Assembly: GCF_016735615.1 (NCBI RefSeq)
Contig: NZ_JAERSF010000005.1
Span: 1-64,000 of the forward strand
Reading direction: 5' to 3'
Length of the DNA stretch: 64,000 bases
Source: Flavobacterium tagetis
GTDB lineage: Bacteria > Bacteroidota > Bacteroidia > Flavobacteriales > Flavobacteriaceae
This document shows, in pieces, positions 1-64,000 of the stretch (position 1 is its first letter; every line of letters starts with the position of its first letter). Under the pieces are notes generated by a model, which saw nothing but the letters and a program-made list of their open reading frames with translations, ran no database searches and was not told where the DNA came from. The translations under genes were made by a program, and so were the position numbers.

Positions 1-629
1 CCTTTTTCCGCTTCTGCAATACTTTTTATCCGCTTTTTTAAATCTTTTTTCAAGTTATTTCTTAACGCACTGATAACGGATGCTTTACATTTTAAGATTT
101 TTCAGTCTTGCGTAAGGTTTTTCCTTGCATGTCCGCATTTTTGATATTTTCCTAAGGCTTGAGCTTTCCGTTTTTAGGGAATTTTCAGCTCTTCCCTCTT
201 CTTTCTGCCGATTTTCCATTCTTTTTAAGAGGCCTCTCTGTGAAAAATTTCTTCCGAAAACCGAGGCCATAGCCCCGATAGGAGCGGAAATCCTTTTGGG
301 GCCGGGGTTCGGCCCTAAAAGATTGGAGCGCATAGCGGGATTAAGCTCCTTATTAATATTAAAACTGCAATGCTGGAATTCCAGATCCCAAAACTGGATC
401 CGCTTAATTCCGATCAGCTTCACATTTTCAATTACACATCAACCATACATATATAAGTATATCTATATATACTAAATGTACTTATATATTATTATGTAAT
501 AACAAAACCCAACCAATTAGAAACCTTTCACACGAGATACATATTATATATGTCAATATAAATCGAATTTCTAAATCTTCTCTAGCGTACATTCTATATC
601 AAACATGATATCTATCTAAATCCAAATTA
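1..629. other. non-coding stretch, no convincing gene
   Basis: No reading frame here looks like a real gene. Two overlapping open frames on opposite strands (about 85-475) mostly translate a GC-richer repeat at 271-350 and have low-complexity composition. From about 430 to 600 the sequence is very AT-rich with TATA/ATAT tracts. A short leftward frame touching the window edge (below about 110) has coding-like, lysine-rich composition but no visible start codon, so I do not call it. Confidence 0.5.
271..350 (+). repeat. dispersed flavobacterial repeat, copy A
   Basis: This is a GC-richer island in AT-rich DNA. It opens with GATAGGAGCGGAAATCC and closes with GAGCGCATAGCGGGAT, and between them lies a hairpin built on GGGGCC and GGCCCT. 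The same layout (GATAG-n-AGCGG at one end, AGCG-n-ATAGC at the other, a different hairpin in the middle) recurs on the minus strand at about 24070-24176. From memory, elements with these end words are common between Flavobacterium genes; that is prior knowledge, not something shown here. Confidence 0.6.
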
Positions 630-677
630 AAAAGATAATGCCCGACGGATATTAATATCTGTCGGGCATTATCTTTT
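630..677. terminator. bidirectional hairpin terminator
   Basis: Nearly perfect palindrome: AAAAGATAATGCCCGAC pairs with GTCGGGCATTATCTTTT around a GATATTAATATC core, with a single internal mismatch. It lies just downstream of the leftward lipoprotein gene ending at 698, with T-rich flanks on both sides, so it probably terminates that gene. Confidence 0.7.
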
Positions 678-697
678 ACAAAATTAGCTAGACTAAT

Positions 698-1066
698 TTA
701 TGAGCGAAATCTAAACTTATAATTTTGTTTCAAGATTCCGACATGAAGTTTGCCATTATTATTTATATGTGCTGTCATCATAATATATTTTTCCTCGGGG
801 TACTTTACTTCAAAAGTAAAGATTTCATCTTTTGCTTTAACCTGAAGCAGGTGTAATCCATCATCTGATACTGGCAACCCTATCGTTTGATACGTAGGCA
901 ATACTTCTGTTGCCTTTAAATTAATTTCCTGAACTTTTTCTTTATCCAAATACACTTCTAGTTTTAAGTCATTCAGTTTCATGTTTGTTGGCTGTTCGAT
1001 CGAAACAACATACTTTTTACAACCGACAACGCATAAAACAATTAAGAGCAATAAAAGTTTTTTCAT
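698..1066 (-). CDS. small lipoprotein of unknown function
   Basis: Predicted lipoprotein of 122 residues. I chose the ATG at 1066, because the longer frame begins at a TTG and this ATG opens directly on a lipoprotein signal: Lys-Lys, a leucine-rich core and the lipobox VVGC with Cys16. The mature part is hydrophilic, probably beta-rich, and has no motif I recognise. A strong hairpin (630-677) follows the stop codon, so it looks like a single-gene transcript. It is probably anchored in the periplasm or exported to the outer membrane. Function unknown. Confidence 0.65.
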   Translation of the reverse strand: MKKLLLLLIVLCVVGCKKYVVSIEQPTNMKLNDLKLEVYLDKEKVQEINLKATEVLPTYQTIGLPVSDDGLHLLQVKAKDEIFTFEVKYPEEKYIMMTAHINNNGKLHVGILKQNYKFRFRS

Positions 1067-1431
1067 AAATAATGTTTTTTGCAATAGGCATTAATAGATT
1101 CGAGCTTTTTTTTAATTTTTATAAATATAGATAATTTTATTTCAATTCAGCCACAAGAAGGTCGTTTGGCAAATAGTAAAATTTAGTGAATTGATGGGTC
1201 GGAGAATTAAAAAAAAACATTTTTTTTTACTAAAAAAAAGCATAATTATGCTGATTTTATTAGGTTTAACACTTATTTTTTCTTATCTTTATAGTGTAAA
1301 CATCAGTGAATATATGCCAAAAAACAAACTCTTTAAATACCAAAATTACACTTCAAAAAATCATTCTTTTTATCACTTCAGGCATTTTATGCTTCAAAAC
1401 ACAACCGAATTTCATTTTGAAATTATTCCTT

Positions 1432-2061
1432 CTAATCTTTTTTCTGCACCAAATATAAACATGCCGAAGACACCAGAGCAATTGCTCCAACTCCAATCGT
1501 AATTATTTTGCGAGGGTATATTTTCTGAACCATTTTTTTAGAAAATAGATCTTTAAAATTCAGCATAAGATTTCTCTTTTTGGGAACTTCTTTCAACCCT
1601 TCATTTTCATTTTTCAACAAAACAGTTTTTTCTATGCTAGTATTATCAATTTCGGCAGTTATGTTCTTAACGTTGTTTTTAATTTGTTTTGCTTCTTCAA
1701 TTCTACATTTTTCATTGAACTTTTTAAAAGGACGTGGCTGAAAATCGACTATCACTGCGGCTAGATTTATGGCATCAATATTTGTTGGGTCTGTTTCACC
1801 TTTAAAGAAAGTTTCAATAGGCCTAAACTTATCTTTCTGATTCTTGAACCTATTCTTCTGAGTATAGTCAAAATCTACGCAAAGTAAATTTCTAAAAACT
1901 TTTAAATCATCTTGAGTCGGGTTGTCTTCAAAGATAAGCCAACATAAATCGCGGAGTTTTCCGCGGGAAGGGTGATACAGAAAGTCAAAGTACTCTCCCT
2001 CTTTTTCGATCTCATATTTAATTTTAATTGCCTTTTTATATTCTTCTAATGTATTGTTCAT
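1432..2061 (-). CDS. hypothetical protein with one C-terminal membrane segment
   Basis: A 209-residue protein that I do not recognise. The N-terminal half (about residues 1-115) looks globular, with conserved-looking aromatic and proline positions (FDFLYHPSRGKLRD, FQPRPFKKFNEK). It is followed by a charged linker (about 115-175) and one hydrophobic helix near residues 186-203, ending in a short basic tail. This suggests a tail-anchored inner-membrane protein with a cytoplasmic domain. Start: ATG at 2061. No partner gene is adjacent. A weak rightward frame overlaps its 3' end and is rejected. Confidence 0.65.
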   Translation of the reverse strand: MNNTLEEYKKAIKIKYEIEKEGEYFDFLYHPSRGKLRDLCWLIFEDNPTQDDLKVFRNLLCVDFDYTQKNRFKNQKDKFRPIETFFKGETDPTNIDAINLAAVIVDFQPRPFKKFNEKCRIEEAKQIKNNVKNITAEIDNTSIEKTVLLKNENEGLKEVPKKRNLMLNFKDLFSKKMVQKIYPRKIITIGVGAIALVSSACLYLVQKKD

Positions 2062-2590
2062 CTTGCTTTTTTAGAAAATTCTTTTGACTCCTTTTATTTC
2101 CATTTTTAACCAAAACTTTTTTATATGCCTTTATTTTCAACCTCTAAATTTTATCATTACAAGCAATTCAATTTCTGTTCCAAATCTATACTATTTCTAT
2201 ATTTTTTTTTAATAGTCCCCAACCAACTTTTTACAAACAATTTACATCTATTATAATAAGAGATTTGTTTAAAATTAAATAATTCAAACTAGACTTTTAA
2301 GCTTTTTTCTGGGAATTTCTGGGAATCTCAGGAAAACGCAGGAATTCCGGGAATCCCTTACCAGTTAAGGCCTAGAAGCTCCTTTACTTTGCATCAAGAA
2401 ATTAGTTCAGGTTTTGTCTGCAGACTAAAACAATAATGAAAACCAGTTCTAATTAAGAGTGTAAAAAAACTGTAAGACCGAGTTTATTCGGGAAGTATAA
2501 ATAACGTCTTACTGTTCTACACACTTCACTTCCCAAAACCAATGTTGGTATTGTCCCAAAGCCTCTGGATCATTCCGGACAGCAATACCT
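2062..2590. other. AT-rich intergenic region
   Basis: No gene is visible in about 530 bases. Around 2305-2357 the word GGGAAT or close variants recurs several times (CTGGGAATTTCTGGGAAT and similar), and a TTTACTTTGC promoter-like sequence occurs near 2383. A long hairpin (2472-2512) and a C-rich leader precede the small lipoprotein gene. The region probably holds the promoter and long 5' leader of the lipoprotein/kinase pair. Confidence 0.45.
2472..2512 (+). promoter_or_regulatory. leader hairpin upstream of lipoprotein/kinase pair
   Basis: Inverted repeat GTAAGAC ... GTCTTAC with an inner TTATT/AATAA pairing, about 105 bases before the ATG at 2618. No T-run follows directly, so it looks more like a leader structure or protein-binding dyad than a terminator. 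Role inferred from position only. Confidence 0.35.
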
Positions 2591-2617
2591 ATGTCTAATT
2601 TCTTAAAAATAAACAAA

Positions 2618-2794
2618 ATGAAAAAACTAATACTATTTATCGCTTTTGCGCTATTGTTCACGATATTTTCTTGCACTCCAGATGAGTATGAGACACAACC
2701 AGTTAAGAAAACTGAAAAAACTACCCAGCCTTCATACGCTGGAGATGCTAATCCAGATGGTCCTGGTGATTCAAAACCACCAACAAAACCATAA
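2618..2794 (+). CDS. very small lipoprotein beside sensor kinase
   Basis: A 58-residue protein. I start it at the ATG at 2618, where Lys-Lys and a hydrophobic stretch lead to lipobox IFSC with Cys19; the upstream ATG at 2591 would add nine residues before that signal. The mature part is only about 40 residues, rich in Pro, Gly, Asp and Thr (SYAGDANPDGPGDSKPPTKP), and looks disordered. It lies 58 bases before the TPR sensor kinase gene, which has its own lipobox, so the two are probably co-transcribed and may share a surface or periplasmic role. No known family recognised. Confidence 0.6.
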   Translation: MKKLILFIAFALLFTIFSCTPDEYETQPVKKTEKTTQPSYAGDANPDGPGDSKPPTKP

Positions 2795-2852
2795 ACTAAA
2801 AATATAATTTTAGTATCAAATTAATTACTATTTTCGGGGAAAGTAAATTTAT

Positions 2853-4595
2853 ATGTTACGGTCCCCGTTTTTTTATTTTATTCTACTTCTCTCACTTTTT
2901 TCCTGCAAGAAAGAAGGTCCTACTTCTTCTAAAACTGAATTGATTCGAAAAGAAGCACTTAGTCTACGAGACAGAGCAGCTAAAAATTATAAAAAAGAAA
3001 ACTTTAACACCGCTTTTTATGAATTTAACAAATCAAAGGCTCTTTTTGAAACCTTAAAAGATAGTTCCAAGATTCCCTATATACTTATTGAAATGGCGTC
3101 TATCCAACAGGTTAATGGTGACTATTACGGAAGTAAAGAAACTGTAACAGAAGGACTCATTTATGCTAAGGATAAAGATCATTTAGCCTCTATAAATATT
3201 ATCTTAGGCATAGCAGACAAAGAACTTTCTCTTTATGATGATGCCATTTATTACTATAAAAAAGCAGCAGATCAATATACAGATTCTCTTTATAAACAAT
3301 ATCCAGTACAAAATATTGCAGCTGTTTATATTCAGCAAAAAAAGTATGATAAAGCAATTGCTCTTCTAGAATCTATTTTAAAAATGAATTTTTCAAACGA
3401 TGCTTCCAATAATCAATTTAAAGCTACAATAAAAGACAATTTAGGTTACGCTTATTTTAAAAAGGGAGCAGAAGATAAAGGATTTCATTTAATGAACGAA
3501 GCACTCCAAATCAAAATTGACACTAAAGATACCTACGGAAGTATTGAAAGCTATCTACACCTTGCCGATTATTACTCTAAAAAGGACATAAAAAAATCAG
3601 ATGAAAACGCTCTTGCAGCGTATACTATTTCAACAAAACTTAATAGTGTCGATGAAAGATTAGAAGCCCTGCAAATATTAATCTCAAATGATAACAGTTC
3701 TAATACCGCAAAATACACCCAAAAGTACTTTACTCTAAACGACAGCATTATTAAAGTTCGAAATAATTTTAAAAATAAGTCCGCTAAAATTAAGTACGAC
3801 GCCAAAAAGGAAAAAGACGAAAACGAAAAACTTCGTTTAGAAAAGGCAGAGAATCAATTGTCGCTTCAAAGAGCCAAATATCTAAAAATCGTATCGGTAA
3901 TTGTTTTTGCTTTTTTAGTCATTTTAATATTCATTTTAATACGTTATTACAAGAATAAAAACAAAGCCATCGAATTTAAAACTTCATACAACACCGAAAC
4001 TCGAATTGCAAAAAAAATCCATGATGAGCTGGCAAACGACGTTTTTCAAGTTATTGCTTTTGCTGAATCCCAGCCACTATCTGTAGAAAGCACCAAAGAA
4101 AATCTGTTGCAAAAACTGGATGATATATATAGTCGCGTACGGGGAATTTCAAGAGAAAACAATAGCATCGATACTGGTGCAAATTTTACCCACAGCATAA
4201 AAGAAATGCTTTCTGCCTATAATACGCGAGAGAGAAATATCATGATTACCAATTTAGAAAACATAAATTGGGAAAATATTGATGATATTAAAAAAATCAC
4301 CATCAGCCGAATTTTACAGGAACTAATGGTAAACATGAAAAAACACAGCGGAGCAAGTATTGTTGTAATACGATTTGAAAGTGACCAAAAATCAATTTCA
4401 ATAAATTATAGGGATAATGGTAAAGGTTGCGAAAAAAGTATGGTTGTGAAAAATGGTCTTCAAAACATGTCAAATCGTGTTCTAGCTGTTAACGGTACAT
4501 TTGATATTGAAACAGAACCTGACAAAGGATTTAAAGTAAAAATATCGATGCCAGAACAAACCCAGATTAAGGTAAAAGAAAAATTCGCGTATTAA
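2853..4595 (+). CDS. TPR-containing sensor histidine kinase (orphan)
   Basis: A 580-residue two-component sensor. It begins with a lipoprotein-like signal (lipobox LFSC, Cys18), then tetratricopeptide-like helical repeats to about residue 310, a charged coiled coil (about 315-342), one membrane helix (about 343-365), and a cytoplasmic kinase of the HisKA_3/LuxR-partner type. The phospho-acceptor His390 lies in AKKIHDELANDVF; the ATPase has QELMVNMKKHS (N box) and DNGKG (G1) followed by GLQNMSNR. Kinases of this layout are usually followed by a LuxR-type response regulator. None is here: the next gene is on the other strand, so the partner must be elsewhere. The signal is inferred to be periplasmic. 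Confidence 0.85.
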   Translation: MLRSPFFYFILLLSLFSCKKEGPTSSKTELIRKEALSLRDRAAKNYKKENFNTAFYEFNKSKALFETLKDSSKIPYILIEMASIQQVNGDYYGSKETVTEGLIYAKDKDHLASINIILGIADKELSLYDDAIYYYKKAADQYTDSLYKQYPVQNIAAVYIQQKKYDKAIALLESILKMNFSNDASNNQFKATIKDNLGYAYFKKGAEDKGFHLMNEALQIKIDTKDTYGSIESYLHLADYYSKKDIKKSDENALAAYTISTKLNSVDERLEALQILISNDNSSNTAKYTQKYFTLNDSIIKVRNNFKNKSAKIKYDAKKEKDENEKLRLEKAENQLSLQRAKYLKIVSVIVFAFLVILIFILIRYYKNKNKAIEFKTSYNTETRIAKKIHDELANDVFQVIAFAESQPLSVESTKENLLQKLDDIYSRVRGISRENNSIDTGANFTHSIKEMLSAYNTRERNIMITNLENINWENIDDIKKITISRILQELMVNMKKHSGASIVVIRFESDQKSISINYRDNGKGCEKSMVVKNGLQNMSNRVLAVNGTFDIETEPDKGFKVKISMPEQTQIKVKEKFAY

Positions 4596-4599
4596 AAAA

Positions 4600-4630
4600 A
4601 CCTTTCAGTATTTATCTGAAAGGCTTTTCT
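4600..4630. terminator. hairpin terminator after kinase
   Basis: CCTTTCAG (4601-4608) pairs with CTGAAAGG (4616-4623). An A-run precedes it and TTTTCT follows, just 5 bases after the kinase stop and before the convergent nucleotidase gene. Likely bidirectional. Confidence 0.65.
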
Positions 4631-4664
4631 CTTCAAAAACGATAGTATTATAACCTTTACTAGC

Positions 4665-5198
4665 TTATAATGTTTCGTTTAAAACAGCCACCGCTTCTTT
4701 CCAGTTGTTTACTCTTAAATGGTGTGTTTTGTTTATATTATGAAAGGCAGTAAACATAATAGGCTTGCCCATACAGTAATCTAGATTTTTACAATGGTCG
4801 TCTATCAAGTAATCTGTATTGATAATTCTTTTGCTACCGCATAAAACTATATTTTCCCATTTTATAAAAGGAAAATGTTCTGCAAGCCATTCTACTTTTT
4901 CGGCAAGGGAAATTGGAAATTCTGTTGCTGCTGAAACAATAAATATTTCAAAATTCTTTTGGAGTTCCTGTAGACTTTCAACTGCATCTGGCATTACAGG
5001 TAGGTTTCTAAAAAAATTTCCTTTATTTAAAATTCCGTGCAAAAGCGCTCTTTCTTTAAAAGCTTCTTCTTCGCTTAATCCCTGAATTCCCTCTTTCGAA
5101 AGGTTCATTCCGTATTCTTTATTGTATTCTTCAATCAATTGGGATTCTATATCGGCTAGTACCCCATCCATATCGACTGCAATTGTTTTCTTTCTCAT
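4665..5198 (-). CDS. 5'(3')-deoxyribonucleotidase (HAD family)
   Basis: A 177-residue HAD-superfamily phosphatase of the NT5C type. It removes the phosphate of (deoxy)ribonucleoside 5'- or 3'-monophosphates, probably to trim dNMP pools in the cytoplasm. Motif I is DMDGVLADIE near residues 9-18 (nucleophile and acid Asp), motif II is the Ser in FIVSAAT, and the C-terminal acidic motif is DYLIDDH. Length and order fit the family. It is transcribed away from a DeoR-family regulator, and a perfect operator-like palindrome (5228-5253) lies between them, so the regulator may control it. Confidence 0.85.
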   Translation of the reverse strand: MRKKTIAVDMDGVLADIESQLIEEYNKEYGMNLSKEGIQGLSEEEAFKERALLHGILNKGNFFRNLPVMPDAVESLQELQKNFEIFIVSAATEFPISLAEKVEWLAEHFPFIKWENIVLCGSKRIINTDYLIDDHCKNLDYCMGKPIMFTAFHNINKTHHLRVNNWKEAVAVLNETL

Positions 5199-5227
5199 GA
5201 TAATTTTATTTTGCAGTAAAATTATGC

Positions 5228-5253
5228 AAAAATTGCAAAATATTGCAATTTTT
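5228..5253. promoter_or_regulatory. palindromic operator, probably DeoR-family site
   Basis: Perfect inverted repeat of 11 bases: AAAAATTGCAA (5228-5238), spacer AATA, TTGCAATTTTT (5243-5253). It sits in the 88-base gap between the divergent nucleotidase and DeoR genes. A rightward -7 element TATTTTTG occurs at 5258-5265, so the dyad would cover the -33 region of the deoR promoter. Further TTGCA words flank it. Binding by the adjacent regulator is inferred. Confidence 0.7.
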
Positions 5254-5286
5254 AACTTATTTTTGCAATATAAAACCGCAAGTAAA

Positions 5287-6036
5287 ATGAAAAAGGAAGA
5301 ACGTCAAAAAGCAATTTTAGAATATCTATCTAAAGAACACCGTGTTAGCTCTGTAGAATTAAGCGAATATCTGAGCGTTTCAGAAGATACGATCCGACGC
5401 GATTTAAAAGAACTTTCAGATCAAGGACTTTTGAAAGCGGTTCGCGGTGGTGCGGTGGCTCCTTCTCCTATTCCGCTTCACTATAGAAAAAGAGAAAAAC
5501 ACGATATCGAAAACAAAAAGATTATTGCTCAGAAAGCAATTTCTTATTTGAAAGATGGACAAGTTGTTTTTATTGATGGCGGAACCACTTCATTGGCTTT
5601 GGTGGCCAGCTTTCCTTATGATTTAAAATTGACGGTTATTACCAATAGTTTTCCCATTGCTTCATTAGTTGAAGATTTACCAAATATTGATCTAATTTTT
5701 GCAGGCGGTAAAATGTGCAAAACTTCTTTTGCAACTTCGAGTATTGAAACTATTGATTTCTTTAGGAATTTCAGAGCAGACATCTTCATTTTAGGAATCT
5801 GTAGCATTCATCATGAACGCGGTATTACGGGAATCTTATACGACGATTCTGTGCTGAAAAAAAATATGATCAAAAATTCCAACTTTGTCATTGCCCTAAG
5901 TTCTATTGAAAAAGTTGAAACTGCCGAATCTTATTTTGTGTGCCCAATAAAAGATATTGATGTTTTGGTGACCAATGTTTCTCCCGAAGATGAAATTTTA
6001 AAACCGTATAAAAATACTGGTTTGACTATTCTTTAA
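5287..6036 (+). CDS. DeoR/GlpR family transcriptional regulator
   Basis: A 249-residue regulator. The open frame extends upstream through the divergent promoter and into the nucleotidase gene, so I start at the ATG at 5287 (MKKEERQKAILEYLSKEHRV), the normal start of this family. The N-terminal winged helix has the DeoR signature VSEDTIRRDLKELSDQGLLKAVRGGAV; the C-terminal sugar-phosphate-sensing domain includes FIDGGTTS and FAGGK. Members usually repress nearby genes until a phosphorylated sugar or nucleoside product binds. The palindrome 34 bases upstream suggests autoregulation and control of the divergent nucleotidase. The true effector cannot be told from the sequence. Confidence 0.88.
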   Translation: MKKEERQKAILEYLSKEHRVSSVELSEYLSVSEDTIRRDLKELSDQGLLKAVRGGAVAPSPIPLHYRKREKHDIENKKIIAQKAISYLKDGQVVFIDGGTTSLALVASFPYDLKLTVITNSFPIASLVEDLPNIDLIFAGGKMCKTSFATSSIETIDFFRNFRADIFILGICSIHHERGITGILYDDSVLKKNMIKNSNFVIALSSIEKVETAESYFVCPIKDIDVLVTNVSPEDEILKPYKNTGLTIL

Positions 6037-6082
6037 TTTCATAACTTTGACCTAGACAATGATTTAACATTAATCTAGTGCA

Positions 6083-6892
6083 ATGGAATTCCAATATTTT
6101 CTACCATCAGAAATTCTTAAACCTTATATAAAACATTATTATATTTTTGAATCAGATTCTGATATAGAATTTCAAGATACTGTTTTTCCGAGTGGCGAAA
6201 TGGAAATGATTTTTAACCTTGGCGATGGTATTTGGGAATCATTGATTGATGAAAAATTTCATAAAACTCCAAAAATTGAATTGTGGGGACAAATAACAAA
6301 ACCGCTTGCCATAAAATCAAAAGGCAGACACACTATGCTTGGAATTCGGTTTTATACTCATTCTGCAGCTTATTTTTTTAATGACGAAATCGGAATCTTT
6401 AATGATCAGATTTTAAATTTAGAAGATGTAATTGGCAAACCCATAACAACACTCCATTTACATCTTTTGGAAACTCCAGAAATACAAAAGCGAATTGAAC
6501 TTATCGAATCATTTTTAATCAAGAAACTGATAACAAATGATAATAAGTCGCAAAAAATTCAAAAAGTGGCTCATATTCTCTCTAGTTTAGTCCAAAATCC
6601 ATCAGGAAACGACATCAACACTATTGCAGCCAAATACGGAATGACTCCTCGTTATCTTCATAAACTGGTTTTTCAGCATACAGGACTTGCCCCAAAATCC
6701 TTTAACAAAATTGTGCGTTTTCAGCGCAGTTTAAAACTTATTTCCAATAACGATTCGCCATTAACTTCTGTTGCTTACGATTCTGGCTACTTTGATCAAT
6801 CACATTTTATAAGAGATTTTAAAGCTTTTACAGGAACTACTCCTACTTCTTATTTAGAAAATCTTTCTCCAATAAATAATTTGATTATTTAA
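6083..6892 (+). CDS. AraC family transcriptional regulator
   Basis: A 269-residue regulator with an N-terminal domain of the type often annotated DUF6597 (starts FLPSEILKPYIKHYYIFE, then FPSGEMEMIFNLGD) and a C-terminal AraC double helix-turn-helix at about residues 165-265. The second helix-turn-helix has the family signature VAYDSGYFDQSHFIRDFKAF and GTTPTSYLE. It follows the DeoR gene by 46 bases on the same strand. Target and effector are not evident; the lipoprotein gene downstream is the nearest candidate. Confidence 0.85.
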   Translation: MEFQYFLPSEILKPYIKHYYIFESDSDIEFQDTVFPSGEMEMIFNLGDGIWESLIDEKFHKTPKIELWGQITKPLAIKSKGRHTMLGIRFYTHSAAYFFNDEIGIFNDQILNLEDVIGKPITTLHLHLLETPEIQKRIELIESFLIKKLITNDNKSQKIQKVAHILSSLVQNPSGNDINTIAAKYGMTPRYLHKLVFQHTGLAPKSFNKIVRFQRSLKLISNNDSPLTSVAYDSGYFDQSHFIRDFKAFTGTTPTSYLENLSPINNLII

Positions 6893-7057
6893 ATCAATAT
6901 TTAGCACTACTTCTTAGCAACTTAGAGCCTCAGAATCTTAGAATCTCAAAAAATAAAATCAGTTCCGATTTGTACAATTTAAAAGTTTTTAGTCGCAATA
7001 CCTTTAATTAAAATAATATCAATCTATTCTTTTAATTAAAAACTAAAAATTTCAATT

Positions 7058-7540
7058 ATGAAAAATTATGCTCTTGGTACGATCTTAAAACTAATTGTAT
7101 TTACCATATTATTAAACAGCTGTAATTCGGCATCAAAAAAAGAAACAGCCAATTTAGACGAAGCAAAAAAAGCAATTCAGGAAAGTAATGCTATTTATTT
7201 TGATTCATTTAAAAACAATGACCCGTCAATTTTTATAGAACGTTACGCCGATGATGCTTCAATATTACTTCCAAATGCGCCTCAAATTTATGGAAAAGAA
7301 GGTGCTGCTAAATTTTTTAGAAAAGCCTATGATGAATACGACTTAAGAGGCGGCAAATTTATTACTACAGCGGTATATGGCGATGGCGTAGAATATGTCA
7401 CCGAAGAAGGTTTGTGGCAGTCTTTAAATGCCAAAGGCGAACTTATGGATGATGGCAAATTTCTTGTTCTTTGGAAAAAAACTCCTAAAGGCTGGAAAAT
7501 GTTTAGAGATTCTTTTAGCAGTAATCGCGAAGCCAAATAA
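7058..7540 (+). CDS. lipoprotein with NTF2-like (SnoaL/DUF4440) fold
   Basis: A 160-residue protein. A lipoprotein signal ends at lipobox LNSC (Cys22), followed by a roughly 125-residue domain whose pattern (a helix with YFDSFKNNDPSIFIERYADDASILLPNAP, later GKEGAAKFFRKAY and WKKTPKGWKMFRDSFSSN) matches the NTF2-like SnoaL/DUF4440 group. These are small cone-shaped domains used as enzymes or ligand binders; no catalytic set is clear. Probably periplasmic or on the outer membrane. A bidirectional terminator follows. Confidence 0.75.
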   Translation: MKNYALGTILKLIVFTILLNSCNSASKKETANLDEAKKAIQESNAIYFDSFKNNDPSIFIERYADDASILLPNAPQIYGKEGAAKFFRKAYDEYDLRGGKFITTAVYGDGVEYVTEEGLWQSLNAKGELMDDGKFLVLWKKTPKGWKMFRDSFSSNREAK

Positions 7541-7560
7541 AATTACTTTATTAATAACCG

Positions 7561-7598
7561 AAAAAGCCTTTCAGAATTTTACTTCCAAAAGGCTTTTT
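7561..7598. terminator. bidirectional terminator between convergent genes
   Basis: AAAAAGCCTTT (7561-7571) pairs perfectly with AAAGGCTTTTT (7588-7598). It lies between the NTF2-like lipoprotein gene and the end of the leftward efflux operon. Confidence 0.8.
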
Positions 7599-7620
7599 CT
7601 CTACAAATTAATTGGCAATA

Positions 7621-9072
7621 TTATTTCCATCCGCCGCCCAAGTCTCTATAAACATGAACTGCAGCATTTAATTGTTCTTTTTTAGTATCGATTAATTCTA
7701 GTTTTGCTTCTAATGCGTCTCTCTGCGTCATTAAAACTTCGAAATAATCTACTCTAGCCGATTTAAACAAATCGTTTGAAACATCAATAGAAGTATTTAA
7801 AGCATCTACTTGTTTCGATTTAAGATCGTATCCTTTTTGAAGATTCTCGATCTTAGACATTTGATTTGAAACTTCTAAATAAGCATTTAAAACCGTACGA
7901 TCGTAGTTATACAATGCCTGAAGCTGTCTTGCATTCGCACTTGCAAACTCCGCTTTAATTGCATTTCTGTTAATCAAAGGCGCTACAAGGTCTCCTACCA
8001 ACGAATATAAAAGCGATTCTGGCATGGTGAACAAATAAGAAGGTTTGAAAGCCTGCACTCCAATTGCAGCTGTGATATCTAAAGAAGGATAAAACTCTGC
8101 ACGAGCCACTTTTACATCTAATTTTGCTGCAACCAATTCCAATTCTGCTTGTTTTACATCTGGACGATTCTGTAACAATTGAGATGGAATTCCAGAACTT
8201 ACTTGTGCTGGCAATAAGCTTAAGAAGTTAGTGCTGCTTGTTCTTTTAATTTCTTGAGGATATCTCCCTAGCAAAAAGTTGATTTTATTTTCGTTTTCTT
8301 TTATTTTTTGTAAAATATCGAACTCTAAACTTTGTGAAGTTAAAACCTCTGCTTCAAATTTCTTAACTCCCAATTCTGTTGCTCTTGCCGCTTGTTTTTG
8401 AACTTTTACAATTTCTAAAGCGTTAGTCTGCAATTTGATAGTTTGTTTTACAATATCCAATTGATTGTCTAATGCCAATAATTCATAATAAGAATCAGCG
8501 ACTTCTGCGATCAGATTGGTAATGACAAAGTTTTTCCCTTCTACCGTAGCCAAATATCTGTTTAATGCTGCTTTTTTAGAATTACGCAATTTTTTCCAGA
8601 TATCCACTTCCCAGTTTGCATACGCAGCAATGGTAAAATCTCCTAACGGATCTGGAGTTTCAACACCCGGTTTAATCTCCGTTGTAGCATCACCCGCACC
8701 TTGACTGGTATATCTACCCACTTTCTCTACACCAGCTCCGGCACGTATACCTGCTGTTGGCAATAAAAGTCCTTTTTTTACGCGAATATCATTTTTTGCA
8801 ATTTCAATTTCCTGCAAAGTGATATTCAGTTCCTGATTGTTTTTTAATGCAGCATCGATTAAATCTACTAGATTCTGATCTTTAAAATAATCTTTCCAGT
8901 TTAATGCTGCTGTATTATTGTTTGCATCCTGAGTCTGTGCTGTTGCACCAAACGATTCAGGAACAGGTGTACTTGTAGTAACTGCTGCCTCAGGTGCAGG
9001 GGTTTTACACCCTGCAACTGCTAGACATACAGCCAATGCAATACTATATTGATATGATTTAACTTTATACAT
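7621..9072 (-). CDS. RND efflux outer-membrane factor (OprM/NodT type lipoprotein)
   Basis: A 483-residue outer-membrane channel of the TolC/OprM family, last gene of the RND efflux operon. I start at the ATG at 9072, because the longer frame begins with TTG. This ATG overlaps the last codons of the pump gene by 8 bases (ATGTATAA), a typical translational coupling. A lipoprotein signal ends at AVAGC. Two OEP repeats follow (about 45-250 and 265-475) with long helical segments and the typical SQLLQNRPDVKQAELELVAA motif. It would form the channel through the outer membrane for the pump and adaptor encoded upstream. Confidence 0.92.
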   Translation of the reverse strand: MYKVKSYQYSIALAVCLAVAGCKTPAPEAAVTTSTPVPESFGATAQTQDANNNTAALNWKDYFKDQNLVDLIDAALKNNQELNITLQEIEIAKNDIRVKKGLLLPTAGIRAGAGVEKVGRYTSQGAGDATTEIKPGVETPDPLGDFTIAAYANWEVDIWKKLRNSKKAALNRYLATVEGKNFVITNLIAEVADSYYELLALDNQLDIVKQTIKLQTNALEIVKVQKQAARATELGVKKFEAEVLTSQSLEFDILQKIKENENKINFLLGRYPQEIKRTSSTNFLSLLPAQVSSGIPSQLLQNRPDVKQAELELVAAKLDVKVARAEFYPSLDITAAIGVQAFKPSYLFTMPESLLYSLVGDLVAPLINRNAIKAEFASANARQLQALYNYDRTVLNAYLEVSNQMSKIENLQKGYDLKSKQVDALNTSIDVSNDLFKSARVDYFEVLMTQRDALEAKLELIDTKKEQLNAAVHVYRDLGGGWK

Positions 9073-12000
9073 GATTGTTATCAATTTCTTCTGTTAATGG
9101 ATTCTCTTCTTCATGTTTTACCAATTTGTATTTTTCTGCAATTTTGGCAAAAATGAAATACAAGCCTGGAATTACAAATACACCGCAAATGGTTCCAATA
9201 AGCATACCTCCAGCGGCTGCAGTACCAATTGTTCGGTTACCAATTTTACCTGGACCAGTTGCAAAAGCAAGCGGTAATAAACCTGCAATAAAAGCAAATG
9301 AAGTCATCAAAATTGGACGGAACCTTGCTTTTGCTCCTTCCATCGCAGATTGTAAAACGGATAATCCTGCAGCATGTCTCTGAATAGCAAACTCTACAAT
9401 CAGAACGGCATTTTTACCTAATAATCCAATAAGCATTACCATGGCAACCTGAGCGTAAATATTGTTTTCTAATCCTGTTAATTTCAATAAAAGGAAAGCT
9501 CCAAAAATACCCGCTGGTAACGAAAGAATTACTGATAACGGCAGAATGAAACTTTCATATTGTGCAGCTAATACTAAGTAAACGAATCCTAAACAGATTA
9601 AGAATACCCAAATTGCTTGATTTCCTTGGGCAACCTCATCGGCAGAAATACCCGCCCAGTCAATGTCATATCCTCTTGGCAGTTTTTCAGCGGCAATTCT
9701 CTGAATCACTTTAATTGCTGTACCAGAACTATAACCCGCAGCTGGAGAACCACTGATCTGTGTTGAGGTATACATGTTGTGACGTGTAATTTCTGAAAGT
9801 CCATACACTTTTTCTAATTTCATAAAAGCAGAATATGGCACCATTTCATCTCGATCGTTTTTCACATACAATTTCAAGATATCATCTGGCTGTGCGCGAT
9901 ATTCTGGTGAAGCCTGAACGATTACTTTGTAGTTAATACCAAATTTGATGAAACTGATTTCGTAGTTACTTCCCACAAGAGTTGACAACGTATTCATCGC
10001 ATTTTCGATAGAAACCCCTTTTTGCTGTGCCAAGTCATTGTCTACTTTCATCATGTATTGAGGGAAACTAGAGCTATAAAAACTAAATACGTTTGATAAT
10101 TCTGGCTGTTTGTTTAATTCAGCAACAAAATCATTATTAACCTGTTCCATTCTCTTATAATCAACAGAACCAGTTTTATCTAACAAACGAAGCTCAAATC
10201 CTCCTGCAGCTCCATATCCTGGTACAGCTGGCGGTTGGAAGAACTCGATATTAGCACCTGCAATATCTTTACATTTTTCCTCCATTTCGTGCATGATCTC
10301 CAAAACAGATTCTTTTCTGTCGCTCCAGTCTTTCAAGTTCACCAAACAAGTTCCTGAGTTGGCTCCCGTACCTTCTGAAAGAATCTCATAACCTGCCAAT
10401 GAAGAAACCGATTTTACTCCGTCAATCTCTTCAGCAATTTTCTGAACTCTTTCTGCAATATTATTTGTTCTTTCTAAAGATGAACCTGGAGGTGTCTGAA
10501 TAACAGCATAAAACATTCCCTGATCCTCATTCGGAATAAATCCTGAAGGAACCGAACTGCTTATTAAAAATGTTCCGATACAGAAACCTACAAGCGCTAC
10601 AATGGTAACCACTCTTCTATCAACAATTTTACCTAGCAGATTTTGGTATTTCCCTTGAGCTAAATTGAATTTTTCGTTAAAAGCATCAATAAATCTATTA
10701 GCAGGCGTTGGCTTTTTAGGCTGTCCGTGATTATTTTTTAACATCATCGCACAAAGTGCTGGTGTCAAGGTCAAAGCCACAATACCAGAAAGAATAATCG
10801 CCGTTGCCATAGTTACAGAGAACTGTCTGTAAAATACTCCAACGGGACCAGACATAAACGCAACCGGAATAAATACCGCCGCCATTAAGAATGTAATAGC
10901 GATAATTGCCCCCGCAATTTCATGCATAGCTTGTTTAGTTGCTTTAAATGGGGAGAGATGCTCCTCTTCCATCTTGGCGTGAACGGCCTCGATAACCACA
11001 ATCGCGTCATCGACGACGACTCCAATTGCCAATACTAAAGCAAATAATGTAATTAAGTTCAATGAAATATCAAAGAATGTCATGAACACAAAAGTTCCTA
11101 CCAGCGATACAGGTACCGCAATTGCCGGAATAACCGTAGATCGCCAGTCTCCTAAGAAAAGGAATACTACTAAACCTACCAGAATAAATGCTTCAACAAG
11201 CGTGTGGATTACTTTTTCGATAGAAGCGTCGAGGAATTTAGAAACGTCATACGAAATTTCATAATCCATTCCTTTTGGAAATCTTTGCTTTATTTTTTCC
11301 AATTTAGCTTTAACCTCTTCAATAACCTGATTCGCATTACTTCCAAAAGATTGTTTCAATACAATCGCAGCAGATGGTCTACCATTCAAATTAGAATAGA
11401 TATCATACATCGAGCTTCCAAATTCTACTTTGGCAACATCTTTCAATCTCAAAAGTTCTCCGTTCGGATTTGCTTTTACTACAATATTCTCATACTGTTC
11501 TTTTGTTGTAAAACGTCCAGAATATTTCAATACATATTCAAATGCTTGAGAACGTTTACCAGAACTTTCTCCCGTTTTACCTGGAGAAGCCTCTAAACTC
11601 TGACTAGATAATGCTTCCATTATTTCATCAGCAGAAATTTTATAAGCCAACATACGATCTGGTTTCAACCAAATACGCATTGCATATTCACGTGTTCCTA
11701 ATATATCTCCAGAACCAATACCGTTTACCCTTTTCAATTCAGAAAGTACGTTGATATCGGCATAGTTATACAAGAACTTCATGTCTGTATTTTTGTCTGT
11801 ACTATAAAGGTTTACGTACATCAACATACTCGGCACTTCTCGTGTAATTTTAATACCTTCACGAATTACCAAAGGAGGAAGCTTATTAGTAACCGAAGCC
11901 ACACGGTTCTGAACGTTAATTGCAGCTTGGTTAGGATCTGTACCTAAGTTAAATACTACTTTAATTGTAGCTTCACCATCGTTTCCGGCATCAGAAGCCA

Positions 12001-12232
12001 TATATTTCATCCCAGGAACCCCATTTAAGGCTCTTTCTAAAGGAATAACAACTGCCTTAACCATCAATTCACCGTTAGATCCCGGATAATCTGCGGTAAC
12101 ATTCACCATTGGAGGCGAAATTGTAGGGAATTGTGTAATTGGTAAATTTAAAACCGACAACACCCCTAAAAAGACAATAATCAACGATATTACTATCGAC
12201 AGAACAGGTCTTTGAATAAATTTATTAAACAT
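9065..12232 (-). CDS. RND multidrug efflux pump, HAE1 (AcrB-like) family
   Basis: A 1055-residue inner-membrane proton-driven pump, full length for the HAE1 family. It starts MFNKFIQRPVLSIVISLIIV (TM1). The proton-relay Asp pair is in GVVVDDAIVVIEA in TM4, and the relay Lys is in GLLGKNAVLIVEFA in TM10. Large periplasmic loops after TM1 and TM7 form the porter and docking domains (for example SGPVGVFYRQF, PPGSSLERTNN). It takes drugs or other amphiphiles from the periplasm or inner membrane to the outer-membrane channel encoded next. The adaptor gene is 114 bases upstream. Substrates cannot be predicted from sequence. Confidence 0.95.
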   Translation of the reverse strand: MFNKFIQRPVLSIVISLIIVFLGVLSVLNLPITQFPTISPPMVNVTADYPGSNGELMVKAVVIPLERALNGVPGMKYMASDAGNDGEATIKVVFNLGTDPNQAAINVQNRVASVTNKLPPLVIREGIKITREVPSMLMYVNLYSTDKNTDMKFLYNYADINVLSELKRVNGIGSGDILGTREYAMRIWLKPDRMLAYKISADEIMEALSSQSLEASPGKTGESSGKRSQAFEYVLKYSGRFTTKEQYENIVVKANPNGELLRLKDVAKVEFGSSMYDIYSNLNGRPSAAIVLKQSFGSNANQVIEEVKAKLEKIKQRFPKGMDYEISYDVSKFLDASIEKVIHTLVEAFILVGLVVFLFLGDWRSTVIPAIAVPVSLVGTFVFMTFFDISLNLITLFALVLAIGVVVDDAIVVIEAVHAKMEEEHLSPFKATKQAMHEIAGAIIAITFLMAAVFIPVAFMSGPVGVFYRQFSVTMATAIILSGIVALTLTPALCAMMLKNNHGQPKKPTPANRFIDAFNEKFNLAQGKYQNLLGKIVDRRVVTIVALVGFCIGTFLISSSVPSGFIPNEDQGMFYAVIQTPPGSSLERTNNIAERVQKIAEEIDGVKSVSSLAGYEILSEGTGANSGTCLVNLKDWSDRKESVLEIMHEMEEKCKDIAGANIEFFQPPAVPGYGAAGGFELRLLDKTGSVDYKRMEQVNNDFVAELNKQPELSNVFSFYSSSFPQYMMKVDNDLAQQKGVSIENAMNTLSTLVGSNYEISFIKFGINYKVIVQASPEYRAQPDDILKLYVKNDRDEMVPYSAFMKLEKVYGLSEITRHNMYTSTQISGSPAAGYSSGTAIKVIQRIAAEKLPRGYDIDWAGISADEVAQGNQAIWVFLICLGFVYLVLAAQYESFILPLSVILSLPAGIFGAFLLLKLTGLENNIYAQVAMVMLIGLLGKNAVLIVEFAIQRHAAGLSVLQSAMEGAKARFRPILMTSFAFIAGLLPLAFATGPGKIGNRTIGTAAAGGMLIGTICGVFVIPGLYFIFAKIAEKYKLVKHEEENPLTEEIDNNHV

Positions 12233-12346
12233 TTTAATATTTTTTAAATGATTAAATTAAATAGAAATCAATATGCAGTTAGAATCATTTTTTTTTTCAG
12301 CACTTAATTGACTGAACACTAAAAACTGATTAACTGAATACTTCAT

Positions 12347-13429
12347 TTATTCTGCTTTTAAGCGTAAATGATTGATTACTTCTTTAGGAGATTCGTAATC
12401 GAATTTAATCTTGTCGTTTTCTTTTACTTTCTGAACACCTTCAAGTAAGATTCTATCGTTCTCTGTAATACCGCTTTTGATCACGTATAAATCAGGGATT
12501 TCACCCGTTATGGTGATTTCTCTAGAACTAACTTTGTTGTCCTTACCAACTACAAAAACATATTTTTTATCTTGAATTTCGTAAGTCGCTTTTTGCGGAA
12601 TTACAATAGCATTTTTAAGAGGAACATTCATTTGAACTTGTCCTGTTTCGCCATTTCTAAGTAATTTTCCAGAATTAGGGAATCTTGCTCTGAAAGCAAT
12701 ATTTCCGGTTTCATTGTTGAATTCACTTTCAATTACCTCAACATTTCCTTTATCCTTAAAAAGTTCTCCGTTAGCCAAAACTAAATTTACTTTGTTATCC
12801 GCACGGTCTTTAATATGCGTTTCATAACTGATGTATTCTGGCTCAGAAACATTGAAATAAGCAAACATCTGACTGTTGTCTGAAAGACTTGTCAATAATT
12901 CTCCTTCGTCAATTAAACTTCCTAGTTTTAAAGGAATACGGTCGATTGTTCCGTCAAACGGAGCTCTGATTTCTGTGAATGATAAATGAAGTTTTGCCAG
13001 TGCAACCTCAGCTTTTGCAGATTGTAATTTTGCTTGAGCAACACTTAATTCGTTTTTAGAAACGATGTTTTTATCCGCTAACAATTTTGAATTTTGCAAT
13101 TCAATCTCTACTGATTTTTGTTCTGACTGAGCTTTTAATAATTCTGCCTGATACATGTTTGGCATAATTTTAAATAACAGCTGTCCTTTTTTTACAAACT
13201 GCCCCTCGTCAACATATATATTTTGCAAAAACCCTTTTTCTTGGGCACGAAGCTCGATATTTCGAACTGATTTTATTTGTGAAACGTATTCTTTAGTGAA
13301 TGAAGTGTCAATTCTAACGGGATTAGTAACCGTGAATTTTTCAACTTCTTCTTTTTCTTCTTTTTTAGATGTACAGCTCGTTAAGCACACCAAGGCCATT
13401 AAGCCTGTGAAAACAATGATTTTTTTCAT
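12347..13429 (-). CDS. RND efflux periplasmic adaptor (membrane fusion protein)
   Basis: A 360-residue AcrA/HlyD-type adaptor and first gene of the efflux operon. It has a lipoprotein signal (MKKIIVFTGLMALVCLTSC, Cys19), a split lipoyl domain (about 60-85 and 155-185, with YVDEGQFVKKGQLLFKI and RAPFDGTIDRIPLKLGSLID), a helical hairpin between them, and beta-barrel and membrane-proximal domains (about 190-345). It would bridge the pump and the outer-membrane factor. No regulator lies next to the operon; a small secreted protein gene is encoded upstream in the same direction. Confidence 0.93.
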   Translation of the reverse strand: MKKIIVFTGLMALVCLTSCTSKKEEKEEVEKFTVTNPVRIDTSFTKEYVSQIKSVRNIELRAQEKGFLQNIYVDEGQFVKKGQLLFKIMPNMYQAELLKAQSEQKSVEIELQNSKLLADKNIVSKNELSVAQAKLQSAKAEVALAKLHLSFTEIRAPFDGTIDRIPLKLGSLIDEGELLTSLSDNSQMFAYFNVSEPEYISYETHIKDRADNKVNLVLANGELFKDKGNVEVIESEFNNETGNIAFRARFPNSGKLLRNGETGQVQMNVPLKNAIVIPQKATYEIQDKKYVFVVGKDNKVSSREITITGEIPDLYVIKSGITENDRILLEGVQKVKENDKIKFDYESPKEVINHLRLKAE

Positions 13430-13606
13430 GATTTAGTTTGGAAATTAAGCGATTGAATGCTTTTGGAATGAAAATTCCTTTTGGATGTTAAAATGCATCA
13501 GCCAGCCTTAGTCCAGACCTTAACTTTATATAAGCAGAAGTAGAAAAATATACAACAGCAAGATACTCAGAGATCAAAACTCAGGTAACCGATGTATACT
13601 ATAAAA

Positions 13607-13987
13607 TCAAATTCTTAATACTCGTTGAGTAATATAGATAGGATTTGAATGCCCAAAAACAGGCGTAGAAATTTTAAAACGATTAGAATCATTCGCTGCA
13701 GACTGATCTGAAAGTGCCAGATACAAAGCGTCTACCAAACTATACGAAGCAGTAAAATATTTGTTCGCAAGTAAATCAACATCTTCTCCTCCAACAAGAT
13801 CTTCTTCTAAATCAATATCTGTAGCTTCTTCAATTGTTGAAGTTCCACGATCCTGATTAGTAAACTTAACCCTGTGTTTTTGTAGATGATGGTGATTATG
13901 AGGACCAAAAGTATTTGCATTCAAATATTGGCCTCCACCAAACAGAAGCATATTCATGAATACTAAAAATACTATTAACTTTCTCAT
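13607..13987 (-). CDS. small secreted hypothetical protein upstream of efflux operon
   Basis: A 126-residue protein with an N-terminal signal peptide (MRKLIVFLVFMNMLLFGGG, cleavage perhaps near residue 24), a His-rich patch directly after it (GPHNHHHLQKHR), an acidic stretch (ATDIDLEEDLVGGED) and no recognised domain. It lies 177 bases upstream of the efflux adaptor gene on the same strand. It could be part of the same response, for example metal binding through the His patch, but that is a guess. No lipobox. Confidence 0.55.
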   Translation of the reverse strand: MRKLIVFLVFMNMLLFGGGQYLNANTFGPHNHHHLQKHRVKFTNQDRGTSTIEEATDIDLEEDLVGGEDVDLLANKYFTASYSLVDALYLALSDQSAANDSNRFKISTPVFGHSNPIYITQRVLRI

Positions 13988-14178
13988 TTCGGTGCGAAAG
14001 TAATAAAAGAATTAAAACAAAAAAAGATTTTTTAACAAGCTTTAACAGTTACATAAAATGAAAACGTTTTCGGTAACTTTTTATATGAAGATTAGATGAA
14101 GAAAATCATCATTCCATGAAAAAAACACAAGATAAACAACTACAATGCAACTATTTACCCAAAGTAAAAAAATACATT

Positions 14179-14583
14179 TTAAAGTTTAACTTCCATTATT
14201 GTAAACTTCTGGCCAGCTTTTATAAATGTTTTATTAGTATCTGTAAGTCCTATTTTTTCATAAAAAGACTTTTTATTGCTTCTGGCATTACACCAAACCC
14301 TTTCTATTTTTTCACTTTTTGCGAATTCCAAAATGTGATTTAAAAGATAAGAAGCAATTCCTTTTCCTTGATATTCTTCTAAAGTAGCCAGTTTTCTAAA
14401 TTGCATTTCTTTTCCTTCAATAAAACAAGAAGCTATAGAAACTAATTTATCATCTTCAAAAACTCCAAAATGAAATCCTGAATCGTCTTCTTCTAATTGT
14501 ACAAATTCAAACGGTTGGTCAGGCCACATTACTTCATGACGTATCTGCCAAGTATCGGATGCTTTTATTGTTTTAATTTCCAT
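14179..14583 (-). CDS. GNAT family N-acetyltransferase
   Basis: A 134-residue acetyltransferase of the GNAT fold. The acetyl-CoA loop is EYQGKGIASYLL near residues 74-85, followed by an amphipathic helix and the conserved-looking NARSNKKSFYEKIGL segment that usually follows it. It probably transfers acetyl from acetyl-CoA to an amine of a small molecule or peptide; the substrate is not evident. Single gene, with 174 bases to the divergent beta-barrel gene. Confidence 0.82.
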   Translation of the reverse strand: MEIKTIKASDTWQIRHEVMWPDQPFEFVQLEEDDSGFHFGVFEDDKLVSIASCFIEGKEMQFRKLATLEEYQGKGIASYLLNHILEFAKSEKIERVWCNARSNKKSFYEKIGLTDTNKTFIKAGQKFTIMEVKL

Positions 14584-14757
14584 AACTATTTATTAATCTT
14601 CTCAAAAATAATTCATTTTGATTTGATTATAAAAAACAAAACCAAAATACAGATACAACTAGCTATCAAAACTTTACATAAAAATAAATCAGACAAATCA
14701 TTCAATTTTAATCTATTATCATTATTTTTATAGTACCAAAATCAAATAGATTCCGTT

Positions 14758-15321
14758 ATGAGAAAATTCTTTTTAGCAGTATTTTTATGTATTTGTGCTA
14801 ATGGATTTGCACAATTAATACAAATTGGCCCGCAGTTTTCAACTAATATTACTTCTGTCAATGCCAAAAGTTTCAGCTCCGACCATACAAATACAGGAAT
14901 TGGCGCAGGTGCTTTTGCTCGATTAAACCTTGCGCTTTTTTATGCTCAGGGTGAATTTGGATATGGGCAAACTAATTTCAGCGTATATCAAGACGGAATT
15001 GGAGAAACTAAATTTAAACTGGCGGGAACAGATGCGTCATTAATTGCTGGATTTAAAATTATTCCCCTTGGAAAAGCTGGAAACGTAAGACTTTTTGTTG
15101 GTTACAACTGGAAAAATTATTCAGACATAAGCTCAAGCAATAATCTTAATTCTATCGCGCTAGAAAGAAACAATCATAGTATCCTTGGAGGCGTTGGAGT
15201 CGATGTCTGGAGACTAACGTTTGATCTTAGATATCTTGCTGGACTGAGTGATATAGATGCTTCTAATAGTGAAATTAAAACTGGTGTAACAAATCTATCA
15301 CTCGGTTTTAAATTTTTATAA
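14758..15321 (+). CDS. outer-membrane beta-barrel protein
   Basis: A 187-residue protein with a clear signal peptide (MRKFFLAVFLCICANGFAQ) and alternating hydrophobic strands ending in NLSLGFKFL, the aromatic C-terminal strand expected of a barrel. The pattern (IQIGPQFSTN at the start, GVGVDVWRLTFDLRYLAGL near the end) is like the small porin-family barrels (OMP_b-brl) common in Bacteroidota. Probably an 8-strand outer-membrane barrel of unknown role. Closed by a strong bidirectional terminator. Confidence 0.75.
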   Translation: MRKFFLAVFLCICANGFAQLIQIGPQFSTNITSVNAKSFSSDHTNTGIGAGAFARLNLALFYAQGEFGYGQTNFSVYQDGIGETKFKLAGTDASLIAGFKIIPLGKAGNVRLFVGYNWKNYSDISSSNNLNSIALERNNHSILGGVGVDVWRLTFDLRYLAGLSDIDASNSEIKTGVTNLSLGFKFL

Positions 15322-15336
15322 AACATCAAATTATAA

Positions 15337-15366
15337 AAAAAAGGGAATCAAATTGATTCCCTTTTT
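15337..15366. terminator. bidirectional terminator
   Basis: AAAAAAGGGAATCA pairs with TGATTCCCTTTTTT around a 2-3 base loop, between the convergent beta-barrel gene and the TPR-protein gene ending at 15378. Confidence 0.85.
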
Positions 15367-15377
15367 TATGATTCTTT

Positions 15378-15989
15378 TTAGATTTTAACGTAATAACTCT
15401 CTTCATTATCACTCTTTATCTTCTGTACTCCTTCTTCTGTTTTAACAGCTACATTTATAACATGCAGTATGTTTGACTTTTCATTCAAACTGCAGTTCCA
15501 AATTGTCCCGTCGGAAAGGATAATCTCTGAGAATACAGATACATTACAGTTATTATCATTATAAACTAATTTTTCTGTTTTAAGGAGTTTCTTTACGTTA
15601 GTTTTTTTGTCTACTTCGTAAAATAAAATCTCGTTTTCCTTAATTTCGACTAATTCATCAAAAGCAGATTGATTTGTACTTGTATTATTAGAAGACCAAA
15701 CTGGCTGGTTTCCTATTCTTTTCCAAGTTCCTGTTACTTGTTTTAAAATTTCCTTTCTCAAAAGCTCTCGTAAGGTATCTACCTTTTTAACAGCATCTTT
15801 TCCAATCTCATTTTCAGGTTTAATCTTAGCTGCTAAAGAAAATAAATCGATAGCCTTTACAAAATCGGCTTTTTTATAGTAAGAAATAGCCAATTCATAC
15901 TTGTTTTTCTGAAATGCAGTCTTTTGATCGTTCTGCCCAAAAAACTGTAGGGTAGTTAGCAAAACAATCAGAACAAAAGTTTTCTTCAT
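15378..15989 (-). CDS. secreted TPR-like protein of unknown function
   Basis: A 203-residue protein. I use the ATG at 15989, since the longer frame starts at TTG and this ATG leads straight into a signal peptide (MKKTFVLIVLLTTLQFFGQ). A short tetratricopeptide-like helical part (about 30-75, with YELAISYYKKADFVKAIDLF) is followed by a beta-rich C-terminal domain starting GTWKRIGNQPVW, which resembles small lipocalin-like domains. Periplasmic or outer-membrane location is likely. No functional link to its neighbours is visible. Confidence 0.65.
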   Translation of the reverse strand: MKKTFVLIVLLTTLQFFGQNDQKTAFQKNKYELAISYYKKADFVKAIDLFSLAAKIKPENEIGKDAVKKVDTLRELLRKEILKQVTGTWKRIGNQPVWSSNNTSTNQSAFDELVEIKENEILFYEVDKKTNVKKLLKTEKLVYNDNNCNVSVFSEIILSDGTIWNCSLNEKSNILHVINVAVKTEEGVQKIKSDNEESYYVKI

Positions 15990-16093
15990 GTGGTATTTGG
16001 AGATATTTTTAATATTTCGCAAACGTAATATTTTCCTAACAAATATCTTTACGGTTTTCCGTAATTTTGAGTATTTTTAATTTATTTTAAATA

Positions 16094-16129
16094 AAAACCG
16101 TCACTTTGCAAAAAACAAGTGACGGTTTT
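16094..16129. terminator. terminator of M1 peptidase gene
   Basis: AAAACCGTCACTT (16094-16106) pairs perfectly with AAGTGACGGTTTT (16117-16129), 25 bases beyond the stop codon of the leftward peptidase gene. Confidence 0.85.
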
Positions 16130-16154
16130 AAACATTTTATTACAGTTAATTCAA

Positions 16155-18032
16155 TTATTTAACATGTAATATATTATTTTCTGGAGTTGCATCCATAAAA
16201 ATTCCTCCCTCAAGTTCAATTTTTTCGATTTTTTTTGCGCTTTTCAAAATTATTTTAGCTGTTTTTTGATTTTTCTCCCAAATTGCAGGTGTTTGATGTA
16301 ATGTAGTTTTGGATTTATCAGCATAAGTAATCACAACATCAAACGGAATTGCAAAACCTCCAATATTTTCTACAGTTATAATTTTCTTATCGGCAGAAAT
16401 CCCTTTTACAGCAATATCTAAATAATTGTTAGTAAAGAACCAATTATTAAAAAACCAATTTAAATTCTTACCTGTAGCAGTATTAAATGAATTAAAATAA
16501 TCCCACGGAATTGGGTGTTTTCCATTCCAAGTGTCCATGTAAAAATGAAGCGCCTTTTCGAATAAGTCATCTCCTAACATATCTTTTAAAGCCAAATAAG
16601 AAAGAGAAGCTTTCCCATAAGAATTATTTCCATAACCTGCACCAGAAACCTGTGTAGACATTGTGATAATAGGCTGATCTTGTTCTGCAGCACGATCTTT
16701 AATATAATTTTTTACTCTAAACTCTTTATAAAACTTATCTGCAGCTTCTTTACCATGTTCAGCAATTCCGATTAAATACTCGAAAGTTGTTGCCCAGCCT
16801 TCATCCATAAAAGCATAACGCGTTTCATTAATTCCCATATAAAAAGGAAAATAAGTGTGGGCCACTTCATGATCTTGCACTAACTGTGCAAAAATCGGAT
16901 CTCCCATTTCTGAATCGTTGCACATCATTGGATATTCCATATCGGCAAAACCTTGAAAAGCCGTCATTTTAGAAAACGGATACGGAACTCCAGGCCAATT
17001 GTTAGAAAACCAATCTAAAGCATATTGATTATTTTTTACTGAATTTACAAAATCTGTTCCTTTAATATCGTAAGCTGCCTGAACACTTGCACGGCGATTT
17101 GTTTTTTTGTCAACTATAACACTACTGGCATCCCACAAATAGTGATCGCTCAAACCAAAACATACATCTGTTATATTTTTGGCCTCAAATTTCCATACAT
17201 TCCAATCGTATTGTTTGGTTACGATTCCGCTTTTCATTTCTTCTTCGTTAGCGATATGCAGAATTTCATCTGTTGTATATGATTTTTTCAAACGCGATGC
17301 AAATTCAGGCTGTAAAACCTCATCAGGATTTAATAAATCTCCTGTTGCATAAACCACATAATTTTTTGGCGCTTTTACCGAAAAAACATAGTCATTGAAG
17401 TCATTATAGAATTCTTGGCGATCTGTGTGTGGTATTCTGTCCCAGCCATTATAATCGTCATAAACTGAAACACGAGGATAACTGTACGCAACAAAAAATG
17501 TTGTTTCGTCAATCTGCCCTTCTCTACCACTTTCTTTAGACAAAGGATAATTCCATTGGATATTTATAATGGTTTTAGAATGAGGTGAAATTGGTTTTAC
17601 CAATTTTACGTTTCCAACCGTTCCCCAATTTCTGGCGTCTTCTTTGTACACTTCATTTTCTATTTTTAATGAAGTAATCGTTAATCCATCGCTTAAAAAA
17701 TCGTTATTTACTTCACCGCCTCTTGGAGAAGATGGTTTATGAAGATTATTTACAAAACGGATAACCAAGTTTCTTAACGTATCCTTACTATTGTTTTCGT
17801 AAATGATGGTTTCAGTTCCGGTAACAACTCTTGTTTTTGGGTCAACTGAAATTTCCATATTATATTTTCCGCGGTTCTGCCAGTAGTTTGCACCAGGTTT
17901 TCCGTCTTTAGAACGTGTTCCATTCTCATAAGCTTTTTTTATGTTTCTAGGCATATAAAGCTCTTGGGCAAAATTATCTTGGGCAAAAAGAACGAATGCT
18001 ATTAATGCAAATTGCAAAAACTTCTTTTTCAT
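16155..18032 (-). CDS. secreted M1 family metallopeptidase
   Basis: A 625-residue zinc aminopeptidase-like protein with a signal peptide (MKKKFLQFALIAFVLFAQDNFAQ region). The N-terminal beta domain is followed by the catalytic domain with the zinc motif HEVAH (His388, Glu389, His392) and the third ligand Glu411 in FMDEGWATTFEY, giving the HEXXH-x18-E spacing of M1 peptidases. The usual GxMEN exopeptidase motif is replaced by FADMEYPMM, so the N-terminus-recognition step may differ. Probably acts on peptides in the periplasm or outside the cell. Single gene with its own terminator. Confidence 0.9.
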   Translation of the reverse strand: MKKKFLQFALIAFVLFAQDNFAQELYMPRNIKKAYENGTRSKDGKPGANYWQNRGKYNMEISVDPKTRVVTGTETIIYENNSKDTLRNLVIRFVNNLHKPSSPRGGEVNNDFLSDGLTITSLKIENEVYKEDARNWGTVGNVKLVKPISPHSKTIINIQWNYPLSKESGREGQIDETTFFVAYSYPRVSVYDDYNGWDRIPHTDRQEFYNDFNDYVFSVKAPKNYVVYATGDLLNPDEVLQPEFASRLKKSYTTDEILHIANEEEMKSGIVTKQYDWNVWKFEAKNITDVCFGLSDHYLWDASSVIVDKKTNRRASVQAAYDIKGTDFVNSVKNNQYALDWFSNNWPGVPYPFSKMTAFQGFADMEYPMMCNDSEMGDPIFAQLVQDHEVAHTYFPFYMGINETRYAFMDEGWATTFEYLIGIAEHGKEAADKFYKEFRVKNYIKDRAAEQDQPIITMSTQVSGAGYGNNSYGKASLSYLALKDMLGDDLFEKALHFYMDTWNGKHPIPWDYFNSFNTATGKNLNWFFNNWFFTNNYLDIAVKGISADKKIITVENIGGFAIPFDVVITYADKSKTTLHQTPAIWEKNQKTAKIILKSAKKIEKIELEGGIFMDATPENNILHVK

Positions 18033-18210
18033 AAATGATTCTTAGGACTTTAAATTGTTTACTATATAAGACTGCTGTTTTAAAGCAATGTTACAAATTT
18101 AATTATTAATTGTTAATGGAGAGATCTGAATTATGAATTATGAATTGTAAAATGTTGGATATAAAAACTACTTTTCATTTTTCACTTTCACTTTTCACAA
18201 AAAAAGAAAA

Positions 18211-18239
18211 ACCGTCTGTCACCAAAAGCAACAGACGGT
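18211..18239. terminator. terminator of gapN-like gene
   Basis: ACCGTCTGT (18211-18219) pairs with ACAGACGGT (18231-18239), 28 bases beyond the stop of the leftward dehydrogenase gene. An A-run (T-run on the transcript strand) lies on its distal side. Confidence 0.8.
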
Positions 18240-18267
18240 ATCTACAATTAATATATAACCTTGATGA

Positions 18268-19848
18268 CTACAAAATATAATCTGTATTAATAAAATTCGA
18301 TTCTTTGCTGTTAAGCAATTCCTGCAGAATCTCATTATTATAATCGATATCTTTTGAAGCTACAAACGTACGGATTGAGAAAGAACGTAAAGCATCTGGA
18401 ATACTTAAAGTTCCTACTGCAGAATCTTTTCTTCCTGTGAAAGGGAAAGCGTCTGGCCCTCTTTGGCAAGAGCTGTTTAAGTTTACTCTGCAAACTAAGT
18501 TTACCAAAGCATCAATAAGCGGTGCCAATGTTTTTATGTCTTTACCAAATAAACTTACCTGCTGTCCGTAGTTTGATTCTGCCATATCTTTCAATGGTTC
18601 TTTGATATCTTTGAAAGAAAGCACTGGAACAACTGGCCCAAACTGTTCTTCGTGATAAACGCGCATTTCTTTGTTTACTGGATAAAGAACTGCTGGGAAA
18701 ATATAATTCTCAGTATGTTTTCCTCCTTTTTCATTGATTACTTTAGCACCTTTATGAACAGCGTCATCAATTAAACCTTGAATATACTTTGGTTTATCTG
18801 TTTCTGGAAGCGGTGTCAAAGAAACTCCTTTTTCCCACGGATTTCCAAAAACCAAACTATCTACTTTCTCAGCAAAACGTTTATTGAACTCTTCTCTAAT
18901 AGATTCGTGAACATATAATACTTTTAAAGCTGTACAACGCTGTCCGTTAAAAGACAAACTTCCTGTAATACATTCTTGAATAGCCAAATCTAAATCGGCA
19001 TCTGGAAGAATAATCGCCGGATTTTTTGCTTCTAAACCTAAAATCAAACGCAGTCTGTTTTTGTTTGGATGCTGATCTTGTAAAGCAATCGCCGATTTAC
19101 TATTTCCGATTAAGGCTAAAACATCAATTTTTCCAGATTTCATAATCGGAGAAGCTACTTCACGTCCTCTTCCGTAAACGATATTGATTACCCCTTTTGG
19201 AAAACTGCTTCTGAACGCTTCTAATAATGGAGAAATACATAACACTCCATGCTTAGCAGGTTTGAAAATTACAGTATTTCCCATAATCAAAGCTGGAATC
19301 AGCAATGAGAAAGTTTCGTTTAAAGGATAATTATATGGTCCAAGACATAATACAACTCCAAGAGGCCCACGACGGATCATGGCGTTTACTCCTTGCACTT
19401 TTTCGAAGTGCGAACTGCGTCCGTTTAATTCTTTATAACTTGCAATAGTATCGTAAATATATTCTACTGTTCTGTCGAATTCTTTTTGTGAATCTCCTAA
19501 TGATTTTCCGATTTCCCACATCAAGTATTTCACTACTTCTTCGCGGGTTTCTTTCATTTGTTTCACAAATTTTTCCATGCATTTAATACGATCCACTACT
19601 TTCATAGTCGGCCATAAACCTTGTCCCATATCGTATGCATTGGTAGCAGATTCGACAACTTCTGCTGCTTCTTTTTCTCCCATAAAAGGAATAGATCCTA
19701 ATAAAGTCGGCGAATACTTTTCTGTTGAAGAAATAGTAGAAAACACAGGTGTGGTTTGCCCTGTCCATTGTTTCAATTCTCCATTTACAAGATAGGTATC
19801 TTGATTTATCAGACTATTAATCTGATATTCTTCTGGTATAAAACTCAT
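18268..19848 (-). CDS. gapN: NADP-dependent glyceraldehyde-3-phosphate dehydrogenase (GapN type)
   Basis: A 526-residue cytoplasmic aldehyde dehydrogenase, closest in pattern to non-phosphorylating GAPDH, which oxidises glyceraldehyde 3-phosphate directly to 3-phosphoglycerate and makes NADPH. Catalytic residues are visible: Asn173 in LGPYNYP, Glu273 in LGLEAKNP and the nucleophile Cys305 in NGQRCTALK. Residues 188-200 ([13 protein letters not shown]) form the cofactor pocket. It lies 74 bases downstream of a rhodanese gene, with a terminator between, so it is probably a separate transcript. GapN versus another ALDH is likely but not certain. Confidence 0.82.
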
Positions 19849-19893
19849 AATTTGGTTTGTTTAATGGTCTGGTAATTTATTTTCAAAAGAAAA

Positions 19894-19916
19894 AAGAGGC
19901 TTTTTTATTGCCTCTT
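19894..19916. terminator. terminator of rhodanese gene
   Basis: AAGAGGC (19894-19900) pairs with GCCTCTT (19910-19916), directly after the stop of the leftward rhodanese gene. Confidence 0.7.
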
Positions 19917-19922
19917 CTTCTT

Positions 19923-20234
19923 TTATGGTTGTACTGTTTCACCTTCCCAATCTAGGATTCCTCCAAGCAGATTGTAGGCGTTTTCTATACCCAACTCGTT
20001 CATAATCTGGCATGCTTTTGCACTTCTAGCCCCAGAACGACAGTATACGTAATAGTTTTTATTTTTGTCTAATTCTTCGATTTCATAGATAAATGCCTGC
20101 CCTTTATTGATATCAATATTAAGAGCATTCTCAATGTAGCCGTCATTAAATTCGTCTTCAGTTCTTACATCAAGTATAACTGCATTTTCGTCAGCCTCTA
20201 ACTGAGCAACCCAATCTTCTTGTGATAAATTCAT
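19923..20234 (-). CDS. single-domain rhodanese sulfurtransferase
   Basis: A 103-residue rhodanese domain without signal peptide, so cytoplasmic. The active-site loop CRSGAR has Cys65 as the persulfide-carrying nucleophile; LDVRTEDEFNDGYIENALNI is the standard N-terminal signature. It moves sulfane sulfur (for example from thiosulfate or persulfides) to acceptors. It is divergent from the Crp/Fnr regulator gene and near a TauE exporter, and fits the sulfur-handling set that resumes at 29.2 kb. Confidence 0.88.
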   Translation of the reverse strand: MNLSQEDWVAQLEADENAVILDVRTEDEFNDGYIENALNIDINKGQAFIYEIEELDKNKNYYVYCRSGARSAKACQIMNELGIENAYNLLGGILDWEGETVQP

Positions 20235-20610
20235 AATAAAATGTGTTTTTGTAAAATTACGACGTTTCTATATATAAAAAACGTACCAAATGCGATTTCG
20301 ATTATTATTCTCAGAAAACGTTTTAGAGAAAGTATTATAATCAGTGAATTACAAATTTAGTTACTATTTTTAAAAATTCAGCCTACAAAATCGATAGAAA
20401 ATAGGATTTTTTCATTTATATAAAATACCATCCAAATCTTGTTTTCTTTCAATTAATACCATTTGAATCCATTATCTTTGTAAAAAATCATATTATTTAA
20501 TATCTTTTTGATAAAAACCAAGACATCAAATAGAGACCTCTGTCAGTTCGAGCGTAGTCGAGAACCTAAGACATCTCGACTCCGCTCGATGTGACAAAAT
20601 CATTAAAACG
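20235..20610. promoter_or_regulatory. divergent intergenic region with crp promoter
   Basis: 376 bases between the divergent rhodanese and Crp/Fnr genes. A good -7 element TATCTTTG occurs at 20473-20480, pointing towards the regulator. If it is the promoter, the mRNA leader is about 125 bases long and contains the REP-like hairpin at 20541-20596. I saw no copy here of the GTnAy-N4-GTnAC dyad found upstream of tauE and the persulfide dioxygenase. Confidence 0.5.
20541..20596. repeat. REP-like hairpin in the leader of the Crp/Fnr gene
   Basis: TGTCA and TGACA at the ends enclose CGAGCG-AGTCGAGA on the left and TCTCGACT-CGCTCG on the right, giving a long imperfect stem. From memory, palindromes of this word type (TCGACT/CGCTCGA) are scattered through many Flavobacteriia genomes. 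It ends 14 bases before the ATG, so it would fold in the mRNA leader. Confidence 0.65.
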
Positions 20611-21252
20611 ATGCTACATTCATTAAAAACCATATTTCCTAATTTCTCCAATGAACTTATTGCTACAATTGAAGAAAACGGAAGCCTTCAAGATTTTGAA
20701 GCCGGAACCATTTTAATGCGTACTGGTCAGTATATTAAAAATACAGTTTTAATAACTAAAGGTAAAATCAAAATCTATCGCGAAGGTGAAGACGGCGGAG
20801 AGTTTTTAATGTATTATTTACAGCCTGGACAAGCTTGTGCGATATCAATGATTTGTACAGCAAAAAGCGAAAAAAGCCAGATTATGGCAAAAGTAGTCGA
20901 AGATGTAACCGTGATGATGATTCCGTTGCAATTGATGGACAAATGGATGATGGAACATAGAAGCTGGTACGAATTTGTAATTGAAACCTACCGAAGCCGT
21001 TTTGAAGAAGTTCTCGAAGTAGTCGATAATATCGCTTTCCGTTCTATGGATGAAAGACTAGAGTTTTACTTAAAACGTCATTCTGATGCCTGTGGCTGTT
21101 CTGAAGTGAATTTATCACATCAGGAAATCGCAACCGAATTAAATACTTCACGTGAAGTTGTTTCAAGATTATTAAAAAAAATGGAACAGCGTGGTTTGGT
21201 CAAACTCAATCGAAACCAGATTGAATTATTAAACACGAATTTCACGAATTAA
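20611..21252 (+). CDS. Crp/Fnr family transcriptional regulator
   Basis: A 213-residue regulator. The N-terminal cyclic-nucleotide-binding-like beta barrel (about 15-115) is followed by the dimer helix and a winged helix-turn-helix (VNLSHQEIATELNTSREVVSRLLKKMEQRGLV, written here in two parts: VNLSHQEIATELN and TSREVVSRLLKKMEQRGLV). Four cysteines stand out: Cys76 and Cys82 in the sensor barrel, and Cys161 and Cys163 (CGC) just before the helix-turn-helix, which could allow redox or persulfide sensing. It lies among sulfur genes, and dyads with identical placement occur upstream of tauE and the persulfide dioxygenase gene. Activation of both by this protein is inferred. Confidence 0.88.
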   Translation: MLHSLKTIFPNFSNELIATIEENGSLQDFEAGTILMRTGQYIKNTVLITKGKIKIYREGEDGGEFLMYYLQPGQACAISMICTAKSEKSQIMAKVVEDVTVMMIPLQLMDKWMMEHRSWYEFVIETYRSRFEEVLEVVDNIAFRSMDERLEFYLKRHSDACGCSEVNLSHQEIATELNTSREVVSRLLKKMEQRGLVKLNRNQIELLNTNFTN

Positions 21253-21350
21253 CACGAATATTTTTAACACATAGAAACATAGTTCTTGCAAACCCAAAAA
21301 GACGTTTCACTTGTTTAAATTCTCATAGTTATGAGCAAGCTTAAAAGAAA

Positions 21351-21776
21351 ATGAGTACAGAAAGAAATCTAATGATAAGTTCATTAAATAAACTTTTCGT
21401 CCCTGAATTAAGAAAATTAAATTTCAAAGGAAGTTTTCCTCATTTTAGAAGAATCGAAAATGATGTTACGAACTTAATAACCTTCCAATTTGATAGAGAC
21501 GGAGGTGGATTTGTCATTGAACTTGCAAATCATAAAGGCAAAGAATATGTTTCCTCTTGGGGTAAAATTACAGAACTTAAAAAGCTAACTGCTCATCACC
21601 TAAATCAAAGAAAGAGAATATATCCAAATTCAGAAAATGAAGATAACGGCAAAAAAAGCTGGTTTAGATACGATGAAAAATCTTTTTTCCCTTTTGGGAA
21701 TATATACGATAAGAACGCAAAAAAAGCAACAGAAAGAATTCCGTTGATGGAAAAATATTGGAGAGAACTAAAATAA
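21351..21776 (+). CDS. DUF4304-like hypothetical protein
   Basis: A 141-residue cytoplasmic protein. The pattern is that of DUF4304-like proteins: a helix with LNKLFVPELRKLNFKGSFPHF, then RIENDVTNLITFQFDRDGG and FVIELANHKGKEY on adjacent strands, and a C-terminal helix ending MEKYWRELK. Function is not known for the family. It sits between the Crp/Fnr regulator and TauE genes but has no evident sulfur motif. The 98-base gap before it contains ACGAAT words, so co-transcription is uncertain. Confidence 0.6.
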   Translation: MSTERNLMISSLNKLFVPELRKLNFKGSFPHFRRIENDVTNLITFQFDRDGGGFVIELANHKGKEYVSSWGKITELKKLTAHHLNQRKRIYPNSENEDNGKKSWFRYDEKSFFPFGNIYDKNAKKATERIPLMEKYWRELK

Positions 21777-21885
21777 AAAAGTCTGCTCATAACACACGCT
21801 ATGTATGGAAACTAGTTTCTTCCATAGTCTTTAATTTTGGCAAAAAACCTATGTTTCTATGTGTTTAAATTTTCTTTTTACTTCT

Positions 21886-21929
21886 GTGATAAATGTTACT
21901 GTAGGTTTCTAATTTCCGAAGCAACTTTG
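21886..21929 (+). promoter_or_regulatory. tauE promoter with Crp/Fnr-type dyad
   Basis: The dyad GTGATAAATGTTAC (21886-21899) has its centre 33 bp upstream of the centre of a -7-like element CAACTTTG (21922-21929). The promoter of the persulfide dioxygenase gene has the related dyad in the other orientation at exactly the same distance. This places the site near -40, the usual position for a Crp-class activator. Binding by the protein encoded at 20611 is inferred. Confidence 0.6.
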
Positions 21930-21945
21930 CATTAAAACAAATGCA

Positions 21946-22731
21946 ATGGAATATTTAGGATTTTTTGCCTCAATCATAATCGGAATTTCGCTTGGCTTAA
22001 TTGGCGGCGGAGGTTCTATTCTTACTATTCCTATTTTAGTTTATTTATTTAAAGTAAGTCCCGATCAAGCCACTTCTTATTCTTTATTTATTGTTGGGTT
22101 AACCGCTTTATTTGGAAGTTACAGCCATTATAAAATGGGAAATCTAAAACTAAAATCGGCTTTGTATTTTGCTGTTCCATCCGTTATTTCGATTCTAATA
22201 ATCCGTGAAGTGATATTTCCGCAAATTGCATCGACTTTATTTTCTGTCGCTTCTTATACCGTTTCAAAAGATTTTCTAATTATGATCATCTTTTCTATCC
22301 TAATGATTACAGCGGCCATTTCTATGATTAAAAAAAATCAGTCCGAAATTAAATCAGTAGACACTAATTATTCGCAATTGAGTTTTATAGGTTTTTTGGT
22401 CGGAATCGTAACCGGATTTCTAGGTGCAGGCGGCGGATTCTTAATTATTCCTGCCTTACTTTTTTTTGCCAATCTGCCCATGAAACAAGCCGTTGGAACT
22501 TCATTATTAATCATCACTATTAATTCGTCGATAGGTTTTGCTGGCGATCTATACATTGGGACACCAATAAACTATAGTTTCTTATTAAGCGTTTCTGCAA
22601 TGGCTCTAATCGGAATGTTTATTGGTAGCCAGCTTTCTAAAAAAATGGACGGAGCGAAATTAAAACCTCTTTTTGGATGGTTTGTGCTCGTAATGGGATT
22701 TTATATCATTGCCAAAGAAGTTTTATTCTAA
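21946..22731 (+). CDS. tauE: TauE/SafE family sulfite exporter
   Basis: A 261-residue inner-membrane protein with about eight helices and the internal duplication typical of TauE/SafE: LGLIGGGGSILTIPILVYLF in the first half and TGFLGAGGGFLIIPALLFF in the second. The family exports sulfite, sulfoacetate and related organosulfur anions. Its promoter carries a dyad matching that of the persulfide dioxygenase gene at 29.2 kb, which produces sulfite, so export of sulfite formed during persulfide oxidation is a sensible role here. Confidence 0.85.
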   Translation: MEYLGFFASIIIGISLGLIGGGGSILTIPILVYLFKVSPDQATSYSLFIVGLTALFGSYSHYKMGNLKLKSALYFAVPSVISILIIREVIFPQIASTLFSVASYTVSKDFLIMIIFSILMITAAISMIKKNQSEIKSVDTNYSQLSFIGFLVGIVTGFLGAGGGFLIIPALLFFANLPMKQAVGTSLLIITINSSIGFAGDLYIGTPINYSFLLSVSAMALIGMFIGSQLSKKMDGAKLKPLFGWFVLVMGFYIIAKEVLF

Positions 22732-22750
22732 AAGCAATTTCAACACTTTA

Positions 22751-22813
22751 TTTAGTTTCACTTGTAGAGTAATCTTTGTCAAAGTTTTAAACTTTGACAA
22801 AGATGAAACTAAA
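22751..22813. terminator. long palindromic terminator/repeat between convergent genes
   Basis: The inner arms ATCTTTGTCAAAGTTT and AAACTTTGACAAAGAT (22772-22804) are perfect over 16 bases, and outer arms TTTAGTTTC and GAAACTAAA pair beyond a 12-base asymmetric bulge. It lies between the convergent tauE and XRE genes and probably terminates both. It is longer than needed for a terminator and looks like one of the dispersed word repeats. Confidence 0.7.
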
Positions 22814-22817
22814 ACCT

Positions 22818-23204
22818 TCAAATTTCTCCAAATTTATCTTTATATCTTTCAAGCTCTATTTCAGTTCTCGAAAGCAGTTTTTCAAGCAATTGAATTTTAT
22901 CTTCATAAAGCTCCTTCAAAACTGAAGAATTATCGGCATTGATTAAAATACTACCGTTATTGTTTCCTGTTATTTTATTGAAACTGTTGAAATATTTATC
23001 GTAGTCAAAACTAATTATATCCTCTACGCTGACATCTAAAATTCTTCCTATTTCAACCAATTTTTCGTAACTCAAAGAAGTCTTTCCTTTTTCAATTTTA
23101 CTATAACCTGCTTGGGTTACGCCTAATCTTTCTGCCATGTATTCCTGAGTATAATTTTTTAACTCTCTAATATTTTTGATTTTACTTTTAATTGTTGTGG
23201 CCAT
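22818..23204 (-). CDS. XRE family regulator with C-terminal coiled coil
   Basis: A 128-residue protein. An N-terminal Cro/C1-type helix-turn-helix (about 8-65; NYTQEYMAERLGVTQAGYSK and IEKGKTSLSYEKLVEIGRIL) is followed by a linker with polar Asn-rich sequence and a C-terminal coiled coil (LYEDKIQLLEKLLSRTEIE) that probably forms dimers. Its layout is the same as the XRE protein at 24372, 1.2 kb away, suggesting paralogues. An inverted repeat 22 bases upstream of the start may be its operator. Targets unknown. Confidence 0.82.
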   Translation of the reverse strand: MATTIKSKIKNIRELKNYTQEYMAERLGVTQAGYSKIEKGKTSLSYEKLVEIGRILDVSVEDIISFDYDKYFNSFNKITGNNNGSILINADNSSVLKELYEDKIQLLEKLLSRTEIELERYKDKFGEI

Positions 23205-23226
23205 ATTATTTCTGATTTGTGGTCAT

Positions 23227-23273
23227 GTATAGTCAAAACAGCCAGCCGTTAGAATGTAACGGCACGACTATAC
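23227..23273. promoter_or_regulatory. nested inverted repeat upstream of XRE gene
   Basis: GTATAGTC (23227-23234) pairs with GACTATAC (23266-23273) and encloses CCGTTA/TAACGG. It lies 22 bases before the XRE start codon, so it could be an autoregulatory site or the terminator of the upstream leftward gene. Which one cannot be told from sequence. Confidence 0.4.
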
Positions 23274-23337
23274 TATTATTTTTATTGGGAAATTATAAAA
23301 CTACTTCATAACTAAAGACTTATGTCGCAGCGTTTTG

Positions 23338-23442
23338 TTAATTTTTTCTTTGTGTAATGATAAAATAACCGTACATCAAAGTTGCCATTATGAAAAATGC
23401 AATCATAACGGGAAATACTGAATATAAACATCTCTGATTTTT
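23338..23442 (-). other. in-frame open extension / possible tiny membrane ORF
   Basis: Directly after the TAA of the 134-residue gene at 23443, the same frame stays open for 34 codons and encodes a hydrophobic helix (MIAFFIMATLMYGYFIITQ from an internal ATG at 23406), then stops. It may be a separate 22-residue membrane peptide, a third membrane segment lost by a nonsense mutation, or chance. No start signal is evident beyond the internal ATG. Confidence 0.3.
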
Positions 23443-23847
23443 TTAAGCAGTTCTTTTTATACTTCTTTCAAACTGAAGATCTAAGTAAGAATCGATCTGC
23501 TTGCCAACCAATATGCGGTCTTTGGCGGCAATTTTAGTCCTTATTTTGTTCTGGTAAATATCTTTTACAAAAACAAAATAGGCAAATTCGGCCTTGTTCC
23601 CGAATCTCATAGCTAAAATAAACGAATAGCACAAAATTGCAGGAATAATGTAATACAAGTCCATTAAGTTGGAAAATAGCATACAATAATATGCTACAGC
23701 AGTTACGGCCAAAAAAGCACCGTTTTCAAGAAAATATTTCTTCTTTTTTTTAAGCAGTCCAAGTTCTTTAATTTCATCAAACTGATACTGCCAATTCTTA
23801 GATTTGTAACGAAATCTAACCTTGTCGGAAAAAACTGTTAAAGGCAT
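23443..23847 (-). CDS. two-TM membrane protein of unknown function
   Basis: A 134-residue protein. A basic, beta-like N-terminus (VFSDKVRFRYKSKNWQYQFDE) is followed by two membrane helices (about 45-62 and 66-84) and a cytoplasmic tail. The arrangement recalls small membrane proteins with a PH-like domain split by a TM hairpin, but I cannot name the family. The reading frame after its stop codon continues open and hydrophobic for 34 codons. Confidence 0.6.
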   Translation of the reverse strand: MPLTVFSDKVRFRYKSKNWQYQFDEIKELGLLKKKKKYFLENGAFLAVTAVAYYCMLFSNLMDLYYIIPAILCYSFILAMRFGNKAEFAYFVFVKDIYQNKIRTKIAAKDRILVGKQIDSYLDLQFERSIKRTA

Positions 23848-24069
23848 AATAATTTAGTAGGTAAAAATAGATTTAAGCTTCTAGTGAAAAATCAATTTCT
23901 AAAAATTCTTAGGGGGAAAAAATTCTTAGATACGCAATATTAAGCATTAACACTTTTTTTTTCTTACAATTAACATTATAGAATATAACTATCGGTTGTA
24001 ATTAAATCTTTCGTAAAAGTTATCTTATACTTTATTTACAAAAAAAATCTCAAGTAAGAAGATTCTTTT

Positions 24070-24176
24070 GGGCGTTGCCTCCGGCCGGGCTATCCGCTTT
24101 ATTCCCGATTAACAAAAACTACGGCTAAAAAGCCTTGTTTTTCTAAATCGGGAGATACCGCTTCTATCCCTAACGC
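24070..24176 (-). repeat. dispersed flavobacterial repeat, copy B
   Basis: Read on the minus strand it starts GATAGAAGCGGTATCTCC and ends AAAGCGGATAGCCCGGCCGG, with an AAGGCTTTTTAGCC hairpin in the middle. Its end words and layout match the element at 271-350 although the middle differs. It lies in a 520-base gap without genes (23848-24371), whose left part is plain AT-rich DNA. Confidence 0.6.
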
Positions 24177-24216
24177 AAACTCAGGTAAAATGACGTCTTG
24201 TCTTTAATATTTTCAA

Positions 24217-24350
24217 TCAATTGCCTCCAGCTTTAGCTGGAGGTAAACAAATGTATATATAAAAAGGGCTTTAGCCAAAACTGGAAAGTTTGGCTAAAGC
24301 CCAATTCAAATTAAAACAAAAAAACTCCAGTTAAAACTGGAGGCAATTGA
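24217..24350. repeat. compound hairpin element, copy 1
   Basis: A 134-base unit with perfect 14-base terminal inverted repeats (TCAATTGCCTCCAG and CTGGAGGCAATTGA). The left end is itself a hairpin (CCTCCAGCTTTAGCTGGAGG), the centre is a second one (GGGCTTTAGCC ... GGCTAAAGCCC), and CTCCAGTTAAAACTGGAG forms a third at the right end. A second copy in the same orientation lies at 24859-24985. The unit ends 21 bases from the stop codon of the leftward XRE gene. It resembles compound REP/BIME units; no transposase is nearby. Confidence 0.8.
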
Positions 24351-24371
24351 TTTTTATCTTTTTGTTTTCTA

Positions 24372-24785
24372 TTATTTTTTTAGCAGTTTTTCTAAATATT
24401 CTACTTTTTCTTTTTCTGCTTGAACTAAAGCTTTTTCAGCCTGAACCAAACGTTCATAAAGTTCAACCATTTTATCTAGAGGATTAAAAGTAAAGATTGG
24501 TCCAGATGCACCTTGACCATTACTTGCACTATTATCGTAAAAATTATTAAAGAAGTTAAAAACAGATTCTTCTGAAAAATTTTCAATTGCTTCAACTGTT
24601 ACACCAAGTGCTTTTGCAATTTCTGTCAGCTTTTCACTATCAACCTTTTCGCTCGATTCAATATTAGAAACAGTTTGCAGGCTTAGACCAATTGCAATTG
24701 CCAAAGCTTCTTGTTTCATTCCTTTAAGCTCTCTAATTCGGCTTATGTTTCTTCCTATATGTTTTGGTTTTGCTGTTGTGCTCAT
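24372..24785 (-). CDS. XRE family regulator bracketed by repeat elements
   Basis: A 137-residue protein. A Cro/C1-type helix-turn-helix (about 12-70; EALAIAIGLSLQTVSNIES) is followed by a polar linker (about 75-105, Gly/Asn/Ser-rich) and a C-terminal coiled coil with a repeated unit (RLVQAEKALVQAEKEKVEYL). It shares this order with the XRE gene at 22818. The gene and its promoter are enclosed by two direct copies of a compound hairpin element, each lying just downstream of a leftward stop codon. Targets unknown. Confidence 0.82.
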   Translation of the reverse strand: MSTTAKPKHIGRNISRIRELKGMKQEALAIAIGLSLQTVSNIESSEKVDSEKLTEIAKALGVTVEAIENFSEESVFNFFNNFYDNSASNGQGASGPIFTFNPLDKMVELYERLVQAEKALVQAEKEKVEYLEKLLKK

Positions 24786-24858
24786 AATTCAAAGATATTT
24801 AAAATTCTTGAAAAATTATTTGATTCGTAAAAATACATATTTTTCTCACTATAAATTA

Positions 24859-24985
24859 AATTGCCTCCAGCTTTAGCTGGAGGTAAACAAATATATACAA
24901 AAAGGCTTTAGCCAAAATTGCAAAGTTTGGCGAAAGCCCAATTCAAATTCAAACAAAAAACCTCCAGCTGAAGCTGGAGGCAATT
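24859..24985. repeat. compound hairpin element, copy 2
   Basis: A 127-base unit, direct repeat of 24217-24350 with a few differences: the left hairpin CCTCCAGCTTTAGCTGGAGG is identical, the centre is GGCTTTAGCC ... GGCGAAAGCC, and the right end is CCTCCAGCTGAAGCTGGAGG. It stops only 3 bases from the stop codon of the leftward membrane-protein gene at 24989, so it could act as that gene's terminator. Confidence 0.8.
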
Positions 24986-24988
24986 CAT

Positions 24989-25663
24989 TTATTTTTTCTT
25001 TCGCAAGAGTTGTTCATTTTGGGCATGAATCTTTTTCAAAAGTGTCTTTAATTCATTGTCTTCTTTATTACCAGAAATTGCATCTTTTACCTTGTCCATC
25101 GTCAATACTACTATTCCAATCGCATAAAATATTAATGTCCATAAGTGAATTTTATCAATAGCTTTATTCTCTTCTTTTATTTTTCCATTAATAGCAAATT
25201 GATCATTTTTAGACATTTCATAAAAATTAATTCTTTCTTTTATTAACATCTTTTCAATTTCCTCATAATTATTTTCGTCTTGCAATTTATTTATCGAGGT
25301 AATATAATTATCATAATTAATATTTATATTATTTTGTTCTTCTTCTTCAAGTGTAGCCAATCCTAGACCTGCATATTTCATATAACCAATCATTCTTAAC
25401 TCTGCAGCATATGCATCGATAAGAGAATGTAAAGGCAGAATCTTATCATGTTTGTAATTATAAGAAGTTACCTCTGAAACAAAAGTACTAAACTTATGAG
25501 ACTGACTTTGTATCACATAATGCAACCTATTTTCTTTAAAATCTGATATTGCATTTTCATGTTTTGCTGTTAACACTTTTTCAAAATACCATGATAAAAC
25601 TAAAATTAATGATCCAATTATCGTTAACAAATATTTCTTAAAAGCAATCTTTAATAAACTCAT
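24989..25663 (-). CDS. membrane protein with two TM helices, unknown function
   Basis: A 224-residue protein that I do not recognise. A membrane helix (about 10-28) is followed by an extended, helical, probably periplasmic region of about 145 residues (HYVIQSQSHKFSTFVSEVT onward), a second helix (about 173-190) and a basic cytoplasmic tail (LLKKIHAQNEQLLRKKK). The layout resembles small sensor-like membrane proteins without an output domain. It follows cydB by 34 bases on the same strand and might be read from the cyd transcript, but no functional link is visible. Confidence 0.6.
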   Translation of the reverse strand: MSLLKIAFKKYLLTIIGSLILVLSWYFEKVLTAKHENAISDFKENRLHYVIQSQSHKFSTFVSEVTSYNYKHDKILPLHSLIDAYAAELRMIGYMKYAGLGLATLEEEEQNNININYDNYITSINKLQDENNYEEIEKMLIKERINFYEMSKNDQFAINGKIKEENKAIDKIHLWTLIFYAIGIVVLTMDKVKDAISGNKEDNELKTLLKKIHAQNEQLLRKKK

Positions 25664-25697
25664 TTAATTATTTTTAGATTAATTTAAACAAACAAAA

Positions 25698-26774
25698 TCA
25701 ATGTTCCCCATACCCAATATCATCCATTTTCCCACTAAAAACTCGATATTGAATAATAAAATAAATAATCACCAGAAACAAAGCTATAAAAAACCAGCTC
25801 AAACCAGCGTTTAATCCGTATTCGTGAGCGGCAGTATTGTAAATGGTTAATGACGGATTTACTTTATTGGTTGAAGGCAAAACATTCGGAAAAATTGAAA
25901 CTGCTGTAGAAGCAAATCCTCCAACTAAAAACAAAGTCGAAAACAGAAATCCGTGACCATCTTTTTTAAAGGAACGAACTTTGAATAATCCAGCAATTCC
26001 AACAAAAGTCATTAAAGGAAAAAACCAAAGAATCGGATTTTCAACGAAATTATGAAATGGCTTTGGCTCGATAAAATGCCAAATTCCCAAAGAAATAAAG
26101 ACTAAAACAAGCAAAATAAAGTTCAGCCTAAAAACCACATTTTTCAATTTCGGATTTAAAGCAGAATTTGTTTTATAAATAATCCAGTTTGCGCCGTGAA
26201 TTGTCAAAGCGACAACACTCACAATTCCTAAAAAAAGCGTAAACCAATCGATAATTCCCAATTCATTTGCCTGCGGACTAAAAGTCGGATTCCATAAAGG
26301 CAGAAAGAAATAATGCGCTTCTTGTGTAGAAACTCCATTTTGAACCATTCCAAGATTTACACCTCGAACAATATTTCCTAAAGCAATTCCGAAGAAAAGA
26401 GCCAAAAGCAAACTCGCAATTCCGAAAGCTTTATCCCAAATTGCTTCCCACATATGATTATGAATCTGTCCGCGCATTTCAAGTCCGATCGCACGAAAAA
26501 TCAGAAGCCATAAAATCATAATCAAAGGCAGATAAAATCCGCTGAAAGATGATGCATATAAAGTTGGAAAAGCAAAAAACAAAACACCGCCGGCAGCGAT
26601 TAACCAAACTTCATTGGCATCCCAAAACGGACCAATTGCATTTGTAATTGCCTTTTTATCTTTTTCTGTATCAGCAAAAAATAAATGAATAATTCCTGCA
26701 CCAAAATCGTAACCGTCTAAAACCAGATAAACAGCCAGAATTCCCATTAAAACTACGTACCAAAAAAATTCCAT
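25698..26774 (-). CDS. cydB: cytochrome bd quinol oxidase subunit II
   Basis: A 358-residue inner-membrane subunit with about nine helices. The family opening is visible (YLVLDGYDFGAGIIHLFF, then IGPFWDANEVWLIAAGG, with the conserved Asp/Asn/Glu region) and the length is normal. With CydA it reduces oxygen to water using quinol, with high oxygen affinity, and supports microaerobic growth. The gene starts 2 bases after the cydA stop, so the two form a tight operon. No cydX or cydDC is next to it. Confidence 0.95.
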   Translation of the reverse strand: MEFFWYVVLMGILAVYLVLDGYDFGAGIIHLFFADTEKDKKAITNAIGPFWDANEVWLIAAGGVLFFAFPTLYASSFSGFYLPLIMILWLLIFRAIGLEMRGQIHNHMWEAIWDKAFGIASLLLALFFGIALGNIVRGVNLGMVQNGVSTQEAHYFFLPLWNPTFSPQANELGIIDWFTLFLGIVSVVALTIHGANWIIYKTNSALNPKLKNVVFRLNFILLVLVFISLGIWHFIEPKPFHNFVENPILWFFPLMTFVGIAGLFKVRSFKKDGHGFLFSTLFLVGGFASTAVSIFPNVLPSTNKVNPSLTIYNTAAHEYGLNAGLSWFFIALFLVIIYFIIQYRVFSGKMDDIGYGEH

Positions 26775-26776
26775 AC

Positions 26777-28123
26777 TTATATTTTTTCTGTTGAAAGTTC
26801 CACATGGTGCGGTCCTTTATTGATAATTTTTCCAACTAAAAGCAAAAACAGCATTCCTAGCAAAAGGTACAAACCAATAAAACCAAGAAGAGTAAACAAG
26901 GTATTTCCTGATGAAACTGTTGGTGAAGCTCCAGCCGCTGTTCGCATTAAATTATAAACCAGCCAAGGCTGTCTTCCTAATTCTGCCGTGTACCAACCTG
27001 TTGTATTGGCGATGTACGGAAATGGCATCATAAACATCAAAGACCATAAAAGCCATTTGGTTTCAAAAAGTTTCCCTCTTATTAATTGAAAAAGAGAAAT
27101 TACCATCAAACCGATAAACACAGTTCCGAGCCCAACCATAATATGGTAGGCATAATACAATCCTGAAATATTGGTCGGATGCAAATCTTCTTCAAACTGA
27201 TCTAAACCTTGAATTTCCTGATCCCAATTTCCGTAAGTCAGGAAACTCAGAATATTTGGAACGGCAATTTTATTGTCCAGTTTTTTATCTTTTACGTCTG
27301 GCTGTCCGATTAAGACAATCTCTGAACCTTTCTTTTCGGTATGAAAAATCCCTTCCATTGCAGCAAAAGTCACAGGCTGATATTTCACCACATTTTTAGC
27401 TGCTAAATCTCCCGTCGGAACCGCCACAATAATACTCGAAATCAATCCGAAGATTACTCCTGTTTTCAAGAACAATTTCCCGAAAGAAACATTCTTTTTG
27501 CTTAAAATATAGAAAGCTCCAATTCCGGCCACAACAAAAGAACTTGTCACCAACGAAGCGGCTTGATTGTGTAAATAAGAAGGCCAAAGCCAAGGATTCA
27601 AGAATAATGCTTGAAAGTTATTCAATACAAATTTTCCGTTTTCCAGAATCTCATAACCCACAGGATTCTGCATCCACGAATGTGTAGCAATGATTAAAAA
27701 TCCGCTCGCCCAAGAACCGATCATAATTAGTAATCCAGTTACAAAATGCCATTTATGTCCGAGAAGTTTTTCTCCGAATAAAAATAATCCAAGAAAAGAA
27801 GATTCAAGAAAAAAAGAAAACATTCCTTCCATTGCCAATGTTTGACCGATGATTCCTCCTGTCAATTCGGAGAATTTTGCCCAGTTGGTTCCAAACTGAA
27901 ACTCCATCGGGATTCCCGTCACAACGCCCATTGCAAAATTGAGGGCAAAAATCTTCATCCAGAAATGGGTGGCGTGATTGTATTGTTCGTCTTGAGTTTT
28001 TAGATATTTCCACTTGAAGTAAACAATGATGAGCGAAAGACCCATTGTAAGTTGTGGAAAGAGATAATGAAAAGTAATCGTGAAGGCAAATTGCATTCGA
28101 TCATAAAAGAGCATTTCTTCCAT
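26777..28123 (-). CDS. cydA: cytochrome bd quinol oxidase subunit I
   Basis: A 448-residue haem-bearing subunit. I prefer the ATG at 28123 to the one at 28162, because it puts the haem b595 ligand at His19 (QFAFTITFHYLFPQLTMG), the same number as in E. coli CydA. The GRQPW signature is present (ELGRQPWLVYNLMRTA). The periplasmic Q loop (around KYQPVTFAAMEGIFHTEKKG) is of the short type. It oxidises quinol and passes electrons to haems b558, b595 and d. Read with cydB. Confidence 0.95.
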   Translation of the reverse strand: MEEMLFYDRMQFAFTITFHYLFPQLTMGLSLIIVYFKWKYLKTQDEQYNHATHFWMKIFALNFAMGVVTGIPMEFQFGTNWAKFSELTGGIIGQTLAMEGMFSFFLESSFLGLFLFGEKLLGHKWHFVTGLLIMIGSWASGFLIIATHSWMQNPVGYEILENGKFVLNNFQALFLNPWLWPSYLHNQAASLVTSSFVVAGIGAFYILSKKNVSFGKLFLKTGVIFGLISSIIVAVPTGDLAAKNVVKYQPVTFAAMEGIFHTEKKGSEIVLIGQPDVKDKKLDNKIAVPNILSFLTYGNWDQEIQGLDQFEEDLHPTNISGLYYAYHIMVGLGTVFIGLMVISLFQLIRGKLFETKWLLWSLMFMMPFPYIANTTGWYTAELGRQPWLVYNLMRTAAGASPTVSSGNTLFTLLGFIGLYLLLGMLFLLLVGKIINKGPHHVELSTEKI

Positions 28124-28276
28124 AATGGTAATTTGTTTATGAAGTTCCACAAATTTAACCATTAGAACCCGAATTAACGCCCTTTAAAAAAAGTTTATCT
28201 CCCGATATTTGTTAAACTTTTCAACAATTTAAAGGGTAGAAATGACACTTGTTGTTTTTCGATTAACGTACAGTTC

Positions 28277-28366
28277 GTCATTTCGACCGAAGGAAGAAAT
28301 CTCTGCAAAGATTGGCTTCTCGTTGCGGAGTTACTTGCGGAGATTTCTTCCTTCGGACGAAATAAC
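28277..28366. repeat. long hairpin element, copy 1 (GTCATTTCGACC type)
   Basis: Arms of 27 bases (28277-28303 and 28340-28366) pair with two mismatches; the left arm begins GTCATTTCGACCGAAGGAAG. The loop contains CAAAGATTGG and GCGGAGTTACTTG, also present in the copy at 48721-48819. It lies between the cydA promoter region and the convergent end of the HD gene. From memory, this word family is widespread in Flavobacterium. Confidence 0.75.
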
Positions 28367-28402
28367 AAGATTGTGTATAATAATTTCTAAAAGCAAAAAC
28401 TA

Positions 28403-28993
28403 TTATTTCTCTAAAATTCCTTTTTCAACACTTTCTTTAATCAAACCTTCAGCATAATCCCATATCGATTGTGAACCATTTTTAATAACGCTTTTCTTTT
28501 CATAAACTTTATCGTATTTCACGCCAAACTCTTTCCAAGTTCCGCCATTGTTAGATGTGTTTTGCAATAATGGTTCAAGTCTGTCCATAGATTTTGCAAA
28601 TTTGGCTTCGTTGGTTTCTCCTGCTTCAAATTCTTCCCAAATCGAAATAAACTCTTCAGCTTGCTTTTCTGGCAGCAAACCAAAAATTCTATTTGCCGCT
28701 AAACGTTCTTCATCTGTATTATCATGACTTTTTACGGTATCATAAATAAAAACATCACCAGCATCTATTTCTACAATATCGTGTATCAAAACCATTTTCA
28801 CGACTTTCAAAATATCAATTGGTTCATTTGAATGTTCTGCCAAAACAATTGCCATCAAAGCGAGATGCCAGCTGTGTTCTGCATCATTTTCGCATCTATC
28901 ACTGTTGAATAATTTTGTCTTGCGCTGAATGTATTTTACCTTATCAATTTCTTTTATAAAAGCAATCTGATCCAATAAGTCTTGTGTCTTCAT
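28403..28993 (-). CDS. HD domain phosphohydrolase (YfbR/HDDC2-like)
   Basis: A 196-residue metal-dependent phosphohydrolase. I start at the ATG at 28993 (MKTQDLLDQIAFIKEIDKVK); the frame upstream runs into the divergent promoter. HD residues are visible: the first His in DAEHSWHLALMAIVLAEH, the HD pair in MVLIHDIVEIDAGD, and a late Asp in FAKSMDRLEPLL. Homologues (YfbR, HDDC2) remove phosphate from 5'-deoxynucleoside monophosphates. It is divergent from the persulfide dioxygenase gene. Confidence 0.87.
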   Translation of the reverse strand: MKTQDLLDQIAFIKEIDKVKYIQRKTKLFNSDRCENDAEHSWHLALMAIVLAEHSNEPIDILKVVKMVLIHDIVEIDAGDVFIYDTVKSHDNTDEERLAANRIFGLLPEKQAEEFISIWEEFEAGETNEAKFAKSMDRLEPLLQNTSNNGGTWKEFGVKYDKVYEKKSVIKNGSQSIWDYAEGLIKESVEKGILEK

Positions 28994-29128
28994 TTTCTTT
29001 TTTGTTTTGAAATGACATTCGTCATATGCAAAATTAAAGCTTAAAGCGTAATTGCTCAACTTTAAATTTAATTTATCTCAATCGGATATGACAAACGGTA
29101 CATTTTTTTACACAAAAACCTAATTTCT

Positions 29129-29172
29129 GTAACATTAGTCACCTATTTTTTTAAAAAACAAAGTTACCTTTG
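29129..29172 (+). promoter_or_regulatory. persulfide dioxygenase promoter with Crp/Fnr-type dyad
   Basis: The dyad GTAACATTAGTCAC (29129-29142) is followed by a perfect -7 element TACCTTTG (29165-29172); centre-to-centre distance is 33 bp, identical to the tauE promoter. On the reverse strand it reads GTGACTAATGTTAC, which matches GTGATAAATGTTAC at tauE in 12 of 14 positions. Likely binding site of the Crp/Fnr protein encoded at 20611 (inference). Confidence 0.62.
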
Positions 29173-29198
29173 TCTTCCATTATTTTTATTATTGAATC

Positions 29199-30617
29199 AT
29201 GAAAATAGAACAAATTTACACCGGATGCCTTGCTCAAGGTGCATATTATATTACTTCAAATGGCGAAGCGGCCATTATTGATCCGCTTAGAGAAATCCAA
29301 CCTTATTTGGATCGTTTAGAACGCGACGGAGTGAAACTGAAATATATTTTTGAAACGCATTTCCATGCCGATTTCGTTTCTGGACACGTTGATTTAAGCA
29401 AAGAAACTGGAGCTCCAATTGTTTACGGACCAAATGCTGCTTGCGAATTTGACTGCATTTCTGCAAAAGACGGACAGGAATTTAAAATTGGAAACATTAC
29501 TATTAAAGTTTTGCATACTCCAGGCCATACTATGGAAAGCGCTACTTTTTTATTAATTGATGAAAACGGAAAAGACCACGCCATTTTCTCTGGAGACACT
29601 TTATTTATTGGAGATGTCGGACGTCCAGATTTAGCTCAAAAAGCAGCGGGAATGACTCAAGATCAATTGGCTGGAATTTTATTTCATTCGTTGAGAGATA
29701 AAATCATGACTTTGGCAGATGATGTAATCGTTTATCCTGCGCACGGTGCGGGAAGCGCCTGCGGAAAAAACATGAGCAAAGAAACCGTTTCGACTATTGG
29801 GAATCAAAAAGCCACCAATTATGCTTTGCGTGCTAATATGACCGAAAAAGAATTTATCAAAGAAGTTACAGACGGTTTATTGCCTCCTCCAGCTTATTTC
29901 AGCATGAACGTGGCTATGAACAAAGGTGGATACGAAAGCTTTGAAACTGTTTTGCACAACGGAATGAGAGCTATAAATGTAAAAGATTTTGAAGCGGTTG
30001 CAGAAGAAACAGGCGCTTTAATTCTAGATACAAGAAGTGCGGCCGATTTCAGTAAAGGATTTATTCCGCAGTCTATCAATATCGGAATCAACGGTGATTT
30101 TGCTCCGTGGGTCGGAACTTTAATTGCCGATGTAAAACAGCCAATTATACTGGTTACTGCCGCGGGCATGGAAGAAGAAACGGTAACTCGTTTAAGCCGT
30201 GTTGGTTTTGACACGATTATCGGACATCTAGAAGGTGGTTTTGAAGCTTGGCAAAATGCAGGTTTTGAAGTTGATACTGTAAACAGAATTACTGCCGAAC
30301 AATTTGCTAACGAATTTAAATTCGGAGAAGATAAAGTAGTTGATATTCGTAAAGAAACAGAATACGCAGCAGAACATATAGATGACGCTTACAGCAAACC
30401 TTTGGCTTATATTAATGACTGGGTAAAAGACATTAATCCAAATGAACATTTTTATCTGCATTGTGCTGGTGGTTACAGAAGTATGATTGCAGCTTCTATC
30501 CTTCAAGCAAGAGGTTTCAGAAATTTCTCTGAAGTTGAAGGCGGTTTTGGAGCGATTTCAAAAACCAATGTTCCAAAATCAGATTTCGTCTGCCAAAGCA
30601 AGGTTTTGAAAGCATAA
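29199..30617 (+). CDS. persulfide dioxygenase fused to two rhodanese domains (CstB-like)
   Basis: A 472-residue fusion. Residues 1-240 are a metallo-beta-lactamase fold of the ETHE1 persulfide dioxygenase type (ETHFHADFVSGH with His54, His56, Asp58 and His63; HTPGHTMES; FSGDTLFIGDVGRPDL). Then come two rhodanese domains: the first (about 260-350) lacks the catalytic Cys, its loop reading LVTAAGMEEE, and the second (about 365-465) has it in LHCAGGYRS. Dioxygenase, pseudo-rhodanese, rhodanese is the order of staphylococcal CstB, which turns persulfides into sulfite and thiosulfate. Next to YeeE transporters and under a Crp-type dyad shared with tauE, it is probably a sulfide/persulfide detoxification enzyme. 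Confidence 0.9.
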   Translation: MKIEQIYTGCLAQGAYYITSNGEAAIIDPLREIQPYLDRLERDGVKLKYIFETHFHADFVSGHVDLSKETGAPIVYGPNAACEFDCISAKDGQEFKIGNITIKVLHTPGHTMESATFLLIDENGKDHAIFSGDTLFIGDVGRPDLAQKAAGMTQDQLAGILFHSLRDKIMTLADDVIVYPAHGAGSACGKNMSKETVSTIGNQKATNYALRANMTEKEFIKEVTDGLLPPPAYFSMNVAMNKGGYESFETVLHNGMRAINVKDFEAVAEETGALILDTRSAADFSKGFIPQSINIGINGDFAPWVGTLIADVKQPIILVTAAGMEEETVTRLSRVGFDTIIGHLEGGFEAWQNAGFEVDTVNRITAEQFANEFKFGEDKVVDIRKETEYAAEHIDDAYSKPLAYINDWVKDINPNEHFYLHCAGGYRSMIAASILQARGFRNFSEVEGGFGAISKTNVPKSDFVCQSKVLKA

Positions 30618-30709
30618 ACATTGAACATAATTTTTTACCATGTAAGTGATATAAGTTCATTTTAGTTTGGGGTGATTTTAAGCCCACTTCTTATATTTAC
30701 TTAACTTTT

Positions 30710-30756
30710 ATAAGTTATATAAGAAACTCCAACTTATAATTTCTTATATAACTTAT
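30710..30756. repeat. perfect 17-base palindrome abutting YeeE gene
   Basis: ATAAGTTATATAAGAAA (30710-30726) pairs with TTTCTTATATAACTTAT (30740-30756). Looser outer similarity (TTTTTTACCAT near 30631 and ATGGTGAAAAAA near 30757) suggests a larger unit of about 140 bases. It lies between the persulfide dioxygenase and YeeE genes and includes the first of two possible YeeE start codons, which favours the later start. Confidence 0.65.
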
Positions 30757-30792
30757 ATGGTGAAAAAAAAATACTTAATCTTTAAATTATTT

Positions 30793-31362
30793 ATGAATTT
30801 ACTAGAAATTTTGAGAGAACCATGGCCTTGGTACGTAGCAGGCCCGCTGATTGGATTAACTGTTCCAATTTTATTAATTATTGGAAATAAATCTTTCGGG
30901 ATTAGTTCTTCACTTCGTCACATTTGTGCGGCTTGTATTCCTGCAAATATTTCATTTTTTAAATACGACTGGAAAAAAGAAAGCTGGAATTTATTCTTTG
31001 TTCTTGGAATATTCTTCGGAGGTTTTATTGCTGCGCATTTTCTTTCGAATCCAAATCCGGTGGAAATTGCTCCTGAATTATCAGAGAAATTAGCGACTTA
31101 CGGAATCACAGATCACAGCGGTTTGGTTCCTGCACAATTATTTTCTTGGGAAAGTTTATTAACGCTTCGCGGATTTATCATGATTGTGGTTGGCGGATTT
31201 TTAGTTGGTTTCGGAACTCGTTATGCTGGCGGATGCACAAGCGGACACGCGATTATGGGATTATCAAACTTACAATGGCCTTCATTAGTAGCTACAATCT
31301 GTTTTATGATTGGCGGTTTTGTAATGGCCCTTTTGATTTTACCTTATATTCTTTCACTTTAA
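30793..31362 (+). CDS. YeeE/YedE family transporter, first half-protein
   Basis: A 189-residue inner-membrane protein of the YeeE/YedE family (thiosulfate or other sulfur-compound uptake or exchange). I start at ATG 30793 (MNLLEILREPWPWYVAGPLI) because the ATG at 30757 lies inside a repeat palindrome. Key family motif: YAGGCTSGHAIMGLS with its functional Cys near residue 150; another Cys pair is in HICAACIPANI. The next gene encodes the second half, so the pair equals one full-length YeeE. It follows the persulfide dioxygenase gene. Confidence 0.85.
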   Translation: MNLLEILREPWPWYVAGPLIGLTVPILLIIGNKSFGISSSLRHICAACIPANISFFKYDWKKESWNLFFVLGIFFGGFIAAHFLSNPNPVEIAPELSEKLATYGITDHSGLVPAQLFSWESLLTLRGFIMIVVGGFLVGFGTRYAGGCTSGHAIMGLSNLQWPSLVATICFMIGGFVMALLILPYILSL

Positions 31363-31372
31363 AATTTCAAAA

Positions 31373-31849
31373 ATGAGTTTAGAAAATAAAAATATAGACG
31401 GCGAAGGAATCAACGCAAGTCAGAAAAAAGAAACTGCATTAGCAAACCTTAAATATTTAATCGTTGGAATCTTTTTCGGAATTGTATTCGTAAAAGCTGA
31501 AATTATCAGCTGGTTTCGTATTCAGGAAATGTTCAATCTAGAGTCATTTCACATGTATGGCGTAATTGGATGCGCTGTTGCAGTTGGATTAATATCGGTA
31601 CAATTGATTAAAAAATTCAACATTAAAACCCTTGACGGAGAAAAAATAGAAATCCAACCAAAGACTTTCAATAAAGGACAAATCTACGGCGGATTATTAT
31701 TCGGTTTCGGATGGGCCATTACTGGAGCTTGTCCAGGTCCGCTTTTTGCTCAAATTGGCACTGGCGCAACTGTAATTGTAGTTACTTTAGTTAGTGCAAT
31801 TGCTGGAACTTGGGTTTATGGTTTGATTAAAGATAAATTGCCTCATTAA
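31373..31849 (+). CDS. YeeE/YedE family transporter, second half-protein (DUF6691)
   Basis: A 158-residue inner-membrane protein with about four helices. The motif GWAITGACPGPLFAQIG is the second-half counterpart of the YeeE cysteine motif. It starts 10 bases after the first half and is surely co-transcribed. Such split pairs occur beside persulfide dioxygenases and ArsR or Crp regulators in several phyla and are thought to move sulfur compounds. Cargo and direction cannot be told from sequence. Confidence 0.85.
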   Translation: MSLENKNIDGEGINASQKKETALANLKYLIVGIFFGIVFVKAEIISWFRIQEMFNLESFHMYGVIGCAVAVGLISVQLIKKFNIKTLDGEKIEIQPKTFNKGQIYGGLLFGFGWAITGACPGPLFAQIGTGATVIVVTLVSAIAGTWVYGLIKDKLPH

Positions 31850-31852
31850 AAA

Positions 31853-32371
31853 ATGAATACAACAGAAAAGCTATCTCTAAGAAAAGCAAATCTTTCAGAA
31901 ATACCTCAAATCTGGCAAATCCTGCAAGATGCCATCGAACAAAGAAGATTAGACGGAAGCTCACAATGGCAAGATGGATATCCGAACGAACTTTCTATTA
32001 AAAGCGATATCGAAAAGGATTACGGATACGTTTTTACAGAAGACGATTCGATTCTGGCTTATGCCGCGATTATTTTTGACAAAGAGCCTGCTTACGAAAA
32101 TATCGAAGGCAAATGGCTTACTCATGGCGATTATACTGTCGTGCATCGTGTAGCGGTTTCGAAATTAGCAAAGGGGAAAGGAGTTGCAACCAAGCTATTT
32201 GAAAGCATTGAAGGTTTGTCTGTCGAAAATAATATTTATAGTATAAAAGTAGACACAAACTTCGATAATACTCCGATGTTAAAAATTTTAGACCGATTAA
32301 AATATACGTATTGCGGAGAAGTCTATTTTAGAGGCTCTGCAAGAAAAGCATTTGAAAAACGATTGGTATAA
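31853..32371 (+). CDS. GNAT family N-acetyltransferase
   Basis: A 172-residue GNAT protein. The order is standard: N-terminal LSLRKANLSEIPQIWQILQD, a central strand VVHRVAVSKLAKGKGVATKL carrying the acetyl-CoA loop (KGKGVA), then a helix and SIKVDTNFDNTPMLKILDRL. It starts 3 bases after the second YeeE gene, so it is probably in the same transcript, although a role in sulfur metabolism is not evident. Substrate unknown. A strong terminator follows. Confidence 0.82.
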   Translation: MNTTEKLSLRKANLSEIPQIWQILQDAIEQRRLDGSSQWQDGYPNELSIKSDIEKDYGYVFTEDDSILAYAAIIFDKEPAYENIEGKWLTHGDYTVVHRVAVSKLAKGKGVATKLFESIEGLSVENNIYSIKVDTNFDNTPMLKILDRLKYTYCGEVYFRGSARKAFEKRLV

Positions 32372-32393
32372 ATACACAATCCATAAAATTGAT

Positions 32394-32424
32394 AACCCGA
32401 CAGATTTTAAAAAACTGTCGGGTT
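32394..32424. terminator. terminator closing the sulfur operon
   Basis: AACCCGACAG (32394-32403) pairs perfectly with CTGTCGGGTT (32415-32424), followed by TATTTTTATT, 23 bases after the GNAT stop. Confidence 0.85.
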
Positions 32425-32432
32425 TATTTTTA

Positions 32433-32482
32433 TTTCAAGTTTCAGGTTTAAAGTTGCCTACCAAAAACCTGAAACTTGAAAC
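32433..32482. repeat. TTTCAAGTTTCAGG word palindrome
   Basis: TTTCAAGTTTCAGGTTT (32433-32449) pairs perfectly with AAACCTGAAACTTGAAA (32466-32482). The same words build palindromes at 39853-39906 and 43804-43860 in the trp operon. Confidence 0.8.
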
Positions 32483-32565
32483 CTGAAACTTTTTCTTCAT
32501 CAATTTTTAATTTCATTTCGTTAAGTTTGCTTTAAACAACATTTCCCAAAAATAAATCAATAAAC

Positions 32566-34182
32566 ATGAATCGTTCAGAGCAGTTACCAAAACTACAAAA
32601 TACCGAAAAATGGGACGTAATAATTATTGGCGGAGGTGCAAGTGGTCTCGGAACGGCAGTTGATGCAGCAAGTCGTGGTTATAAAACCGTTTTATTTGAA
32701 GCTGTAGATTTTGCAAAAGGAACTTCAAGCCGAAGCACTAAACTGGTTCATGGTGGTGTGCGCTATTTGGCGCAGGGGGATGTCCATTTGGTAAGAGAAG
32801 CATTAAAAGAGAGAGGTTTATTGGCACAAAATGCAAATCATTTAGTCAAAAACCAATCGTTTGTCATACCAAATTATCATTGGTTTAGCGGTTATTTTTA
32901 TACAATCGGATTAAAAATTTACGATCTATTGTCTGGTTGTTTGAGTTTAGGAAGTTCTAAATATCTTTCAAAAAAGAAAACTATCGAACTGCTTCCAAAT
33001 GTAGAAGAAAATGGTTTGGTAAATGGCGTTATTTATCACGATGGACAATTTGATGATTCTCGTTTAGCAATTAACCTTGCTCAAACAGCTGTCGAAAATG
33101 GAGCTTGTATTTTAAATTATACAAAAGTTGTCAATTTATTAAAAGACGATAAAAATCAACTTATTGGTATTCAAGTTCAAGATCAAGAAAGCGGAATTAA
33201 ATATGATATAAAAGGTTCTGCCATAATTAATGCGACAGGAGTTTTTACAAACGCGATCATGAAATTAAATGATAACGTTTATAAAAAATACATTGTTCCT
33301 AGTCAGGGAATTCATTTGGTTTTTGATAAATCTTTTCTTCCTGGCGAAAATGCTTTAATGATTCCGAAAACAAAAGACGGAAGAGTTTTATTTGCAGTTC
33401 CGTGGCATAATCGCGTGGTGGTTGGCACAACCGATACTTTAATCAAGAAACAAAGCTTAGAACCAATTGCTTTGGAGAGTGAAATCCAATTTGTATTGGA
33501 AACCGCTCAACGCTTCTTAACCAAAAAACCAACAAGAGCCGATGTGCTTTCTGTTTTTGCAGGATTACGCCCATTAGCAGCCCCAAAAGAAGAAGGCAAA
33601 AGCACCAAAGAAGTTTCTAGAAGCCATAAAATTATTGTTTCAGAAACCGGATTAATTACAATTACTGGCGGAAAATGGACAACGTACCGAAAAATGGCCG
33701 AAGAAATAATCGACAAAGCTATATTAAAAGGAAAGCTTCCTAAAAAAGAATGCGGTACAGAACATCTTTCCATTCATGGAAACACACCTACTACTTCTTT
33801 TGACAGAGAAAATCACTTATATATATATGGCTCTGATATTCCGAAAATAATTGAATTACAAGAAAGAGAACCTGAGTTACAAGAAAGACTGCATCCTAAT
33901 TATGAATTTACAATGGCAGAAGTCGTTTGGGCTATTCGATACGAAATGGCAAGAACAGTCGATGATATTCTAGCCAGACGTGTTCGTTTGTTATTTTTAG
34001 ATGCCAGAGCTGCAATAGAAGTTTCAGAAAAAACGGCAAGAACAATTGCTAAAGAACTTGGACATAATGAAGCATGGATAAACACAGAAATCGCCAATTT
34101 TAAGCAAATTGCTAAAGGTTTTCTATTATCTGAGTTCCAACAAATCGCAAATTCAGCTGATTTTGAGGATCTTTCAGCTTAA
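32566..34182 (+). CDS. glpD: FAD-dependent glycerol-3-phosphate dehydrogenase
   Basis: A 538-residue GlpD-type enzyme that oxidises sn-glycerol 3-phosphate to dihydroxyacetone phosphate at the membrane and gives electrons to quinone. The FAD-binding Rossmann motif is IIIGGGASGLGTAVDAASRG near residues 20-40, followed by SSRSTKLVHGGVRYL. LRPLAAPKEEGKS and TGGKWTTYRKMAE are the usual late FAD and substrate motifs, and the C-terminal helical domain is complete. A promoter element TAAGTTTG lies at 32522-32529. glpF and glpK are not in the window. Confidence 0.93.
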   Translation: MNRSEQLPKLQNTEKWDVIIIGGGASGLGTAVDAASRGYKTVLFEAVDFAKGTSSRSTKLVHGGVRYLAQGDVHLVREALKERGLLAQNANHLVKNQSFVIPNYHWFSGYFYTIGLKIYDLLSGCLSLGSSKYLSKKKTIELLPNVEENGLVNGVIYHDGQFDDSRLAINLAQTAVENGACILNYTKVVNLLKDDKNQLIGIQVQDQESGIKYDIKGSAIINATGVFTNAIMKLNDNVYKKYIVPSQGIHLVFDKSFLPGENALMIPKTKDGRVLFAVPWHNRVVVGTTDTLIKKQSLEPIALESEIQFVLETAQRFLTKKPTRADVLSVFAGLRPLAAPKEEGKSTKEVSRSHKIIVSETGLITITGGKWTTYRKMAEEIIDKAILKGKLPKKECGTEHLSIHGNTPTTSFDRENHLYIYGSDIPKIIELQEREPELQERLHPNYEFTMAEVVWAIRYEMARTVDDILARRVRLLFLDARAAIEVSEKTARTIAKELGHNEAWINTEIANFKQIAKGFLLSEFQQIANSADFEDLSA

Positions 34183-34374
34183 AACAATCTTACAAAAAAG
34201 TGATTGATATTTTTTTTACCATTAAAATTAACTTTCGACTTTAAAAAATAGCTAAACATAACAATATCAGTTAATTATAATAAAAATTTACTTTAATTTT
34301 ATCCTCTAAAAACCATCTATTTTGTTCTTTTAGGTAAAGCTTTTACATGAATTAACAAAAAATTAACACAACAC

Positions 34375-34418
34375 TTGTATATACAAATATTAAAAGTTAT
34401 ACATTTGTATATACAAAT
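34375..34418 (+). promoter_or_regulatory. two identical palindromic operators at MarR promoter
   Basis: TTGTATATACAA occurs at 34375-34386 and 34405-34416; the second copy extends to the 16-base palindrome ATTTGTATATACAAAT. They are 30 bp apart, about three helical turns, so on the same face. The second overlaps the -7 element TACATTTG (34400-34407) and the first covers the -33 region. This is the expected layout for autorepression by the MarR protein encoded at 34434. Confidence 0.75.
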
Positions 34419-34433
34419 TATACACTTACGACT

Positions 34434-34892
34434 ATGACAATTGAAGAGGTTATTAAGAGTACGGTTAAGATGGATAATGCGAAAAAAGTTATTCTGAATA
34501 TCATGTACACGCAAAATGTGATTCAGGATCATTTCAACGAGTTGATCAAACCGTATGATTTATCTGGAGAACAGTATAATGTGTTACGTATATTAAGAGG
34601 ACAAAAAGGAAAGCCTGCTAATATGTGCGTGATACAAGAACGAATGCTTGCTAAAACAAGCAATACAACACGTTTGGTAGACAAATTATTATTGAAGGAT
34701 TTTGTAACTCGAAATGTTTGTCCTGATAATCGAAGAAAAATTGAAGTTTCGATTACGCAAAAAGGATTGGATGTTTTAAAAGAATTAGATCCGAAAGTTG
34801 ACGAACACGAACAAACGTTTGCAAACAATCTAAAACCAGAAGAACTAGTTTTCCTGAACCAATTATTAGAAAAATATAGAACCAACAAATAA
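34434..34892 (+). CDS. MarR family transcriptional regulator
   Basis: A 152-residue MarR winged-helix regulator. DNA-binding core: SGEQYNVLRILRGQKGKP, then VIQERMLAKTSNTTRLVDKL and the wing with RNVCPDNRRKIEVSITQKG. Dimer helices are at both ends. One cysteine each occurs at NMCVI and NVCPD. It heads a three-gene unit with a nitroreductase-like flavoprotein (14 bases on) and a YceI protein (37 bases further), and two identical palindromes cover its own promoter. Homologues next to such genes often sense redox-active compounds; the signal here is inferred. Confidence 0.9.
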   Translation: MTIEEVIKSTVKMDNAKKVILNIMYTQNVIQDHFNELIKPYDLSGEQYNVLRILRGQKGKPANMCVIQERMLAKTSNTTRLVDKLLLKDFVTRNVCPDNRRKIEVSITQKGLDVLKELDPKVDEHEQTFANNLKPEELVFLNQLLEKYRTNK

Positions 34893-34906
34893 AAATAATA
34901 TAAACT

Positions 34907-35539
34907 ATGAGCAATTTCTTAGATAATCAAAATTGGAGATACGCAACCAAACAATTTGATGCTTCAAAAAAGATATCAAATGCTGATTTAAATACATTAA
35001 AAGAAGCGGTTAGATTAAGCGCTTCTTCATACGGATTACAACCTTATAAAGTAGTTATTGTTGAAAATCCAGAATTAAGAGAAAAATTAAAAGGTGCTGC
35101 TTGGGGACAAACTCAAATTACAGATGCTTCTCACCTGTTCATTTTTGCAAACGACTTAAGCCTTGATGCAGGTTCGGTTGACAAATATATCAGCAATATC
35201 AGCGAAGTAAGAGGCGTTCCAACAGAAGCTTTAGGCGGATTCAGCGACATGATGAAAAATGTAATTGCAAATTTATCTGAAGATGCAAAACATATCTGGA
35301 CTGCAAAACAAACGTATTTAGCTTTAGGAAACTTGTTAAATGCAGCTGCTGATTTAAAAATTGATGCTACTCCTATGGAAGGTTTTAACGCAGCTCAATT
35401 TAATGAAATCTTAGGTTTCGACAAATTAGGTCTAAACGCTTCAGTTATTGCAACTGTAGGTTACAGACACGATGACGACAAATCTCAGCACCAGAAAAAA
35501 GTTAGAAAATCACACGAGGAATTATTTATCACACTATAA
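34907..35539 (+). CDS. NAD(P)H-dependent nitroreductase-family oxidoreductase
   Basis: A 210-residue FMN flavoprotein of the nitroreductase family (NfsB/YdgI-like). FMN-contacting segments are visible: RYATKQFDASKKI near the start, RLSASSYGLQPYKVVIVEN, and DATPMEGFNAAQFNEILGF with VIATVGYRHDDD near the end. It reduces quinones, nitroaromatics or similar electrophiles with NAD(P)H in the cytoplasm. It is the second gene of the MarR unit and probably induced by the compounds it removes. Confidence 0.88.
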   Translation: MSNFLDNQNWRYATKQFDASKKISNADLNTLKEAVRLSASSYGLQPYKVVIVENPELREKLKGAAWGQTQITDASHLFIFANDLSLDAGSVDKYISNISEVRGVPTEALGGFSDMMKNVIANLSEDAKHIWTAKQTYLALGNLLNAAADLKIDATPMEGFNAAQFNEILGFDKLGLNASVIATVGYRHDDDKSQHQKKVRKSHEELFITL

Positions 35540-35576
35540 TTATTTATTAATCAAATTCAAATTTAATTTTAAAAAC

Positions 35577-36143
35577 ATGAAAAATTTAAAAACTATTGCA
35601 ATAGCATTATTCGTAGCAGCAGCTGGAATCTCAGTAAACGCTCAAACTAAAAAAATCGACGTAAAAGCATCTACTATTAAATGGGTAGGTAAAAAAGTAA
35701 CTGGAGAACACTCTGGAACTGTAAACTTCAAAGAAGGAGCTGTAGTTTTCAAAGGAAAAAAATTAGTTGGTGGTAGCTTCACTGTAGATATGACTTCATT
35801 AACTTCTACAGATTTAACTGGAGAATACCAAGGTAAATTAAACGGTCACTTAAAAGCTGACGATTTCTTTGGAACTGAAAAATTCCCTACTTCAAAATTA
35901 GTTTTCAAAACTATCGGAGCTAAATCTACTGACGTTTACACTGTAACTGCAGATTTAACTATTAAAGGAATCACTAAACCAGTAACTTTTGATATTACTG
36001 TAAAAGGAAACACTGCTACAACTGCTTTCAAAGTTGACAGAACTAAATACGATATTAAATACGGTTCAGGTAGCTTCTTCGAAGGTTTAGGAGACAAAAC
36101 TATCAACGACGAATTTGAATTGGCTGTAGCATTAAAATTCTAA
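35577..36143 (+). CDS. YceI family periplasmic protein
   Basis: A 188-residue secreted protein. The frame runs back into the previous gene, so I start at ATG 35577, which opens a signal peptide (MKNLKTIAIALFVAAAG, ending near NAQ). The mature part is a lipocalin-like YceI domain (KIDVKASTIKWVGKKVTGEH ... FDITVKGNTATTAFKVDRTK ... INDEFELAVALKF), which binds long isoprenoids such as polyprenyl quinones in known members. Third gene of the MarR unit. Very regular, highly expressed-looking codon use. Strong terminator follows. Confidence 0.9.
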   Translation: MKNLKTIAIALFVAAAGISVNAQTKKIDVKASTIKWVGKKVTGEHSGTVNFKEGAVVFKGKKLVGGSFTVDMTSLTSTDLTGEYQGKLNGHLKADDFFGTEKFPTSKLVFKTIGAKSTDVYTVTADLTIKGITKPVTFDITVKGNTATTAFKVDRTKYDIKYGSGSFFEGLGDKTINDEFELAVALKF

Positions 36144-36177
36144 TATTTCAAGCTTACTAATTCAGAAATACAATAAA

Positions 36178-36206
36178 CCCCCAACAGTTTTGCTGTTGGG
36201 GGTTTT
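36178..36206 (+). terminator. terminator of MarR/nitroreductase/yceI operon
   Basis: CCCCCAACAG (36178-36187) pairs with CTGTTGGGGG (36193-36202), followed by TTTT, 35 bases after the yceI stop. Confidence 0.88.
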
Positions 36207-36347
36207 CTTTTATTAGCTTTTCATAAACTTAACATTCTTAATAATATAGTAACTCTTTCGTAATAACTATCAGGACTTTGATTAACATACGGCTTCTATT
36301 TTTGGGACAATTAAAAAAATCAAAAACTAGAAATTAAAATCATAGTT

Positions 36348-37628
36348 ATGAAAACAAAATTACATATTGCATGCATAACCTTCATTATCAGCTTTTTCGC
36401 ACAGGCTCAGCAACAGCCAAAAGGAATTATTGGCACTTCGAACTGGATGACCAACTGGACGAGTTTTAAACCTGCTGGCAATGACTATGGGGAAGCAACA
36501 AACATAATTGCTGGAACAATAGATAAAGACACAAGATTAACGAAACGCAACATCTACCATTTAGTTGGCGTTGTGTATGTTACTAATAATGCTACTTTAA
36601 CTATCGAACCTGGAACCGTTATCCGTGGTGATGATAAAACTTGCGGAACTCTTGTCATCACTAATGGCGCAAAAATTATGGCAGAAGGTCTTGAAACTGA
36701 CCCGATTATCTTCACTTCTGAAAACGAAATAAATAACAGAAAACCAGGTGACTGGGGTGGAATTATAGTTCTAGGAAAAGCTCCTATAAATTCTTTAGGA
36801 GGAATTCACACTTTGCCTTTCGATTTAGATCCAACTTTAAATCATTACGGAGGTCAAGATCCTGAAGATAATTCTGGAATTATGAAATATGTGAGAATAG
36901 AATATGCTGGAAGAAAATTAAGTGCTTCTAAAGAATTAAACGGTCTTTCTCTTGCTGGTGTTGGAAGAAAAACAACTATCAGCCATGTTCAAATCAGTTA
37001 TTCAAATGATGATTCTTTTGAGTGTTATGGCGGAGATTTGAATCTAAGCAATTTAGTTTCGTACAGAACAACTGATGATGATTTTGATTTTACGCAAGGT
37101 GCTCAAATTAATATCTCAAACAGTATTGCAATTCGCCACCCGTTTTCTTCAGACATTTCGGGTTCTAGATGTTTTGAGGTTGACTCTTACGAAAAAATTG
37201 CTTCTACAGACATGACCAAAAAGATGACCAAAATTAATGCAAGCAACATCACATTGGTTAACTTAGAAGAAAACAATCAAGGTTTGGTTAGAGAATCTGC
37301 TTACATTAAAGAAAATACCTTTTTCAATTTAACTAATAGTGTCGTTTCTGGGTTTGCTCCTTTTATTTTATTGGAAGGAAATATCGGAAACGGTGAAGCC
37401 AATCTATCAAAAATCACTTTTAAAAACGTTGTGGCAAATAATTGCCAAGGTGAAATTGAAAGCGAATCTGGAAGCAATATTCCGGGCATAAAAAGCTATT
37501 ATGGAAACCCAGCTTACGGAATAGAATATACAAAAATGAAACTTAACGAGTTATTTGCACTACCAAATATCAAAGGGAATCCAGATTTTAGATTAAACGT
37601 AAACAATACGATAGCAAGTGGAAACTAA
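36348..37628 (+). CDS. secreted parallel beta-helix protein
   Basis: A 426-residue protein with a signal peptide (MKTKLHIACITFIISFFAQAQ) and repeated short beta strands of a right-handed beta helix (YHLVGVVYVTNNATLTIEPG, then TVIRGDDKTCGTLVITNGAK, later DWGGIIVLGKAPIN and DDSFECYGGDLNLSNLVSYR). Proteins of this type are surface or outer-membrane proteins in Bacteroidota, and some databases misname them. No T9SS tail is present, so it may stay in the periplasm or outer membrane. A good promoter is present: TTTG at 36277-36280 and TATTTTTG at 36297-36304. Function unknown. Confidence 0.72.
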   Translation: MKTKLHIACITFIISFFAQAQQQPKGIIGTSNWMTNWTSFKPAGNDYGEATNIIAGTIDKDTRLTKRNIYHLVGVVYVTNNATLTIEPGTVIRGDDKTCGTLVITNGAKIMAEGLETDPIIFTSENEINNRKPGDWGGIIVLGKAPINSLGGIHTLPFDLDPTLNHYGGQDPEDNSGIMKYVRIEYAGRKLSASKELNGLSLAGVGRKTTISHVQISYSNDDSFECYGGDLNLSNLVSYRTTDDDFDFTQGAQINISNSIAIRHPFSSDISGSRCFEVDSYEKIASTDMTKKMTKINASNITLVNLEENNQGLVRESAYIKENTFFNLTNSVVSGFAPFILLEGNIGNGEANLSKITFKNVVANNCQGEIESESGSNIPGIKSYYGNPAYGIEYTKMKLNELFALPNIKGNPDFRLNVNNTIASGN

Positions 37629-37725
37629 GGAGTTATAGAAGCATTCGGAATCAAAATTTAACAAATTTTACAAATTCGAAAAGTTTTTTTTCAAATTTTA
37701 TATACTCTAATTAAAATTACATTTA

Positions 37726-37733
37726 TATCTTTG
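37726..37733 (+). promoter_or_regulatory. trp operon promoter -7 element
   Basis: TATCTTTG matches the Bacteroidota consensus TAnnTTTG. It lies 18 bases before the trp leader peptide ATG. No obvious repressor dyad is seen, which fits control by attenuation rather than a TrpR repressor. Confidence 0.6.
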
Positions 37734-37751
37734 TCACATCAAAATAAAGAA

Positions 37752-37808
37752 ATGAGAACAATTTTAAACAATACTTGGTGGTGGAGCAATTTACGTCAGA
37801 CGTCGTGA
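37752..37808 (+). CDS. trpL: trp operon leader peptide
   Basis: An 18-residue leader peptide, MRTILNNTWWWSNLRQTS, with three consecutive Trp codons (37776-37784) and a TGA stop at 37806-37808. It is followed by a strong intrinsic terminator (37848-37881) and then trpE. The segment GTCGTGA at 37802-37808, which overlaps the leader stop, is complementary to TCACGAC at 37861-37867 inside the terminator. A ribosome stalled at the Trp codons would leave it free to form this alternative pairing and open the terminator. This is classical ribosome-mediated attenuation. Confidence 0.92.
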   Translation: MRTILNNTWWWSNLRQTS

Positions 37809-37847
37809 ACGAAGCTTCCTATGGTATTGTAAGAAATATAAAAATAT

Positions 37848-37881
37848 AAAGGGCTTGTCATCACGACAAGCCCTTTTTTTT
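37848..37881 (+). terminator. trp attenuator terminator
   Basis: AAAGGGCTTGTC (37848-37859) pairs with GACAAGCCCTTT (37865-37876), followed by a run of T to 37881. It sits between the leader peptide and trpE. An alternative pairing of 37802-37808 with 37861-37867 would compete with it. Confidence 0.92.
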
Positions 37882-37927
37882 GATCAAAACCGAAATATAA
37901 ATTAACAACACATAAAAACTATATATT

Positions 37928-39328
37928 TTGAAACCTTTTATTCTTAATACACATTACAAACAAATTCTCGCAGATACGGTTACACCAGTAAGCATTTATT
38001 TCAAAATCAGAGATAAATTTCCAAACAGCTTATTATTGGAAAGTAGTGATTATCATGGAAATGATAATAGTTTCTCTTACATCTGCTGCAATCCGATTGC
38101 TACTATAAAAATCGAAAATGAAGTTATCTCTAAAACTTTTCCTGACGGAACTTCTGAGAAAACTGTAATCGATGCTTCAACAAATATTCCTCAGGTAATT
38201 CAGGAATTTTCAAGTCAGTTTCAATCAGAGAAAAACGATTTTAAATTCATTAATAATGGCTTATTCGGATATATCTCTTACGATTCAGTTCGCTATTTTG
38301 AGAAAGTTTCAATTGCAAAAAAAGACAATGCCACTTCAATTCCTGATGTTTTTTATGCTGTTTATCAAAATATTATTGCAATCAATCACTTCAAAAATGA
38401 AGCTTACATTTTCTGCCATAGTGTAGATAATAAAAATAATATTGCTGAAATCGAGCAATTACTTCAATCTAGAAACATTGCCTCTTATAAATTTTCTAAA
38501 GAAGGAGAAGGTTTCTCTAACTTAACTGATGAAGAATTTAAAGCAAATGTGGCTTTAGCAAAAAAACACTGCTACCGCGGAGATGTTTTTCAATTGGTTC
38601 TTTCTCGCCGATTTACTCAAGGTTTTAAAGGCGACGAATTTAATGTCTACCGAGCTTTAAGAAGCATCAACCCTTCTCCATATTTATTCTTTTTTGATTA
38701 TGGCGATTTCAAAATATTTGGTTCTTCTCCAGAAGCTCAAATTATCGTAAAAAACAGAAAAGCTGAAATTCACCCAATTGCTGGAACTTTCAAAAGAACA
38801 GGAAATGATGAACGTGATGCTCTTTTAGCAAAAGAACTTTCTGAAGATAAAAAAGAGAACAGCGAACACGTTATGTTGGTTGACTTGGCAAGAAATGATT
38901 TGAGCCGAAACGGTCACGATGTAAATGTAGAAAAATATAGAGAAGTTCAGTTTTTCTCTCACGTAATTCACTTAGTTTCTAAAGTGACAGGGCATTTACA
39001 CGATAAAGCAACTACAATGCAAGTTGTAGCGGATACATTTCCAGCAGGAACTTTAAGCGGTGCACCAAAACACAGAGCGATGCAATTAATTGAAGAATGC
39101 GAAAAAACAAATCGTAACTTCTACGGAGGTGCAATCGGTGTTATGGACTTTGATGGAAATTTTAATCACGCCATTATGATTCGAACTTTCCTTTCTAAAA
39201 ATCATCAATTGCACTGTCAAGCAGGAGCAGGAATTGTAGCAAGTTCTGATGAAGAAAGCGAAATGCAGGAAGTTTACAATAAATTAAGAGCATTAAACAC
39301 AGCCTTAGAAATGGCAGAACAAATTTAG
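37928..39328 (+). CDS. trpE: anthranilate synthase component I
   Basis: A 466-residue chorismate-binding enzyme: with TrpG it converts chorismate and glutamine (or ammonia) to anthranilate. Family motifs are visible: LLLESSDY near the N-terminus (the tryptophan feedback site region), RGDVFQLVLSRRF, SPSPYLFF-like INPSPYLFFFDYGD, GTFKRTGNDERDALLAKEL, LVDLARNDL and FPAGTLSGAPKHRAMQLIEE. The start is a TTG (37928-37930); no in-frame ATG exists close by. First structural gene after the attenuator. Confidence 0.95.
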   Translation: MKPFILNTHYKQILADTVTPVSIYFKIRDKFPNSLLLESSDYHGNDNSFSYICCNPIATIKIENEVISKTFPDGTSEKTVIDASTNIPQVIQEFSSQFQSEKNDFKFINNGLFGYISYDSVRYFEKVSIAKKDNATSIPDVFYAVYQNIIAINHFKNEAYIFCHSVDNKNNIAEIEQLLQSRNIASYKFSKEGEGFSNLTDEEFKANVALAKKHCYRGDVFQLVLSRRFTQGFKGDEFNVYRALRSINPSPYLFFFDYGDFKIFGSSPEAQIIVKNRKAEIHPIAGTFKRTGNDERDALLAKELSEDKKENSEHVMLVDLARNDLSRNGHDVNVEKYREVQFFSHVIHLVSKVTGHLHDKATTMQVVADTFPAGTLSGAPKHRAMQLIEECEKTNRNFYGGAIGVMDFDGNFNHAIMIRTFLSKNHQLHCQAGAGIVASSDEESEMQEVYNKLRALNTALEMAEQI

Positions 39329-39399
39329 TTTCAAGTTTATTGAAACGTGAAACTTAAAACCTTAAACAATTAAAAAACAAACCATAAAAACCACAAACT

Positions 39400-39843
39400 A
39401 TGAAAAAAGCAGTATCAATTTTAGTTTTAATCGTTACACTGACTTCTTGCAATTCAGAAAAAAAACAAAATCCGATTGAGGGAACTTGGCGTCTTATATC
39501 AGCTGAAACAACTGAGAAAGATTCAACTTTTTCAACTTTCAATTCAAAAACAAAAATGATTAAGATTATCAACGATACACATTTTGCTTTTTTTAATCAT
39601 GATTTAAAACACGGAAAAGATACAACAGCAGCATTATTCTTTGGCGGAGGCGGAAAATATACTTTAAAAGACAGTATTTATACAGAACATTTAGAGTTTT
39701 TCAACAACCGCGATTGGGAAGACAACAAATTTGAATTTGTGGTGAAAGTTCAAAACGACACTCTAATTCAAAAAGGAGTAGAAAAAGTAGAAAAATTAGG
39801 GGTAGATCGTGTTATCGTAGAAAAATACGTTCGAGAAAAATAA
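39400..39843 (+). CDS. lipoprotein with lipocalin-like domain, inside trp operon
   Basis: A 147-residue lipoprotein: signal ending at lipobox LTSC (Cys17), then a small beta domain beginning NPIEGTWRLISAE and containing MIKIINDTHFAFFNHD and FGGGGKYTLKDSIYTEHLEF, a pattern of lipocalin-like (DUF4488-type) Bacteroidota proteins. It has no evident link to tryptophan synthesis but is on the same strand between trpE and trpG, with repeat words in both flanking gaps. It is probably a passenger gene in the operon. Confidence 0.72.
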   Translation: MKKAVSILVLIVTLTSCNSEKKQNPIEGTWRLISAETTEKDSTFSTFNSKTKMIKIINDTHFAFFNHDLKHGKDTTAALFFGGGGKYTLKDSIYTEHLEFFNNRDWEDNKFEFVVKVQNDTLIQKGVEKVEKLGVDRVIVEKYVREK

Positions 39844-39852
39844 GAAAATTTG

Positions 39853-39906
39853 GTTTCAGGTTTAAAGTTTCAAGTTTCACGTTCCAACCAACTTGAAACC
39901 TGAAAC
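39853..39906. repeat. TTTCAGGTTT word palindrome between passenger gene and trpG
   Basis: GTTTCAGGTTT-AAA-GTTTCAAGTT pairs with AACTTGAAACCTGAAAC with a small bulge. Same word family as 32433-32482 and 43804-43860. A weaker half-copy follows trpE at about 39331-39360. Confidence 0.72.
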
Positions 39907-39932
39907 AAAACTGAAACAAAAAACACAACACA

Positions 39933-40499
39933 ATGAAAAAGATTTTAGTTATAGACAATTACGATAGTTTCACTTACAATTTAGTGCACTATTTAGAAGA
40001 TTTAAACTGCGAAGTTACTGTTTACAGAAACGATGAATTTGATATTGATGAAATTGCATCTTTCGAGAAAATATTACTTTCTCCAGGGCCTGGAATTCCT
40101 GATGAAGCTGGTTTATTAAAAGCAGTAATCGAAAAATACAGTCCAACAAAAAGTATTCTTGGCGTTTGTTTAGGACAACAGGCAATCGGAGAAGTTTTTG
40201 GCGGAACGCTTTCAAACCTTGACAAAGTATATCACGGCGTTGCAACAAACGTAAAAACTTTAGTAGACGACGAAATTTTATTTGAAGGATTAGGAAACGA
40301 ATTTGAAGTAGGAAGATACCACTCTTGGGTTGTTGACAGCAATTTACCCGAAGATTTAGAAGCGACTTCTGTTGATGAAAACGGACAAATTATGTCTTTA
40401 CGTCACAAAAATTATGATGTAAGAGGCGTTCAGTTTCACCCAGAAAGTGTTTTAACACCAAACGGAAAAAGGATTTTAGAGAATTGGATTAACAGTTAA
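39933..40499 (+). CDS. trpG: anthranilate synthase component II (glutamine amidotransferase)
   Basis: A 188-residue class I glutamine amidotransferase that supplies ammonia to TrpE. Motifs: VIDNYDSFTYNLVHYLE at the start, SPGPGIPDEAG (oxyanion region), nucleophile Cys in GVCLGQQAIGE, and the His-Glu pair in VQFHPESVLTPNG. Full length for the single-domain form. It is not fused to trpD. An unrelated lipoprotein gene separates it from trpE. Confidence 0.95.
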   Translation: MKKILVIDNYDSFTYNLVHYLEDLNCEVTVYRNDEFDIDEIASFEKILLSPGPGIPDEAGLLKAVIEKYSPTKSILGVCLGQQAIGEVFGGTLSNLDKVYHGVATNVKTLVDDEILFEGLGNEFEVGRYHSWVVDSNLPEDLEATSVDENGQIMSLRHKNYDVRGVQFHPESVLTPNGKRILENWINS

Positions 40500-40621
40500 T
40501 AGTAAACTTTTTAAATAGCAATTCCATTATCCAAATTAATCCAAATATTATATTTTTACTTGCAAGGATTAACTAACACCAAAATATTATCCTTGTAAGT
40601 AATTAATTTAATTAAACCCAT

Positions 40622-42316
40622 ATGAAAAAAATTCTACTTCTTTTAATTCTTCTTATTTCTGCTTCTTCATTCGCAGCTAATGTAACTGGTAAAGTCTTTT
40701 TAGACAATGGCGCAACTTATGAAAATTGCACCATAACCTTTACACCTGTTTCACCAAGTGCTGTTTTAGCTCAGACTACATCCCAATTGGATGGAAGTTT
40801 TACTGCTAATATTGCAAACGGTGTTTACAACATTAAATATGAAAAAAATGGTTATCAAATTTATGAACTGTTAAATTACTTTATAAATGATACTGTGATT
40901 TTAAACGATGTTACTTTATCCTCAAATATTTTAGTTTTAGTAAATGGTAATGTTAGTGGAGCATGGACAAAAGGACATACCTATAGAGTTACAGGAAATA
41001 TAATTGTTCCTGCTGGACAAACATTAACAATTGAAGAAGGTGTAGAGGTAAAATTTGATGGATACTATTCATTAATCGTAAATGGAACTTTATTAGCAAA
41101 CGGTTCAGCTGATAAATACGTTCAATTTACATCAAACAAAACCTCTCCAACAAATAAAGACTGGGATCAAATAGTAGTAAACGGTATTTCAAAAATGGAT
41201 TATTGTATTATAGAATATGGAAAAGCAAAGAATGATGACAACATTGGTCTCTTGAATGTAACTGGAAATCTGACTCTAACAAACAGTAAAATTAGAAACT
41301 CTGAACAAAGTGCAATAAGTATTAGAAATGCAGGTATTATAACTGTTCAAAATAATAAAATATACAATTGTGCATATGGATTCTCTGTATATACCACTGG
41401 AAAAGTTACAATTGAAGACAATGAAATATACAATCATGTTTGGATAGGTATAAATATATATCAGGCGTCAACAGCATCAACGTTTAAAAATAATATTATT
41501 TATGATTGTATTTACCAAGGAATACAATCTATTCGATTTAACTATAAAATTGAAAGAAACATAATTTTCAATACTGGCACTGCAATATTTGTTACTTACG
41601 GTCAACCTACTATTATAAATAATACGTTAATATATAATGAACATGGTATTGGTCTATATGATAATCCATCGACTACACCAAATCCTATTATCAATTCTAA
41701 TATCATAAGCAACAATTCAAAATACGCTATTTATTCTGACGGAACATACAAACCACATTCTGTTTCATATAATTTATTCTATAATAATGGCTACGGAACA
41801 GGAAATATGCTTCCTATTGGTGTTGGGACTATAATCACAACAAATAAAAACAACACCCCTGCAGATGCCTATTATAATATATTCGAAAATCCGGATTTTG
41901 AATCGATTACTTTGGCAGATGAAACTTTTTGCATATTAAAAAGTAATTCTCCTGCTGTAGATGCAGGGGATCCATCAATAATTGCATCCAAAAATGGGAC
42001 AATTGTAGATATTGGAGCAAGAGAAATAGGCGGTGTTTTATCTAATGAAAAGTTTACAAATTCTAAATTAAGCACTATAAAGGTCTTTCCTAATCCAACC
42101 ACTAATTATTTATCATTTGAAACAAATCAAGATACAACTTTCGACTCAATTAAGTTTTTTGATATTAATGGAAAAACAGTGGATCAAATAAAATTGACCA
42201 ATTCTGTTTCTGAGTATCAATGGAAAGTTTCTCAACATCTAGCAAAAGGAGTATACTTATATTCAATTATGAATGGTAATAAGACTATCGATTCAGGAAA
42301 GTTTATAAAAAAGTAA
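40622..42316 (+). CDS. T9SS-secreted right-handed beta-helix protein, inside trp operon
   Basis: A 564-residue exported protein: signal peptide (MKKILLLLILLISASSFA), a carboxypeptidase-regulatory-like beta domain (about 20-100, NVTGKVFLDNGATYENCTI), a parallel beta helix (about 110-440, repeated NNKIYNC- and NEIYNH-like turns), and a C-terminal type A sorting tail of about 80 residues (KVFPNPTTNYLSFET ... KGVYLYSIMNG). It is sent to the cell surface by the type IX system, where the tail is removed. Possible polysaccharide or surface function, not identifiable. Its place between trpG and trpD is unusual. Start: ATG 40622. Confidence 0.8.
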   Translation: MKKILLLLILLISASSFAANVTGKVFLDNGATYENCTITFTPVSPSAVLAQTTSQLDGSFTANIANGVYNIKYEKNGYQIYELLNYFINDTVILNDVTLSSNILVLVNGNVSGAWTKGHTYRVTGNIIVPAGQTLTIEEGVEVKFDGYYSLIVNGTLLANGSADKYVQFTSNKTSPTNKDWDQIVVNGISKMDYCIIEYGKAKNDDNIGLLNVTGNLTLTNSKIRNSEQSAISIRNAGIITVQNNKIYNCAYGFSVYTTGKVTIEDNEIYNHVWIGINIYQASTASTFKNNIIYDCIYQGIQSIRFNYKIERNIIFNTGTAIFVTYGQPTIINNTLIYNEHGIGLYDNPSTTPNPIINSNIISNNSKYAIYSDGTYKPHSVSYNLFYNNGYGTGNMLPIGVGTIITTNKNNTPADAYYNIFENPDFESITLADETFCILKSNSPAVDAGDPSIIASKNGTIVDIGAREIGGVLSNEKFTNSKLSTIKVFPNPTTNYLSFETNQDTTFDSIKFFDINGKTVDQIKLTNSVSEYQWKVSQHLAKGVYLYSIMNGNKTIDSGKFIKK

Positions 42317-42337
42317 AATTTAACCTTGAAATTCGAA

Positions 42338-42745
42338 ATGGAAATAACAATTTTAGAAACACGAGACATCAGCATTGCCGACATCTTAGTTTTGTACAAA
42401 GCAAACGAATGGAGTTCTGCAAGTAAGCCAAATGAATTATATAATGGTTTATTAAATTCTGAAACCTTAATAACCGCTTGGGAAGAAAAAAAGCTCGTTG
42501 GACTTGGAAATGCAATTTCGGACGGATTTCTAACAGTCTATTATCCACATTTATTGGTGCTTCCAGAATATCAAGGAAAAGGAATCGGGAAATTGATTTT
42601 GGATAAAATGCAGAAGAAATACAGTCACTTTCATATGCAGATGCTCACTGCCGACGAAAAATCAGTCGAATTTTATAAAAAAAATGGTTTTGAAAGAGCT
42701 GGAAAAACGGAGCCAATGTGGATTTATCAAGGAAATGAACATTAA
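42338..42745 (+). CDS. GNAT family N-acetyltransferase, inside trp operon
   Basis: A 135-residue GNAT protein; I use the ATG at 42338 rather than the TTG at 42326. The acetyl-CoA loop is EYQGKGIGKLILDKM, followed by HMQMLTADEKSVEFYKKNGF, a very typical GNAT ending. It starts 21 bases after the beta-helix gene. No link with tryptophan synthesis is evident. Substrate unknown. Confidence 0.83.
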   Translation: MEITILETRDISIADILVLYKANEWSSASKPNELYNGLLNSETLITAWEEKKLVGLGNAISDGFLTVYYPHLLVLPEYQGKGIGKLILDKMQKKYSHFHMQMLTADEKSVEFYKKNGFERAGKTEPMWIYQGNEH

Positions 42746-42804
42746 AGCAGTCACAGTAAAAAACTTAGAACCTTAGCATCTCAGCAACTTAGAATCTTAA
42801 ATAA

Positions 42805-43797
42805 ATGAAAACTATATTAAACAAATTAATCAACCACGAAGTGCTTTCTAAAGAAGAAGCAAAACAAGTATTGATTAATATTTCGAGTGGTCAATACAAT
42901 CCAAGTCAGATTTCGGCATTTTTGACTGTTTTTATGATGCGAAGCATTACAATTGATGAACTTTCTGGCTTTCGTGAAGCTTTATTAGATCTTTGCGTTC
43001 GTGTAGATTTATCAGCTTATAATACCATCGATTTATGCGGAACGGGTGGCGACGGAAAAGACACTTTCAACATTTCGACTTTAGCTTCATTTGTATCGGC
43101 TGGAGCAGGAATAAAAGTAGCAAAACACGGAAATTACGGAGTTTCTTCTATTTCTGGTTCAAGCAACGTGATGGAAAAAATGGGAATTAAATTTAGCAAC
43201 GATCCTTCGTTTTTAGAAAAATGCATCGATCAGGCTGGAATTTGCGTTTTGCATGCTCCCCTATTTCACCCAGCAATGAAAAACGTTGGACCAATTAGAA
43301 AAGAATTGGCAGTAAAAACATTCTTTAATATGTTAGGACCAATGGTAAATCCTGCATTTCCACAAAATCAATTGGTTGGAGTTTTCAACTTAGAATTGGC
43401 AAGAATGTATGCTTATTTATATCAAAATACAGATACCAATTTTACGATCTTACATTCGCTTGACGGATATGATGAAATTTCATTAACTGGTCCAACCAAA
43501 ACAATTTCCAACCATATGGAGGGAATGTTGAATCCAGAAGATTTTGGTGTTCGTCTTCTTTCTCAAACCGAAATTGAAGGAGGAAAAACAATTGAAGAAT
43601 CTGCAGAAATTTTTACGAATATCATTTCTGGAAAAGGAAATGAAGCACAGAATAATGTAGTTTGTGCCAATGCTGCAATGGCAATTTCGACCGTTACGAA
43701 ATGCTCTCCAAAAGAAGGATTTGAACTGGCTAAAGAAAGTTTATTGTCTGGAAAAGGGTTAAAAGCATTACAGAAATTACAAGAATTAAGTAGGTAA
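42805..43797 (+). CDS. trpD: anthranilate phosphoribosyltransferase
   Basis: A 330-residue enzyme that joins anthranilate to PRPP. The PRPP-binding glycine motif is DLCGTGGDGKDTFNIST; KHGNYGVSSISGSSNVMEKMG and HPAMKNVGPIRKELAVKTFF with NMLGPMVNP are the other signature segments. Length and order are normal for TrpD. It is preceded by a passenger GNAT gene and a gap with CTTAGAA/CTCAGCAA words, and followed by a long word palindrome. Confidence 0.95.
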   Translation: MKTILNKLINHEVLSKEEAKQVLINISSGQYNPSQISAFLTVFMMRSITIDELSGFREALLDLCVRVDLSAYNTIDLCGTGGDGKDTFNISTLASFVSAGAGIKVAKHGNYGVSSISGSSNVMEKMGIKFSNDPSFLEKCIDQAGICVLHAPLFHPAMKNVGPIRKELAVKTFFNMLGPMVNPAFPQNQLVGVFNLELARMYAYLYQNTDTNFTILHSLDGYDEISLTGPTKTISNHMEGMLNPEDFGVRLLSQTEIEGGKTIEESAEIFTNIISGKGNEAQNNVVCANAAMAISTVTKCSPKEGFELAKESLLSGKGLKALQKLQELSR

Positions 43798-43803
43798 AAA
43801 ATT

Positions 43804-43860
43804 GTTTCAAGTTTCAGGTTTCAAGTTGTTGGAACGAACCTGAAACTTGAAACCTGAAAC
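43804..43860. repeat. TTTCAAGTTTCAGG palindrome between trpD and trpC
   Basis: GTTTCAAGTTTCAGGTT (43804-43820) pairs perfectly with AACCTGAAACTTGAAAC (43837-43853), then CTGAAAC repeats once more. It almost fills the trpD-trpC gap and would form a strong hairpin in the operon mRNA. Confidence 0.82.
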
Positions 43861-43870
43861 AAACAAAATA

Positions 43871-44650
43871 ATGAACATTTTAGATAAAATAATAATAGAC
43901 AAAAAACAAGAAGTGATTTTGAAGAAATCGATCATTCCGGTTTCTCAGTTAGAAGCTTCAGTGTTTTTTGGAAAACAGACGATTTCTCTTAGTCAGAAAT
44001 TAAAAGAAAGCAATTCTGGAATTATTGCAGAACACAAACGCCGTTCTCCTTCAAAATCAATCATCAACAATAATTTTACAGTTGAAGAAGTAGTTAAAGG
44101 TTATGAGAATGCCGGCGCATGCGGAATTTCAGTTTTAACCGACGGTAAATATTTTGGCGGATCTTTAGACGATTTGCTTTTAGCAAGAGCTTCAGTCAAT
44201 ATTCCGCTTTTGCGAAAAGAATTTATTGTGGACGAATACCAGATCTTAGAAGCAAAAGCGCACGGTGCCGATTTAATTTTGTTAATCGCAGCAGTTTTAA
44301 CGCGAGAAGAAATCAAATCATTATCTGAATTTGCAAAAAGTTTAGGTTTAGAAGTTTTGTTGGAAGTTCACAATCAAGAAGAGTTAGAAAAATCAATTAT
44401 GCCAACCTTAGATATGATCGGCGTAAACAACAGAAATTTAAAAACATTCGAAGTAAGCTTAGATTTCAGTAAAGAATTGGCTTCACAAATTCCTAATGAT
44501 TTTGTAAAAGTATCCGAAAGCGGTATTTCATCAATTGAAGCCATTCAAGAACTTAAACCTTACGGTTACAAAGGTTTCTTAATTGGAGAAAACTTCATGA
44601 AAACCGACAATGCTGGTCAAGCGGCAACAGAATTTATTAAACAGCTATAG
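43871..44650 (+). CDS. trpC: indole-3-glycerol phosphate synthase
   Basis: A 259-residue TIM-barrel enzyme that closes the indole ring. I start at ATG 43871 (MNILDKIIIDKKQEVILKK), since the frame upstream only reads through the repeat. Motifs: IIAEHKRRSPSKSIINNN with the catalytic Glu and Lys, RKEFIVDEYQI, LEVHNQEEL, GVNNRNLKTFEV and SESGISS. Monofunctional (trpF is separate). A repeat of TAAAGC words follows in the 85-base gap. Confidence 0.95.
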   Translation: MNILDKIIIDKKQEVILKKSIIPVSQLEASVFFGKQTISLSQKLKESNSGIIAEHKRRSPSKSIINNNFTVEEVVKGYENAGACGISVLTDGKYFGGSLDDLLLARASVNIPLLRKEFIVDEYQILEAKAHGADLILLIAAVLTREEIKSLSEFAKSLGLEVLLEVHNQEELEKSIMPTLDMIGVNNRNLKTFEVSLDFSKELASQIPNDFVKVSESGISSIEAIQELKPYGYKGFLIGENFMKTDNAGQAATEFIKQL

Positions 44651-44651
44651 G

Positions 44652-44725
44652 CTTTAAGCTGTAAGCAATAAGCCTTCTTAACATTACTAATTTAGCCTAA
44701 AGCCTAAAGCTTAAAGCTTAAAGCA
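44652..44725. repeat. TAAAGCTTAAAGC word repeat between trpC and trpF
   Basis: AGGCTTTAAGCTGTAAGC on the left and GCCTAAAGCCTAAAGCTTAAAGC-type words on the right are roughly complementary, so the gap can fold. It is another dispersed word family, different from that after trpD. Confidence 0.6.
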
Positions 44726-44735
44726 TTTAAAAAAA

Positions 44736-45368
44736 ATGAAACTCAAAATATGCGGTATGAAATATCCTGAAAATATTCTCGAAGTAGGCGCTCTTTTGCC
44801 TGACTATATGGGATTTATTTTCTGGGAAAAATCCGCTAGATATTGCAATGGGAATGTTCCCGAATTGATAAAAACAATCAAAAAAGTGGGCGTTTTTGTT
44901 AATCAAAGTCAGGAAGAAATTCTGGAAAAAGTCGAAAGATACAACTTACAAGCAGTTCAATTACACGGGGAAGAATCAGTTGAATTTTGCTCAACATTAA
45001 AAGAAAAACTTCCAAAAAAAATTGAAATTATTAAAGTCTTTTCGGCCGATGAGAATTTTGATTTTGAAATCATAAAACCTTTTGAAAATGTCTGCGATTA
45101 TTTTCTATTTGACACTAAAGGAAAACTTCCAGGCGGAAACGGAACAACTTTCGACTGGAGCATATTAAAAAAATACAATTCGAAAAAGCCTTTCTTTTTA
45201 AGTGGCGGAATTGGAATGAATGAATTAAAAGCCATTGAAGAAATTTCAAAAACCAAATTACCTATTTATGCTGTCGATGTAAATAGTAAATTTGAAATCG
45301 AACCAGGGCTGAAAAATAAAAATTTATTAAGCATCTTCAAACGAAAATTTGATGTTGCCAACTTTTAA
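44736..45368 (+). CDS. trpF: phosphoribosylanthranilate isomerase
   Basis: A 210-residue TIM-barrel isomerase acting between TrpD and TrpC. Motifs: LKICGMKYPENI with the catalytic Cys, GFIFWEKSARY, VGVFVNQSQEEI, VQLHGEES, and DTKGKLPGGNGTTFDWSIL with the catalytic Asp, then FLSGGIG. It starts 12 bases before trpB's ATG region ends the gap, so trpF and trpB are tightly linked (12-base gap). Confidence 0.94.
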   Translation: MKLKICGMKYPENILEVGALLPDYMGFIFWEKSARYCNGNVPELIKTIKKVGVFVNQSQEEILEKVERYNLQAVQLHGEESVEFCSTLKEKLPKKIEIIKVFSADENFDFEIIKPFENVCDYFLFDTKGKLPGGNGTTFDWSILKKYNSKKPFFLSGGIGMNELKAIEEISKTKLPIYAVDVNSKFEIEPGLKNKNLLSIFKRKFDVANF

Positions 45369-45380
45369 AATTTAAATAAA

Positions 45381-46562
45381 ATGAGTTTTAACGTTAACGA
45401 AAAAGGATATTACGGAGAATTTGGCGGTGCTTATATTCCCGAAATGTTATATCCAAATGTAGAAGAACTACGTCTGAAATACTTAAGTATAATGGATGAA
45501 CCTGATTTTAAAGCAGAGTTCAACCAATTGTTGAAAGATTACGTTGGACGCCCTAGTCCGTTGTATTTTGCAAAACGTCTATCTGAGAAATACAATACCA
45601 AAGTTTATCTAAAAAGAGAAGACTTAAACCATACTGGAGCACACAAAGTAAACAATACAATTGGGCAAATTCTGCTAGCAAAACGTTTGGGTAAAAAAAG
45701 AATTATTGCCGAAACTGGAGCTGGGCAACACGGTGTAGCAACAGCTACAGTTTGTGCTTTAATGGGAATTGAATGTATCGTTTACATGGGCGAAATTGAC
45801 ATCGCCCGTCAGGCTCCAAACGTAGCGCGAATGAAAATGTTAGGCGCAGAAGTTCGTCCAGCACTTTCAGGTTCAAGAACTTTAAAAGACGCTACAAACG
45901 AAGCAATCCGCGATTGGATTAATAATCCTGTTGATACACATTATATTATTGGATCAGCAATTGGGCCTCATCCTTATCCAGACATGGTAACACGTTTTCA
46001 AAGCATTATTTCTGAAGAAATTAAATGGCAGTTAAAAGAAAAAGAAGGTCGTGAAAATCCTGATTATGTAGTAGCTTGTATTGGCGGAGGAAGTAACGCT
46101 GCAGGAACTTACTACCACTTTTTACACGAACCACAAGTTGGAATTATTGCTGTAGAAGCTGCTGGAAAAGGTGTTGACAGCGGACACAGCGCCGCAACTA
46201 GTAAATTAGGAAAAGTTGGGGTTATTCATGGTTGCAAAACACTTTTAATGCAAACTCCAGATGGGCAAATTACAGAACCTTATTCTATTTCTGCAGGTCT
46301 AGATTATCCTGGAGTTGGGCCTTTGCACGCCCATTTAGCACAAACAGGAAGAGGAGAATTTTTCTCAGTTACCGATGATGATGCAATGAATGCCGGTCTT
46401 CAATTAACAAAATTAGAAGGAATTATTCCAGCAATTGAAAGTGCACACGCTTTTGCAGTTTTAGATCAGAAGAAATTCAAGCCTACAGATGTTGTTGTAA
46501 TAAGTCTTTCTGGTCGTGGCGACAAAGATTTAGATAATTATATAGATTACTTTAAATTGTAA
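45381..46562 (+). CDS. trpB: tryptophan synthase beta chain
   Basis: A 393-residue PLP enzyme that joins indole and serine to give tryptophan. The PLP lysine is in HTGAHKVNNTIGQILLAKRL, followed by IIAETGAGQHGVATATVCA with the catalytic Glu; GGGSNAAGTYYHF binds the PLP phosphate. TrpB1-type length. Its partner trpA is 1.4 kb downstream, separated by two passenger genes, which is unusual because trpB and trpA are normally adjacent. Confidence 0.96.
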   Translation: MSFNVNEKGYYGEFGGAYIPEMLYPNVEELRLKYLSIMDEPDFKAEFNQLLKDYVGRPSPLYFAKRLSEKYNTKVYLKREDLNHTGAHKVNNTIGQILLAKRLGKKRIIAETGAGQHGVATATVCALMGIECIVYMGEIDIARQAPNVARMKMLGAEVRPALSGSRTLKDATNEAIRDWINNPVDTHYIIGSAIGPHPYPDMVTRFQSIISEEIKWQLKEKEGRENPDYVVACIGGGSNAAGTYYHFLHEPQVGIIAVEAAGKGVDSGHSAATSKLGKVGVIHGCKTLLMQTPDGQITEPYSISAGLDYPGVGPLHAHLAQTGRGEFFSVTDDDAMNAGLQLTKLEGIIPAIESAHAFAVLDQKKFKPTDVVVISLSGRGDKDLDNYIDYFKL

Positions 46563-46642
46563 TAAAAATTGTAATTTGGGCATTCAAATCCCGAAAGTTA
46601 TCGGGAGTCTGTACGCTAACAAATAAAGAGAAAATTATAATT

Positions 46643-46963
46643 ATGGAACTATTATTCTCATACGGAACATTAAGATCTAAACAAATTCAGATGCAGATTT
46701 TTAATAAAGTTTTAAGCGGCAGTCCAGATCAAATACTGGGCTTCAAACTTAAAAGTTTACAAATTGAAGAAGAGTTTGGAATGGCAGATTATGTTGTGGC
46801 TGTACCAAGTGAAAGCTTGGAAGACATTATACACGGTGTTGCTTTTGAAGTTTCTAATCAAGAATTGTTAAAAGTAGATCAATTCGAGTCTAATTCATAC
46901 AAAAGAGTTCAGGTCAAACTTCAATCAGGAAGAGTAGCTTGGGTTTATACAGAAAATAAATAA
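46643..46963 (+). CDS. gamma-glutamylcyclotransferase-like (AIG2) protein
   Basis: A 106-residue protein of the gamma-glutamylcyclotransferase/AIG2-like fold. The family opening is LLFSYGTLRSKQIQ, and KVDQFESNSYKRVQVKL matches the usual D-x-FE-x-x-x-Y-x-R segment. Homologues cleave gamma-glutamyl amides or amines; whether this one is active is not certain. It lies between trpB and trpA, 6 bases before a nitrilase-family gene, so the two passengers probably came together. The 80-base gap before it contains a CCCGA/TCGGG hairpin. Confidence 0.8.
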   Translation: MELLFSYGTLRSKQIQMQIFNKVLSGSPDQILGFKLKSLQIEEEFGMADYVVAVPSESLEDIIHGVAFEVSNQELLKVDQFESNSYKRVQVKLQSGRVAWVYTENK

Positions 46964-46969
46964 TATAAA

Positions 46970-47707
46970 ATGATTTTAGCGGCTGCGCAGACCAAACCAA
47001 AACGTGGAGATATATCTTCTAATTTACTGAATCATTATCATCTTATTGAATTGGCTGCTCAAAATGGCGCTAATTTAATTGCGTTTCCTGAATTATCTAT
47101 TACGGGTTACGAAAGAGAAAATGCAGAAGCTTTAGTTTTTACAGAAGATGATTATAGAATTGATCACTTAAAAGAATTGTCGGTTAGAAATAACATTGTC
47201 ATTATAGCTGGAGCGCCAATTCGAATAGATTCAAAACTATTTATTGGCGAATTTATTATTGCTCCAGACGATTCTGTTTCTATTTATACGAAACAATTTT
47301 TACATGAAGGAGAAGGTGATTTTTTCGATTCTTCGTTTGATTACAATCCTATGTTAACGATTGAGGATCAAAATATTTCTTTTGCAATTTGCGCTGACAT
47401 TGACAATCCGCTACATCCTGAAAACGCAGCTAAAAATGATACCGATATTTATATCGCAAGTATTTTCTTTTCGCCAAACGGAATTCCGAATGCGTACAGC
47501 CATTTACAAAATTATGCTGAAAAACATAAAATGAATGTTTTGATGTCGAATTTCAGTGGAGAATCTTGGGGATCGCCATCAGCAGGCCAAAGTGCTTTTT
47601 GGAATAATAAAGGAGAATTAGTCGCCCAAATGAATGATTCGGATTCTGGATTATTATTGGTTGAAAAAAAAGGTAATGATTGGGAAAGCCAAATCGTAAA
47701 ATTTTAA
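46970..47707 (+). CDS. carbon-nitrogen hydrolase (nitrilase superfamily)
   Basis: A 245-residue amidase-like enzyme. The catalytic triad is visible: Glu in LIAFPELSITGYE, Lys in YTKQFLHEGEGDFF and Cys in SFAICADIDNP. It hydrolyses a C-N bond of an amide, nitrile or carbamoyl compound. Passenger gene between trpB and trpA and probably coupled to the gamma-glutamylcyclotransferase-like gene 6 bases upstream; a shared role in gamma-glutamyl or omega-amide repair is possible but not shown. Confidence 0.87.
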   Translation: MILAAAQTKPKRGDISSNLLNHYHLIELAAQNGANLIAFPELSITGYERENAEALVFTEDDYRIDHLKELSVRNNIVIIAGAPIRIDSKLFIGEFIIAPDDSVSIYTKQFLHEGEGDFFDSSFDYNPMLTIEDQNISFAICADIDNPLHPENAAKNDTDIYIASIFFSPNGIPNAYSHLQNYAEKHKMNVLMSNFSGESWGSPSAGQSAFWNNKGELVAQMNDSDSGLLLVEKKGNDWESQIVKF

Positions 47708-47907
47708 AATATATTGCCACAGATTTCACAGATTAGAAAAGATTTTCTCTCGCAGATCTAGCAGATTAATAGAGATTTTATTAAAAGCATCTAAAAAAAT
47801 CTGCGCAGATCAGCTTAAATCAATATAAATCTGCGTGAAATAAACTTTTAATCTTTGGCAAAAAAGAAAATATAAACATACCTACAAGGTTTTGAAAACC
47901 TTGCAGG
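47708..47907. repeat. word-repeat spacer before trpA
   Basis: The gap holds GCCACAGATTTCACAGATT, CGCAGATCTAGCAGATT and the complementary ATCTGCG words (47708-47860), then a near-perfect hairpin CCTACAAGGTTTT/AAACCTTGCAGG (47881-47907) just 15 bases before trpA. None of this is coding. It could weaken or modulate transcription into trpA. Confidence 0.65.
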
Positions 47908-47922
47908 AGAAAAAATATAAAA

Positions 47923-48684
47923 ATGAACAGAATAACTCAAAAATTACAAGAAGATAAAAAGATCCTTTCGATCTATTTTTCTGCCGGATATCCGAATTTA
48001 AATGATACGGTGCAGATTATTCAGGATTTAGAAAAAAATGGAGTTGATTTAATTGAAATTGGTCTTCCTTTTAGTGATCCTTTAGCAGACGGACCAACGA
48101 TTCAGGCGAGTTCTACACAAGCGCTTCATAACGGAATGACAACGCAAATTCTTTTTGATCAACTGAAGAACATCCGCGAAAGCGTAAAAATTCCGTTGAT
48201 TATCATGGGATACTTTAATCCGATGTTACAATACGGAGTTGAAGCTTTTTGCCAGAAATGTGCCGAAATTGGAATTGACGGTTTAATTATTCCAGATCTT
48301 CCAGTTGATGTTTATGCAGATGAATACAAAGCAATTTTCGAAAAATACGGATTAATAAACGTGTTTTTGATTACGCCTCAAACTTCAGACGAACGCATTC
48401 GTTTTATTGATAGCGTTTCCAACGGATTTATCTATATGGTAAGTTCTGCAAGTGTTACTGGTTCTCAATCTGGATTTGGAGGTGTTCAGGAAAGTTATTT
48501 TGAAAGAATCGCTAATCTAAATTTGAAAAATCCTCAAATTGTTGGTTTCGGAATTTCGAATAAAGAAACTTTTAATCAGGCAACAAAGTATGCAAAAGGC
48601 GCTATTATTGGAAGTGCCTTTATCAAACATTTGAGTGAAAAAGGAAGCGGAAAAATTGAAGAATTTGTTGGAGAGATTCGATAG
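47923..48684 (+). CDS. trpA: tryptophan synthase alpha chain
   Basis: A 253-residue TIM barrel that cleaves indole-3-glycerol phosphate and passes indole to TrpB. Catalytic Glu is in LIEIGLPFSDPLADGPTIQ and catalytic Asp in GLIIPDLPVDVY; the phosphate loop is VSSASVTGSQSG and GFGISNKE. Full length. Last gene of the trp operon, with a hairpin element and a terminator behind it. Confidence 0.95.
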   Translation: MNRITQKLQEDKKILSIYFSAGYPNLNDTVQIIQDLEKNGVDLIEIGLPFSDPLADGPTIQASSTQALHNGMTTQILFDQLKNIRESVKIPLIIMGYFNPMLQYGVEAFCQKCAEIGIDGLIIPDLPVDVYADEYKAIFEKYGLINVFLITPQTSDERIRFIDSVSNGFIYMVSSASVTGSQSGFGGVQESYFERIANLNLKNPQIVGFGISNKETFNQATKYAKGAIIGSAFIKHLSEKGSGKIEEFVGEIR

Positions 48685-48720
48685 ATACATCTGATTAAAA
48701 ATATAATATCCGTTTAGTTT

Positions 48721-48819
48721 GTCATTTCGACGAAGGAGAAATCTTCGTTACAAAATCGACAAAGATTGGATTTCACTTTACGGAGCTACTTGTGGAGATT
48801 TCTCCTTCGTCGAAATGAC
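48721..48819. repeat. long hairpin element, copy 2 (GTCATTTCGACG type)
   Basis: Perfect 24-base arms (48721-48744 and 48796-48819; left arm begins GTCATTTCGACGAAGGAG) around a 51-base loop containing CAAAGATTGG and CGGAGCTACTTG. Same element as 28277-28366. It lies between trpA and the operon terminator. Confidence 0.82.
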
Positions 48820-48828
48820 AAGATTGCG

Positions 48829-48865
48829 AAAAAAAGCCTGAAAAATAGAGTTTTCAGGCTTTTTT
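48829..48865 (+). terminator. trp operon terminator
   Basis: AAAAAGCCTGAAAA (48831-48844) pairs with TTTTCAGGCTTTTT (48851-48864), about 145 bases after the trpA stop and before the TetR promoter. Confidence 0.8.
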
Positions 48866-48939
48866 ATTTTAACTAATTAAGGCACGATTTAACATAAATT
48901 ATCAATAACGCTTTATGTTAATATTGTGTTAAAACAAAA

Positions 48940-48977
48940 TTAAACAAGCGTTTAAATTAAACAAGTGTTTAATTTTG
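48940..48977 (+). promoter_or_regulatory. tandem palindromic operators at TetR promoter
   Basis: TTAAACAAGCGTTTAA (48940-48955) and TTAAACAAGTGTTTAA (48957-48972) are tandem near-palindromes with 17-bp periodicity. The second overlaps a -7 element TAATTTTG (48970-48977). This is a typical layout for a TetR repressor acting on its own operon. Confidence 0.75.
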
Positions 48978-48998
48978 CATCCGATTAGAAACAATACC

Positions 48999-49628
48999 AT
49001 GTCACACATCGAATTGAACGATAAAAAAATTCAGATTCTTAATGTTGCAGAAAGGCTATTTTCTGAGAAAGGATTTGAGGGTACATCGATACGGGATATC
49101 TCCAAAGAGGCCAAAATTAATATTGCTATGGTCTCTTATTATTTTGGTTCAAAAGAAAGGCTACTGGAAGCTCTTATTTTTCACAAGACCGTTGATTTAA
49201 AACTACAACTCGAAAATTTATTACAAGAAGATCTAGAACCTCTTGAAAAAGTCAATAAATTAATCGAAATTTACATCAACAGAATTTGCCTTAACAAAGG
49301 GATTTACAGGGTTTTACACTTTGAACTTTATAACAAAAAGAGAGAAAAAAGCCTTCAAGCTTTTACTGAGCTCAAAAAAGGAAATTTAAAATCGGTTGAA
49401 AGCATTATTAAGCAAGGCCAGGCTCTTGGGGTTTTTAGAAAAGATGTAAATATCCAGCTCATTACACCAACAATTATCGGAACCTTTTTTCACTTTCACA
49501 TGAATCGCTCTTTCTTCGAAGAAATATTTGATTTAAAAACCGAAGAAATGTTTAACAATTACATTAAAAACGATCTTACAAAGCACATTCAACAAACTAT
49601 AAAAGCGCTACTTGTTTATGAAAATTAG
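48999..49628 (+). CDS. TetR family transcriptional repressor
   Basis: A 209-residue regulator; I use the ATG at 48999, as the longer frame starts with a TTG in the promoter. The N-terminal helix-turn-helix is standard: ILNVAERLFSEKGFEGTSIR, then DISKEAKINIAMVSYYFGSK. The C-terminal ligand domain (about 60-209) is divergent, as usual. Its stop overlaps the start of the TolC-like gene by 11 bases, so it is translated with the exporter. Tandem palindromes upstream suggest autorepression that also controls the pump. Confidence 0.9.
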   Translation: MSHIELNDKKIQILNVAERLFSEKGFEGTSIRDISKEAKINIAMVSYYFGSKERLLEALIFHKTVDLKLQLENLLQEDLEPLEKVNKLIEIYINRICLNKGIYRVLHFELYNKKREKSLQAFTELKKGNLKSVESIIKQGQALGVFRKDVNIQLITPTIIGTFFHFHMNRSFFEEIFDLKTEEMFNNYIKNDLTKHIQQTIKALLVYEN

Positions 49629-50937
49629 TCAATTAATGCTCTTTGGAGTTTTCTTTATCGGAATATCTTCAATAGAAGCACAAGAGAAAACAAGTTTAAC
49701 CTTGGGCGAGGCCGTACAAATGGCTTGGGAAAAGAGTAACGAAGTTACACTTGCCAATACTAAGGTAAACACAAAAAAATACGAATTAAAAACCGTAAAA
49801 AATAATCAATACCCAGATCTTAAAATTTCCGGTCAATATCAGCGTCTTACAAAAGCATCGATTGATTTGCCTAATCAGGGTGAAAGTGCTTCATTAGCTT
49901 CTCCAGATAGAGCAATGCTTGGAATGGCAAATTTAAGTCTTCCTATTTTTGCTGGATTTAAAATTCAAAACAGCATTGATGCATATGAAGGGATGTACGA
50001 AGCAGAAACTGCTAATGCTGAAAAAACTAAAGAAGATGTTGCATTAAAAGCAATCACTTATTACACAGCATTATACAAGGCTCAAAAAACTTTAGATGTT
50101 TTAAACGAAAATCAAAAAAGCGCCAAACAGCGTGTTACTGATTTTACCGAGTTGGAGAAAAACGGAATTATTCCGAGAAATGATTTATTGAAAGCGCAAT
50201 TATTAGTTTCTAAAACGCAATTATCTATTGATGAAGCTAATAACAACATCAATAATATCAATTTCTATTTGACTACTTTGCTGAAATTAGATCCTAATGT
50301 AAAAATTCAGGTAAATGAAGAAGATTTCTTTAATCTTAAAACAAGCAATTCTATAACATCTGATGCCGTTGCACTTGAAAGCAGAAAAGATTTAGAAGCA
50401 ATAAGATTACAAGGTAAAGCTTCAGAAGCTAATGTCAAAATTGCAAAAGCTGGATATTATCCTTCAATTTCACTTTTAGGTGGTTACACTGCATTTGATC
50501 TTAAAGACATTGTAACAGTAAAATATGCGATGAACTTTGGAATCGGATTATCTTATGATTTATCAGGTATTCTAAAAAATAATGTTCACGTAAAAGAAGC
50601 AGAAAGCAGAGCTTTGGAAGTAAAAAATACTGAAGCAATTATGACAGACCGCATTAAAGTAGAGGTTCAAAAATCTATTGAAGATTATGACCTAGCAATT
50701 AATCAAAGTGTGGTGTATGAAGAAGCTTTACAGCAAGCAGCAGAAAACTACAGATTAGTAAAAGATAAATTTGACAACGGTTTATCTGACACTAATGATT
50801 TAGTAGAAGCAGATGTAGAGCATTTAAATGCTAAAATTCAAACTGCTTTATCTAAAGCAACCATTATTCAAAAATATTACGAATTACTTTCAGTATCAGG
50901 ACAATTATCACAATCATTCAATCTTTCTAAAATATAA
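49618..50937 (+). CDS. TolC family outer-membrane efflux protein
   Basis: A 439-residue outer-membrane channel. ATG 49618 overlaps the TetR gene by 11 bases; signal peptide MKISQLMLFGVFFIGISSIEA-like, ending near AQE. Two OEP repeats (about 25-210 and 240-435) have long alpha-helical tunnel segments such as TLGEAVQMAWEKSNEV and the later AESRALEVKNTEAIMTDRIK. No lipobox, unlike the RND outer-membrane factor at 7.6 kb. With the next two genes it forms an EmrAB-TolC-type tripartite exporter. Confidence 0.92.
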   Translation: MKISQLMLFGVFFIGISSIEAQEKTSLTLGEAVQMAWEKSNEVTLANTKVNTKKYELKTVKNNQYPDLKISGQYQRLTKASIDLPNQGESASLASPDRAMLGMANLSLPIFAGFKIQNSIDAYEGMYEAETANAEKTKEDVALKAITYYTALYKAQKTLDVLNENQKSAKQRVTDFTELEKNGIIPRNDLLKAQLLVSKTQLSIDEANNNINNINFYLTTLLKLDPNVKIQVNEEDFFNLKTSNSITSDAVALESRKDLEAIRLQGKASEANVKIAKAGYYPSISLLGGYTAFDLKDIVTVKYAMNFGIGLSYDLSGILKNNVHVKEAESRALEVKNTEAIMTDRIKVEVQKSIEDYDLAINQSVVYEEALQQAAENYRLVKDKFDNGLSDTNDLVEADVEHLNAKIQTALSKATIIQKYYELLSVSGQLSQSFNLSKI

Positions 50938-50949
50938 TCGATAGCTCTC

Positions 50950-52029
50950 ATGGAAAAGAAAAAAACAAATAAAAAATTCATCATCATACTTGCAGTTCTG
51001 ATTTTAGGAGGCGGAACTTATGGAATATCTAAATACCTACACGGTCAAGCTCACGAAGAAACGGATGATGCTCAAATCGAGAAAAAAATGAACCCGATTA
51101 TCCCTAGAGTTTCAGGATATATCAGCAAAGTTTATGTGAAAGATAATGATTATGTAAAAAAAGGAGATACTTTATTTACTATTGACAAGAGAGATTATCA
51201 ATTAAAGATTGATGAAGCTAATGCTGCTTTATTAGGTGCTGAAGGTCAGTACGAAGCTGCAAAAGCTGATATCGGAAGTGCTTATGCAAGCATCTCAGTA
51301 TCTGATGCTCAAATGAGATCTGCAAGTGGTTCTATCGAAAGCGCAAGAATTAGATTGAGACAGCTTACAAACGATTACAACCGTTACAACAACTTGTACA
51401 AAACTCATACTATTACAAAACAACAATATGAGCAAGCTTTAACAGCAAAAGAAGAAGCAGAAAACCAAGTACGTGTTTTAGAGCAACAACAAAAAGCTAC
51501 TTCTTACCAAAAATCTGTTATTCAGTCAAAATCTAAAGTTTCAGACAAACAAACAGAAGTTGCTGCAGCAAACATCAAAAAAGCAAAAACAATGCTAGAT
51601 GTGGCTCACTTAAACCTTTCTTATACCGTAGTAACTGCTGCAATTGATGGTCAGGTTTCTAAAGTTGATATTCAGCCAGGACAATTGGTTCAGCCAGGAC
51701 AATCTTTATTCTACATCATTAACAACAACGAAGCTTGGGTTGTAGCTAACTTCAAAGAAACACAATTGAACAAAATGGTTGTGGGACAAAAAGTAAGCTT
51801 AAAAGTAGATGCTTATCCAAACTATGAGTTTAAAGGAACTGTATCTTCTTTCTCTCCTGCAACAGGATCTCGTTTTTCATTATTACCTCCTGATAACGCA
51901 ACAGGAAACTTCGTAAAAACAATTCAGAGATTACCAGTAAAAATTACCATAGACGAATCAAACGATCCTGAAAAAGTAAAACTTTTAAGACCAGGTATGA
52001 ACGTTGACGTAGATGTACATTTGAAATAA
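50950..52029 (+). CDS. HlyD/EmrA family membrane fusion protein
   Basis: A 359-residue adaptor with one N-terminal membrane helix (about 8-26, KKFIIILAVLILGGGTYGIS), a biotinyl-lipoyl-like domain split by a long coiled-coil hairpin (about 95-215), and a beta barrel. Typical segments: DDAQIEKKMNPIIPRVSGYI, YVKDNDYVKKGDTLFTID, AAIDGQVSKVDIQPGQLV and AWVVANFKETQLNKM. It links the DHA2 pump encoded next to the TolC-like channel encoded before it. The gap to each neighbour is 5-12 bases. Confidence 0.93.
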   Translation: MEKKKTNKKFIIILAVLILGGGTYGISKYLHGQAHEETDDAQIEKKMNPIIPRVSGYISKVYVKDNDYVKKGDTLFTIDKRDYQLKIDEANAALLGAEGQYEAAKADIGSAYASISVSDAQMRSASGSIESARIRLRQLTNDYNRYNNLYKTHTITKQQYEQALTAKEEAENQVRVLEQQQKATSYQKSVIQSKSKVSDKQTEVAAANIKKAKTMLDVAHLNLSYTVVTAAIDGQVSKVDIQPGQLVQPGQSLFYIINNNEAWVVANFKETQLNKMVVGQKVSLKVDAYPNYEFKGTVSSFSPATGSRFSLLPPDNATGNFVKTIQRLPVKITIDESNDPEKVKLLRPGMNVDVDVHLK

Positions 52030-52034
52030 AATAA

Positions 52035-53621
52035 ATGGCAACAGCAGTACAAGACGACGATTTAGTAGAATACGGTTTCAGACGCGTTATCATTACAATT
52101 ACAGCAGTACTTTGTGCACTGCTGGAAATTGTAGATACGACGATTGTAAACGTAGCGCTGACTGACATGCGCGGAAGTCTTGGTGCTACCTTGACTGATG
52201 TGGCATGGGTAATTACAGCATACGCAATTGCGAATGTTATTGTAATTCCGATGACGAGCTGGCTATCACAGCAATTTGGAAGACGTAACTATTTTGTGGC
52301 TTCCATTATAATATTTACGGTCTGTTCTTTTTTGTGTGGTAATGCCACCAATATTTGGGAACTTGTAGCCTTCCGATTCGTACAAGGTATGGGCGGTGGA
52401 GCACTACTAGTAACAGCCCAAACGATTATTACAGAGAGCTATCCCGTAGCAAAACGTGGAATGGCACAGGCTATTTACGGAATGGGTGTAATTGTTGGTC
52501 CAACATTAGGTCCGCCTTTGGGAGGATATTTAGTAGATAACTATTCTTGGCCATATATTTTCTATATCAATATTCCGTTAGGAATTATCGCTACTATTTT
52601 GGCTTTAACATTTGTTAGAAGTCCGAAATATGGAGAAAAATTAAAAGCCAATCAGGTTGACTGGTGGGGAATTATATTGTTGACTGCATTTATCGGTTCT
52701 TTACAGTTCGTATTAGAACACGGACAGCAAGACGACTGGTTTAATGACTCTACAATTGTGACCTTAAGTGTTGTAACTGTTCTTGGATTGGTTCTTTTTA
52801 TTTGGAGAGAGCTTACCTATGAATATCCAATTGTAAACCTAAGCGTTTTAAAAGATGGAAATCTTAGAATTGGAACCATTATGTGTTTTATTCTTGGTTT
52901 CGGTTTGTATGGTTCAACATTGATTATCCCAATTTACACGCAATCTATTTTAGGATGGACAGCAACTGATGCAGGATTATTATTGATTCCGGGATCTATT
53001 ACAACGGCTATTATGATGCCATTTGTGGGTAATATGATTCAGAAAGGTGTGCCTCAAGGCTATATGGTTGGAGTAGGATTTTTAATTTTCTTCTTCTTTA
53101 CCTTTATGATGTACAGCCGAATGACACCTGACACAGGAGTTGAACATATGTACTGGCCTTTAATTTTGAGAGGAATTGGTTTAGGATTGCTTTTCGTTCC
53201 TATTACAACACTTTCGCTTTCGACTTTAAAAGGAAAACAAATTGGTGAAGGAGCTGCATTTACTGGAATGATGCGTCAATTAGGCGGATCTTTTGGTATC
53301 GCGATTATTACCACTTTCATCACACGTTTTAGTCAATCTCATAGAGTAGATTTAATTAATAACCTAGATCCTGCCAAATTTGATGTGCAGCAGCGTATTG
53401 CAGGAATGCAGCACGCCTTCATGGCAAAAGGATATAGTGCAGATGTTGCTTTGAAAAAAGCGTATCAAGCTATCGAAATGTCCGTAATGAAACAAAGCAC
53501 TGTAATGGCTTATATGGATATTTTCCTTTATCTAGGAATTATGTTTTTATGTTGCATACCGATTATTCTCTTTATCAAAAAAGGGAAGAACAAAATTAGT
53601 GCAGCCGACGCAATGCATTAA
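52035..53621 (+). CDS. DHA2 family MFS drug exporter (EmrB-like)
   Basis: A 528-residue inner-membrane major facilitator protein with about 14 helices, as in EmrB. The DHA2 motifs are LEIVDTTIVNVALTDM (motif D1 in TM1), SQQFGRRNYF (motif A) and YGMGVIVGPTLGPPLGGYLV (motif C, antiporter). It exchanges protons for hydrophobic toxic compounds. Third gene of the TetR operon; terminator directly follows. Confidence 0.94.
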   Translation: MATAVQDDDLVEYGFRRVIITITAVLCALLEIVDTTIVNVALTDMRGSLGATLTDVAWVITAYAIANVIVIPMTSWLSQQFGRRNYFVASIIIFTVCSFLCGNATNIWELVAFRFVQGMGGGALLVTAQTIITESYPVAKRGMAQAIYGMGVIVGPTLGPPLGGYLVDNYSWPYIFYINIPLGIIATILALTFVRSPKYGEKLKANQVDWWGIILLTAFIGSLQFVLEHGQQDDWFNDSTIVTLSVVTVLGLVLFIWRELTYEYPIVNLSVLKDGNLRIGTIMCFILGFGLYGSTLIIPIYTQSILGWTATDAGLLLIPGSITTAIMMPFVGNMIQKGVPQGYMVGVGFLIFFFFTFMMYSRMTPDTGVEHMYWPLILRGIGLGLLFVPITTLSLSTLKGKQIGEGAAFTGMMRQLGGSFGIAIITTFITRFSQSHRVDLINNLDPAKFDVQQRIAGMQHAFMAKGYSADVALKKAYQAIEMSVMKQSTVMAYMDIFLYLGIMFLCCIPIILFIKKGKNKISAADAMH

Positions 53622-53645
53622 TGATAATAGATTTATAATACGCAG

Positions 53646-53679
53646 AAACGCCGAATTCATCATTTAGAATTCGGCGTTT
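53646..53679 (+). terminator. terminator of the TetR/TolC/EmrAB operon
   Basis: AAACGCCGAATTC (53646-53658) pairs with GAATTCGGCGTTT (53667-53679), followed by ATTTTTT. Confidence 0.85.
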
Positions 53680-53692
53680 ATTTTTTCTATTT

Positions 53693-53803
53693 AACCGCAA
53701 AGACGCAAAGATTTTATTTCTAAGAGTCGATAAAAACGCAAAGTTCGCAAAGCTTTGTGTAAAACCTTTGCGAACTTTGCGTAAACCTTGCGCCTTTGCG
53801 GTT
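53693..53803. repeat. CGCAAAG word element
   Basis: Outer words AACCGCAAAG (left) and CTTTGCGGTT (right) enclose an inner perfect pairing of CGCAAAGTTCGCAAAG (53737-53752) with CTTTGCGAACTTTGCG (53766-53781). It is a nested palindrome between the exporter terminator and the convergent yaaA gene. Confidence 0.78.
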
Positions 53804-53826
53804 AAAAAACTTAGTCCCTTAAAAAG

Positions 53827-54585
53827 TCACCTTGTAAAAACCAAATGATTCCCTTTTGAAAGATTGGCATCAAACTGATATCCTTCATAATTAAAACCTT
53901 TTAAGTCATCTATAGTTTCAGCATTCGTATCAATAATATAACGCACCATCATGCCTCTCGCCTTTTTGGCAAAGAAACTGATCATTTTTAATTTTCCGTC
54001 TTTGTAATCTTTAAAGTCCGGAGTGATTACAGGAACTTTCAAAGCTTTTACATCAACAGCAGAAAAATATTCATTACTCGCCAAATTCACGAATAACTCA
54101 TTTTTTTTCAATTCTTTGTTTAAAGCTTTCGTTACAACAGGTTTCCAGAATTCATGAAGGTTTTTAGATTCGCCAACTGGCATTTTAGTTCCCATTTCCA
54201 AACGATACGCCTGCATTAAATCTAATGGTTTCAAAAGTCCGTAAAGGCCAGATAAAATTCTAAGTTTATCTTGCAAAACATCTAATTTCTCTAACGGAAT
54301 GGTATAAGCATCTAAACCTGTATACACATCGCCATCAAAAGTATAAACTGCTGGGCGCGCATTTTCGGGCGTGAAAGGAGTTTTCCAATCCTGATTACGT
54401 TTCCAGTTTAAATCGGCTAATTTGTCTGAGATAGACATTAGTTCTGATAATTCAGATGGCTTTTTTGTTTTTACTACTTTATGAACCACTCTTGCTTCTT
54501 TTAAGAATGAAGGTTCTGTATATTGAGATGTTGGTAATTTTTTTTCGAAATTCAATGATTTCGCTGGAGATATAACAATTTTCAT
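53827..54585 (-). CDS. yaaA: YaaA family peroxide-stress protein
   Basis: A 252-residue cytoplasmic protein of the YaaA/UPF0246 family. Signature segments: VISPAKSLNFEKKLPTSQYT at the start, RPAVYTFDGDVYTGLDAYTI, LRILSGLYGLLKPLDLMQAY and RLEMGTKMP, and ISFFAKKARGMMVRYII near the end. In E. coli YaaA lowers damage from hydrogen peroxide by limiting free iron. Single gene; no OxyR-like site seen. About 530 bases of repeat-rich DNA lie upstream. Confidence 0.9.
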   Translation of the reverse strand: MKIVISPAKSLNFEKKLPTSQYTEPSFLKEARVVHKVVKTKKPSELSELMSISDKLADLNWKRNQDWKTPFTPENARPAVYTFDGDVYTGLDAYTIPLEKLDVLQDKLRILSGLYGLLKPLDLMQAYRLEMGTKMPVGESKNLHEFWKPVVTKALNKELKKNELFVNLASNEYFSAVDVKALKVPVITPDFKDYKDGKLKMISFFAKKARGMMVRYIIDTNAETIDDLKGFNYEGYQFDANLSKGNHLVFTR

Positions 54586-54677
54586 GTGCGCTTTTTTCTA
54601 TGATTCAAAAATACAAATTGAATTTTTAAAAACAGATTATCGCAATTGATTTGTTTTATGGGTCCATATTTTTTTTC

Positions 54678-54791
54678 GCCACGAATTCACGAATTTATTT
54701 TTAAAATCTTTGAGCAAAATTTCGAATGAATTTGTGTAATTCACTATCCTGTTTTTTTTAATCAATTAAAATTAATTCGTGAATTCGTGGC
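54678..54791. repeat. GCCACGAATTCACGAATT element, complete copy
   Basis: GCCACGAATTCACGAATT (54678-54695) pairs perfectly with AATTCGTGAATTCGTGGC (54774-54791). The interior is AT-rich. Part of a 530-base gap (54586-55115) that contains no gene but several partial copies of these words. Confidence 0.82.
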
Positions 54792-55037
54792 GGAAAAATT
54801 TAAATCATGTCGAAATTCACGAATTATTTTTTAAAATCTGAACACTCGATTTGTATTAATTCATGCAATTTACTTCCACCTTTTTTTATTTTCATAAAAT
54901 TGAATTGAAAAATTGTGAATTTACTCAAAAAATTAGGCTGTAGATTATAAAAGGCATTTTCTATGTTGTAAATTTGCATCCATAAAATTCCGAAAACATT
55001 TTCAATACAAAAATTGAAAGTTGTATTCTAAATAATA

Positions 55038-55098
55038 GCCACGAATTGACGAATTAACTTTTTAAAAAATTAATTAAAAAAATTTGTGAATTCGTGGC
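55038..55098. repeat. GCCACGAATTGACGAATT element, second copy
   Basis: GCCACGAATTGACGAATT (55038-55055) faces AATTTGTGAATTCGTGGC (55081-55098). It ends 17 bases before the GxxExxY gene. A further right half-copy lies immediately after that gene (55492-55509). Confidence 0.78.
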
Positions 55099-55115
55099 AG
55101 AAAAAAATTTAGATC

Positions 55116-55490
55116 ATGACGAAAATATTGTATCAACAAGAAAGCTATCAGATAATGGGAATTTTATTTGATGTTCATAGAAATTTAGGTGGGGGCTTTT
55201 CTGAAATCGTATATAAAGATGCTTTAGAATATGAATTTAAGAAAGCTAATATTCCATTTGAAAGAGAAAAAGAATATTTGGTAAATTATAAAGACATAAT
55301 TTTAGATCACAAATTTTATGCTGATTTTGTTTTGTTTGATCAAATTATACTTGAAATAAAATCAAGCGATTTTTTACATCCAAAATACATTTCACAATGT
55401 CTTAATTATCTAAAAGTTTCCAAAAATAAATTAGCGATTTTAGCAAACTTTAATTCTACCTCACTTGAACATAAACGTATTATTTTATAA
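55116..55490 (+). CDS. GxxExxY family protein
   Basis: A 124-residue protein of the GxxExxY family: the namesake motif is GGGFSEIVYKDALEYEF near residues 26-42, and later HKFYADFVLFDQIILEIKSS has the acidic and lysine residues (D, E, K) of a nuclease-like PD-(D/E)XK arrangement. The family is of unknown function, and nuclease activity is only an inference from the motif. The gene is enclosed by inverted GCCACGAATT / AATTCGTGGC words, as if carried inside a repeat element, and is 15 bases from the CCA-adding enzyme gene. Confidence 0.82.
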   Translation: MTKILYQQESYQIMGILFDVHRNLGGGFSEIVYKDALEYEFKKANIPFEREKEYLVNYKDIILDHKFYADFVLFDQIILEIKSSDFLHPKYISQCLNYLKVSKNKLAILANFNSTSLEHKRIIL

Positions 55491-55491
55491 A

Positions 55492-55509
55492 AATTAGTGA
55501 ATTCGTGGC
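55492..55509. repeat. right half-copy of GCCACGAATT element
   Basis: AATTAGTGAATTCGTGGC is the reverse complement of the left end at 55038-55055 with two mismatches. Its last bases (GTGGC) contain the GTG used as start codon by the next gene. Confidence 0.78.
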
Positions 55510-56938
55510 GATACAAACAAACTATAAAACTGCTTTACAAAACAAAATCTTCGATGTTATTTCGAAAGCTTCTCAGGAATTAAAAGTCGACTCTTATGTG
55601 ATCGGCGGATTTGTTCGTGATTTGCTTTTAAACCGAGGTTCTAAAAAAGACATTGATGTTGTTGCAGTTGGAAGCGGCATCGAATTGGCTCTTAAAGTTT
55701 CCGATTTACTTCCGAACAAACCAAAAGTTCAGGTTTTTAAAACTTACGGAACTGCAATGCTTCGTTTTGAAGATACCGATATCGAATTTGTTGGTGCACG
55801 AAAAGAATCTTATACCCGAGACAGTCGAAATCCGATTGTTGAAAATGGAACTTTGCAAGATGATCAAAATCGTCGTGATTTTACGATCAATGCATTGGCT
55901 TTATCATTGAATTCAACTAATTTCGGAGATCTTCTAGATCCGTTTGACGGATTAACCGATTTAGAAAACAAAACGATCAAAACGCCTTTGGATCCAGATA
56001 TTACCTATTCTGATGATCCTTTGCGAATGTTGCGCGCCATTCGTTTTGCAAATCAATTGAATTTTGAAATTGAAGAAAATTCATTAAACGCCATCACCAA
56101 AAATGCTGATCGCATTAAAATAATTTCTGGGGAGAGAATCGTTGATGAGTTAAACAAAATTCTCATGACCGATAAACCTTCAATAGGATTTTTACTTTTA
56201 TACAAAACCGGACTTTTAGATATTATTTTACCTGAATTGACCGCTTTGAATCAGGTGGAAGAAATTGAAGGGCATACACATAAAAACAATTTCTATCATA
56301 CGTTGGAAGTTGTTGACAACATCTGCCCAAATACAGATGATGTTTGGTTGCGATGGTCAGCATTACTTCATGATATTGGAAAAGCGCCAACAAAACGTTT
56401 TACAAAAAAACAAGGATGGACTTTTCACGGACATGAGTTTCTGGGCGGAAAAATGGCTAAGAAAATCTTTGAACGTTTGCACATGCCTTTGAACCATAAA
56501 ATGAAGTTCGTTCAGAAAATGGTTATTATGAGTTCACGTCCGATTGTTTTGGCGCAAGATATTGTGACTGATAGCGCAGTACGTCGTTTGGTCTTTGATG
56601 CTGGTGAAGATGTAGAAAACTTAATGACTTTGTGCGAAGCGGATATTACAACCAAAAATCCGTCAAAATTCAAGAAATATCATAAAAATTTTGAACTCGT
56701 ACGCAAGAAGATTGTTGAAGTAGAAGAACGCGATCATGTACGTAATTTTCAACCGCCAATTACGGGAGAAGAAATTATGGAAATGTTCGATTTAAAACCT
56801 TCACGAGAAATCGGAATTTTAAAAGAAGCCGTAAAAGAGGCCATTTTAGAAGGCGATATTCCGAATGAATATCAAGCCGCTTATGATTTCGTGATAAAAC
56901 GAGCTGAAAAATTAGGCTTAAAAAAAGTTGAGAAATAA
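55505..56938 (+). CDS. cca: CCA-adding tRNA nucleotidyltransferase with HD domain
   Basis: A 477-residue class II nucleotidyltransferase that adds or repairs the CCA end of tRNAs. Head domain: YVIGGFVRDLLLNRGSKKD and DIDVVAVGSG (metal-binding Asp pair), NRRDFTINALALSLN, and the Asp/Arg motif DDPLRMLRAIRFANQL. A C-terminal HD domain follows (HTHKNNFYHTLEVVDN, ALLHDIGKAP). The start codon is the GTG at 55505, which lies within a dispersed repeat word; the next Met is far inside the head domain. It is followed by the heme A synthase gene after 15 bases. Confidence 0.92.
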   Translation: MAIQTNYKTALQNKIFDVISKASQELKVDSYVIGGFVRDLLLNRGSKKDIDVVAVGSGIELALKVSDLLPNKPKVQVFKTYGTAMLRFEDTDIEFVGARKESYTRDSRNPIVENGTLQDDQNRRDFTINALALSLNSTNFGDLLDPFDGLTDLENKTIKTPLDPDITYSDDPLRMLRAIRFANQLNFEIEENSLNAITKNADRIKIISGERIVDELNKILMTDKPSIGFLLLYKTGLLDIILPELTALNQVEEIEGHTHKNNFYHTLEVVDNICPNTDDVWLRWSALLHDIGKAPTKRFTKKQGWTFHGHEFLGGKMAKKIFERLHMPLNHKMKFVQKMVIMSSRPIVLAQDIVTDSAVRRLVFDAGEDVENLMTLCEADITTKNPSKFKKYHKNFELVRKKIVEVEERDHVRNFQPPITGEEIMEMFDLKPSREIGILKEAVKEAILEGDIPNEYQAAYDFVIKRAEKLGLKKVEK

Positions 56939-56953
56939 GTAGTATTTAATAAA

Positions 56954-57979
56954 ATGAAAAAAGAGAATAAATCAGTAATCATTTGGTTACTATCGGGCTG
57001 TGTTTTATTATTTTTAATGGTCGTCGTGGGCGGAATCACACGTTTGACCAATTCAGGTTTATCTATGACTGATTGGCATTTGGTAACCGATACCTTTCCA
57101 CCTTTAACAGAAGCAAAATGGCAGGCTGCTTTTGACGAATACAAAAAATTTCCTGAGTATCAGAAAATCAATATTCACAATGATTTTCAGTTAGCCGATT
57201 ATAAATTCATTTATTTCTGGGAATGGTTTCACCGTTTTATCGGCCGTATTATTGGTTTGGTTTTCTTTGTGCCGTTTGTTTACTTTTTAGCCAAAAAGAA
57301 ATTAGATACTCCAACCATCAAAAAATGTATCGTTCTTTTGGCAATGGGAGCTTTCCAAGGATTTTTAGGTTGGTTTATGGTAAGAAGTGGATTAATTGAC
57401 AATCCAGATGTAAGCCACTTTAGACTTTCATTACACTTAACTTTTGCTTTTATCACATTTGCGTATACGCTTTGGGTTGCACTAGATCTGATTTATCCTG
57501 AAAGAAATATCAACAAGATTTTACCTCTTAGAAATATTGCGCGTTATGCTTTAGCAGCTCTTCTTATCCAGATTATTTACGGCGGATTCGTAGCGGGATT
57601 AAATGCCGGATTAATTCACAATCATTGGCCTTTAATGAGCGACGGAGAATTTATTCACGAATCGGTTTTTATTGAGCAATCTTCTTTAATAAAAAACTTA
57701 ATTGAAGGAAAAAGCGGTGTTCAGTTTGTACACAGAACTTTTGCTTATGTTGTTGTAGCGATTATTCTTTTTCTTTTCTTCAAAAGTAAAAAATACACAC
57801 TTACTCATACTCAATCAAACGGAATCAAAACTTTAGTTGTTTTTGTTTTCATTCAGTTCTTACTTGGCGTTTTCACTTTATTATACAGTGTACCTTTGGC
57901 TTTAGGATTAATTCATCAAATTATGGCATTCTTCCTTTTGAGTGCTATGACGTATACTTTACACCGATTAAGCAAATAA
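56954..57979 (+). CDS. ctaA: heme A synthase (COX15/CtaA family)
   Basis: A 341-residue inner-membrane enzyme with about eight helices that oxidises the methyl group of heme O to make heme A for aa3-type cytochrome oxidases. Haem-ligand histidines are visible in FWEWFHRFIGRIIGL, LSLHLTFAFI, VQFVHRTFAYVVVA and GLIHQIMAFF; the opening VVVGGITRLTNSGLSMTDWH is the family signature. Read from the same direction as cca (15-base gap). Terminator follows. Confidence 0.93.
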   Translation: MKKENKSVIIWLLSGCVLLFLMVVVGGITRLTNSGLSMTDWHLVTDTFPPLTEAKWQAAFDEYKKFPEYQKINIHNDFQLADYKFIYFWEWFHRFIGRIIGLVFFVPFVYFLAKKKLDTPTIKKCIVLLAMGAFQGFLGWFMVRSGLIDNPDVSHFRLSLHLTFAFITFAYTLWVALDLIYPERNINKILPLRNIARYALAALLIQIIYGGFVAGLNAGLIHNHWPLMSDGEFIHESVFIEQSSLIKNLIEGKSGVQFVHRTFAYVVVAIILFLFFKSKKYTLTHTQSNGIKTLVVFVFIQFLLGVFTLLYSVPLALGLIHQIMAFFLLSAMTYTLHRLSK

Positions 57980-58000
57980 GATTGAAATATATTAAAACAT

Positions 58001-58032
58001 AAAAAGGCTGTCTAAAAAAGACAGCCTTTTTT
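58001..58032. terminator. terminator of ctaA
   Basis: AAAAAGGCTGTC (58001-58012) pairs with GACAGCCTTTTT (58020-58031), then more T. The same stem words recur at 58249-58268. Confidence 0.85.
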
Positions 58033-58080
58033 TATTGGAAGGAATATTATTTTTAAAATTTATTTTATATGCAAAACCCC

Positions 58081-58230
58081 AGCGGAGTGAAATATTTATA
58101 GAATTACATTAAGACAAATAAAAAGAGCTCCGGAGGAGCGACATATATGTAGACTTTACAAAAATATGTCGCTCCTCTGAAGCTTTATCCTGTAAACATT
58201 TATCTTTTGCTATAAATATTTCGCTTCTCC
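58081..58230. repeat. nested double-palindrome element
   Basis: Outer arms GCGGAGTGAAATATTTATAG (58082-58101) and CTATAAATATTTCGCTTCTC (58210-58229) enclose inner arms AGCTCCGGAGGAGCGACATA (58126-58145) and TATGTCGCTCCTCTGAAGCT (58165-58184). The unit is flanked by two terminators with the same stem. It occupies the 356-base gap between convergent ctaA and the LytTR gene. From memory this word family is common in Flavobacteriia. Confidence 0.82.
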
Positions 58231-58248
58231 GAAGCTTACAAAAAAAAG

Positions 58249-58268
58249 GCTGTCCTTTTAAGACAGCC
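58249..58268. terminator. terminator of the LytTR gene
   Basis: GGCTGTC (58249-58255) pairs with GACAGCC (58262-58268), with an A-run to its left (T-run in the leftward transcript). It repeats the stem of the ctaA terminator. Confidence 0.78.
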
Positions 58269-58335
58269 CATTTTATCATTTCAATTTTAATCAAATCAAT
58301 TAAAATCTACTGAATTTCTATATTTTATTTGAATT

Positions 58336-59100
58336 TTATCCCAACCAAGCTTTAAAATCCTGTACCTTCTCTCGGCTTACAATTACCTCATCGTCTTTGT
58401 AGCTTGGCAAAATAACTTTTAATCTCGAATTGGTATACACCTGAATTTCTTTGATTGCTTTTAACGGAACAATAAACTTTCTGCTTACGCGAAAGAAATC
58501 CTTCTTATCGAGTTCTTGCTCTAAAATCTCTAATGTCGAATCGATCAAATAATCTCGATTGTCATATGTATGAATATATGTTCCTTTATTTTCGCTGAAA
58601 AAACATTCAATTTCTTCTGTAGTAATAACTTTTAAATGTTGCCCTATTTTAACCGTAAATCTCTTTTTATACGTTTTCTCAAAAGGATTTGACAGCATTT
58701 GACGAATCTGCTCAAAGTCTAATTGCAGATTTGAAGTTTCTGCTATTTTCGGAAGACGCGATTTGAATTTTGAAACCGCAATTTCCAAATCATCTTCATC
58801 AATTGGTTTTAGAAGATAATCTATACTGTTTAGTTTGAAAGCTTTTAACGCATATTCATCGTACGCAGTAGTAAAAATGATAGCGCTTTTGATATCTATT
58901 TTTTCAAAAATCTCAAATGATAAACCATCAGACAACTGGATATCCAGAAAAATCAAATCTGGGTGCGGATTATTTTCAAACCAATGAACCGATTCTTCAA
59001 CTGAGTGAAGCATGGTTTCTACGGTTACATCTAACTTTTCAAGTTTTCTTTGCAGCAATCTTGCTGCTGGTTTTTCGTCTTCTATAATTAATGTGATCAT
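58336..59100 (-). CDS. LytTR family response regulator
   Basis: A 254-residue response regulator. Receiver domain (1-120): acidic pocket IIEDE, phospho-acceptor Asp53 in LIFLDIQLSDG, Thr77/78 and Lys98 in YLLKPIDED. LytTR DNA-binding domain (about 145-250): FTVKIGQHLKVITTEEIECF, TYIHTYDNRDYLID and FFRVSRKFIVPLKAI. Last gene of the leftward cluster that encodes a LytS-type kinase and four 2TM proteins, so the kinase at 60481 is its probable partner. Confidence 0.93.
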   Translation of the reverse strand: MITLIIEDEKPAARLLQRKLEKLDVTVETMLHSVEESVHWFENNPHPDLIFLDIQLSDGLSFEIFEKIDIKSAIIFTTAYDEYALKAFKLNSIDYLLKPIDEDDLEIAVSKFKSRLPKIAETSNLQLDFEQIRQMLSNPFEKTYKKRFTVKIGQHLKVITTEEIECFFSENKGTYIHTYDNRDYLIDSTLEILEQELDKKDFFRVSRKFIVPLKAIKEIQVYTNSRLKVILPSYKDDEVIVSREKVQDFKAWLG

Positions 59101-59140
59101 TTACTATAATGTGAAATTTGAAAAAATTAAGAAGTCAAAG

Positions 59141-59527
59141 TTACTCCCATTTATTTTTATTTGCAGTATCTTTTTCCATGTATTTTTGGATTTTTCTTTT
59201 CTCCCAATCTGGGCCAAAAAACCAATCAGCACCGAAAACAGATAATGCGTGAGCTAATAGACCAATTCCCCAAAAAAACACCGTAGAGTAAGTTTGCCAT
59301 TTTGTTAAACCACTTAAATCCATCACCATTAGACCAGCAGACCTATCTCGAGTCAAACTTGATACAATGATGATAATATTTACAATAATGAAAATTTTCA
59401 AATGCGAATAAAATCTTTTAAGTCTTTTTACTCTTCTATAAGCTGCATTATAACTTGGATCATCTGTATACTCTCCAGAATGCTGTCTTGCGTAATCTTC
59501 GTACATTTCTCTTCTAAAACGTCCCAT
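59141..59527 (-). CDS. 2TM domain protein (fourth free copy)
   Basis: A 128-residue membrane protein with the 2TM domain (PF13239 type): AYRRVKRLKRFYSHLKIFII leads into TM1 (about 43-60), a short loop, TM2 (about 82-100, FFWGIGLLAHALSVFGADW), and the basic tail WEKRKIQKYMEKD. It has a longer N-terminus and a longer loop than its three neighbours and is the most divergent. It lies 40 bases before the LytTR gene. Probably interacts with the kinase's own 2TM domain (inference). Confidence 0.85.
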   Translation of the reverse strand: MGRFRREMYEDYARQHSGEYTDDPSYNAAYRRVKRLKRFYSHLKIFIIVNIIIIVSSLTRDRSAGLMVMDLSGLTKWQTYSTVFFWGIGLLAHALSVFGADWFFGPDWEKRKIQKYMEKDTANKNKWE

Positions 59528-59540
59528 AACTATATTTTAA

Positions 59541-59846
59541 TTATTTCCACTTGTTTTTATTCTGTTTTTCCTTCTCCATAAATTCTTTAATTTTTCTCTC
59601 TTCCCATTCCTTTCCCATTCCTGGAAAGACTTCAAAGACTTTTAATCCGTGAAAAACGACTCCTACTCCCCACCACATTAAAGGCCAAAAAAACCATAAA
59701 TAGCTTGGTGATGTATAAAGGTTTATAAAAATTAAAATTGCATTTACTAAAATGTACGCTAGAAGATTTCCGTAAAATCCTTTAATGTTTTCAACTTTCT
59801 TTTTGGCTTGGATATATTTTTCCTCGTCGCTTAAATTCCTTTCCAT
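59541..59846 (-). CDS. 2TM domain protein (third free copy)
   Basis: A 101-residue inner-membrane protein: YIQAKKKVENIKGFYGNLLA, TM1 (about 27-42), the loop TSPSYLWFFWPLMWWGVGVV with TM2, HGLKVFEVFPG and the tail WEERKIKEFMEKEKQNK. It is almost all 2TM domain. Gap of 13 bases to the next gene and 1 base from the previous. Function of the family is unknown. Confidence 0.87.
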   Translation of the reverse strand: MERNLSDEEKYIQAKKKVENIKGFYGNLLAYILVNAILIFINLYTSPSYLWFFWPLMWWGVGVVFHGLKVFEVFPGMGKEWEERKIKEFMEKEKQNKNKWK

Positions 59847-59847
59847 A

Positions 59848-60177
59848 TTATTCCCATTTTTGTTTTTTATACTTTTTTTCTAAAATGCTTCTTAGTTTGC
59901 GCTCTTCCCATTCTTGTCCAAAAATCTTGTAAGAAGCAAACAAATCGATTGCAGAACCTACAATTACAGCTGTCCAAATAATTACAATCACCCAATTGAT
60001 ATATTTAATCGGAAAAAATTGCAATGGCAGATTAGTGTATTCTTTTAAAAGGAAAAGAATCAGAGCAATGGTGTAAATGAACAAATGCTTGTAAAAAGAT
60101 TTCAGCTGAATTACTTTTTTACTGGCTAATTCTTGCAACATTACTTCTTCCTGATCATTATTCAAATCTGTTTCCAT
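59848..60177 (-). CDS. 2TM domain protein (second free copy)
   Basis: A 109-residue inner-membrane protein: LASKKVIQLKSFYKHLFIYT, TM1 (about 33-45), TM2 (about 63-85, IKYINWVIVIIWTAVIVGSA), then WEERKLRSILEKKYKKQKWE. The His-Gly-Leu-Lys-Val-Phe segment of its neighbours is replaced by AIDLFASYKIFG. Its start overlaps the end of the preceding gene by 20 bases, indicating translational coupling. Confidence 0.85.
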   Translation of the reverse strand: METDLNNDQEEVMLQELASKKVIQLKSFYKHLFIYTIALILFLLKEYTNLPLQFFPIKYINWVIVIIWTAVIVGSAIDLFASYKIFGQEWEERKLRSILEKKYKKQKWE

Positions 60178-60481
60178 GACTATTTTCTAAATGTTGTTTG
60201 TTTTCCTTTTCTAGAATCTCTCTTATTTTTCTTTCTTCCCATTTCTTATTGAAGAAGGGCGGCAAACTAAAAACTTTTAATCCGTGTAAAACAATTGCTA
60301 TTCCCCAGCCCATCACAGACCATATCCACCAAAGGTATTCTGGAGAAGTCATATAATTTACAACAATCACAATCGGATTACATAAAACGTAGACAGTCAA
60401 GTGCTCGTAAAATCCTTTTATCTCTTTTACTTTTTTCTGAGCATCATAATAGCGAACTGTTTCTGTGAAATCTTTTTCCAT
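60158..60481 (-). CDS. 2TM domain protein (first free copy)
   Basis: A 107-residue inner-membrane protein. I start it at ATG 60481 (MEKDFTETVRYYDAQKKVKE), which overlaps the kinase stop codon by one base (TAATG). It has the 2TM pattern KEIKGFYEHLTVYVLC, SPEYLWWIWSVMGWGIAIVL, HGLKVFSLPPF and WEERKIREILEKENK. The sequence is close to the C-terminal domain of the kinase, so it probably arose from it by duplication, or the other way round. Confidence 0.88.
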   Translation of the reverse strand: MEKDFTETVRYYDAQKKVKEIKGFYEHLTVYVLCNPIVIVVNYMTSPEYLWWIWSVMGWGIAIVLHGLKVFSLPPFFNKKWEERKIREILEKENKQHLENSHGNRFE

Positions 60482-61821
60482 TATTTCCACGTTTTTTGAT
60501 TGTTGTCTTTCTCTAAAATTTCGCGAATTTTTCTTTCTTCCCAATCTGAGCTGTATCCAAAAACTTTAAAAGCATGCATAGCAACTCCAAATCCCCAGCC
60601 TAAAGCAGAGAACCAAAACCATTGAAATCCTGGTGAAAATTTTAGATTAATAAAAATCAAGAACGGAATCACACAGCAGTATGAAATTATATTTCCGTAA
60701 AATCCTTTTAGTTCTTCTACTCGCTTTTTGGCTCTATAATAAGCTTTTACTTCGTCGGTATATTCTGCACTCATTTCCATAACCGTAATCTGTTTGGTTA
60801 AAATTGGAATCCTAACAGTGAAATTCTTTCCATCTTCCTCAACCTTCACTTTTCTATCCGTTACTATTCCGTATCTGTTTACAATATTTTGCAATCCAAC
60901 GCCTTGTCTGTCCTGCAAAACCTCTTTTTTCTGAAGATCATTCTGAATGGCCAGATAATCTCGATCAATAAAAATTCTAATATGAAGCGGTTTTTGCTCA
61001 CTTACCACATTATGCTTTACTGTATTCTCTAATAAAAGCTGTAAAGAAAGCGGCACCACTTTAGCTTCTGGGTTAATGTTTTCTGTTGGCAATTCGTAAA
61101 ACAAACTATTTTCGAAACGCATTTTAAGCAAATTCATATAGGTTTTTGCAAATGACAATTCGTCTTCAACCGAAACCAATTCTTTATCTTTCTGTTCTAA
61201 AACATATCTATAAATTTTAGAAAGAGAAGTCGTAAAACGCTGTGCATTATCTGGATTCTCTTCTATTAAAGAACTAAGAACATTTAAGCTATTAAAAAGA
61301 AAATGTGGATCAATCTGGTTTTTTAAACTTTCGAATTTGGCATTTGCCGTACCTGCAATAATCTTTTGCTGGGTAACTTTATTTTCCTGATAAAGCTTAT
61401 AAAAATTAAGTCCATGAAAAAACAGTAGGACAATAAAGGTCATTACTGCAGATTCTATATAATTCTCTGCTTTTTCATTGGCAAGAAAACCGATAATTGT
61501 TTTGTTCTCAATTATTACACTTGTAAACAAACGCAATACTCCAATTACGATCATCGAGACTAAAAACGAACTAGCAAAACCAATTAAAATTCTCTTTACG
61601 GAATATGGATTTTCTCTGAATACTCTATCTAAAAAATCAAAAAGAACGACGTTTACGATATATAAAACCACACTGTAAAGCATGCAGTACAAGAAATAAA
61701 TGTAAAGATTCTTGTTAAAGACTGCTGTTCCTAAAGAAGCAAACCGAATTAGGAAAGAGAACAAAAATACTATTCCTCCAACTAAGCATGCTTTTAACAA
61801 ATTAGGTTTTAATATCATCAT
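60481..61821 (-). CDS. LytS-type sensor histidine kinase with C-terminal 2TM domain
   Basis: A 446-residue kinase. Four N-terminal membrane helices (within about 12-140) are followed by a short coiled coil, the His_kinase domain (PF06580 type) with phospho-acceptor His173 in QIDPHFLFNSLNVLSSLIEE, the ATPase part (LQLLLENTVKHNVVSEQ, QGVGLQNIVNRYG), and then, from about 345, a complete 2TM domain (AYYRAKKRVEELKGFYGN, GWGFGVAMHAFKVFGY, DWEERKIREILEKDN). The catalytic core is thus held between two membrane parts. The downstream genes are four free 2TM proteins and the LytTR regulator. Confidence 0.92.
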   Translation of the reverse strand: MMILKPNLLKACLVGGIVFLFSFLIRFASLGTAVFNKNLYIYFLYCMLYSVVLYIVNVVLFDFLDRVFRENPYSVKRILIGFASSFLVSMIVIGVLRLFTSVIIENKTIIGFLANEKAENYIESAVMTFIVLLFFHGLNFYKLYQENKVTQQKIIAGTANAKFESLKNQIDPHFLFNSLNVLSSLIEENPDNAQRFTTSLSKIYRYVLEQKDKELVSVEDELSFAKTYMNLLKMRFENSLFYELPTENINPEAKVVPLSLQLLLENTVKHNVVSEQKPLHIRIFIDRDYLAIQNDLQKKEVLQDRQGVGLQNIVNRYGIVTDRKVKVEEDGKNFTVRIPILTKQITVMEMSAEYTDEVKAYYRAKKRVEELKGFYGNIISYCCVIPFLIFINLKFSPGFQWFWFSALGWGFGVAMHAFKVFGYSSDWEERKIREILEKDNNQKTWK

Positions 61822-61839
61822 ATTTTATAAACTACTGAA

Positions 61840-62460
61840 TTATTTACAAGTTTTTTGAATTTCTAAAGCTCTTTCCAATCCCCATTTTGGAGAATAAGGA
61901 GTTGCTGGTTTAAAAGTATTAAAAAGTTCAATAGATTTATCAACTTGCGCGCATAAAGGTTTTGTATCTACTCCTGTCCATTTTGCTCCTCCTAATTGAT
62001 AATCTGCTTCTCCAAAAACCGCTCTCGGATTATTTGGATCTAATGCTTTAGCTTTCGCGTAAGCTTCCATCACTTTAGCAGAATATTTCATTCCGTTTGT
62101 CATTGGGTCAGCCACAACATATCCAGTGTAAATTAACGCCTGCATTACATACAATTCTGAATTGGCTTGGTCTTTTATTAATTCGACATCTAATGCATCT
62201 TGCGCTTTTGTCAATAACAAATCGATTTTTGTTTTGTCTTTTTCTGTAAAAACAGCTGTTGCATTAATCAAGGCTACATAATAATTTGGCAAATAGCTGT
62301 TTTTTTCTGCTGCGGCGATTCTTTCAAACAATGCAGATGCTTCTGTATTCTTTCCTTCTTTCCAAAGTCCAAATGCTTTATTCATTCCTTGTTCAAATTG
62401 TGTTTGAGCTGAACCTATTACTACTACAAATAGTGTGACTAAAGTGATGATTTTTTTCAT
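61840..62460 (-). CDS. secreted TPR-like helical repeat protein
   Basis: A 206-residue protein with a signal peptide (MKKIITLVTLFVVVIGSAQ) and tetratricopeptide-like helices: EQGMNKAFGLWKEGKNTEAS near 24-43, SAKVMEAYAKAKALDPNNPR near 135-150, and AVFGEADYQLGGAKWTGVDT. It ends LERALEIQKTCK. Probably periplasmic. It is 18 bases upstream of the kinase gene in the same direction, so it may belong to the same signalling unit, for example as a periplasmic input protein (inference). Confidence 0.75.
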   Translation of the reverse strand: MKKIITLVTLFVVVIGSAQTQFEQGMNKAFGLWKEGKNTEASALFERIAAAEKNSYLPNYYVALINATAVFTEKDKTKIDLLLTKAQDALDVELIKDQANSELYVMQALIYTGYVVADPMTNGMKYSAKVMEAYAKAKALDPNNPRAVFGEADYQLGGAKWTGVDTKPLCAQVDKSIELFNTFKPATPYSPKWGLERALEIQKTCK

Positions 62461-62509
62461 TTTATAAGTTATTTAATGGTTTGTTTAAATGGATTAGTTA
62501 ATTTGTTTA

Positions 62510-62917
62510 TTAGAATGCAATTTCAACTTTTGAATCTTTAGTGACATTAAATTTAGCATCGCTATACAAAGGAGGTCCCATAAATCCTTTTGCATTGTTT
62601 GAAGCCGCGTATTCTTCTATTGGCATTCCCATTGAATTTCTGTCAAGCTTTCCGTTGATGTTTTCATCATGATAAGTTGAAATAGCATATTCTCCCGCAG
62701 GAAGATTTTCAAATGTTACAACCGCTTTATTGTCTTTAATTTCGGAAGCCAAACTTTTGTAAGTTGTTTTAAGGAAAGTTCCGTCTGAATTATATAATCC
62801 TACTTTCACGATTCCTGTGTCATTTTTCAAACCTGAAACGGCAACAGTTAATTTCACATTTTGAGCAGACATTAAGCTGCAGATAAATAAAATAGTTATT
62901 GTAATAATTTTGGTCAT
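62510..62917 (-). CDS. DUF2141 domain protein
   Basis: A 135-residue secreted protein: signal peptide (MTKIITITILFICSLMSAQ), then a DUF2141 beta domain with VAVSGLKNDTGIVKVGLYNS, LPAGEYAISTYHDENINGK and GPPLYSDAKFNV. The family is exported and of unknown function; it often stands near TonB-dependent receptors in Bacteroidota. It is 49 bases upstream of the TPR protein and lies on the same strand as the receptor. Confidence 0.85.
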   Translation of the reverse strand: MTKIITITILFICSLMSAQNVKLTVAVSGLKNDTGIVKVGLYNSDGTFLKTTYKSLASEIKDNKAVVTFENLPAGEYAISTYHDENINGKLDRNSMGMPIEEYAASNNAKGFMGPPLYSDAKFNVTKDSKVEIAF

Positions 62918-62937
62918 GATTTCTTTTTTTAAATTTC

Positions 62938-63278
62938 TAAGTTACTAAGGTTCTGAGATTCTAAGTTTTTTTTATTGATGATTAAAACTCTTTTTTTTAG
63001 GTTCAGAGTTGCAAAGGTTCAGAGGTTTGGTTTTCTCATTACTAGTATTCAAAACTTTGAACCTTTGTCGCTTTGTTTCTTTGTTCCTTTTAATTTACAC
63101 TTCAAAAGTATATCGGTTTTTAGTCTTTTAAAATTAAATGCTACTGAGTTGTTGATTTTGGTTACTGAATTGTTTTTTCTTGAGGGACAGAGGTTCAAAG
63201 GCACAAAGGTTCAGAGGTTTTCCTCTATTTATTCCCAAAGACTTTGTCCCTTTGAGCCTTTGCCTCTTTGCCCCTTTT
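62938..63278. repeat. AAGGTTCAGAGG word-repeat spacer
   Basis: The gap between the DUF2141 gene and the receptor gene consists largely of word repeats: CTAAGTTACTAAGGTTCTGA, AAAGGTTCAGAGGTTTGG, AACTTTGAACCTTTGTCGC, AGAGGTTCAAAGGCACAAAG and CCCTTTGAGCCTTTGCCTC. Left and right words are complementary, so it can fold into a long imperfect stem. Two small open frames in it are by-products of the repeats. Confidence 0.65.
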
Positions 63279-64000
63279 TTAAAGGTTTTTCAACTGATTC
63301 TCATTCTTATTCTGGCTAATCGTCCAGAAGAAACCTACGAAGAAAAATCTGTCTGCTGTTGGCACCACAGCTTGTCTTTGATAAACACCGCTTGCGTCTG
63401 GTGTTTTGGCGTAATCATATCCGAAGATATTTTGTGTTCCTAAAACATTCGAAACAGAGAAATAAAGGATTTTTTGTGTGGTTAATAAATACGCCCAGCT
63501 AAAACTCAAACTATTGTACGATTTTGTTTTTCCGTTCATAAACTGTGTCTGATTCGGATCGTTGTACGGACGCCCTGAGCTGAAACTATTTGTTAAACTA
63601 ACCTGAGATTTCCAATCTGTAATAAAATATTTTGCGACTACAGATAAGTTATGGTTGGCAATAAAACTTGGAGTTGCCATATTTGGAAAGTTCTTATACT
63701 GTCTTTCTGAATCGATATAAGAATATGAAATCCAATATTCTAAGTTTTTATGCAAATTGCTGTCTCTCCAAAATAAATCCAATCCTTTTGCATAACCCGA
63801 TCCGTTGTTATTGAAAACTGAATTGTATTGAATATCTCTTGTGTCGTATTGCACTAAATTACTGTAGTCTTTATAATAAGCTTCGGCTCTCAATGTTTGT
63901 CCAGGTCTTGTAAACGTATAATTTAAAATATAATGTCTTGCTTTTTCACTCTCAAACTGATGATATTTAGAAAATTTAATATAATCTACAACTGGCGTTT
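63279..64000 (-). CDS. TonB-dependent receptor, C-terminal part (cut by window edge)
   Basis: The reading frame is open from the stop at 63279 to the window end at 64000 (about 239 residues). The sequence is amphipathic barrel strands: LRAEAYYKDYSNLVQYDTRD, NNNGSGYAKGLDLFWRDS, YWISYSYIDSERQYKNFP, NHNLSVVAKYFITDWKSQVS, FSVSNVLGTQNIFGYDY and FFVGFFWTIS. This is the C-terminal beta barrel of a TonB-dependent outer-membrane receptor. It ends with a short unusual tail (QNKNENQLKNL) beyond the expected last aromatic strand; the tail is encoded next to the word repeats. The plug and TonB box are outside the window. Confidence 0.88.
   Translation of the reverse strand, partial: TPVVDYIKFSKYHQFESEKARHYILNYTFTRPGQTLRAEAYYKDYSNLVQYDTRDIQYNSVFNNNGSGYAKGLDLFWRDSNLHKNLEYWISYSYIDSERQYKNFPNMATPSFIANHNLSVVAKYFITDWKSQVSLTNSFSSGRPYNDPNQTQFMNGKTKSYNSLSFSWAYLLTTQKILYFSVSNVLGTQNIFGYDYAKTPDASGVYQRQAVVPTADRFFFVGFFWTISQNKNENQLKNL

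Follow-up and report, generated by a model that had tools for sequence, protein, structure and literature searches.

Gene content of the locus

The locus described here raises the question of why a sensor kinase should carry a small membrane domain at its C-terminus and be followed by several genes that encode hardly anything but this domain. It lies in a window of 64,000 nucleotides, the whole stretch of Flavobacterium tagetis DNA that was analysed. Our ORF and Pfam analysis of positions 58336–61821 revealed six minus-strand genes: one for a LytS-type histidine kinase that ends in a PF13239 (2TM) domain, four for proteins consisting of little else than this domain, here called free 2TM proteins, and one for a LytTR regulator. 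The original prediction had named all six, and each was found in place. The kinase (446 aa) occupies 60481–61821. It is followed by copy A (107 aa, 60158–60481; PF13239 1.1e-28), copy B (109 aa, 59848–60177; 2.8e-11), copy C (101 aa, 59541–59846; 1.9e-30) and copy D (128 aa, 59141–59527; 1.5e-24), which adjoins the regulator with its Response_reg and LytTR domains (58336–59100). The five 2TM domains scored from 43.7 to 105.2 bits, all above the curated cut-off of 24.8 bits, and they are five of only six PF13239 matches in this genome. The coupling of the genes is as tight as had been predicted: in gene order, overlaps of 1 and 20 bases are followed by gaps of 1, 13 and 40 bases, the ATG of copy A sharing one base with the kinase stop. 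The free copies were said to be little more than the domain, and this holds with two qualifications: the sequence of copy B is divergent, and copy D has a longer N-terminus.

Also on the minus strand, directly upstream of the kinase, is a gene for a 206-aa protein (61840–62460) whose start, judged by eye, resembles a signal peptide. Its homologues occupy this position in 77 of 106 loci; 26 lack it despite having room, and 3 have no room for it. A DUF2141 protein (62510–62917, minus strand) is encoded upstream of it and is found upstream in some of the loci.

The original prediction knew of no described function for the 2TM domain, and our search of the open-access literature likewise found no paper on the function of PF13239. 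The accessible portions of PMC11237479 and PMC5395568 do not describe it, and the "2TM domain" in the available part of PMC9425974 is DUF4191, not PF13239.

Architecture of the kinase

Pfam placed His_kinase (PF06580) at residues 161–240 (1.3e-25) and PF13239 at residues 363–436 (3.5e-26) of the kinase. The hydropathy scan showed four hydrophobic segments ahead of the catalytic part, where the AlphaFold2 model (mean pLDDT 78.4, pTM 0.42) also has helices. These are followed by the His_kinase/ATPase core, a low-confidence linker and the C-terminal 2TM domain, whose helices were modelled at 353–395 and 402–421. The H-box DPHFLFNSLN is invariant among 18 aligned kinases. Membrane tethering at both ends, as originally proposed, is thus predicted from the four N-terminal segments and the helical hairpin after the core. 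The simple hydropathy scan detected only the first helix in the fused 2TM domain and in copy C, so the second helix of both rests on Pfam and the model.

In LytS proper, the N-terminus typically holds a membrane sensor domain named in Pfam. No such domain was found in this kinase, which matched only His_kinase and 2TM up to E 1. Matches of our own iterated 2TM profile within the N-terminal membrane region were dismissed as generic hydrophobic matches. Foldseek gave 178 matches to the kinase model at 0.001 or better, and the 50 listed were histidine kinase structures or complexes containing one.

Conservation of the linkage

The proposal that free 2TM proteins form hetero-oligomers with the kinase and tune it would have lost its footing had the linkage been absent from other genomes. 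In 103 of 106 fetched loci, our analysis showed one to seven free copies downstream of the fused kinase; the set leaves out the parts of the window's own genome (L001–L007) and is confined to loci that have such a kinase. Of the other three loci, two have an ORF of 119–128 aa lying between the kinase and regulator genes whose 2TM score is weak (12–16 bits). In a second set, which overlaps the first, free copies were present in 79 of 80 fused-kinase loci, and the only miss ends at the kinase. Four loci fetched last (L242–L245) lie outside the 106: three each contain a fused kinase, one free 2TM gene and a regulator, whereas in L242 the kinase frame is shortened and lacks the fused domain, and a 2TM gene and then the regulator follow. 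Two unusual arrangements, a kinase with two fused 2TM domains in tandem (L068) and an unfused trio of 2TM, kinase and LytTR genes (L117), fit the idea of hetero-oligomers.

The picture is different outside the two fused-kinase families. Of 29 such 2TM loci examined, only L117 has a LytS-type kinase nearby, and the other 28 have none; linkage to a kinase is therefore not general for PF13239. The tuning proposal is partly supported; as described below, its copies are not alike.

Two classes of free 2TM proteins

The original prediction made no distinction among the four copies. Sequence comparison, however, divides the free copies into two classes, T1 and T2, which are not equivalent. T1 copies, such as the kinase-like copy A and copy C, cluster with the kinase's own 2TM domain. 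T2, to which copy D belongs, is present in 99 of the 103 loci having free copies; of the 103 copies that stand last or alone in their locus, 98 are T2. Copy B falls in a divergent subclade of 14. Paired histidines, present in copy D, occur in 115 of 136 T2 proteins and in 5 of 107 kinase 2TM domains.

These data bear on two other explanations. That the free copies are functionless, neutral tandem duplicates of the kinase domain is suggested by the range in copy number (0 to 7) and by the clustering of T1 with that domain. Neutral duplicates would hardly be kept, at one copy or more, in nearly every locus, nor would they form a separate class with conserved residues of its own as T2 does, and we consider this explanation highly improbable.

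Alternatively, the free 2TM proteins may constitute a working membrane complex with an envelope, metal or redox role, and the kinase would bear one of its subunits, with which to read the state of the complex and adjust its synthesis. The paired histidines of T2, the rarity of LytS-type kinases near free 2TM genes elsewhere, the frequent upstream gene with a signal-peptide-like start and the fusion of 2TM to DHFR (2 of 2 such proteins scanned) all speak for it. On the other side, no enzymatic domain was matched by Pfam in the free copies. A profile search of T2 against the PDB found no solved relative by sequence, with no match up to E 1. Foldseek with the copy D model (mean pLDDT 79.2, pTM 0.49) listed 29 structures up to E 10, of which none reached 0.001. 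We regard it as unlikely, while giving it serious weight.

A start-like signature at Met348 of the kinase

The kinase gene may hold a further 2TM gene. An in-frame internal ORF from Met348 (60481–60780, minus strand) would encode 99 aa comprising the 2TM domain only. Met348 sits in the linker ahead of the fused domain, where pLDDT is below 50; of 146 non-redundant kinases (from 186, after dropping those under 380 aa or with at least 85% identity to one kept), 129 retain it. What is new here is a start-like signature at synonymous sites around Met348 across the kinase family. In codons +1 to +8, A occupies 74% of fourfold third positions, compared with 32.5% elsewhere in the kinase; for three gene families, the same comparison at their starts gave 56% and 33%. 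A-ending codons numbered 535 before Met348 (352 expected) and 589 after it (357 expected), with an excess in 126 of 132 kinases. The top twelve of 415 eight-codon windows by score all fell within residues 337–358, and among 28 kinases sharing less than 60% identity the summed excess at Met348 came to 81.1, while the highest of the 396 other columns reached 33.4. The bias after Met348 is specific to A, since T, G and C are all below their levels elsewhere.

Other measures pointed the same way. The start matrix gave Met348 a mean of 2.20, above both the starts of the kinases themselves (1.88) and the remaining internal Mets (−5.28). Met348 outscored every other internal Met in 58 of 90 kinases, against 10.8 expected. 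The mRNA there was less structured than the mean of the same kinase in 126 of 132. At the family level, the context is therefore start-like beyond what the amino acids require.

Could constraints on codons or on the linker have produced the A-rich region as a by-product, or could it be the fossil of a gene fusion? The conserved Thr-Lys-Gln before Met348 already supplies part of the A-rich context. Upstream, C stands at −12 in 104 of 132 kinases and A at −3 and −6 in only 63 and 54. Codon −1 shuns A, its Val column ranking 38 of 39 for GTA, whereas the start matrix has A at 49% at −1. The family mean is below the 4.31 of the matrix's source genes, an in-sample value, and the median score of Met348 is equalled or exceeded by 6% of kinase codons drawn at random. 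In the window's own kinase no start-like context was found: there is no A excess, with 5 observed and 5.2 expected, and the matrix score of −1.2 ranks third among eight internal Mets. Because the context is weak in the window itself, the proposed start is put forward for the family. Against a by-product stand the synonymous and A-specific nature of the bias and its excess over every control column. It is also small where the Met was lost: in the 14 of the 146 kinases that are Met-less, the counts are 29 against 28.0 expected and 43 against 37.4, although a small positive excess remains in 9 of them. As for a fossil, its signal at synonymous sites should have decayed across genera. We find this explanation quite unlikely. 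Most of the family probably makes, by initiation at Met348, a free 2TM protein of about 99 aa in addition to the kinase; that this product is formed we infer from the sequences.

Relation between Met348 and T1 genes

In the 106 loci, a T1 gene was present in all 14 that are Met-less and in 61 of the 92 with the Met (Fisher 0.005; 0.045 when 8 lineages, counted by eye, are used). This Met-less group overlaps that of the 146 kinases without being identical; L219 and L224, Met-less in the latter, were not typed for T1. A possible source of a free kinase-type 2TM protein, either a T1 gene or the internal Met, thus exists in 106 of 106 loci. The number of T1 genes correlated with the A excess (rho −0.33), a relation confounded with genus, but not with the matrix score (rho 0.02). 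Total free-copy number showed no relation to either measure of internal-start strength (rho −0.17 and −0.04).

Discussion

We favour, with somewhat better than even confidence, a LytS/LytTR system in which the 2TM domain at the kinase's C-terminus would serve for docking within the membrane. The free 2TM proteins of the same operon would most likely dock on it, or on one another, and thereby set kinase activity. T2, found in nearly all loci and mostly adjoining the LytTR gene, would be the likeliest sensing or adaptor partner, and T1, resembling the kinase's own domain, the likeliest competitors or spacers. Initiation at Met348 would add a free kinase-type 2TM protein in most members, tying the amount of partner to that of kinase. 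There is about an even chance that the kinase gene, conserved across a bacterial family, encodes both proteins and, with the partner genes, yields a mixed membrane assembly whose composition sets signalling.

Known LytS/LytTR-type systems include BtsS/BtsR, YpdA/YpdB and LytS/LytR. The present system shares with them a PF06580 kinase with several N-terminal transmembrane segments and a REC-LytTR regulator, but differs in its C-terminal 2TM domain, free copies in the operon and probable internal start. The best NCBIfam models for the regulator, LytR (107.9 of 375 bits) and BtsR (105.4 of 246), were far under their cut-offs. SafA and MzrA are small membrane regulators of kinases. MgrB, according to the available parts of PMC8404706 and PMC10576120, acts on PhoQ in this way. 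The 2TM proteins resemble these regulators in being short, in lying in the membrane and in their proposed action on a sensor kinase; unlike them, they have two helices, are homologous to the kinase's own domain and are encoded in one to seven co-operonic copies. Short CheA is a second kinase product from an internal start. The predicted Met348 product would similarly be a truncated form from in-frame initiation, but it would consist of the C-terminal membrane domain alone, with no kinase part.

The literature searched on internal starts in kinases and on LytS/LytTR systems with small membrane proteins gave nothing linkable to the 2TM system. In F. johnsoniae, the LytTR and histidine kinase genes FJOH_RS09515/RS09520 were mutated, one or the other, in each of 5 coevolved lines, according to the accessible part of PMC10197871; we did not equate this pair with the present locus, as its consecutive locus tags would leave no room for 2TM genes. 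F. johnsoniae is genetically tractable, and ribosome profiling has been published for it (PMC6847099).

The PF13239 domain thus gains a concrete context, as part of a conserved set of sensor-kinase partners in Flavobacteriaceae and one further family, and, in bacteria without Shine-Dalgarno sequences, bias at synonymous sites can expose internal starts that would otherwise stay hidden.

Gene organization of the window

Judged by its domains, the minus-strand gene run at 58336-61821 encodes a system that is composed of a LytS-type kinase and a LytTR regulator. The kinase (60481-61821), which carries a C-terminal 2TM domain (PF13239; fused kinase), is followed by four free 2TM copies, A (60158-60481), B (59848-60177), C (59541-59846) and D (59141-59527), and by the regulator (58336-59100), all minus-strand ORFs with Pfam matches. 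No Pfam sensor family matched the N-terminal region of the kinase up to an E value of 1. Upstream on the same strand lie genes for a 206-aa protein (61840-62460), with a signal-peptide-like start by eye and no Pfam match over the cut-off, and a DUF2141 protein (62510-62917; Pfam), and farther on a TonB-dependent receptor gene that extends past the window's end. In 77 of 106 loci, the gene directly ahead of the fused kinase encodes a homologue of this 206-aa protein. Among the best 80 of 569 kinase relatives, the closest named one was from Flavobacterium sharifuzzamanii A7.6, with a kinase 99% identical.

Distribution of the 2TM domain and linkage to the kinase

PF13239 was present in at least 56 of 61 genomes sampled from the genus and, with each genus of the family represented once, in at least 61 of 70. 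In the wider samples it was found in 18 of 79 genomes at order level, 36 of 198 at class level and 31 of 148 at phylum level. The fused kinase was found in two families of the order, the window's own and f5 (loci L102-L108). In 103 of the 106 fetched loci, window included, it has one or more free 2TM genes downstream, a count that is conditional on a fused kinase since these loci were picked from the match table by the domain sitting in a long frame. There was one free copy in 24 of these loci, two in 35, three in 30, four in 12, and five and seven in one each. The regulator followed within 5 kb on the same strand in 103 of the 106. In a second, overlapping set from named genomes (best 80 of 569 kinase relatives), all 80 kinases were fused and 79 loci had free copies, the sequence of the single exception stopping at the kinase. 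Outside the two fused-kinase families, a LytS-type kinase was nearby in only one (L117) of the 29 2TM loci examined.

Three of the 106 loci have no recognised free 2TM. In two, an ORF of 119-128 aa occupies the free-copy place (L019:6177-6533 and L041:4579-4962; mutual identity 34%, 12-16 bits against the 2TM profile); the third, L029, has no such ORF either. In f5 loci L102-L107, 0.7-1 kb separates the first free 2TM from the next one.

Two classes of free copy

A tree of 351 2TM domains, built on about 100 columns, split into two classes, T1 and T2, with a moderate support of 0.82. T1 contains 105 of 107 kinase domains together with mainly first and middle free copies. T2 takes in 98 of the 103 copies that stand last or alone in their locus, and is present in 99 of the 103 loci that have free copies. 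Kinase and free copy swap sides in L020 and L046. The window's copies A-D are T1, B, T1 and T2, copy B belonging to a divergent subclade of 14.

Histidines at both positions 42 and 93 (copy D numbering) were found in 115 of 136 T2 domains but in only 5 of 107 kinase domains, where position 42 is usually Asn or Ser. In alignment A3, both are invariant among its 38 last copies. In a hydropathy scan of copy D, H42 stands at the beginning of hydrophobic segment one (41-59) and H93 in the latter half of segment two (82-100). These places would put both toward the same, presumably cytoplasmic, side of the hairpin, and H42 and H93 could possibly share a putative ligand site, the pTM of the T2 model being only 0.49.

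A putative internal start at Met348

At the level of the family, the kinase gene probably holds a hidden in-frame start at Met348, which would yield a free 2TM of about 99 aa. The kinase alignment showed this Met conserved inside the variable linker joining ATPase and 2TM (90 of 106 kinases; in a non-redundant set, 129 of 146, plus three in which it is shifted by one or two residues); residues 344-353 have pLDDT below 50 in an AlphaFold2 model. Initiation in F. johnsoniae is reported to be promoted by A at −3, −6, −12 and −13 and by low mRNA structure (PMC6847099). Around Met348, A occupies nucleotide −13 in 125 of 132 kinases and −14 in 128, but −3 in only 63 and −6 in 54; −12 is C in 104.

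Synonymous codons were compared to tell nucleotide from amino-acid selection. Relative to Met348, Lys −5 is AAA in 98% (73% background), Gln −4 CAA in 91% (66%), Glu +1 GAA in 98% (73%) and Thr +2 ACA in 83% (29%). These four and Ser −2 each rank first among like columns of the kinase, Ile −3 ranks 5 of 56 and Leu −7 6 of 59, while Val −1, at 38 of 39, goes in the opposite direction. A sliding scan of the whole gene placed its top twelve of 415 windows all at residues 337-358; ranking shortly below them are windows at the kinase's own start and at the end overlapping the next gene's start, which serve as built-in positive controls. Among kinases below 60% identity, this surplus of A-ending codons appeared in 27 of 28, and the summed excess was above all 396 control columns. 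The 14 Met-less kinases showed little excess, yet it was slightly positive in nine.

Counting against the internal start, the window's kinase is one of 4 of 92 Met-bearing kinases with no A excess, and its Met348 start context ranks third among eight internal Mets; that of the near sister L148 is better (score 1.33, second of eight). The internal-start claim therefore concerns the family, and the internal 2TM product may be minor in this strain.

A separate T1 gene was present in all 14 Met-less loci of the 106, and was missing from 31 of 92 loci with Met. This association (Fisher p 0.005; 0.045 with the Met-less loci taken by eye as eight lineages), weakened by relatedness and by imperfect T1/T2 assignment, suggests a constant requirement for a free 2TM of the kinase type.

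Possible role of the 2TM domain

One kinase (L068:3685-5226) has two tandem C-terminal 2TM domains and one free copy, and L117 has an unfused 2TM beside an unfused kinase and LytTR. Because the domain thus occurs fused once, free in the same operon, fused twice and unfused beside the same partners, it would most simply be a putative homotypic membrane contact of the kinase with its partners. In the reading we favour, T2 would be the signal-bearing partner of the kinase and the T1 copies its modulators.

The domain also occurs in other settings. Outside Flavobacteriales (L233, L234, L238, L241), stand-alone 2TM genes lie near a recurring family of 95-97 aa that by eye resembles a winged-helix regulator. 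In the window's own genome, a free 2TM gene (L005:1471-1815) lies 11 bases ahead of a dihydrofolate reductase (DHFR)-like gene, with a thymidylate-synthase-like gene nearby (both enzyme genes named by eye). Genomes elsewhere in the family encode fusions of DHFR with 2TM domains of a separate lineage (L129:2809-3699 and L131:2167-3489), both scanned fusion proteins matching Pfam DHFR_1 and 2TM. Such a fusion would place DHFR at the membrane.
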